A DNA stretch of 64,000 nt from Dysidea avara (taxonomy: Eukaryota; Porifera; Demospongiae; Dictyoceratida; Dysideidae): assembly GCF_963678975.1 (NCBI RefSeq), contig NC_089282.1, positions 186,001 through 250,000 of the forward strand. The letters are read 5' to 3'. This document shows positions 1 to 64,000 of this stretch, piece by piece. The notes under the pieces were generated by a model that worked only from the letters and a program-made list of their open reading frames with translations, ran no database searches and was not told the DNA's origin. The position numbers and the translations under genes are program-made. How positions within the stretch are numbered: the stretch's first letter is position 1; each line of letters begins with the position of its first letter.

Positions 1-102
1 TAATAAAGTTATTACAGCCTAGAATTGCATAGTGAAAGCGTCTACCAACTTTTCATCCGCCAGAATTTTAGCAGAGCCAACAAAAAATACTGACCAAGGC
101 TA

Positions 103-781
103 TCAGACAGTTATTCCTACACCCATAGAAACAGTTGGCTCACAACACTAGGATGATACAACATTAGTTGTAGCTTACTATGTAGTTGACACCTTCCACA
201 TTTCAGGTATGACTTACTTGATTCTGTTCTTCAACTGGCTCCATTGTTATAACAGTATCTAGACTGTCACCATGGTTACTGGGCAAGCTGGTGTTACTAC
301 TACCAAACAGACTGTTACCATAGTTACTGAGTGAACTAACAGATGCCTCAGGTGGTCTGTTCCACATTTGTAGATCTTCGGGTAGCAGAAATCCCTCTAA
401 ATGAAGAAAGATTTGTACAATTCGTCACTACGGTAACAAACCTTTTTGAGCCTCTTCCAACAAATATCTTAATACTATCACGTGACCATCAGTATTGGGG
501 GAATTCCCTTCTTCAACAGTGTTAGCTATTGCTGAGGCAAAACGCTCAAACCAGTTTCCTCCCTTACGCGGCAGCCACTCTACTAGCTCATTTAGTCTGC
601 GTAGTGGCGTTACTAGAGGGTTAGTCAACTTGTATCGATCGTTATTCGTTAACAAATTTTGAGCGGATAATGAACCAACCAATCTGTCAGGGTCACAGTG
701 TCGCGTGATTAGCGGATGACTAGCCCGTAATATTCTCTGGTACTTTCTATCAGCCAACTCGTCAACGTCCCGTCCAGCCAT
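103..781 (-). CDS. Small CARD (caspase-recruitment) domain protein
   Basis: Three exons join in frame: 442-781, 218-396 and 103-147, giving 187 aa. The start ATG is at 779-781 and the stop is TGA at 103-105. Donors are AAG/GTTTGT and CAA/GTAAGT; acceptors are TTTAG and CCTAG. Residues about 10-112 look like a death-fold CARD: six amphipathic helices, a HPLI element near the N-terminus, the LLT-N-D turn between helices, and a C-terminal hydrophobic helix (HVIVLRYLLEE). The rest is a Ser/Asn-rich tail with no recognised domain. CARDs assemble by CARD-CARD contacts in apoptosis and innate-immune signalling, so this would be an adaptor or regulator with no enzymatic domain of its own. The third exon (15 codons) is the least certain part. 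The CARD call rests on pattern, not on alignment; a DEATH or DED fold is the main alternative. Confidence 0.6.
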
Positions 782-3134
782 AATGTAATGTGTTTGCTAG
801 CAAGTTGGGGCCGTCCCTTTAGTGTCACGGTTTTGGGGTCAGTGTTTAATAGGCACAATCTGTGAATTTGCGCAGTTTATAAATTGCGCTGCGCATTTCT
901 CGGAATGGAGTGTCTATGTCCACCGGAAAACTGGTGGATGTAAGAGCCACCTGTCAGCTATTGACATCGATGACTTTAGGGCACGCGTCTAGTGGTGCCC
1001 CGAGCATTCGACCTTAAGGGACGCGTCTGGTGGTTTCCCAGAGCATTCGACTTTTAATAGGGGATTAATTAAGGTTGTTTTGTAGTCAAGGTAGCTAGTT
1101 TTGTAGTTAAAGTACTTAGTTCGGTAGTTAAGCTAGTTAGAATTTTGTATAGCATATTTATTTTATTTTAATTATACTGGACAGCCAGTAATTACTGATG
1201 TGTCCAGGGGCCAGCCCCAAGAAAAAATCAAATACACACGTACATGATTAACTAACTACTTACATACATGCAATTACATTAACTACAAGTAAATCGACTG
1301 ATTCCAACTCAAGTAAATTTACTTTAGGGGATGCGCCTATAGACCTTATTCATTTAGAACAGTAAACGCCCTCTGATGTCACGCGAAGCCATACAAGGGT
1401 TCTATTTACCATGGTAATGGCTTTTCGGACGCCATTTTGAGTTCTAAACCTGGGCGAACACAACGGTTGCTATCATGTTACCATAGTTATGGTACTGCAA
1501 ATGGCGAATTTGGCGGAGAACTGTGATGTTACTATGGTTTTGGTACTGTAAATGGCGAATATTGGCGGACAACTCCTTCGCAACGGATTATAAGCGCTAT
1601 GAAATTAATTCAGTGAATAAGGTCTATCAATGTATTCCCCCCTCCCTCGGGCATAGACCTATATGGGGCTATAGTGGAGATTTGACACAGCCGAATGTCA
1701 AATGCCCCATAGCAGGGCAAACCTATCGTGTCAAATCCCCACTGTTGGCCCCAGTTGCATCACGGGGATTTGACATAGCATAGAAAGTTACAACAAAAAA
1801 AAATACTTGGGCGCTTAATGAACGATCGTCAAATGCCCCATAGTGGGGCAGCAGTTTCGTGTCAATTCCCCCTGTAAAGCCCCACTTACGCCCGAGCGGG
1901 GGTGGGGCAACACACCGATAGGTGCAAGAAACACACGTACATACTGAAAACTACACCATACCACTACCAGCATTTGATGTGGTTGTTACATGATGAGTGA
2001 CGTCAATACTAGTATGTAAACATAGTCTACGGCTGTTCATTTGTTTGTGCTTGGCAGTAGTGTGGAGCGTGTGGCAGCAGGCGAGCAGTGATCATGAAGT
2101 GTCCTGTGAGTTTGTAGTTGCTGACAAGTAAATGGTTTGTATAATCAACACCCTCCATAAGGGCATTACATCTAGCCCCGGGGAAAACTCAACTCCTAGC
2201 TACACGTGGTGTATGCGTGATGAAAAAGTTGGGACATATCGAGCCCTAGGATGAGCTAACTACTCCACTTAGCTAGCCAGTTAGTGGACATGACAAGAAT
2301 TATCAACCATTCTTTTCCCAGACTATATACACGTACACTTCTCATTGTTGTCACTGGACCTAATATAGCGGTTAATAAAGTGACAGTGGGACAGCACTTG
2401 AGGGGTACCTAAACTCGTTACTACTTGGGAGTATCCTTTCACTGGACTGGACTACTGGACTGAAAATGTGTCAGCAGCTGGTGAACAAGATGGTAGAATG
2501 AAATGCCATCTCTCAAATCTGACACTAACAATGTATTCCAACAAGAGCAAACATTGCATTATAGAGGTTTCACTGTTAGACTTTGCATGTCTTCACTGAC
2601 TGACTGACTGACTGACTGATGTAATTTCTCATCATCAAATACACCTTATTAATGTAATCCCCGGCTGCCACAGGTACGGGCTGAGGTAGGGAAAGGTGGA
2701 GATTTATTGTATCACTGAAAATTACTGTTCCGTACCTACTGGGGGAGGATTGGCAATACAAAACCCCAACCGAGTCTCCACTAGCATACCCCGGGGATGG
2801 TGGGGCTAGGAGGGGATTTGTACGGTAGAGTGGCGTGGATCTATAGATTCGAGTTGTGAATTATAGTTCAAGTGGGCCGCCCTAGTACTGATGTAGTAGC
2901 TAGCTTCTGAGAAATGCTTCTAAAGGCACACACTTCTGCATTGGTGAATGTCTTTGGTAAAGACAAGTCCCCCACTACCTCGGGAAATTTAGCAATCAAG
3001 TCTCCCACCATCCCCGACCTTCCCCACGTATCTGTGATATTCGTGCATTACATTGATAGGCACATTAATGTTTCATTACAGAGGTACAAAATCAGTGAAC
3101 TTAAAACACTGTTGTGCTCAACTTCTATAGAGTG
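782..3134. other. Gene-poor stretch with degenerate repeats
   Basis: No convincing exon was found here. The stretch holds a near-exact 14-bp inverted repeat (TATAGACCTTATTCA near 1339, its complement at 1614-1627) that may bound a roughly 290-bp MITE. Inside it is a tandem pair of about 48 bp (about 1475 and 1523) sharing ATGGTACTG and AATGGCGAAT. From 1670 to 1900 several copies of a TCAAATGCCCCATAG motif occur with G/C-rich local palindromes. Short open frames at 1523, 2576 and 2914 have no protein-like composition. Confidence 0.4.
1339..1627. repeat. Possible MITE bounded by a 14-bp inverted repeat
   Basis: CTATAGACCTTATTCA near the left edge is matched in inverse orientation by TGAATAAGGTCTAT at 1614-1627. 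No coding capacity. No clear target-site duplication was seen, so the boundaries are tentative. Confidence 0.3.
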
Positions 3135-3546
3135 TGGCACTATATTACATCATTTTGTGTAACAAAAAGATTGGGAAAATCAATGTAGGGCAAACGTTTG
3201 CGAAGTGTTTCTGAGCACTGCAATAGTACATCACCTGAAATACAAACCTTGTAGTCATACTTTATCAATATTCGGGAGTTGCTGGAAAAGAATAACGGGG
3301 TAACTTTTCTGTGCAGCTGGTTAATGAATGCAAAATTTAAATAACCTTATAATTACTTTAGCGTCTGAAAGGTAACTTGTTTACCATGCCTGTTAATGGT
3401 TTTAGTCCTCGAAATACCCATTTTATTGTTGTTTGATTGATAAGTTCCAGTTGACATCGCATTTCTTTTGCTCTACAAAAATGGCTGGTAATTTGCACGT
3501 GCAGCACATTTTTATGACCACAGCTCTTCTTAATCACATCTGTACT
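3135..3546 (+). repeat. Interspersed repeat family R1, copy 1
   Basis: About 410 bp from TGGCACTATATTAC to CACATCTGTACT aligns along its whole length, in the same orientation and with scattered substitutions and small indels, with 19496-19947. Shared landmarks are GGGAAAATCAATGTAGG, TTTCTGAGCACTGCAATA, TAGTCATACTTTATCAATA and TTGATAAGTTCCAGTTGACAT. Neither copy encodes a protein. The class is unknown; no terminal repeats or A-tail were seen. Confidence 0.65.
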
Positions 3547-4196
3547 GGTTAACCTGAAGGTTAGCCGGCTGAGATGTCATCCCATTACACTGCACATGAC
3601 AGGTCATGACTCACTGCTTGGTGGTGATTGTGAGACTCTTAATTTGACATATAGGTCACTACTATGAAATAACTATGCTAAATTGTTGTCGTGTGATACT
3701 TTAACTGGTTGTGGTGAGTGAGCTTTAAATTTGATGATGGGAGGAATACCAAGGCTAGCAGCCATGTCATACTTCAGACATTCTAATGGTCTGAAGAACA
3801 GCCAGCAAACCAAAGGGGTTATAGTTGGTTCAGAAACATGGTGCTGAAACATTACCTGTGCCTCCAGGGATATTCAGTTACCATGGAGATTATTAATTAG
3901 TGTATACATTGTTGTACTACTTATCAGGATACCATAGCAACCATGAGTTAAGTGACCAAACTGTTGTAAAATTATTAGCACCAATTAGCACTTGTATGGC
4001 TTTCTATTGATACCTTGTTTGTGAGGTAATGAAGTGCTGGCTGTGCATCTCCTCAGGCATAGTTTTTGCTAATCAAACACCAAAACTACAGGAGCATTAT
4101 TTCAATGTGTTTCATCACACTGTTTTGACAGGTGGTCCATAAGAGCAAGGTGTAGCAGGGGCTCAGAGGGATGATATGATTTGCAGTGAACAGCAC
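3547..4196. other. No gene recognised
   Basis: This is unique-looking AT-rich sequence between repeat R1 and the inverted-repeat transposon. No exon with protein-like translation flanked by splice signals was seen on either strand. Confidence 0.4.
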
Positions 4197-4204
4197 ATTC
4201 AAAA

Positions 4205-4985
4205 CTAGTCTGGCTCTGCCGAACCTTTTACGCCGCTCTCTTTTTGATTAGTTGGGCGGCGCTCGCTGTAAAAGGGTCTAGTCACAACCGCTAAACTTGT
4301 GTATGCTACCACTATAGTGTCAGCACCAATCAAATCACAGCATTTGTAATTAAACTGAACATTCGACGTATAATTAGTGGAACCATGGATACTATTTCCC
4401 GGAATGTATTGTATCTACGGTAACTGTGTATGGTTTTACTTAAAAGCTGTTGCTAGCTCGTTATGATGACTTCAATGCCTATATCTGGGACACACTTAAG
4501 GGAGAACATGTTGGTATACTCATTGGCCACGACAATCGTGACAGCTGCTTGGGTGTGATCCAGGACGGGTTTACTGTTGCTAGTGGGTCTTGGGATAAAA
4601 TTTGGAATTAAAAAAAATTAACAGCAACAACACCAAAGAAAAAGACTTGTATCTGTGTCACAATTTTTGACTTCTTTGCACACTATTATATTATTGTACT
4701 CAAGATATTGTGGCTCTATACATCATTTGTGTAAGATAAGAAATTAACATATGTATTGAAAAAGAGGATGGAGTGTGCTGGAAGCGAGGTTTGATGCCAT
4801 AATTCTATGGCATTGCCATGACTAAACCAGATGTTAATTATTTGGAGCTGCACAAGTTTAGTATGTGGTTGTGACCAAACTCCTTTTATAGCAAGCGCCG
4901 CCCAGCAAGTCAAACTCTTTTATAGCAAGCGCCGCCCAGCAAGTCAAAAAGCGAGTGGTGTAAAAGGGTCAGCAGCGCCAGACTA
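4205..4985. mobile_element. Non-autonomous TIR transposon carrying a G-beta exon fragment
   Basis: About 72 bp at the left end (from TAGTCTGGCTCTGCC) is repeated in inverse orientation at the right end (to GCGCCAGACTA) with roughly 85% identity. ATTCAAAA occurs immediately outside both ends (4197-4204 and 4986-4993), an 8-bp target-site duplication with at most a one-base ambiguity. An 8-bp duplication and TAG-type ends fit a hAT-like superfamily. The inner part of the right arm is itself tandemly duplicated: CTTTTATAGCAAGCGCCGCC occurs twice, about 36 bp apart. No transposase is present. The interior contains a degenerate fragment of a G-protein beta subunit gene, so this resembles a gene-capturing (Pack-type) element. 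Confidence 0.75.
4444..4611 (+). pseudogene. G-protein beta subunit C-terminal fragment (pseudogene)
   Basis: The frame from 4444 to the TAA at 4609-4611 reads as the last two WD40 blades of a heterotrimeric G-protein beta subunit. The landmarks YDDFN, WDTLKGE, GHDNR, CLGV and the terminal IWN are all in the canonical order. Compared with the family's C-terminus, the SWDSFLKIWN-type ending has lost about three residues (SWDKIWN), and an in-frame TAA lies just upstream of the block. So it is not a working gene, although the C-terminal frame is otherwise intact over about 55 codons. It lies wholly inside the inverted-repeat transposon at 4205-4985, which suggests capture by the element. The parent gene is not in this window. 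Confidence 0.75.
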
Positions 4986-4999
4986 ATTCAAAACATATT

Positions 5000-5569
5000 T
5001 TTAGTCTGGGGGCATGCCCCCTCAGGAAAATTACTCATTCTGTACTCATTCTGAGATAAAATTTAGTTTGGCAGAATTGGAAATACATCTAAATGTCTTA
5101 TTTGAGAACATGACTGCTCTATTAGAGTATCTCAAGTGAAGAGGCTAAGCCCCTTCTAAACTGCTAGTCCCTGTAGCCACCTGTTGCTATGCCAATGCTC
5201 AACTGAGGAGTGTCCAGTAGTGTACCCACAATTAAAGATTTTTGTGTTGTCATGGTTATTGTGAAGTATGCTTGTACAATACCACATTGTTTTATTTTAT
5301 TCTTCACTATAGGAATGGTTGTCATGGTTATGCTGTTGTTGCTGTTGCTGCTGTAATTGTTGTTGCGAAGAAGAAGAAAATGACAAAGAACCATTGGTGT
5401 GTGTGTGTGTGGGTGTGTGCGTGCGTGCGTGCATGTGTGTGACACAGTCATAGTCCTGCCCCAGGAGGATTTGCCTGCGCTGACTCCTAGCACCTGAGTA
5501 GCATATTGGTGTCCCAGTGCTGTTTCACTAGATAAGCATGACTGTGCCAGCATGGCAGCTGAAGGCTAT
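5000..5569. other. Repeat remnant and weak transmembrane-like frame
   Basis: A GGGGGCATGCCCCC-type palindrome near 4997 is followed by the dispersed motif TGACTGCTCTATTAGAGTAT at 5111-5130. From 5314, just after an ACTATAG acceptor-like site, one frame gives a hydrophobic run (AVVAVAAVIVVA) followed by four lysines, which would fit a membrane span plus stop-transfer. It runs into a GT microsatellite, so it could be an exon of the gene ending at 8182 or simple chance. I did not annotate it as coding. Confidence 0.25.
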
Positions 5570-6130
5570 GTTTTTTGTGTCTGTGCATGTGTGTAATGTG
5601 TTTGTGTAATGTGTGTGTGTGTAATGTGTGTGTGTGTAATGTGTTTGTGTAATGTGTGTGTGTGTAATGTGTTTGTGTAATGTGTGTGTGTGTAATGTGT
5701 TTGTGTAATGTGTGTGTGTGTAATGTGTTTGTGTAATGTGTGTGTGTGTGTAATGTGTTTGTGTAATGTGTGTGTGTGTAATGTGTTTGTGTAATGTGCA
5801 TGTGTGTAATGTGTTTGTGTAATGTGTGTGTGTGTAATGTTTTTGTGTAATGTGTTTGTGTAATGTGCATGTGTGTAATGTGTTTGTGTAATGTGTGTGT
5901 GTGTAATGTGTTTGTGTAATGTGTTTGTGTAATGTGTGTGTGTGTAATGTGTTTGTGTAATGTGTGTGTGTGTAATGTGTTTGTGTAATGTGTGTGTGTG
6001 TAATGTGTTTGTGTAATGTGTTTGTGTAATGTGTGTGTGTGTAATGTGTTTGTGTAATGTGGGTGTGTGTAATGTGTGTGTGTGTGTAATGTGTTTGTGT
6101 AATGTGGGTGTGTGTAATGTGTGTGTGTGT

Positions 6131-6161
<31 letters not shown>

Positions 6162-6447
6162 TGTGTTTGTGTAATGTGGGTGTGTGTAATGTGTGTGTGT
6201 GTGTGTGTGTAATGTGTTTGTGTAATGTGGGTGTGTGTAATGTGTGTGTGTGTGTAATGTCTTTGTATAATGTGGGTGTGTGTAATGTGTGTGTGTGTAA
6301 TGTGTGTGTGTAGTGTGTGTGTGTGTAATGTGTTTGTGTAATATATGTGTGTAGTGTGTGTGTGTGTAATGTGTTTGTGTAATGTGTATGTGTAATGTGT
6401 ATGTGTAATGTGTCTGTGTAATGTGTGTGTGTAGTGTGTGTGTGTGT

Positions 6448-6491
<44 letters not shown>

Positions 6492-6607
6492 TGTGTGTGT
6501 GTGTGTAGTGTGTGTAGTGTGTGTGTGTAGTGTGTGTAGTGTGTGTGTGTGTGTGTAGTGTGTGTGTAGTGTGTGTGTGTGTAGTGTGTGTGTGTAATGT
6601 GTGTGTG

Positions 6608-6673
<66 letters not shown>

Positions 6674-6915
6674 TGTGTGTGTAGTGTGTGTGTGTGTAGT
6701 GTGTGTGTGTAGTGTGTGTGTAGTGTGTGTGTGTGTAGTGTGTGTGTAGTGTGTGTGTGTAGTGTGTGTGTAGTGTGTGTGTGTGTAGTGTGTGTAGTGT
6801 GTGTGTGTAGTGTGTGTAGTGTGAGTGTAGTGTGTGTGGTGTGTGTGTGTGTAGTGTGTGTGTGTAGTGTGTGTGTGTAGTGTGTGTGTGTAATGTGTTT
6901 GTGTCTCTGACATGG
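5570..6915. repeat. 1.35-kb TG-rich satellite with 14- and 28-bp units
   Basis: The left two thirds is a higher-order array in which TGTGTTTGTGTAATG alternates with TGTGTGTGTGTAATG. The right third shifts to TGTAGTGTGTG-type units and pure (TG)n blocks, including a run near 6612-6671. Long open frames on the minus strand reading Thr-His-Tyr repeats are a by-product of the period and are not genes. The array lies between two gene-poor regions and could be very length-variable. Confidence 0.95.
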
Positions 6916-7696
6916 TTTCAAGTCCATTAGCACTTATAACTTTTGAAGTGCCTCTTTAATACTTTCTCAATTGTCCCAATGTACTTATACAATCACATCA
7001 CATATAATGTAGCCAGCATAATTATAATGATGTCATTGACAATGCTGGCCACAGTATGAATGTCTGCTAGTACATCATCTGCAGATATTTTAAGAAAAGA
7101 ATTCAGACAAGGAAACCGTAGACCAGCTAACAGATTTAAACAAGTAGCGAATGGTTCTGTGTACTAAAACATTAGATTTATTCCTGCTATTTATTTACAA
7201 AGAACACACAATGAAAAGTGCTTGACTTAAGACAGTCAGAATTTACTGAAGTGTTCCCTTCATTTCAATTAGAATACTTTACTTATTTGTATTTAGACCC
7301 GGCCATTTTGTTCTGTGTGTGCATGAGTCTGTGAAGGAGGGGGAGTCCCTAAAGGATGATGCCTATCTCCTATCAGCTTAGTATGGAGGTAAAGAGAAGC
7401 AGTCTTGACTCCTCCACCGCGGAACAGCTTTTCTTGGACAATTTCCATATAGTCTCACTAGTGTGGTTTTGTATCAAAATTACTTTCCTTTAAGTAGGTT
7501 TTGTTGTCCACACACCTGATGAAGTTTAAGCCATAAATAGTTAACACCTGTTCCTCTTGTAACATTAGAAACCACAAGAATTATCATGTCACTAGTTCTT
7601 AGTGACAGAAGTGTCAGTTTAAGAAGCCAATACTATTTTGATGTTGGGGAAGCTGATAGCGCTACATGTTACCTTTGAATGATGTTATCATTGTAG
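6916..7696. other. No gene recognised
   Basis: AT-rich sequence lies between the satellite and the exons at 7697-8182. It may contain upstream exons or introns of that gene, but none could be joined in frame. Confidence 0.35.
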
Positions 7697-8182
7697 TTAG
7701 CAACACCACCAGACAGCCCGGAATATGGTGGGAATATTGACGTCAGGTTTGATAATCCCCCAGCACTATTCACTGTTGTTCAGGACACCAGAACAACCAA
7801 TGATGTTCATTGTGCCCAGCACACACTGCTAGAGAGCACAGAGGTGCAGGAATGGAGGGTGGGGCTAGAAGAGGATGGAACTAAGACTCCAACTGCCATG
7901 GATTGTAAGTTACCACAGTAACCAGAGGATATTGGTCATGCACCTTAACCCTGATGTGTGATTGTGTAACCAAATATGGTACTGCCGGGTGTTGATAGGT
8001 GTATCACACACATTCTTGTTATTACAGATCATTATGACTACTCGAAAGATCACATGGCAATTAATGTGTCACCATCAGGAGGGTATAGTGGGGAGGAGTC
8101 AGCACTCCTCCCAGTTGATGATGATACCAGTGAAGTAACAACTTATGAGTTTCAAATACGTCAACGACAACAACAGACTTGA
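7697..8182 (+). CDS. Last two exons of an unidentified gene (partial)
   Basis: Exon 7697-7904 ends at GATT/GTAAGT and joins in frame (phase 1) to 8028-8182 after an ATTACAG acceptor, ending in TGA. The 120-residue segment is hydrophilic and acidic, with Asn-Pro-Pro, several Tyr residues (EYGG, YHYDYS, TYEF) and a Gln/Arg-rich end. It has no membrane span and no domain I recognise; it would suit the cytoplasmic tail of a receptor, which is only a guess. Upstream exons could not be connected. The stop lies 69 bp from the stop of the convergent phosphatase gene, matching the compact tail-to-tail spacing elsewhere in this window, which supports it being a real gene end. An ATTAAA-like signal follows near 8204. 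Confidence 0.45.
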
Positions 8183-8251
8183 CACATGTCAATTTACTTA
8201 GAAATTAAAAATATAATTATGTTGTTGCCATAAGCAATTAAAAATGTTCTT

Positions 8252-10783
8252 TTATTTGCCGATCTCTCTGGCAATGTCGTAGAGTGCCTAACAACAAAAT
8301 CACGTGATCTCAACCACAGACACACATTTAATAGCTAACCTGGTGCACAAATCTGTATTGATCTCTGGTGAGTACAGCTCCAGCCCTGTCTTGTCGCAAT
8401 GTAGACACCACACGAAGTACATCAACAGTCTCATCTCCTTGCAACAAGGCCTGGATGCCAATATCTAGAGCAATCAACACTCCGGTACGACCGATGCCAG
8501 CACTGCAGTGAACAACAGCAGGACCAGCTGAGTCAGCCATCTTAATCTCTTGTAGTGAGCCTGTGATGGGCTGTGTTGTTGTGGGAACACCTTGTGCCGG
8601 CCAGCAGGTTAGTCGATAGTGATGAATGGTACGTGTCTCGCTTGTCTGTTAATGAAAGGGGTGTAACCCAATACCACAATTGATTACAATAACATACATC
8701 CAAGTTCTTGAGGCTTAGTACGGTAGTGTTAAAATTGAAATGTGTTGACTGTTGTTCATTGGTCACTTCAAGTGCTCCATACTCCTCACTGCCTTGGGCT
8801 GGCCAGTAACGCACACATTTGTCCTGTTGTGTACAATTTAATTGACCATCATTTAATCAATAGATAACTCACTATGCCACGCTCTTGGAAGTTGGTTGCC
8901 ATGACAATAACTTCACAATTGTGTTCCCATATCATCCTCCAGAAATCTTCAATGGTATTCTCCATTGGACCTTGAGTGGCTATGTATTGCTTGGGATGGT
9001 TCCTGTAGCCCTGCAGTGAAAGTATGTGTTGTGTACAGCATGTGTGAGGCTTCTTAGTTGGTCAACTAACCCTGACAAAGTTGGCGTTGATATAGTCTGA
9101 GTTAGGTCTAGCAAACTGTATTGTTAGGGGTACTCTGGTCTTTGTAGCTAAAACAGTGGACATGTCAAATTGTCATAATAACACAACACCTACTAGGCAG
9201 AACATTGCTATAGCGATTCTTCTTCTCTGCACCTGGCGGGATATCATCTGGGTTGACAATGTTAGCAGGTAGTTTCTATGACAACATGGATTGTTATCAC
9301 ACTATAATTATACACAGTAGTGATCACTCACTCTAAACTCAGATTCCAAGTAGCCAGGTTCTCGTAGTGTTGCTCCTAACTGTCTGATGGTTACAGGTCT
9401 GCTGAGCACCTTTAAGGTAGAGAAGCCATACAATGAAGTGCAATCCATACAATTACAGTACCAGGAAGTACTAGGTACTTTAAAAGCTTCACATATCACA
9501 AACAAGGCAGTGGTACCATATAAGTGTGTAATTCTTACCATTCCAACCAGGGCTCCATCTTTACCAGAAGCACTGCCACTAGGTGAGTCATCATCTTCCA
9601 ATTCCTCCCCACCAGATTCATACTACGATGATGGTACACATCAATGACATACACTTCATATATCTGTAGTTGGTTAGAGCCCTAGCTATTGTGCGATAAA
9701 TAGCTAGTTATCAACACTGATACAAGTGAGTTACAGGGCTTAAGGACCTGGTATGTTCATTTGACTGCTAACATTGTAGGGCCCTACCTTAGATTGAGGT
9801 GGCGGTTCATCACTAGTAACATGGAAAGTTGTAGTTGAGCTAACAACTGGTTCTCCATCATCACCAGCTGTACTGTCATCAACCTTCAAATGGAAGTCTC
9901 CACTCTTTAGTTCAGTACTGGCCTCCCTCGGGCCTGCAGTAACTGCTATCGAGATTGGCCGAGCTACTGATGATGTGGGGAGTTCTAACTCATCACCACT
10001 TTGTTCCACCACAACCTCTGTAATGTAATGCCATATATTGTAATCTTAATAATAACTAGGGGATGTGAGCTATAGCCTGTTAGCAGGGAGTCAAATGATA
10101 ATATCAATTGTATGTGATGACTTGACCCTCACACAACTTGCAATATAGGAATAGATATTAGAGTCCGTAGGCACAATATCTATATGGCACATAAGTGTCT
10201 AAGTAGTCACCAGCCCGAGGATCTGGAATTCCAGTAATAGTTTTAGTATCTGACTTCCTACTACATGGGCTAGTCTTCTATCAATAATAAACAATAATAT
10301 ATTGCACATTGAAATTATATTATACATTAGTTGATATACAATTGCCCACTGACCCATAGTATCATCTTGAGTAGGCGTGGGTGGTTTAAGTGTAGTAGCG
10401 ATGGCAGCAACGGGCGGTGTAGGACTAGAGCTTGGCTCAACTGGTGGTTTGGCCTGTACCTCAGTTGTAGTCACTATTGGCTCTGGGACTGTCAGTGTGG
10501 TAGGAGGCTGGTATCGCTTAGGTCCCTCATCGTCACCTCGTTTGAACATTAAGTATATTATCTACATGAGCACGCACAGCTATATAGATCTGGAGCATAA
10601 CGGAGCGGATAACTTACCAGAGCGATCAGTAATACGAACCATAGTATGGTGACTACAATTGCAGCTACTAGTACACCAATAGCCCAGTCGGGTAGTCCAT
10701 CTTCAGTGTGTGGTTCTGGTAAAGTGTTACCTGTAATGGCGGGATAATGGCGAATCTATTTACACATTCAACAACTTACCCAT
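8252..10783 (-). CDS. Single-domain transmembrane protein tyrosine phosphatase with WPA loop
   Basis: Exons: 10780-10783, 10618-10730, 10354-10561, 9788-10017, 9539-9622, 9332-9409, 9194-9275, 9071-9147, 8873-9010, 8698-8823, 8340-8645 and 8252-8287. The frame is continuous and gives 493 aa. Residues about 17-43 form one membrane span followed by basic KRGDDEG. A Pro/Thr/Ser-rich linker leads to a PTP domain from about 213, with [18 protein letters not shown], a QYIATQGP-type segment, and the signature [10 protein letters not shown] (Cys427, Arg433). The general-acid loop reads WPAQGVP: the usual Asp is Ala397, the change used in substrate-trapping mutants, so turnover may be weak although binding residues are kept. 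The start chosen (ATGG/GTAAG) gives only about 16 extracellular residues. Open segments at 11060-11127 and 11322-11397 may be missed extracellular exons. The AATAAA signal overlaps the stop codon. Confidence 0.85.
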
Positions 10784-12430
10784 CGTGTATCGTGTATTAT
10801 AAAAAAAATTACACTTCGTGTTATAATAGCTCTAGTTAATATCGCAACTGGTAAGGCTTCCTTGTCCATGGTGATATCTCCCGCTTGGTACGAGCCGTAC
10901 AAGTGCATCACGTGAATACCATTATCAATGTAACCGTCCACTTGAGACTAGACAAACTGAAGCCTTATCATATACTATATGGCAGTAGCCTGGGGTTGTA
11001 GTTATGGCGAGAAGTCATTGACTAAGTAGAGGATGAATATAGAGATTACAGATCCTAGCTGTTGTGGCTCCTCTGGCACATACATGTTGCAGGGGATCAA
11101 GTCACCACCACATACGGGATTTTTTTTTCTGCATTCTTCAACATTTCAGTTACATGTTTATGACTCCCTGTATTGACAGGCTTTAGCCTTCTCACAGTCC
11201 CTAGAGGGATATACTAGTAACAGGCTAGCCTAATAGTTGGGAATCTGTTGGGTATATCAATGACATTACAGATATACACATTTTTCTCATATCATAGAAG
11301 GCACATCTCACAAACTAGAGAAGCAAGGTAGGTTGTTGGTGCTGCACCTTCATATACAGCGGGACTTTTCTCTAGTCTCACGACTTCCAGTTCACCTCTA
11401 GGTTAAGTGATCTTAACAATCTCTGTACAATAAGACCACTCTAAATAATGTTTCCCATCCACCACCCACATCAGCTATCATTCCAGTAAGACATCTTGTA
11501 ACAGTGTTAGCTTGTACAACTTAAAAGCATGTTTTTTTTGCTAGGCAATAGATAAGTTGCCAATCTTATAATGGACTGCCCACATGCAAATTATGCTTGA
11601 GTCCAGGATGGGAAACAGAGAATATATCCTAATAATTTTGGTAAGATCTGATGGAAACACAATTACATCACTTGTTAACATTATGGAGCTACACCAAATA
11701 TGGTTATACCTCACATGTACAAGGACTTGTAGCGACCTTGTTCACAATCAGTCAAAAGTGTCCTTATAGCTACCATAACATCTTGTGAAAGTCAGAATGA
11801 CTATTAAGAGTTAATTCTTGATATAATTATACAGATAAACAATAAACAAACAGAAGACTATACTAACTCAAAACATTAGAATACACTAAAGTCCACACCC
11901 AATAAACAATTTTTAATAACATCAAAATAATTTCTAATTTAACACACACTCACGCAAAACGTTTTACAATAATTCGTGTACTTTACAAAAATAACTTCTA
12001 TCACTATGACAACAGCAAACATATTTACAATTCTCTACACGACTTATCAAAAATAATAATATAATATATAATATATCTTGATAATAATCTTGTTCTACAA
12101 AATGGCCCAAATTATTAGATTATATTACATGGAGAAGTGTCATTGGTTCCTATTAGCAGTCCACCAGTGGTTGCCAAGACAACAACAGTAATCACTATGG
12201 AAACTAAACCAATTACGCTTCAGCAATGACAAAACACACATACAACACACATGAGGGAAAAAGCAAGGAAAAATAGACGACAACTTGACTCTCATTAGAA
12301 CACAATTACTAGTGCAAGGACAAAATATGACTACTGCAACCTGTTGAACAAGGAGATCATGTTATCATAATGGTTATTTCTAATTAATACAACTTACCAA
12401 GTGGTGTGGATCATGTGAGCTCTACCTGTG
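10784..12430. other. Between phosphatase and CELF; possible extra phosphatase exons, CELF 3' UTR
   Basis: On the minus strand, 11322-11397 (GELEVVRLEKSP...) and about 11060-11127 (CGGDLIPCNMYVPEEP...) follow plausible AG acceptors and read like protein. Their splice phases could not be reconciled with the model downstream, so they are left as candidates for an ectodomain. From about 11800 to 12430 the DNA is very AT-rich and probably contains the 3' UTR of CELF. Nothing else was recognised. Confidence 0.35.
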
Positions 12431-15400
12431 TTAAAAGGACGAGGTGACGGTATTAATTGTGGGGGGAACAACTTGAGGAGGCAATAATTTTTTTTTGTTC
12501 TTTAGCTGAACTTTAAGTTTCTTAGTTAGTACTTCATACCCATTCATTGCTTGTATGGCGGACTGCGCAGACATGGGATTATCATAGCTGACAAAACCTG
12601 TAACAGAACAATGATGTGTGACAAGGTATACCACATACAACAATAACACACTAATAGGGGGGAAAGGAGATTTAGCGGAATGGTGGAAACAGCGGAATGG
12701 TAGAGTGTGGTAGAGCATCATAGACAATGGTAGCACGAAGACTCAATAACTGTTTGCTAGTACTGTTAACACAACGTAGCTAGCTAGAACTCACCAAAAT
12801 TCTCTTGGAGCACCAATTTCTCCATTGTATAACTTGCAGCTTAGTTTAATTAGACATAATAATCTTTGAGCTTCTCTTAAACTGTACGTAGCTTCATCAT
12901 CGATCTGTCACCTTGCAGCACACCGTATTCGAAACGCACATTACAATAAGCGCCTAGCCAAAGTACATTATTACACATAACCGTCTGTTAGAATGTTCTT
13001 TAAAGTTATCATGCCACTCTGTGTTGTAAACGTGCATGTCATCGTGGTCTTCTTTCAATCACGTGAGAATGTTGGCTAGGTGCTTATTGTAGCATGCCCT
13101 TCGAATACAGTGTGCTGCAAGGTAACAGATTAATGAGGCTATAGTTTAAGAGCAGATCAAGGATTATTTATTATGCCTAATGTTGTGGTTACGATGCTAA
13201 GATGCTAGTTTTACACTGCAGAAATTGGCATGCTCCAACTGATTGTGGTGAGTTCTAGCTAGCTACATTGTACTAGCTAACAGTTATTGAGTCTTCACGC
13301 TACTTATGTATAGTGCTCTTAGGCTGTCCATAATCTGGATCATTTAGCTGTTTCCGCCATTCCGCTAAATCTCCTTTCCGCTAGTAGGGCTGGGACGAGG
13401 CTTTGAATGTTTCGTGGGTTTGAAGGTTAAGTTAACTTTCAAATTATAAAAGTATCCTTTGGAGCTTCGTAATGTGCTCATAGTCTACGAAGGAATTACA
13501 AATAAACGTCGTTATCTTTATTGCAACTGCTTATTCATCTTGCGTGATTGATGTTCGTCTCTTCGTTACTGATCTTCGTGTGCCATGCCCACTTTAAAAC
13601 CATTACAGTTTAGCTTGCTAATGTAGTTGTAGCCTTAAAACACCTTATAAAGTGATAGATAATGCATGGAACGTCCTTTTAGCCATTAGTTGGCGTGTGC
13701 ATATGCACAATTGCAGTATAGCGGACACACCCATTTGCAGTCGATTGATCGTGTCATTCAATACTGCTGCTATTATGCACATTCCAAATGCTTACAAAAT
13801 CATTAAATAAGATTAGAAAGATAAAACTTAAGAAGGATGTGCATAAATACAAGAAAACCTGTAACTTGAAAGCTAACACAGAAGATTCAAACGAACAATT
13901 TTTTAGCGAATGTTCCAAGGTAAATTACAATATTCGTCCCAGCCCTACACACTAGAAGCTCAGGCTATCATGGCAATACACATCCCCCCACCCTTCAAAA
14001 AAGAGAGAATAATTATACAACCAAATACTAAGAATAATACGAAATGCGGTTATAAATTATGTCATTAATAATGAATGAATAAATAAATAAATAATGTTTG
14101 AGAGAACTACGAGGCCTAGAGACATGAACTATGCGGGGATAGATTCGCCTGTGAATGAAGGCACAACCGTATAATAAGTACGCCTGTTCATGCTGATGAG
14201 TTAGTGTAATTCTATATAACGCCCGGCACCACACCCTTATTTAATTGCAGATTGCTCGAAGGAGAAATCAGGAGAAATCCGCAGAGAGGCCAGAGGCCAC
14301 TTTACTGGTAAACAACAACATCACAAGTATGTTTAAATGTTTGTAACTGTGTATTTTGTGTGCAGGATATGCCCTCCAGGCATCATGCAGTGAACAACCA
14401 GCTGATGACCAGTTGGGATACCAGCTGATGACCAGTTGGGATACCAGCTGATGCGCTCATAAACAACCAGCTGGAACAACAAGGTAATGAGTAATGTAAT
14501 ACTTGTACTGGTGGTAGTTGTATTATACATCTTCATCCTTCATCTGGCTTGCTAGCGGCTGGAATTATTTTCCACTGGACTTATCTACTACTCTAATGCG
14601 AGTCTGTATAATAGCTAAACAAGAAGCCGATGCAGTGCTGCATATACAACAATGTGTAACTATCTCCTGTATGTTGTACATGGCTGTATGCATAATATTA
14701 TAGAGTGTGATCACTGTGCCAATGCCACACCACTGATATACTGGCACATCACCTGTGGCCTCTAGTTACAACAGAGTCTGTTGTGCCATATTGGCTTGAT
14801 TGGGATCAATTGTTAAATGTGACTTCACCATGTCCCTTGTTCTGCATAGCCTCATTTCACTGCTGAGTCATCTTGAGAGACACGTCACACCTACAATATA
14901 TAGCTACTTTCAATATAGCTAACTTAACTTGGTTTTTGTGTAGGTTATGTTTTAGTATTGTGGTTTTCTGATGCCAGTTAAACTCCCTTGCCTGTGTATG
15001 TATGCATATGTATCATTTCCACCGGTACACACACACTGCTCTGAGTGTTTCCTATGGCACTGTTTATACTTGCACAATGGGTAGGTTGCAACGTTGGTGT
15101 ATGTACTTGGTTGTATGTGACGCGGTCCTAGTAATTATACAACCAAGTACTAAGAATAATACGAAATGCGGTAAAATTACGTCATTAATAATGAATGAAT
15201 AAATAATAATTAATAAATAATGTTTGAGAAAACTACGAGGCCTAGAGACATGAACTAAGCGGGGATAGATTCGCCTGTGAATGAAGGCACAACCGTATAA
15301 TAAGTACGCCTGTTCGTGCTGACGACTTTACCATACGTGTAATTCTATATAACGCCGGGCACCACGCCCTTGTTAATTACAGATTGCTCGAACGAGAAGA

Positions 15401-18400
15401 TTAGTAAACGTCTGCGGAGAGGCCAGGCGGGTAGTTGTATTATAGGTCTACATCTTCATCCTTCGTCTGGCTTGCTAGCGGCTGGAATTATTTTCATTAT
15501 ACCGGCACCTTCATCTGGCTTGCTGGCGGCTGGAATTATTTTCCACTCGGCTTAACTACTAGTCTACTGTGAGTCTGTAATAGCTAAACAAGAAGCCGAT
15601 GTAGTGCTGCATATACAACAATGTGTAACTATCTCCTGTATGTTGTACATGGCTGTATGCATAATATTATAGGCTGTGATCACTGTGCCAATGCCACACC
15701 GCTGATATACAGGTACATCACCAGTGGCCTCTAGTTACAACAGAGTCTGTTGTGCCATATTGGCTTGATTGGGATCAATTGCTAATTGTGCCTTCACCAT
15801 ATCCCTTATTCTGCATAGCCTCACTTCACTGCTGAGTCATCTTCAGAGACACGTCACACCTACAATATATAGTTACTTTCAATATAGCTAACTTAACTTG
15901 GTTTTTGTGTAGGTTGTGTTTTAGTATTGTGGTTTTCTGATGCCAGTTAAACTCCCTTGCCTGTGTACGTATGCATATGTATCATTACCACAGGTACACG
16001 CACACTGCTCTGAGTGTTTCCTATGGCACTGTTTATACTTGCCCAATGGGTAGGTTGTAACGTTGGTGTATGTACTTGGTTGTATGTGACACGGTCCTAG
16101 TAATAATAATAATAATCAGTATATCCAATAGACCTTAACATATTTGAGAGCAGGCACTAAATCTTCGATCAGAAAGTGATAGAGCACAGCAAGGTATATC
16201 AGTAACATAACTTCCATAACTAACTTGTAGTCACTTCTTATGTTGTATGCATTGTGAAGAAGAGATGGGAGATGAGCAATGAGGTATGTGTCCCTCTATT
16301 TTCGGATAGTTTGGAAGTACAGATGGGGCTTATTGAGAGTGACAGATACTGATATTCCTGGTGTGTATATGCATGGAGTGAACTGAATCTCATACAAACA
16401 AGGTGATGGCTAGCTTGTTGCAGTGCACCAACCACAGGGAAAAAGCCTGTTTTGTTTGAAACGTGCAATTCTTCATGTCTGTGAATATGGAGCTCTATTG
16501 TGAGATGTAGCTACTCATAGCAAGGCTTATACTGGGTGTCAGATGATCAAGTTATTATATAATGAATCAATAACTAAGACAATCTTTTAATTCTATCCTA
16601 AAAGGCCATTTGCAATTCTGCTATGCCAAATTATCAAAGTGGATTTACAGTGAAATTAAATCAAGTGATGAGGAAATTTTTATCTATAGTAATATCTTGA
16701 TTCCAGTGACAGATGGTTCTAAGGCATGAGTATGGCTACATCAGTCGGATTGTTGATTTGTTTTAAGCTGGATGACTCAGTATTCACTCAGTATTCAAAC
16801 TATGGCTAGTTCATTAGTATGCCAAAGCCAGATGATACCAGGCCCTAGCATAACTAATTAATGTGTCAGTACAGATAATTAAAATGACATATTGGATGTC
16901 AGCATACCGATATTTACATAACCAACGGAAGGATGTACATTAATCACCTAGTATTGGGACTTGTCAGTGTTTGGTATGGTGTTAGTTTTGCTAACAGTTT
17001 GTTAAACCAAGACTAAATAATAACAAAGGTGTACTCTTTTAGAAAATAACAATGAATCTTCCTATTACTTATCACTCAGTTCCTTTTGAATGTAAAGCAA
17101 CAGCATTGGTAATGTTGATATATTTAAAATACAGAGTTGTGTCCTGTACAATACGAAATACATTATGTCTCAATTAAATACTGGATCTGAGCAGAAGGGA
17201 TGTACAGAACAACTACAAACTTGGAATAAACCTAGGAGACTAGATACTGAATATTACTGGCAAGAGATGAAGTACAGGTAATCAAAAGCTCAGAGAATTA
17301 ATGGATGGCATTACTGTCGTCCCAACAAAGCAAGAAGCTTGACAGAAAATTTGCTTACGTAGCATTCACCTAAGCTGCTGCTGCCGCCACCGCTAATTAT
17401 GCTGTTTGTGTTGCAGAAACTACCTTTGACAGAAAGAAGATAACTCAGACAAACTCACTGCTAGAATAGCATGAATCTTTGTGTTTTAAGGAGATATACT
17501 TTGTTTTGCAGAAGCACTTAGGGTTTTAGGTGAAAACACCAAACTACTTTTTCACACATATAACCTCATCATACCGATCATGTACGTATTCATAAACAGT
17601 GTCTGAAGATGTTTTACTGTAACTTTTGCTATACACCTTATAGTATGTTCACGTTGAGCTGTATCCTAAAAAACAGCTAAAAATTAAAAGTGGATTTTTT
17701 CTCAACAGAGTTAACATTTCAGCCAACCAGATGATTATTGGTAACAGCAAAGGTGTCAACAACAGATATGTACAGTTTGGCTCCATTACAAGTTCGGGAA
17801 AGGGCTGTAATGGGACACTGTACTTATATGGCTTCCCCATAGGAAATGTATTGTGAAAACTTTGATTGGCCGTAAATATTATGTCAAACCTTTGAACAAA
17901 ATGATTTCAAAATATTTTTAGCGGATCAAGCAGTACTACAAATCAGCCAAAATTTCAAGATCATGTGTAATTGCATCCATGAGTTATTAAATGTTTTTGA
18001 GGATTCAGCTCAACGTGAACGTACTATAGATAAAGAAACGATACAGATCAGGATGATCCTTTTAATAGTTATACCACGGCTGCGAGGGATTTTGCTGATA
18101 TATACACCCAAAGCCCGAGGGCTGCGGGTGTATATGCCAGCAAAATCCCAAGCAGCCGTGGTATAAGTAATATATATCACTTGGGGCGCACTCACCTAAT
18201 AGGTGAAAGAACTAATGAGAACTCATCCCATTTATTTTATACAGTAGCATCTGAAAATCAATCGTGGTTTTAAAAGCGCGGGCTAATAGCCATCAAAACG
18301 TTGTCCATACGTTAAAACGTCATTAATACGTTACTATGCTTCAACACGCTATGTTAGAAAACTTGCGATTGTGGGATTGAGTTTATATTGTTATCATTTT

Positions 18401-21400
18401 TGTACTAAGTTAAGCCAACTAACTTCGCTATTGGGACAGTAAGTAAGTTACTATATTAAGTTAAGTACTTAGGACTGTAAGTTACTAACCTATTTCAGCG
18501 TAGCAGTAGTAGTTTTTCCATTCTGTGGTCTGTTCAAAGGCTGATACGCGGTGGGTAGAAATACGCATCCACGATCGCCCAAACAATTATTTTGTGCCTT
18601 CATTATCCTTTACTAACAACCAACTAGTCCATCTTAAAGAATATACTCAGTTTAGTAACCACTACAAAATCGAGTCCCACAATGCAAAGCTCTATGTTGC
18701 TCAATATAGTGAGTCAAAGCGTATCGTTTCTTTGAACTGGCTGGGCATCAAAGTCGTTGGCAAACCGCTTTCCCATGATATTGCCCGGGAAATATGCAAG
18801 TTAAGCACCGAGCGGCACCTTCAAATACCCACGCTAAAGTGGTATATGTACATGATACTATACAATTGTGTGCATTGGAAATGCAAAACTTTAATAAAAC
18901 CCCTTGAAAATAGCATTTTCAGTCAATCTTGTTTACTTCCAGACTGAGAAAACAATTTGTTTCATGTGGTATTTTAATGGGCTATCATGTTGCAGCTGCA
19001 GGCTTTGTACTGGTCTAATACTAGATCCAGCCTTTAAACTAATAGGATATTGATTGTTTTCCATGTAAACATATAGTTTTATTGACAACCTTCAAAAATA
19101 GGGTTCCAAAGGACTTTTAACTTGCCACCCCTTCTAAAATCTAATAAACGTACAAACCCCATAAGAATTTATCAAAAAGTGATTGGTTTTGTGGTTTAGG
19201 TGCTGAACTACCAGTAGTAGTAGTAGTGAACTAATGATAATCGTGATATGTGATATATCAATAATAATAAATTGTGGTGATACGATACTGGATATAGGAG
19301 TTGTTTCCAGCTGCTAGCAACTAATTACAACCAGCTGTTCACAGTTTACGTAAGCAAGGCTGGTAAGCTTAGGCCAGACACCTTTCTAAGTTCTCAAAAT
19401 CATCAAATATTGTTGGAAATTGGCTGATGGTCAGCAATCTCTGCAATAGTACAATGCTTATATACAATGATAGAGACGGGTTTAACAAGAAGGCGTGGCA
19501 CTATATTACACCATTTTTGCATAACACAATCTGGATTTGTGTAGGGCAAAAAAGATCGGGAAAATCAATGTAGGCCAACCTTTTTTGAAGTATTTCTGAG
19601 CACTGCAATACTGCATAAAGTAATCACTACCCGAAATACAAGCCTTGTATAGTCATACTTTATCAATACTTGGGATTGCTGAAAAAGAATAATGGAGTGA
19701 CTTTTCTGTACAGCTGGTTAATGAGTGTAAAATTTTTTAAATACCTCCTAAAAGCATCTGAAAGATAACTTATTTACCATGCCTGAGTTTACTAATGGTT
19801 TTAGTCCTCAAACTACTCGTTTTTATCGTTGCTTAATTGATAAGTTCCAGTTGACATAACATTTCTTTCGCCCTACAAAAAAGGCTGGTAATTTGCACAT
19901 ACGGGGTATTTCTATGACCACACCTTTTCGTTAAACACATCTATACTACACCTGTGGCAAAGGTCAAAAGCACTGCACTGTGGTATATAACTGATATACC
20001 ATGGCAAACTGGTATCTATATATATAAAGCTGAAAAACCGTCCGTCCGTCTGTCTACATTCCATTCGGGTCAGTCAGCTATCTTGCTAACCACCGCACGT
20101 ATCAAAGGGGTTTGTTTGCTCCACGAAGTACTCATCATCTAGCTTCACCAAGTTTGTTTAAAGACGTTTCTACCTGCTGCCGTTTGCCGTCTACAGCGCA
20201 TTGAATGTAGGACTGGAGAGCAAGTCACTGGAATTTTTGTACAAACCGCATGGTGAACCGCAAGTAAATACCTAAGCTATTCAACTTATGCATGCCTTTA
20301 TAACTACCTTTAATTCACCTACAACCACAAGGATTCAATAGTTTAGCAGGGAGGCTGTGTGCCTCATAATCGTGAGGTAGTGGGATCGAGACTCGCATGT
20401 GTTGCACATCTTTTTTTTCGTCCAGTGAACCTTTTTAGTACAGCATTTTACACGTGACGCCTGCACGTGAATTCAAATCTTTTCAGTGCTAAAGTGTCAA
20501 GATGCCAAAGCTAAAAAGACAGTCTTCTTATCGCGCTTCTCAAGCAAAGCGACATAAACAGATTCAAAGACAAGATCCAGATAAGCAACAACAGGAAAGG
20601 GGTAGAAAGCGCGAATTATATCAGCTGGGTGCCAGTGTTTCCCGTGAAGTAACAGCAGAAACAGGAGAAGATGAAGTAGAGAGAAGGCGACAACGTGATG
20701 CTGAAGCCCATCGCCTTGCCCGTGAAGAACAACAAAGGGACACAACTGCCTGAAGCCTGGATCGACAAGACCCAGTAACAAGACATATAGAACAGCAGCA
20801 GAATACAGTTGCAAGATGGCAGACGCGTGCTGATCCATCCGTAAGGGAACAAGAACAGCAACAGAACAGTTATCCGTCAACTCGCCACACAGTACAGAGC
20901 TCAGGAGCAGCAGATGAACAACACACGTCGACAACAGGTAAGTGCCAGTAGACTACCTAGCTTAATGGCCATTAATTATCAGCCAGACACCTTCTACAAC
21001 ACAACTGATATAGGCACACTTAGTGTAGTGTTCACATTGCGGGGCATTGAAATTTCCTGGGGAGACTGAGTCATTTTGTTGTTCTAAAGGTAATGTCCAA
21101 CTGGAGCCATTCCCTCAACCACAGCCTTTCTTGCAACACCTGTATGAAGGTACAGACAGTGATAGCAAACATTTCCTGACAAACATACGTAAATATAATT
21201 CCGCATTTCAAATGACCAGCTTTGGTTGTAATGAGGTGACAATTTGTGGCTTTAATCCCTCCTTTAAAATACAGGGTCAGGTATATCATCGGATTGGTAG
21301 CATTGTTCCATCAATGGGTGAGTCTCCAAAATTTTGTCAGGTTTATTTCATTGACAATCAGGAGTCACAGGTGGCCACTAGGTGTCAAATAGTTGGTGGT

Positions 21401-24400
21401 TTAAGGCCAGACATTGTCAGCAATATCAACCAGCTATTGCATAATGACAATCACTATGTGAAAGTGGCTAAGGACTTATTTGACCAACATGATGTCCCAA
21501 CAAACATCAGGGTTGAATGAAACAAAGAGACCTACAGATGAGCACCCCAGGAGGTACAATAGTCCCATGTGTGATGAGGTGGGTGTGTTGATGCCTAATA
21601 AAAATGCAAACAACAAGGACATAGTGTTGCATTATAGGGATGGTGGTTTGCATCATATTTTGGAATTGCACAGAAGCTATGATCCATTGCAGTACCCACT
21701 GATTTTCTCTCATGGTACTGATGGGTGGCATATCAATCTTAAACTAGCTAACAATAAAAAATTGACAGCCCTGGTATATTACCACTACCACATCATGGTA
21801 AGGCAAAATGTGTCTGTGTTGCTTAGGGCCAAGCGACTGTTCCAACAGTTCTTGGTAGATGCATACTGCAAAATTGAAACAGAACGGTTGCAATTTCTTA
21901 GGCGTGAGCAAAAAGCATTTCGTGCTGACTGCTATCAGGATCTCCGAGATGCAATTGTTGATGGAGACGGGGACCCTAACAATGTAGGCCGTAGAATTAT
22001 CCTGCCATCAACATTTACAGGTGGGCCACGTTATATGCATGAATGTCAACAGGATGCCATGACTTATGTTAGGAAATATGGCCACCCCGATTTGATTATT
22101 ACAATGACATGCAATCCCAACTGGCCAGAAATTAAAAACAATCTGTTGCCAGGTCAAAAGCCCCAGGATCGTCCAGAATTAGTGGCTCGAGTCTTTAGGC
22201 TCAAACTTAAGAAAATGCTAGAGATGTTAAAAGCAGAAATGATTTTTGGAAAACCACAGGCTTCGCTTTACTCAGTGGAATGGCAAAAGCGTGGCTTACC
22301 ACATGCTCACATCTTGGTGTGGTTGATTCCAGAACACAAGATACACCAGATAAAATAGATGATATTGTTTGTGCTGAAATACCTGATGCCCTGAACTGCA
22401 CCAGATTGCGATGTCCAACATGGTACATGGACCCTGTGGGAGCATCAATCCATTGTCTCCTTGCATGGAACATGGCCAGTGCAGTAAGAAGTACCCCAAA
22501 CCATTGATATCTGAGACCCAACTAGGTACTGATAGCTACCCATTGTACAGGAGGAGAAGCCCTGAAGATGGTGGCCAGGTGAGTACCATCATCATTAATG
22601 TGAGAAGCTCTCAGGTAACTGAGGAAATTGACAACAGGTGGATAGTGCCTTACAACAAGTTTTTGTTGCGAGCCTTAAACTGCCACTGCAATGTTGAACT
22701 GCACGTCCATCAGTTCCATCAAGTATGTACTGAAGTACATACACAAGGGCTGTGATCAGGCAACCTTTGCACTACATTCAGACCAGGTGGACGAGATCTC
22801 TGAGTATCAGAATGCTCGATACATCAGCAGCAATGAAGCAGCCTGGAGGATACTGGAGTTCCCGATCCATGAGAGATTTCCTCCTGTTCAACAACTAGCT
22901 GTGCACTTGGAGAATGGTCAGCGAGTTTATTTCACTGAGGACACTGCAAGGGATCAAGCTTCAGGGGCCCCTCCGAAGACTACCTTCACAGAATTCTTTG
23001 CTTTATGTCAGGTAGACAACTTTGCCAAGACACTATTGTATGTTGATGTTCCTGAATATTACACGTGGAGCAACAAGTCTTGAAGAGGAGGAAACAAGGA
23101 ACACAGGTTGCTGGGTACCCTGGTGTTAAGCAAGCTCAAGCCTTGGGTAGGGTCTACACCATCAGCCCACGTCAAGGAGAGTGCTTTTATCTCCACTTAC
23201 TTTTACATAATGTTAACGGTCCTCAGTCATTTGCTGCTCGGAGGACTGTTAATGGTGATCTGTGCAGTTCCTTCCGTGAGACATGCCTCAAGTTGGGACT
23301 GCTCGAAGATGACAATCAGTACCACTTAGCTATGGAGGAGGCAAGTGTGATAAGAAAACCGTCTCTTTAGCTTTGGCATCTTGACACTTCAGCACTCAAA
23401 GATTTGAATTCACATGCAGGCATCATGTGTAAAAACCTGTTTGTTTGTGGTTTTGACAGGAATGTAGCTCAAGCTTTCCTCTACACCAACATCTTCAACA
23501 AATTGTAGAGAACGAAAGGAAGCACGTAGCGGTTTGTAACAACAAACTTGGAGTTGCCAGATGATGAGCGCTTAATTTCGTTAAAGTCCCATATCGATAC
23601 GTACTTTGGTTGTTGAGTTACGGGCATTGGAGAGACAGACAGACAGACAGATAGACAGCTTTATATATATAGATTTGCAAGCTATTAAATTTTGTTATCA
23701 CCAGATAGAGGAAGCTTATGCATGTGCAATGGCGGCCAAACAAAATTGATACCGCCTTCAGAACAAGAGTTATAATAAATAATGAAATTTTAATCTAGAT
23801 TACTTTCATAGGCCACTGTACATTTATTTTACGCATAATATTTTACGGAAAATTAATATGTATGGGTTAATTTGACATGAGTTTAGATATGTTACTCAGT
23901 GGATTACTAACGAGATTAGTAACTTCATTACTCATAGTAATAATATTATGTAATATTAGATTCATTACAGTAACTTCATTACTTAGGTAACGCGTTACAT
24001 TTGTAAGATTACGTCACAGACACAAAATGGCCGCTGTAGTGTGGGGGGAAATACGTAAAATTTGTATGGGCAACTATGGGAAGAAAATTTTCGAATGGCA
24101 ATATCTCAGCTAAGAAGGAAGATATCAAACTCTAACTAGCAGTATGACTATAAGACATTACGATAAGTGTGTAAAAGTGATTTTCGGTTGAGTTTCAAAA
24201 CAACGCTAGATTCCTATTCTTTCAGCTAATTTATAACCATACCTGCTGGTTAGAGCTCGATATCTTCCATCTTAGCTGAGATATTGCCATTCAAAAATTT
24301 TCTTCACATAGTCGCCCATACAAATTTTACGAACATTACCACACTACAGCGGCCATTTTATGTCTGTGACGTAATTTCAGATAAGGCTCAATGACAACCA

Positions 24401-27400
24401 GGAATCACAGGTGTCAAATAGTTGGTGGTTTGAGGTCAGACATTAACCAGCTATTGCATAATGACAACCATTACTCTTTTAAAGTGGCTAAGGAATATAC
24501 CAGTTATAAGGGACAAGACATTCTCCTTGACCGCGCACCCTTGGTAGTCATGTGTATATTTCAGTCATATCCCTCGTAAGTGTGTTATAAGTATACAATA
24601 TAACATTGGAATTTAAATAAGTCTTGTAATCTGTACATGCAATCAAAAAGTGTACTAAAACATTGTTTACTGAATACTCAGGGCTCAACCCAAAATATTA
24701 AGCTGGGGGGCAAAGTAAGCTGCTTCGGATTCTAGGGGGTCTGCTGGCATGCTCCCCCAGGAAAATTTTGAAAATTTAGGTGTAAATCTACTCAATTTTG
24801 GTGAAATTTTACTGTGATGCCATTGAATATTGACCATTGGATTATACAACTTTGGGATCAATTAAACCTTTCCTTTTCTCAAGGCTTTAGGTATAAACCT
24901 AGGGGGGAGGGGCAATAGCTAACCCAGCCTGAGCCCCCCCCCCCCAGATTAACCGGATACTGTAAAAACACTTGTACTTCAAGCGCTTTGTTTATTCGCA
25001 TTACTAATTCATTACAGAATATCAATTATGAACAAGCATATCGTGTCCAGCCTCTGCCAAGTACTATGATTATCAGGTCTATTACATATATCATGATATA
25101 AACAATTCTATTGTGGCATCACTAACTAGTTTATTTGGCCCTCAGCCTTCGAAATTGAAAGTGACTGCTCTATTAGAGTATTTTAACAGAGCTTTGTATA
25201 TAAATGTATGGACTTCAGTTATCTGAACAATCCACTTAACTGAGAACAAAGGGGTTTGGTCCACTGTAGTGAATACACAGTGTTACTTAGGAATGTTACA
25301 AACAAGTAGTAGTTAAACAAGTGACCTGTTATACTGGTATGGGCTAAAAGAAAAAAGAAAATTTCACTTCAGGTGACAATTCCCCTTCTTCACCCTTAAA
25401 GCCACACAAAACACATGCAATGAAGAGAATATTGATATTCATTGAACAGGTTGCTGTATTTGGCGGATCACGGATCGACGGATCACGTATAACACATTCC
25501 ACTGCTCATTGGAGTGTGTTGTAGTCTACTTGGTATAATAATCATTTTACTAATGATGACAAAATGCTGCACACTTTACTTCATCACCAAAATTCCCACG
25601 CACCATTCCAGATTTACGGATTTAGCTATGGCCGTTTACAGTCTTACGTTCCAGATATGTATATAGTTTGCTTTTTAAATTAACATGAGCACACAAAAAT
25701 AAAGAACAAAGTGAGTCCTGTATAAAAGAACAAAGTGAGTCCTGTTTCTGCCTGAACCAGCTGTCAAGACTGGTCTACCAAAGGAGCCTGCAGAAGAGCT
25801 AGTGACCCTATCACACATCGGATGGCAGAACGTAACAAAGAGAAAGATAAGCAGCATTGAAGCCATCCCATCACAGCAGCATAAGGTTCAGAGCATTTTT
25901 CACTGAGCAAGGAAGCTAAACGAAAGCACAGACCTCATTGGCCATCACTCCGGTACGTCTATATAGTCCGCTATCTGGAGCTGCACGTGTACATCCTTAG
26001 CCATGGATAGGCAGGTGTTTGAGGAGACTATGGATTTTATCCACTTATAAGTAAGTTAACTTGGCAAGCTGATTAGCTATTGACGATCTTCTTTATTGAA
26101 ACGAAGATTCTGAACAGGAAAGCAGGTCGATTCAGTGGTCTGATGGCCAGGGCACACTCTCTCCTTTCATGAAAATGATCATAGGATTACAGCTGCAGCA
26201 TGGGCTACAGCTAGCTGCCAATGAGCAGTAGAGTATGTTCATCACATGATCCGTAATCCGTCGATCCGCCAAATACAGCAACCCTCGTTGAACTTGTAAT
26301 TTGAATGCCAACATTATACAGAACAAAATGACAAAGTTTCACAAATATAAGGTTCCTTAAGCTACAATAGTTTAATACAGGGGTGTAAAGAAGATATCCT
26401 AGAAGTTGTGAACTATATAGATTTTAGTCATGTTTGTAATCTACAAGTTGTACTGTGGCACTGCTCAAGCAGTGTTGCTACTCAAGATCAGTCACCCTGT
26501 TGTTATCTTCATGAGAGGCAGTGTCACTACTCAAGATCAGTAACCTTGTTGTTATCTTAAGCAATCAAGTGAGCTAATAGCAATTCTTGTCGATCAAGAA
26601 CAAGTTTCAACAGAAATCAGGTGAAACAGTTCTAACTACTTCACTGTTAATATCTGTGGCTTTTGTTACCCAAACAGTTATCACTGCCACTATACTCATC
26701 ATCTGTAGCCCTCTAAAGGTTTTAGCACTAATGATCTTTACTAATACAATACATCCCATACAGCCTAATGTCTAATACTCGTAGTATACATACTGAGCTA
26801 TACACTTTATACTCACCAAAACATTTACTCTGTTTTGTGTTCCGATCAACGTAGACCTTAGCACTGATAATATTGCCAAAGGGTAGAAATAATGACATTA
26901 ACATGTCATCTGTAACTTCTTGAGGAAGATGGTAGATGAACAAGTTACAGCCTTCTGGACCTATGTAGGAAGTTATTCAGTGATTGTTTACTGTAGGAAT
27001 TTATTAATATTCAGTGAACCTGGGGGGCAGAAACTAAGGTAACAGATGAGATGGTGCTGCTAAAATTTTGTGATTATCGAAAAGCTAACATGTAGCCACA
27101 TTGAAGCAAGCAAGTAAATTCACATGTGAAATATGTTAGTCTCATCATTGGGGACTCCAGAGAGGCCACCACATCCTGTTACAATCTACAGGGATAATGG
27201 GTCCTTAGTATTACTATGTGGCTAGTCTGCTCCAAAACTACAACTTGTAGAACACAAAGTCCTCACAAAAGCACACATCTATTTTTTTTTAAATCTGTAG
27301 CTAGTCTCTTACAACTACTTCTAAAGTGTTAATGATAATTTTATATGTTCAAACTTTTAACGTTTTTATTCATGGATTAGTAAACTACACAGAACTGATT

Positions 27401-30400
27401 GTTAGTTGTGTAGAACAAATCTTAACTACTTTGGAACTCTACTTTGGAACTCTACCCGGAGCCCTACAATGTTATTTACATAGTGCAGTACAACCACACA
27501 CCACACACAGCACAGTGGAATCTCTCTTAACAAACTCTCCAAATTAAGGACACAATAGAAAATACCTCCATAACAAGGACAAAAATTTTGGTCCCAACAG
27601 GTCTGCTTAAAATATTTTTACCCTCTAAAAATCTTATATTAGAGCAAAAAATGCTGGGTCCCAAACTGTCCGCAACAGAGAGGTTCCACTGTAAATACAA
27701 GAGCGTGCAAACACGCACATGTACACACACACACTAACACACAGTACATACAAGAGTACACACTAACTCAAACCTAACTCTAACCCACACTACACACACA
27801 CATTACATACACACTACACACACACATTACATATACACTACACACACACACACATTACATACACACTACACACCTTCTTTTTGAGGTATCTGCTGTGCTA
27901 GTTGTTGTCCAGCTGCAATTTGTGGTACTCCAAACATGTATCCACCAGGGGAGAAGGTAGCTGCAGCAGCTGCTGTTCCATTATATTGCTGAGGTATTGT
28001 CGGGGAGTAAGATGCTGCTGCTGATAATGGATCAGTATAAGTGCCCCCTAGGGTAGAGTTGAGTGAACTATTGAGAGATGAGCCCAAACTGAGATTGCCT
28101 ATATTTGGTAGGCTGAGACCTGTAGGGGTCACATGACACAATGTAACTGGGCAGATGGATATCTTCAAGAAATCAATTTTTTTTTGTCCTTTTTAAAATG
28201 TTATCATTCACAAAATTCAGACATTTTGCTACCATCACAACTCCCCACATTACCTCAAACGTAGTTTTCATAAACTGTCTTCATTTGTGGACATATAGTC
28301 CTTCAAATAATAACAGAGTAGTTGTTTGGTAAACCCCTCAATTCATAATAATGGACACTTGGGACCAGAATACTTCTACAATAAATTCTTTCTGATGTAA
28401 AAAATTAATGTAGCCAGATCATATCCTTAATATCATCTATATCTTTATTTTGTAAAGAGTTCATCAAGAGAGGTGTCCCCTAATTTACTGTACTCATTTG
28501 AGGCTATAGTGCAGCAATTTGAGGTAACTGAATCATGTAAACTGCTTATTCAGCTTTTAAAAAACCTGACAACATTGTGACCTTACTACACAGTGACCTT
28601 ATAAAACAGGTCTCTCCTGATAAAACCATCCCATAAATATTAACATGGCTCATATATATAGCACATGCATCTAGTCCTTCAGTTCGTTTTATTTCATCAC
28701 ATTTTTACAAATTTCTGTCTCTACACAACACCACAACAAATCACTATTTACAACTGTACAATGTCCATACTCCATACCACCAGTAGTACACTTAGTACAT
28801 ACTTTATACTCCATATTACTAAATACAAACCCGTATTTGAGGGGATAGAAAACTTTGTGAAGTTCAAAATTTTAGTAAAGACTTGAATGTGTTGTACCAT
28901 GTGGTGTAGAGTTTGCAGACACAATACTAAATCGTATGAAATTCTAAACCACTTGAATATTTTAGTAGTTTAAACAGTTAGGAACTTGGTCACATGCTCT
29001 TATAGTTACACATTGCAACCAGTGATGTAACATTAACCATAAACAAGTACATACTCAATATCACATACTCCATACCACATACCAGGTGAGGGTAATCCCC
29101 CAGTACTACCACTACTTGGTGATAATGATGAACCAGCATGTGTTGGGGAGGTGGGGCTGAGTAGGCTACCAGGTTGACCACCATTATAACTGTTGTGCAT
29201 TCCAAGACCATGCGCAGCTGCTGCCATCTGTAACTATAGCAACAACATGATATCCATCAGTTATACACCAGGTGAACATTAGAAATAATGGACAAAATAG
29301 GCCAATCGCCAACCAATATTTCTAACACTGCAGCAAAAGAAACTATGACAAATTCCCACACACCTGGGGACAATTATAATAATATTTATCTCAGAGTTTT
29401 TTTTGGTAAGGACTATAATAAATTGGGAACAAATTTAGGTGACAATATTCTATGTCCTAAGGTTATAATTAATCACTTACAGTATCAGCATAAGACAGGT
29501 CAATACCCTGTAACAGAACAAAGTGTCAATACGTTATAGTAATACTATCAATACTGACCTGGGAATAGAAATATGGGTTATAGACATGCGCAGCTCCTAA
29601 TGCTAACGGGTTCATCTGCATCATCTGTTGCATAGCCTTCTGCATGCGACGAGCTTGTCTCTCCCGTTCTGTGTCAGCATATTTCACTACCAGCGGAGCA
29701 CTAGCACCCTATTACATATTATAATAACAATTACTAGATGTTAATTACCCTTACTGGCATAATACGAGAGCCGTGCATCTTATTAATAGCTGCCTGTGCC
29801 ATATTACGACTAGGTAGTTTGACAAATGCACATCCTAAAGTAACAATGTATTATTTGGTATAAAATAACACAGTAGCAACCTTTGCTGGTGGTGTCATGG
29901 TTACGTAATACAGTGACCTCCTCAACTGGTCCAAACTCTTGGAACATGTCCTTAAGATCCTGATCATTACATGTTTTGCTCAACATTCCCACAAAGATCT
30001 TCCGTAACTCTTCTATTATTTCACCACGACAATGACACACCTACCAACATCACCACATTACGTTACCTGAACGTTGATCAGTCCCAGCTGGCTTTACTTG
30101 CATAGGTCTTGACATCTATCACGTGACCATTAACAACTGGACGAGCAGGTAATACTTACCCCAGGAAGTGTTCTCTCATTGTGTAAATCATTCATTGCGG
30201 TCTCTGCACTGTCCTTAGTGCAGAATGTTACAAACGCGCATCCTAACGTGATAATTGAGTGTCTGAGTTATCACGAGCGGAAATTACTCACACGTGGCGT
30301 TAACTCACCTTTATGAGTCCCCTGAACTTTGTCTCGTAAAATAGTTAGCTCGTAAATGGCGCCAAATGGTTCCAGGTAAGGTCGTAAGTCATCTTCTTGC

Positions 30401-30546
30401 ATAGTTTTGGGTACCTGCCCCACGAACAGTTTAATGGCGTCCGGGTCTTTATCGGCTACTTGCAGCGCTTCGGGTGAAGGTGGCGCTTGAGAAGATTGCT
30501 GCTGTCCTCCTACCGACCCGAACTCCATAGGAGGCAACGCCGCCAT
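12431..30546 (-). CDS. CELF/Bruno-like RNA-binding protein, three RRMs
   Basis: Ten exons: 30309-30546, 30160-30242, 30067-30115, 29881-30012, 29755-29834, 29559-29708, 29083-29227, 27874-28119, 26817-26960 and 12431-12597. All junctions keep frame, giving 477 aa, the usual CELF length. RRM1 (about 38-118) has LFVGQVPK and CAFVTF; RRM2 (about 126-206) has IFVGMLSK and CAFVKL; a linker rich in Gln, Met, Ala and Ser follows; RRM3 (about 380-460) has LFIYHLPQE and GFVSYDNP, preceded by the family's QKEGPEGCN. CELF proteins bind U/G-rich RNA and control splicing, mRNA decay and translation in nucleus and cytoplasm. RRM3 is split by a 14.2-kb intron filled with transposons. The C-terminal tail after KVQLKNKK ([19 protein letters not shown]) differs from the short basic ending I remember for vertebrate CELFs. 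The start is the first ATG, 315 bp from the divergent TDRKH start. Confidence 0.95.
12651..13384. mobile_element. Foldback element (about 735 bp, near-complete palindrome)
   Basis: The left arm (from GGAAAGGAGATTTAGCGGAA) is matched in inverse orientation by the right arm (to TTCCGCTAAATCTCCTTTCC). The match continues inward through GAAGACTCAATAACTGTT, GTAGCTAGCTAGAACTCACC and CTTGCAGCACAC/GTATTCGAA almost to the centre near 13020. So the whole element could fold into one stem of roughly 330 bp. No coding capacity. It lies in the last CELF intron, immediately next to another element. Confidence 0.8.
13385..13947. mobile_element. hAT-like MITE, 14-bp TIRs
   Basis: It begins TAGGGCTGGGACGA and ends in the exact inverse complement, TCGTCCCAGCCCTA. 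The flanks (TCCGCTAG and CACACTAG) are similar over their last six bases, which may be a decayed 8-bp target duplication. Size and termini fit a non-autonomous hAT. It abuts the foldback element with no spacer, so one may have inserted at the end of the other. Confidence 0.7.
14010..15131. repeat. Tandem duplication, unit A (about 1.1 kb)
   Basis: The unit starts AATTATACAACCAAATACT and ends GTACTTGGTTGTATGTGACG with CGGTCCTAGTAATT. The sequence from 15132 to 16104 repeats it in the same order with a few percent divergence (for example ACTACGAGGCCTAGAGACAT and GGATAGATTCGCCTGTGAAT). Unit A has about 200 extra bp (14290-14500) with a 24-bp sub-repeat containing CCAGCTGATGACCAGTTGGG. The unit ends are inverse complements of each other (ATACAACCAAGTAC / GTACTTGGTTGTAT), so each unit may be a MITE inserted in tandem. 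Confidence 0.75.
15132..16104. repeat. Tandem duplication, unit B
   Basis: This is the second copy of the unit at 14010-15131, without the 200-bp insertion but with a local duplication of CATCTGGCTTGCTRGCGGCT near 15460-15540. Non-coding. Confidence 0.75.
16105..17638. other. CELF intron, nothing recognised
   Basis: AT-rich intronic sequence with no protein-like exon, inverted repeat or tandem array that I can support. Confidence 0.4.
17639..18028. mobile_element. MITE family M1, copy 1 (390 bp)
   Basis: Terminal inverted repeats TATAGTATGTTCACGTTGAG and CTCAACGTGAACGTACTATA bound a non-coding interior. The interior matches 53939-54326 throughout in the opposite orientation (for example TAACTCATGGATGCAATTAC and CAACCAGATGATTATTGGTA). 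A TA target would suit a Tc1/mariner-type origin, which is inferred only from the ends. Confidence 0.8.
18070..18165. repeat. 96-bp perfect-looking hairpin
   Basis: TATACCACGGCTGC at the left edge pairs with GCAGCCGTGGTATA at the right. Pairing continues inward through GGATTTTGCTG and TATATACACCC, leaving a small G/C-rich loop. The same TATATACACCC stem core occurs in the hairpin at 52942-53031. Confidence 0.7.
18513..18947 (+). pseudogene. Orphan coding-like frame, no ATG, unrecognised
   Basis: An open frame of about 144 codons starts after a TAG at 18510-18512 and has no early ATG. The first 110 residues have globular-protein composition ([53 protein letters not shown]); the end is low quality. 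An AG at 18511-18512 could serve as an acceptor. It lies in the last CELF intron on the opposite strand, so it may be a nested exon, a retro-copy fragment or a transposon ORF. I do not recognise the family. Confidence 0.35.
19496..19947 (+). repeat. Interspersed repeat family R1, copy 2
   Basis: This aligns with 3135-3546 in the same orientation. It has small insertions (for example about 20 bp near 19535 and about 12 bp near 19615). Non-coding. Confidence 0.65.
20336..20401 (+). tRNA. tRNA-Met-like remnant (pseudo)
   Basis: TAGCAGGGAGG resembles an A box. The loop CTCATAATC is identical to the elongator Met anticodon loop (CAT). GAGGTAGTGGGATCGAGACT resembles the variable/T-arm with B box, and a run of eight T follows at 20411. 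The acceptor stem does not pair, so it is probably a tRNA-derived segment (a SINE head or captured tRNA) within the left arm of the Helitron, not a working tRNA. Confidence 0.4.
20502..20753 (+). pseudogene. Helitron N-terminal basic coiled-coil ORF fragment
   Basis: Eighty-three codons rich in Arg, Gln, Lys and Glu start from ATG within the 5' arm, whose beginning is copied in inverse orientation at 23350-23393. Such charged leaders precede the Rep domain in many Helitron proteins. The frame ends in a stop and the downstream Rep frame starts again at 21047, so it is no longer continuous. Confidence 0.5.
21047..23370 (+). pseudogene. Helitron Rep (HUH endonuclease) relic, helicase missing
   Basis: Segments in shifting frames (21047-21520, 21480-22358, 22411-22755, 22691-23083 and 23065-23370) follow the order of a Helitron_like_N/Rep protein. 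The Rep two-His motif is present as [11 protein letters not shown] (near 22292-22324), and the catalytic Tyr pair as [10 protein letters not shown] (near 22720). At least four frameshifts or stops (near 21500, 22350, 22690 and 23080) break it, and it ends before any Pif1-type helicase. Working Rep nicks single-stranded DNA to start rolling-circle transposition; this copy cannot. It is embedded in the last CELF intron on the opposite strand. Confidence 0.85.
24008..24375. mobile_element. 368-bp MITE with long TIRs
   Basis: It starts ATTACGTCACAGACA with AAAATGGCCGCTGTAGTGTG and ends in the inverse complement of both. The arms stay complementary for about 120 bp, including AATGGCAATATCTCAGCTAA. 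No coding capacity. A Helitron fragment begins directly after it. Confidence 0.8.
24389..24490 (+). mobile_element. Helitron Rep fragment (second copy)
   Basis: GGTGTCAAATAGTTGGTGGT and CCAGCTATTGCATAATGACA repeat 21375-21470 with deletions. This is a short piece of the same Rep ORF next to the MITE at 24008-24375. Confidence 0.7.
24491..25448. other. CELF intron, repeat remnants
   Basis: It contains a G-rich palindromic patch (24705-24760, with CTCCCCCAGGAAAATTTT similar to 5010 and 34800), a C-run near 24940 and one copy of the dispersed GACTGCTCTATTAGAGTA motif at 25163-25180. No gene recognised. Confidence 0.4.
25449..26283. mobile_element. 835-bp element with about 35-bp TIRs
   Basis: GGTTGCTGTATTTGGCGGAT with ACGGATCGACGGATCA at the left is matched by the inverse complement at 26245-26283. 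The interior is non-coding and has a tandem AACAAAGTGAGTCCTGT pair near 25705-25745. No target-site duplication is obvious. Confidence 0.75.
27513..27691. mobile_element. Pogo/Tigger-type MITE (179 bp)
   Basis: Ends CAGTGGAATCTCTCT and AGAGAGGTTCCACTG are inverse complements apart from one base, resembling the CAGTNGAACCTC-type termini of pogo-like Tc1/mariner elements. A TA follows the right end. It lies in the CELF intron between exons 8 and 9. Confidence 0.65.
27719..27868. repeat. AC-rich low-complexity tract
   Basis: Imperfect repeats of CACACACATTACATACACACTA run up to the end of a CELF exon at 27874, only six bases from the splice donor. Confidence 0.8.
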
Positions 30547-30861
30547 TTTAATTATCCTACGATACTCGACAAACTTTCACATTTTTGTCCGAGTCTCGCT
30601 TCAAGAAATTAATTGGTCGCGATAAAGATAAATTGGTTTAATCATTAGCCATTATTTAATAAACATTGGTAATCACGTTGTTAGCTGCGGTCACTAGTTG
30701 TTTGTAATGGATCGATTGTTCAGTTGACACTAGTTCTACTAAGATATTATGTTGCGTACATTTCGCTTGATGTTGCAGTAGCGAAGTTTGTGCAAAACCA
30801 TTCCGCGTGTTTAATTCCGGAATATTCCGTGTATGATAGTGTCCGATATTATTACAGCGTG
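30547..30861. promoter_or_regulatory. Divergent promoter region, CELF / TDRKH
   Basis: The 315 bp between two start codons pointing away from each other must hold both 5' UTRs and core promoters. No TATA box at a convincing position was seen; a shared bidirectional promoter is inferred from spacing only. The frame of TDRKH is open upstream to an ATG at 30724, which would add 46 residues before the membrane anchor. Confidence 0.5.
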
Positions 30862-33800
30862 ATGGGTATTATTACAAACAACAGAAAAGTTTTGCTGTTG
30901 CTCGTCCCAGCCTCGCTGTTTACTTTGCTAATCTGGTTGTGGAGATATCGCCATAAAGCTAGTTTACGGGCGCCGCTTTCTAAAGATGCGGCTAGCAGAA
31001 GTGGTGACGTCACTAAAGAAATTTCCATTGCTAGTCAAATGGTAGGATTTGTAATTGGTCGTCAAGGCAGCAAGGTGAAGGAATTGGAAACTCAAACAAA
31101 TACTAAAATACGTTTCCGAGAAGTCAGCGATGGAAAGGTTGCCATGGTTACTGGTCAACTAGAGTGTGTGGAAAAGGCAATAGAAGCCATTCAAATGGTG
31201 GTTAAAGAGAAAAATGAAAAGAAACAAGTCAAACGAGTTGAACTGGTAATACCAAGCCATGCTATTGGTCGGCTGATTGGTAAACAAGGCTCCAACATTG
31301 TTGCTATGCAGAAGGAGAGTGGAGCACGTATTAGTGTTGATAGAGGTAGTGGTGCAACAAGATCATGTACTATAACAGGTAACAATGACCAAGTGACAAG
31401 AGGTGTAGCGTTAGTAGAACAGTCATTAGCTGAGTCACAGGCAGCACTTCATCGGAGCCATTTGAACAAGAAGTTAAGAGATGATGGCAACAAGAAATAT
31501 GGTGAACATCGACCACAGAAGAGTGGACATGTTAAACATCATCAACCAAACATCACTCATTTGGTACCCTCCACACTACCTCATTGTAGTGACTTCTTCC
31601 CAGCTGTAGTGAGTCATGTGACCCAACGTGGTCACATCTGGATACAACCAATCAGTGAAGGTGCTGATGCCCTTAACAACCTATGTGATGGCATGACAGA
31701 CTTGTACTCCAAGATGGCTGTCACTGATCAGCAATTGATGGATCCTATGATTGGTAGCTTTTGTGCCGGTTAGTCTTCAAACAATTACACCTTTATAATC
31801 CAACACCACATGACACTTTTACTATGCAAGTAAGACAAGTTATTTATAGTGTGAGCCAAACTAACCCAACCCACACACCTACTGGGCCAATTGCTTAAAG
31901 TTTAAAATGTATTAGCCACAATACTGAACTAGTGCTGAGAGAAATGGAGCGGAAGTCATGAGGTGTGTGGGGCCATTTTGTGTTAATGCTCGGGTAATGG
32001 AGTGCCATTTTGCTTTACCTTCATTACTAATCTGGTAGTGGCTAAGTGTTGGATTATAGAGGTTCATTGTACAGGCTACCATGGTAACATTGTGGTGCTA
32101 CCCATAGCGCCTTTCACGGTGGATGGACAATGGTACAGAGCACAAGTGGTGGCAATCAAGTCAACTACCGTACATTTACTCTTTGTCGATTATGGGGACA
32201 GTGAGTGGCATCCGATAGGAGCTCTGAAGGTGCTGTTGTAAGTTAGCAATATCAAGACCATGTCAAATTAATTCTGTGTATCAGGTATATTTATTACAGA
32301 AACAAAAATCATATGATCCATTAAAAGACCACTAAGATGGCTGTATATTATACTAGTAGTCAATAGTGTAGTTAACAAAGGGACGAGGGTGAATGGCTTA
32401 ATTTCAGAGGACGCTTAGCTCCACCATTTGGAGATACTCTAACACAACAGTCATATATAGTATATACTGAAGTAGAGATCCCCCAAAAAATGATGCATGC
32501 CGCCTTTAAAAATCATCCTAGAAACATCATACACGACAAAAATCACCTTAACATAACGTAACATCAAATACGTAACATCAAATACAGCAAGAAAACACTT
32601 ACAGGCAGCCAGATATAGAATTTTAAAAGAATCACCGAAGTCGAATTTTCATCTGCCTGCCGGTCAGCCTGCCTGACCACAGTCACAAGGCTGGAGGCCA
32701 AATAAAGCAGTATATGGCCACCACTTTATACCACAATAACAAACTCACCAGTGGGATGTGCCTTTTGGGGTGTGTGCCCTCTGCACCTTGTCTTTCCTTT
32801 TATCTATGGTCTACATGCAATGAAGCCATGTTAAGGTAATAATTATCAACACTTCCCTTGAGCAGCACATTTTTAGATGCTGCAAACTATTTAAGCACCT
32901 TACATCCTGTAGATAACTTCACAATAGGTTCAGTGGCCGTACCCATTAACGGTCTTGGTTGATTAATAACAATCAAGCGTGGAAACCACACCTCTTAATA
33001 ATCTATTTACTTGATCACGATGACACACCCCATTATTATTGGCCTAGCTGTATTCGTACTGCTACAAAATATAAAATAGTGGCATACCCCCTGGTAGGTG
33101 AGGCTCGAGTACTCTAATACAGCATTCACCCTAATAGAACAGTCACATTAGGAATCCAAGCAATAAATAGTAAGAAATGAAGGATGGTATTACAACATAG
33201 CTCGGTGTGAAAATCCCCACTTTGGCATTGGACAAAATGATTGTTATAACATGCTAATGTAGGAGTTTCCACCAAACTATGCTGTAATACCATCATTCAT
33301 CTCTTGTTTCACTACTATTTATCGCTTGGATCCCTACTTCATTTTAAAATTAATTATTTTTACTAGTACTCTACTAATAGAACAGTAGTCAAATGTAGCC
33401 TAATAGGAGAGCCCCTGACCTGCTGGGTTTGGCCTTAATATCCACAAGACATGTTGACTGGTTGTTACTCTAGTCCTCAGTTCTGCACCTTACCGATACA
33501 AGCTACTGAGTGTGAACTTGGGGGTGTGGCTATGCCTGCAGGTGGGTGGAGCAGTGAAGCCATACAACTAATAGAGGAGGTTACAATGTGCGCTAAATGG
33601 GACCCTGTCATGGTGAAGGTGTTAGACTACTCCAGTAAACCCCCACTGGTTACCATAGTGAATACTAGTGGGGACCAGGTGGGTGTGGCTACTGTTGTGT
33701 GTTGTTATAATTCACCTTGACAACAGGATGTTAGTATGTCATGTGAGCTGAACCGGTTAATCCAGTCACCAGACCAGGATCAACTGGTATGTGAGGAACC

Positions 33801-34182
33801 TATCACCGTGGAGCAAGTGTCTCAATTGGAGTCTGACATGGAAAATGCTCTAAATCATCTTGATGATCAGCATACTGGTCAGGATGATCAACTAAGACTT
33901 CAAGATGATGGTCAAGATCAACAGGCTGGTTCAAATGAGGTCACACATCTCAAGTTTCTTAACACTCAAAATGAAGATCAACGTAATGGACAAGTTGACC
34001 AAAACGAGGTTGTGCGTGTCCATCAAGAGAATGGTCAAGGTGATCAAGGGTACGAAGTACAAGCAGTCAACATAACATTTGAATCATCAGACAGTGACGA
34101 CGGTGATCATGTGATGGTAGAGTATGAGGAAGGAGGTGTGGTCACAAGTACTTCATGGACACTACACACCCCCAGTGTATGA
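30862..34182 (+). CDS. TDRKH: Tudor and KH domain protein (TDRKH/Papi)
   Basis: Exons 30862-31768, 32075-32237, 33474-33678 and 33727-34182 join in frame to 576 aa, close to the vertebrate length. An N-terminal membrane anchor (about 10-27, VLLLLVPASLFTLLIWLW) is followed by basic residues. KH1 has GRQG at 66-69 and KH2 GKQG at 140-143, both the G-x-x-G RNA-binding loop. An extended Tudor domain (about 265-395) contains VDGQWYRAQVV and LFVDYGDSE. The last exon encodes an acidic, Gln/Asp-rich tail not known to me in the family. In animals TDRKH sits on the mitochondrial outer surface, binds symmetrically dimethylated arginines of PIWI proteins and helps trim piRNA 3' ends; that role here is inferred from family. 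The start at 30862 places the anchor at the very N-terminus, as in homologues; the ATG at 30724 is the alternative. Confidence 0.93.
32238..33473. other. TDRKH intron 2 with dispersed motifs
   Basis: This 1.2-kb intron contains copies of the ACTGTTCTATTAGAGTA-type motif at 32432-32452, 33110-33142 (two) and 33367-33390, plus an imperfect inverted pair around GCATTGGACAAAATGA. No nested gene recognised. Confidence 0.5.
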
Positions 34183-34287
34183 TGTATCCCATAATAACTA
34201 TATCCCGTAACTAAGGTGATTATGATACACAATTGTTATGATGCACTTAACAAATTACACACTAAAATTGTTAACTAGTTTCCATGG
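34183..34287. other. Convergent TDRKH / FAH 3' gap (105 bp)
   Basis: Only 105 bp separate the two stop codons. No AATAAA is present on either strand, so each transcript probably ends within or beyond this gap and the 3' UTRs may overlap. Confidence 0.6.
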
Positions 34288-44358
<10,071 letters not shown>

Positions 44359-44539
44359 CTTGTAGCGGTATTCACGGTGACTAGTTCGGACTTAAGCGTG
44401 CAACACTGACGTATTTAACGCGCACTTCTTAGTAGGCGGTGTACTTCCGGCTTCAGTATATAAAAACTTTTACAATTACATGTAGTTAAGTGCTGAATAT
44501 ATTACTACCACAAAGACTTAGTTTAGAATGTGCACATAA
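44359..44539. promoter_or_regulatory. ADAM10-like 3' end and FAH promoter region (181 bp)
   Basis: Same-strand neighbours: ADAM10-like stop at 44540, FAH start at 44358. No AATAAA for the upstream gene was seen. FAH's promoter must lie here or within the ADAM last exon. Confidence 0.4.
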
Positions 44540-47163
44540 CTAAGAACGTCCTTTAGCTTGTTTCTGTCTCTCTTTCCTGGCCTTAACATGTGCAGGAGTG
44601 GGCAGTATCAGTTGTACAAAGAAGACAATAGCAAACAGGAAGAGCAATACCCCGAGGGCAATCAGCAGTACAGCCCACCACATATCCTCCACCCATTCTA
44701 TCACAGTGTCCACTGCGTCACTACCAAATAAGGCACCAGCTAGTCTTGATAATGCCCCCTCTGAGGCTGTTGGTCGACAGTTACCAAGGAAATCACAATA
44801 CCCTTCATTATCATTACACACTCCTCCAGGGGCCGTGGTCAGGCCATCATCGGGTAGTAGTGTACTGTAACAACAATACTATGACAACAACACACCTGGT
44901 AAACAGAGCTTACGCGTATTGTGGCAAGTTAGCCAAAACAGTAGTGGATGTACAAGTTCCATTGACATAGCAACACACACTACATTTCTCGTCTTTTGCA
45001 GAGCACTCACAGCCCTCCAGACCAAGAGCTATACAGTAAGATCCAGTACAAGTTCCATTTTCACAATAACTTCTGTTGCTATCACAAGGTCGATCACGTG
45101 AGGCTGGGGTGGGACAGGTGAAATTCATTCCAGTAACAGTTTGTTAAGGTGACTAACTGTCAGATGTGACCACACAGCAGCTATCTTATGTTAGTGTACA
45201 TAAAATACTCTACACACCCACAAACAAAATATATGCACCTTGTGAAACAATTTAGGTGCTATGAGTCAGAGCTACTGGAGGCAGGACTGATACACTGCAG
45301 GCCATGTCTCAAGGGCACAGATGTGGGCGGGTGCATGCACAAGTACACACACACACACACAAAACAAGGATATTTGCAGACAGATTCTTCTTGACACTCA
45401 GTTTCAGCCTGACATACAGTACTATTAGTAAGCAGTAGACAACTGGATGAGCAACATGGTCCCTGGGACGGGCTGCAAACAATACTAACTGGTAAGGTAC
45501 ATGATGGACAATCACAACAAGTGTCATTGTTGAATTCTCCACTAGCATCTCGTCCACAATCACACTCTTCACCATCTTCAACAATCTCATTACCACAAAT
45601 TGCTCCTTCGTTGGCTGTAGAGACATCATCATAATCAGCACACACACACACACACATACACACCAGTGAAACAGCCATTCACTGCATCCTGTCCTTTGCC
45701 AGTAATCAACCTTGTCATCATATCTCGGCTACACTGAGAGAAATCATCATTGTTAGGTTGAGAGCCAGTTGAGGCATGAGAGAACATGATGTAGTTCCCG
45801 CCATTTTCATCACCTGGACTACAACTGGTTGTCATATCGTGCTATAGTAGTGGTAACCATAGCAACAATAGGCAATAACCATTACAAACCTCAGAACCAA
45901 AATTATGTCCAATCTCATGAGCAAATGTCAACTGGACTACCAGTTGAGGGACTTCTCTTTCATAGTTCACAATAGTGACAATGCCAGTGTTAAGGGTCTG
46001 TGGTCCTGGTCGAACATTCTCACAAATACCACCAACTGATCCCGAATTTGGCAATTTGCCAATATAAGCCAAGCCTAGTACTCCACCATCAAAATCCCTA
46101 GCTGTAAAACGATAAGACAAGCAAAAATCTGAATAGTCTGCTTGGGAATGGAAATCAAGGAAAGCCTCCACTCCAAGGTTAGGGCGATCAAATGGTGGAG
46201 AGGGTTCAGTTTCAACAATTAGATTGGCAATGGCAAATGTGATCCCTAATTGACCACCAAAGTTGGTTCTCTCATAAATCTCTCGAACAGCATCAACGTA
46301 TGCTGTCATAAAGCTGATGACAACTGCTTGTTTAAGTGAAGGATCATTACCAAGTTCACTTGTAATCATGTTGTAGTATTGATCATCAGCTATCACCTTT
46401 AGCTCACAGCGAGTATTGGTAGAGTTTGATTGTCGAGTGACACGTTTTTGTGATTTGGTGATGGTGCTCTTTTTGGCAAGGTGTTTGTAGATGTCTTCAT
46501 TGCTGTGTCCACATGTGCCCCCACCTTCCGGCATAACAACATCTGATGATCGATAAATCACTGAGTGAGCCTCTGTGCCACGGACATACCTGATAAAACA
46601 AGTCTCACGTTAAATCACATGACTTGGTAGCAACACACCGAGATGATGGCTCAATGAAGTAGGTCTCGTCTGAAGTGTGTATCTGTCCTGAGAACACGCC
46701 CATAGCCATGTTACCATGAACACGGACACTTGAGTCATCTGTGTACAGCCAGGCAATGACATACCTCACAAAGTTGTGGTTGACTCACCTTCGTCTACTC
46801 CATGATAAAGTAGCGACTTATAATGAGTCACTGGTTTGTCATCCACCATTACTACTGCGTCACTTGTTAAACTAGGAGAGCCCTGGTACAGGCGCAACTT
46901 GAACGAACGTCCAAGCGCGCTAAAGTGCAACTGTAAATGACTGGGGCCACTCGCTGAGCGAGTTAGCCGCGTGTGTTCATCCATTAATGCGTCAGAGTCA
47001 TAACTCAACGGCTCGTAGTGCTTAATGTAGTCATTCAGCCTGTTACCTAAACAACCACACCCCCAGAATAGTTACACTTTCCGCCTACAAACAACGTACC
47101 TTCGCTTCCAGTCACGATCAAACAGATCGTTACGAATATCACCAACAAGTTCTTACACATCAT
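44540..47163 (-). CDS. ADAM10-like transmembrane metalloprotease
   Basis: Exons: 47100-47163, 46789-47046, 46639-46738, 45890-46589, 45664-45841, 45361-45614, a 19-nt microexon 45276-45294, 44914-45103 and 44540-44864 (695 aa). Signal peptide 1-20; prodomain with NDYIKHYEPLSYD and a Cys167 switch; RVTR (190-193) as possible convertase site. The zinc site HEIGHNFGSEHD (365-376) is a complete HExxHxxGxxHD, and GGNYIMFSHAS is the Met-turn region. A disintegrin domain (ICGNEIVEDGEECDCG) and Cys-rich region follow, then a membrane span (650-675) and a cytoplasmic tail of only about 20 basic residues. ADAM10/Kuzbanian sheds Notch, Delta and other surface proteins; domain order and sequence fit it better than ADAM17. 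The short tail lacks the Pro-rich SH3 motifs of vertebrate ADAM10. The donor of exon 6 lies in a GT repeat, so that junction and the microexon are inferred; they keep frame and supply CISPAS, similar to the family's CPAS. Confidence 0.9.
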
Positions 47164-47304
47164 GTCAATTGGCAAGCCTTGTTTGGGGCGCGTGATTTTG
47201 TGTCCAAACTGGCTGCCGCCCTTGTAAGATATTTGGGTATCACGTGATAATTATAAACTTTCAAAGTGAACTTCCCAAACGAGTTTGTGAGAGCTAGTAG
47301 CTGA
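47164..47304. promoter_or_regulatory. Divergent promoter, ADAM10-like / Rab11 (141 bp)
   Basis: The two start codons face away from each other 141 bp apart, so a shared bidirectional promoter is very likely. A CCGCCCTTG-type GC patch (47215-47225) lies near the centre. No TATA box was recognised. Confidence 0.6.
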
Positions 47305-58955
<11,651 letters not shown>

Positions 58956-59057
58956 TAGTGTATTGTGTTGCAATTTTATCATCACTATACTAAAACATTT
59001 TGTTAATAGTAAGAAATAATTTTTGTCACAATAGTGTGTTAATAAAGTAGATGTGTG

Positions 59058-60834
59058 TTACAACATTACAAATTGTTCTGCAATGTTCTGTGCTAAGTCA
59101 AACATTTCTGACGTGTTCTGCAAGTTAAATATGATAGCCACTGCAACATCACTAGGGGGCATGCCTTGTGGATCACATGATGATGGGGGCAGGGCTAGCA
59201 CCAGTGCACTACTTGCACCAATAGCCTTTCCTGTATGACCAATGAAGGTGTATGATGGGGAAACCCCTGAAACATGGTCCTTATATGGCACTATCATCCA
59301 TCCCCAGCCGTAGTTGTACTTCTCACTCATCTTAGCAACTGTCTGCCACATCTTAGCAACAACATTTGGTGACAATATTGGGTTATTGCTGTCTTGTTTA
59401 CTTGCTGCAAGTAGGGCAGAGCCAAATTTGACTAGATCAGTTGCTGTAGAGATAAACCCACCCCCTGCCCACTTGTAAGAGTTATCTACGTAAGGAGCAT
59501 TACACAGTCTTCCTTGGTGGTCTTTTACATAATACCTGTGGTCATTGAAGAAAATCAGTTAACAAGATTTTTACACAAACAAATAATTTAAAGAATCAAC
59601 ATTTAAATATCAACTCTTACAGGAAGATGGCATGAACTATTAAAGATCAACAATCGATTTAATGGTATATCTAGAGGTGAGCCTGGGCATTTGGTACTGT
59701 ACTGGAGGATTGAAATAACAAACTCTAATAGAACAGTCACCAAATTTTTCTAGGACAAAATGACTGGACACCAGCTCCTCCTGTGGCAGACAAGGTTCAT
59801 ATAGCTAGTATTTAGGACAGCTAAATCTCAAGTCTTTATAAGTGAAGTGTAGCACCCTATCCAGAAACTAGTTTGTGTTGTGAAATCTATAGAAGAGGTC
59901 ATGTCCATAATTACAACAAGTGTTGGATGTGTTGTGTTAGCTACGTCACTAGAGGTAATTGGCTACATCACTAGGGGTAGTTGGTCACATAATTTATCTT
60001 AACATAAAGGACATGTCCCAAATCCTATACAAACCTTCACTTAACATCTGGTGCCATATTTGGTAGTGTAATCACACATCAAAGAGTTGTGATCATCCCT
60101 CACCTAGCACGATGCAGCAACAATGGAGTGTGTAGCTCTTCACTGGTGGAGGTCATGTTGAGAGGACGGAAGATTTGTTCTTTCATTATTCTAAGGAATG
60201 ATTGGCCCATAGCAGACTCTAATGCTGCACTGACCAATGTCCAGCCGTGAGTAGTATAATGGAAGCCACTGCCAGGAGCTAACACTAACTCATCATTAAC
60301 AAACAACTTCAAAGAGTCAGTCACATTATCATAATGTTCCGTGATGTGGTACTCTTTGCTGGAGAACTCATCCTTGTCAAAATGGTAGTGTCTCACTCCT
60401 GCCATGTGACTTAGTAACTGACGTATTGTCAACACAACTGGTACACCGCCCACTTTCTTCTCAGGGAAAGACGGTACGTATTTTTGTATAGGCGCATCAA
60501 AATCTAGTTTACCGTCCTGCCATGCTTTAGCCACAGCCACTGCAGTCAAACTCTTACTAATACTTGCTATCCTCATTGGAGTATCTTCACTACAAGGCAC
60601 ATTATTTTCCACATCAGCAAGGCCCAGTCCTTCGCTCCATACCACTTCGCCATTAACCGCCACTGCTACTACTGCTCCAGGAACGCCATAACGCATCATC
60701 GCAGTCTGCACCCGAATTCTGCTCTTAGCTATAGCATCATCGTAAGGATTGTCTTGTCGGAACCTAATATTTCTATTAACAGCATAAAACCCCAGCAATG
60801 ACCCGCATAGGACACCAGCTCGCAAATATTTCAT
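59058..60834 (-). CDS. LACTB: LACTB-like serine beta-lactamase-fold protein
   Basis: Two exons, 60104-60834 and 59058-59535, give 402 aa. The start is the ATG at 60832-60834; the frame upstream lacks another ATG. The N-terminus has a hydrophobic segment and Arg residues but few acids, suiting mitochondrial import. Penicillin-binding/beta-lactamase motifs are S91-I-S-K94 (catalytic Ser and Lys), a HYTTHGW segment in the Tyr-motif position, and HTGKAIGAS as the KTG-like box. LACTB is a filament-forming mitochondrial protein of the intermembrane space that affects lipid metabolism; it derives from bacterial class C enzymes. The protein is shorter than human LACTB (about 547 aa), mainly in the linker. 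It begins 57 bp after the KIF23 stop on the same strand and its stop is 102 bp from the Rab11 stop. Confidence 0.93.
60013..60078 (+). repeat. Short repeat family R2, copy 5
   Basis: ATGTCCCAAATCCTATACAA, ACCTTCACTTAACATCTGGT and GCCATATTTGGTAGTGTAAT lie in the LACTB intron 26 bp from an exon end. Confidence 0.65.
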
Positions 60835-60891
60835 TACACAATTTACAGTGATCACTAATTAGATTATACAGTTAACAATTGTGGGAGCGAG
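60835..60891 (-). promoter_or_regulatory. 57-bp KIF23-LACTB gap
   Basis: Only 57 bp separate the KIF23 stop from the LACTB start, with no AATAAA. LACTB's promoter and KIF23's polyadenylation signal must lie inside the neighbouring gene, or the two are made as one precursor. Confidence 0.5.
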
Positions 60892-63811
60892 TTATTTGAC
60901 TACCGCGTGTGTTAAGGCGGGACTTGATCCGGGATGATTCTCTATGGCTACAGCACACTATACAAACAACACATATTAATGATACATTTCACATGATAGT
61001 CACTCACTCTAGTTTCCACGTCTGTCCATGATCCAGTACTGTCACATGATCCACTACAATTATCACCATAGTAACGGTTGCCATTAGTTACAATGAGTTA
61101 GTGTACCTTGAGTCATCTTCCATAGCAACAGGTGGAGGTGTAGTTGCTTTGTCAGCAGCTTGTTGCCTGAGTGTTTCTACCGCAGTGAATTGTACACTGG
61201 CACCACCTCCAGCAGTACGAAACACACTACCCTTGTACAGCTGTGTTTGTATCTCTCCATCTGTGTCTTGTTGTTGATGTGTGAGACAATAACGACCTGC
61301 TGATCCAAGGTCCTTGCTTTTAGGGGCAGCCACTGTTCTCTTCTTGCGTTTAATCAACGGCTGTAACACCGTACCACTTTCAACTGATCCTGTTGGACGA
61401 TGGTCCAGCCAGTTCTCTGAGAAGGAACGTTTACGATGAGCATTAGAACGAACAGGAATGTTCAGTGGTTGATTGGATGACTCTGTAGTCTTGCCGGGTG
61501 ATGGTGGAGGGTGATCGACCATTGCCTGAACTTTACGTAGTTTCTCATCACTAGCATATAGTAGTCTATTCTTCTTAGCCAACTGCTTTGTCTAATAGTT
61601 GCAGCAGCCATTAACACAGAACCATTTAGTAAGTACCTACCATCTTTTCATATTTCTCTCGTTCCTGGCTCACAAATCCTTGCATGGACACCATCTTCTG
61701 TTTGCCTTGTGTCAACTGCAAATGTACGAGAGCACATGAGTTAGTTAGCCTCACCCACCTCACCTCTTCCTGTAACTCCTTCTGATTGTGCTGGTATGCC
61801 TGAGCAGTTCTCTCCAGCTGTTTGCTCTGTAGTAGGATAACATCATCACGTAAGGTAGTGAAATACCACATGATGAAAGAAATTGTCAACTTATCAACCA
61901 TTATTCATTGATAAGGTGAACCCATAAATTTTTCTGTACTGTTTACCTTCTTCATCGTTCTATCGAGCTCTTCTTGCAATCTGCTATTTTGTTTCTTAAT
62001 CTGACCAAATTGAGACCGCTGCTCTTCTAACTGGTGACTCAAATGACTGATCTGACGACTGGACTCCTCTCGTAACCGTGACAACTCCTTATCCCGGCCA
62101 GAGAGGTCACCAGACAATCTAGTCACTTGACCCTTCAGGTCACTATTCTGCTGGTCTTGTAACTCCATTAGTTGTTGTAGTTGTAACACTGTTAATAAGA
62201 CGGACAGTCATTGTATGTAAGTGTTCAACTGAGCCCTCAAACACATAACTGATGTATTGCAAGTTCTTGAGATTTGGAGTAGCTACTGCTTGATCAACCC
62301 GAAAATACAATACTTTTGACCAAGCAAATAATTCACCATGGCAAGTCATAAAGTACACAGTCTTTTATAGCATTGGAAATAACGGACCACAGACATGATA
62401 AGGGACCACAGGCACAATAACGGACCACAGACATGATAAGGGACCACAAGCACAATAAACACAAAGGTTGCATATTTAAGCACAATAAACACAAAGGTTG
62501 CATATTTAATCCCTCCTAAATTAGGGATTAATGTCCACCAGGTGTAGGCGACCATAGGCAGGAGGGTAGCCCCACCCCTAACTTATAGGACTATATTAAC
62601 CCTAAATATCATTCACACTGTACACCCTGTTTAAGAGGTTACTACACTTCTACTAGTTCAATTTTACAAATATCAACAAGTTCTCTGTTCACTTAAAGGC
62701 AATTAGTCCAATTACTGATTGAAAAATATGACACAGTGATTTGTAAGGTTATGTTACTCCATTATTATATACTCTTGGTATCAATTATTGAACTACCCTT
62801 AATAACCACTCCCCTAATTGTCATCCTTATTAATGCTATGCTAGCTAAACTTGGGGTATAACAGACTGAAAATTGTGCTGAGCATTATTCTAGGAAAAAA
62901 AGGTGCAGGATTTGACTTATCACATTTGCATGAGAAGATCGAGATACTCTAACAGAACAATCCCACAGAGCTAATTTGGAAGCTATTCACTATATGAAAG
63001 CAATACGATATGTCCCTCCATTACCCAGCCATCCATTATCCAAACATCAAAAAAGCAGAAATGACTGTTCTATTAGACTATTTTGTTCAAAATGTGTGTT
63101 GTGCGTATATAAATTGAACTTTTGATTATCTGAACACACTCAGGACTACCGTAAATCAGGAAACGTCAAAAAATTTTCATCACTGGTTGTATTGACAAAA
63201 ATTAGAACGATGAATTTTTAACTATACAAATAATTTACTCATAGAAATATTAACATATAGTAAAATTTTTTCACTTATTATGCTAGCGACAAAATATTTT
63301 ACATCACATTTTAATAGACGAAAATTTTCTACACCAAAATTTTCCTGATTTACAGTATGTATAGCCATGAACACTACAACAATATAATTAGTGAAATCCA
63401 ATGAAATCCAATCAGAGGTTGGTAAGCAAGTGGAGTAAATGTGTTCACCTTGAGATGACATTACAAATGGCTACTAACTTTTCTGCTGTTGTTCTGCTCT
63501 TAGCATCTGTCGTTGTTTGGAACGAGCCTCTAGCATAACCCTCAGTCTCCCAATGGCCTCCAGAGATAGGAACTGAGTACCACACACATTAACACTACTA
63601 CTGTTACAACAAGGATTACCTCTTCAATACTAAATGGTGGTAAGGCTAACTTGTATGGGTGTACCACAGGACCGTCAACTTCCGCCATACCCCTTGAGGC
63701 TAGGTTGGCAAGGCGACGTCCAGGAATTAACCCTTCCTTGTGCTCGGCAATATTTACAGTAGCTCGGTCAATAGCCACTTCTTGTGTTAGTTCAGCAAAT
63801 CTCATCACATG
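60892..63811 (-). CDS. KIF23: KIF23/MKLP1 kinesin-6, 3' part (motor missing)
   Basis: Eight exons: 63620-63811, 63479-63572, 61947-62188, 61764-61826, 61641-61715, 61107-61591, 61008-61053 and 60892-60957. They join in frame to 420 codons to a TAA at 60892-60894. The first exon carries the end of the motor domain, HVMRFAELTQEV, and its neck; a coiled coil of about 150 residues follows. The tail has RKRSFSENWLDH (the Aurora B/14-3-3 phospho-site region of MKLP1), CLTHQQQDTDGEIQTQLYKG, GGGASVQFTAVETL and a final WTDVETR/CAVAIE block, all in family order. With CYK4 this kinesin forms centralspindlin, which bundles midzone microtubules and directs cytokinesis. The motor exons lie beyond the right edge. 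Without the last two small exons the frame would end at 61088, but their match to the family shows that site is intronic. Confidence 0.95.
62218..62310 (+). mobile_element. Degenerate MITE M1 fragment
   Basis: GTTCAACTGAGCCCTCAAAC, CATAACTGATG, CTTGAGATTTGG and CTACTGCTTGA follow the order of the 5' half of M1 copy 2 (53949-54042). It lies in a KIF23 intron, 30 bp from an exon. Confidence 0.5.
62389..62510. repeat. Two short tandem arrays
   Basis: A unit of about 40 bp (ACGGACCACAGACATGATAA plus GGGACCACAGGCACAATA) is repeated twice, then CACAATAAACACAAAGGTTG plus CATATTTA twice. It lies in a KIF23 intron. Confidence 0.8.
62511..63478. other. KIF23 intron, dispersed motifs only
   Basis: It contains two copies of the ACTGTTCTATTAGA-type motif (62944-62963 inverse and 63063-63083). 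No exon or bounded element was recognised. Confidence 0.4.
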
Positions 63812-64000
63812 CTACACAACATATTATGTGTTTACCACATATGGGAAAACAACACATTAGGGTTATTACACATAATAATGATAATAACCATTTCTAGCAA
63901 CATCACATTATTGGCAATGTCTAAAGTAACTTATGCAATTAAAACGGATAGCATAATATAGGCCATGAGATATAACATTTTTTGAAGTTCTATGTGAAGG

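Follow-up and report, generated by a model that had tools for sequence, protein, structure and literature searches.

Host-gene fragments lying between the terminal inverted repeats (TIRs) of transposons, the Pack-TIRs, have been surveyed in animals by Tan et al. (2021; PMC8277862), who report 370 cases in 100 animal genomes, mostly single-copy, 56.9% of them within 15 kb of their source and 67.6% with some microhomology. The survey required an internal sequence of 100-5000 bp and a unique parent with an identity of at least 90% and a length ratio of 80-120%, the parent having no transposon flank within 100 bp and the copy not being a retroduplicate; the resulting set was filtered against retroduplicates. 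According to the same study, Mutator-like elements (MULEs) are rare among the animals studied, no Pack-MULE was identified in reference genomes, and the Ssk-FB4 elements of Drosophila melanogaster populations are classed as MULEs and as Pack-MULEs. In C. elegans, host protein-coding sequence lies inside the TIR element Turmoil-1 through transduplication, as its description in PMC2572040 has it.

The locus considered here lies in a 64,000-nucleotide stretch of the Dysidea avara genome, the whole of which was analysed and is called the window (contig C11, positions 186001-250000), and consists of a TIR element that holds part of a G-protein beta (G-beta) gene. As in animal Pack-TIRs, usually single-copy, a gene fragment sits between the ends of one TIR element and has one unambiguous parent elsewhere; unlike them, it may have originated from RNA, its source is unlinked, and it is accompanied by neither transposon loss nor clear microhomology. 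Ssk-FB4 (PMC8277862) is likewise a host gene in a TIR element with 9-10-bp duplications, but there, by the published summary, transposition is evident from several copies whose duplications differ, whereas here the fragment has one copy. Turmoil-1 differs in another way, since two sequences are placed by its description in the terminal repeats themselves (PMC2572040), whereas the single G-beta fragment of this copy sits between its element's repeats.

Processed pseudogenes and 5'-truncated retrocopies resemble the insert in comprising a gene's 3' end, with a likely poly(A) end, seemingly neutral decay and a short flanking repeat. The insert is nevertheless not filed as a processed pseudogene, because a proper poly(A) tail is absent, the flanking repeat is weak and the copied stretch has no intron. 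An earlier note on this DNA, made from the letters alone, had read the locus as a transposon that captured a gene exon. A piece of a gene that lies between two TIRs can mimic such capture; in this case the junctions, the copy number and the parent gene speak for a single insertion event in a transposon already resident.

The TIR family and its copy in the window

The element spans positions 4206-4985, as delimited by its terminal repeats and the flanking duplication (Table 1), starting with TAGTCTGGC and closing with GCCAGACTA. Its inverted repeats, put at about 72 bp in the earlier note, are real: the arms at 4203-4277 and 4914-4988 measure 75 nt and are 83% complementary, and their similarity reaches ~4301 and ~4851 once the 34-bp tandem duplication of the right arm is allowed for. 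The target duplication is likewise present and exact, its two copies being identical, and is 9 bp long, so that the eight bases counted previously were one short. Over consensus positions 1-240 the left transposon part is identical in 215 of 240 alignment columns, 4 of the columns being gaps. The ~62-bp deletion of the right part (consensus 262-323) falls between 4780 and 4781, downstream of the insertion point and separate from it, and neither this deletion nor the tandem duplication is present in the 17 aligned family copies.

Table 1. Coordinates of the transposon, the G-beta insert and their flanks (window positions)
Feature	Position	Strand	Remarks
Target site duplication, left copy, ATTCAAAAC	4197..4205	.	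9 bp
Target site duplication, right copy, ATTCAAAAC	4986..4994	.	9 bp, identical to the left copy
Left terminal inverted repeat, TAGTCTGGC..., ~96 bp	4206..4301	+	Conserved in the TIR family
Right terminal inverted repeat	4851..4985	-	With tandem duplication 4883-4914 / 4917-4948
Left transposon part	4206..4446	+	Family consensus 1-245
Right transposon part	4756..4985	+	~62-bp deletion and 34-bp tandem duplication
Short degenerate repeat, left side, TTAAAAG	4440..4446	+	Consensus TTGGAAG, 239-245
Short degenerate repeat, right side, TTGAAAAAG	4756..4764	+	Transposon resumes, consensus 239
G-beta insert, 309 bp of last exon and 3' UTR	4447..4755	+	Parent C13:7630187 onward
54 remaining G-beta codons	4447..4608	+	Lacks 9 bp (SFL) between 4596 and 4597
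Natural G-beta stop codon TAA	4609..4611	+	
G-beta 3' UTR, 144 nt	4612..4755	+	2 bp and 14 bp of the parent missing

A search of the 550.8-Mb assembly (108 contigs) with the whole element gave at least 154 matches (40 of 88 candidates scored); among the matches listed, other elements cover query positions 1-237 and ~574-781, and one place covers the middle. The pattern of the outer end, with up to 3 mismatches allowed, occurs 197 times genome-wide (95 on one strand and 102 on the other, both ends of the window copy included), against 0 matches for its reversed control. The further TIR copies that the earlier note proposed to seek thus exist, and they lack the insert. A family consensus of 503 bp was derived from 17 aligned copies, 19 having been fetched and two (L020 and L025) dropped for large inserts. 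Among 22 copies with both ends read, the 9-bp duplication is exact in 17, agrees at 8/9 positions in 3, at 7/9 in 1 and at 0/9 in 1, and four longer members, counted by eye, comprise 1 exact case, 2 at 8/9 and 1 at 6/9. Given its TIRs, its constant 9-bp duplications and its many short dispersed copies, the family is a genuine multi-copy non-autonomous TIR element (MITE) of ~503 bp. The window contains no other convincing TIR copy. Three TIR matches in the viral_contigs set, where similarity ends after ~20 bp, were judged to be chance. No earlier report of the element was found in the open-access literature searched.

Target duplications of 9 bp and long TIRs are MULE traits, and because the family combines 9-bp duplications with TIRs of ~100 bp it is probably Mutator-like, resembling MULE MITEs also in having no transposase. 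FB4 was assigned to MULE by the same argument, as stated by Tan et al. (PMC8277862). MULE transposase domains are abundant in the genome, with at least 150 matches (150 scored of 410 candidates), all of those listed lying above the curated cut-off, in contrast to the rarity of MULEs among the animals of Tan et al. Unlike MULE MITEs, however, the family has no autonomous element with its TIRs among 10 MULE loci of ~3.3 kb, in which the family TIRs had no match, and TAGTCTGGG is all that four related loci share. Loci L068 (6.5 kb), L069 (2.9 kb), L070 (1.1 kb) and L071 (0.76 kb) were considered as the autonomous partner and set aside, as they look like elements with nested inserts; the largest of them has no open frame above 120 codons.

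The G-beta fragment and its parent gene

The DNA match between insert and parent comprises 282 of 318 aligned columns (BLAST, E 4e-117), an identity of 89% with gap columns counted and of 92% (282/306) without them. Seen against the Pack-TIR definition cited above, the element encloses 309 bp between its ends, corresponding to 334 bp of a unique parent. BLAST alone ends at window position 4752, or position 4005 of the parent locus L012, and the last 16 parental bases can be aligned by assuming a 14-bp deletion in the copy, beyond which 14 of 15 bases agree with the parent by eye. The G-beta C-terminus recognised in the earlier note is real: when translated, its 55 residues align with the C-terminal end of G-beta proteins of solved structure, at E ~4e-23 to 2e-21 for ordinary single-copy chains, the top match (E 1.7e-42) being a fused chain that contains the stretch twice. 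It also matches Pfam PF25391 (WD40_Gbeta) at E 3.4e-21, a score below the family's curated cut-off because only the domain end is present.

Searching the genome with window positions 4441-4780 returned one other place, C13:7630187-7630504 (2 of 2 candidates scored, counts being lower bounds), and the G-beta stretch is absent from 46 loci of other family copies, some of them overlapping. Within the window, tblastn with the parent protein yielded the fragment as its sole significant match, followed by one at E 1.5; the remnant of a decayed G-beta gene around the element, which was sought as an explanation without transposon capture, is accordingly absent there. The tblastn alignment extends leftward to 4393 across a TAA, and this extension, which aligns to the transposon consensus, was not counted as G-beta.

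The parent lies on contig C13, the insert on C11. The gene is intact, with 11 exons, ten introns that each begin with GT and end in AG, and 341 residues plus a stop (exon borders were picked by eye and checked by translation). A protein search found this parent at 83% identity, besides one distant paralogue at 54%. Aligned with the intact gene, as the earlier note had advised, the copied stretch starts inside the last exon (246 bp), 72 nt from its beginning (L012 3688 in exon 3616-3861), passes the stop and ends at L012 4021, 12 nt after ATTAAA (4004-4009). The description as a C-terminal exon was therefore right as to the source, the sequence coming from the last exon, and too generous as to extent, since only part of that exon is present, together with 3' UTR. 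Directly beyond the copied stretch the parent continues with the GT-rich GTTCCCTTTTTGTTGTTTGT, plausibly a downstream element for cleavage, and a second signal, AATAAA, overlaps the parent stop codon at L012 3860. With the poly(A) site placed by the ATTAAA hexamer, the right end of the insert would probably coincide with the end of the parent mRNA; the second signal counts against this placement. In the 7 kb around the parent the TIR family has no significant match (best E 5.2).

A full-length intronless G-beta-like gene with a 340-aa open frame lies around C11:2799488 (L055 1498-2520, minus strand). It matches PF25391 at E 8.9e-97, is 54% identical to the fragment and may have arisen as an old retrogene within the G-beta family.

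The insert keeps the natural stop, as had been observed, whereas the long open frame ascribed to it was overstated. The frame has 55 codons and no ATG, and an in-frame TAA stands directly before it, so that being open does not mark it as functional; three residues (SFL) have moreover been lost. Between copy and parent there are 9 changes per 124.3 nonsynonymous sites and 6 per 37.7 synonymous sites, a dN/dS of 0.43, where a value of ~0.5 is expected if just one of two copies is constrained. By this measure the changes in the insert look neutral, with only the parent constrained, and no product would be expected from the fragment.

Junctions, age and origin of the insert

At the left junction the transposon runs to ...TTACTTAAAAG (consensus ...TTACTTGGAAG, position 245) and G-beta follows from CTGTTGC; at the right junction G-beta ends in ...AACATATGTA and is succeeded by TTGAAAAAGAGGATGGAGTGTGCTG, which is the transposon from consensus 239 on (TTGGAAGAGGACGGAGTACGCTG). 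The transposon is thus uninterrupted across the insert, without sequence loss at the insertion point. Automatic alignments suggest instead that the insert replaced ~47 bp of transposon; this was rejected, positions 4762-4780 matching family members L021 and L024 at 18 of 19 bases by eye. A TTRRAAG-like motif flanks the insert on both sides. Pairs of positions drawn at random match equally well 327 times in 6000, and A-rich pairs 193 times in 1500; by itself the flanking repeat is weak. Neither junction has clear microhomology by eye, and as to a poly(A) tail at the insert end, there is only AAAAA at 4759-4763, 3 nt past the homology.

Against the family consensus the copy in the window has 49 differences in 427 sites, and the 17 other copies diverge from that consensus by 2.4-8.2%, a range biased to low values by the choice of good matches. 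Changes of the window copy that are absent from every other copy number 24 in 427 sites. Set against these private changes, the 22 differences in 305 sites between insert and parent give p 0.44 (this count used 7/143 UTR differences, alignment by eye giving 8/144), and the three ways of counting insert against transposon age gave p 0.44, 0.52 and 0.87. The ages of insert and transposon are statistically indistinguishable.

We favour, with moderate confidence, a one-off insertion of the parent's 3' end, as a 5'-truncated mRNA copy, into an old TIR copy already resident at the site. A non-autonomous copy of ~503 bp would have settled there first; the LINE machinery of the host would then have produced a 5'-truncated copy of the G-beta mRNA and integrated it at transposon position ~239-245, after which the insert would have decayed neutrally. 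An mRNA copy would explain why the insert ends at a likely poly(A) site, why the transposon is uninterrupted, why the source is unlinked and why a single copy was found. The 5' truncation within the last exon also supports an RNA route, as do the TTRRAAG-like sequence on both sides, the dN/dS of 0.43 and the retroelement-like insert with an A-rich tail in the sister element L070. The transposon family, the intact parent, the search without a second copy, the uninterrupted transposon and the neutral pattern of changes are shown directly; the RNA intermediate, the involvement of LINEs and the order of events are what we infer from this pattern. The missing clear poly(A) tail and the short, degenerate flanking repeat count against an RNA route, and as all of the insert comes from a single exon of an 11-exon gene, intron loss cannot show. 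In RpS4e, the one ribosomal family tested, no extra copy was seen, which gives no sign of retrocopies being common in this genome, and the age test, which would allow insert and transposon copy to be equally old, counts against the proposed order. There is no sign that the insert moved with the transposon.

The same composite could have been formed from DNA, if a break in the resident transposon was filled, or repaired by template switching, from genomic G-beta sequence without any RNA step. The locus would then be a single-copy Pack-TIR, and this is a realistic possibility, though short of an even chance. Gap filling is the process to which mostly single-copy animal Pack-TIRs are ascribed by Tan et al. 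(PMC8277862); it is in keeping with an insert that has no poly(A) tail and stays within one exon, and a staggered break would also yield a short duplication. Yet no transposon sequence was lost at the insertion point, and no clear microhomology was recognised by eye, in contrast to the 67.6% of cases cited above. The source lies on another contig, in contrast to the 56.9% within 15 kb, and the coincidence between the insert's right end and the likely mRNA end also speaks against gap filling. Much less probable is a true capture, in which the fragment was acquired elsewhere and then transposed to its present site, creating the 9-bp duplication. An intact duplication does flank the composite, and the divergences of insert and transposon agree statistically, but no second copy turned up in the genome search or in the 46 family loci, some overlapping. 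The fragment does lie in a genuine TIR element, as the earlier note held; its pick-up and movement by that element, however, find no backing in the single copy, the uninterrupted transposon and an end where the mRNA would be expected to stop, features that suit insertion into a resident element at least as well. Chance similarity, assembly error or contamination can be put aside as a practically negligible explanation, with the DNA match given above, a protein match at E ~2e-21 and a parent in the same assembly; chance similarity in particular is ruled out by the DNA and protein matches.

That a Mutator-like MITE captured a gene fragment at the DNA level, making the locus an animal Pack-MULE, is rather unlikely. 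If proven, DNA capture would provide an animal MULE-type example for a class known mainly from plants, and even then not the first in animals, given Ssk-FB4 of fly populations. One dead copy changes no general picture, and the fragment is ordinary genome debris.

Other inserts in the family and further features of the window

Several family members contain other sequences. One copy holds an insert of ~1.05 kb (L032 470-1519) whose junctions repeat 8 bp of the transposon, and another a 255-bp insert (L025 382-636) with 3 bp repeated; both are presumably nested elements. A very short member, L070 102-1186 (C9:3479660-3480950), contains a retroelement-like insert of ~0.94 kb with an A-rich tail, flanked by TTTTGATT on both sides. 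Its frame, which had no match in Pfam, we take to be reverse-transcriptase-like and to represent the end of a LINE. From this retroelement-like insert, such insertions into the TIR family seem to happen.

At two places on C7, ~70 kb apart and inverted relative to each other, the terminal 150 bp of the family are joined to exon-like sequence (L033 125-451 and L034 508-837). This sequence has a cysteine-containing frame, is 96-98% alike at the two places, has a 76% partial match on C13 and gave no Pfam match under E 0.02. A second captured gene was considered here and rejected in favour of local duplication, the likelier account for two places on one contig with only a partial match on C13.

The window itself has a 1.3-kb TG-rich minisatellite of TGTGTAATGTGTT-like units at 5576-6904, ~600 bp beyond the element's right end, and a tandem array at 35769-36497, in which a 28-bp unit is repeated 26 times with 90% matches and overlaps a minus-strand open frame of 184 codons. 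A Helitron remnant occupies 21462-22358 (Helitron_like_N, E 5.1e-59), and the genes of the window include a KH/Tudor protein, a reprolysin and a CARD protein.
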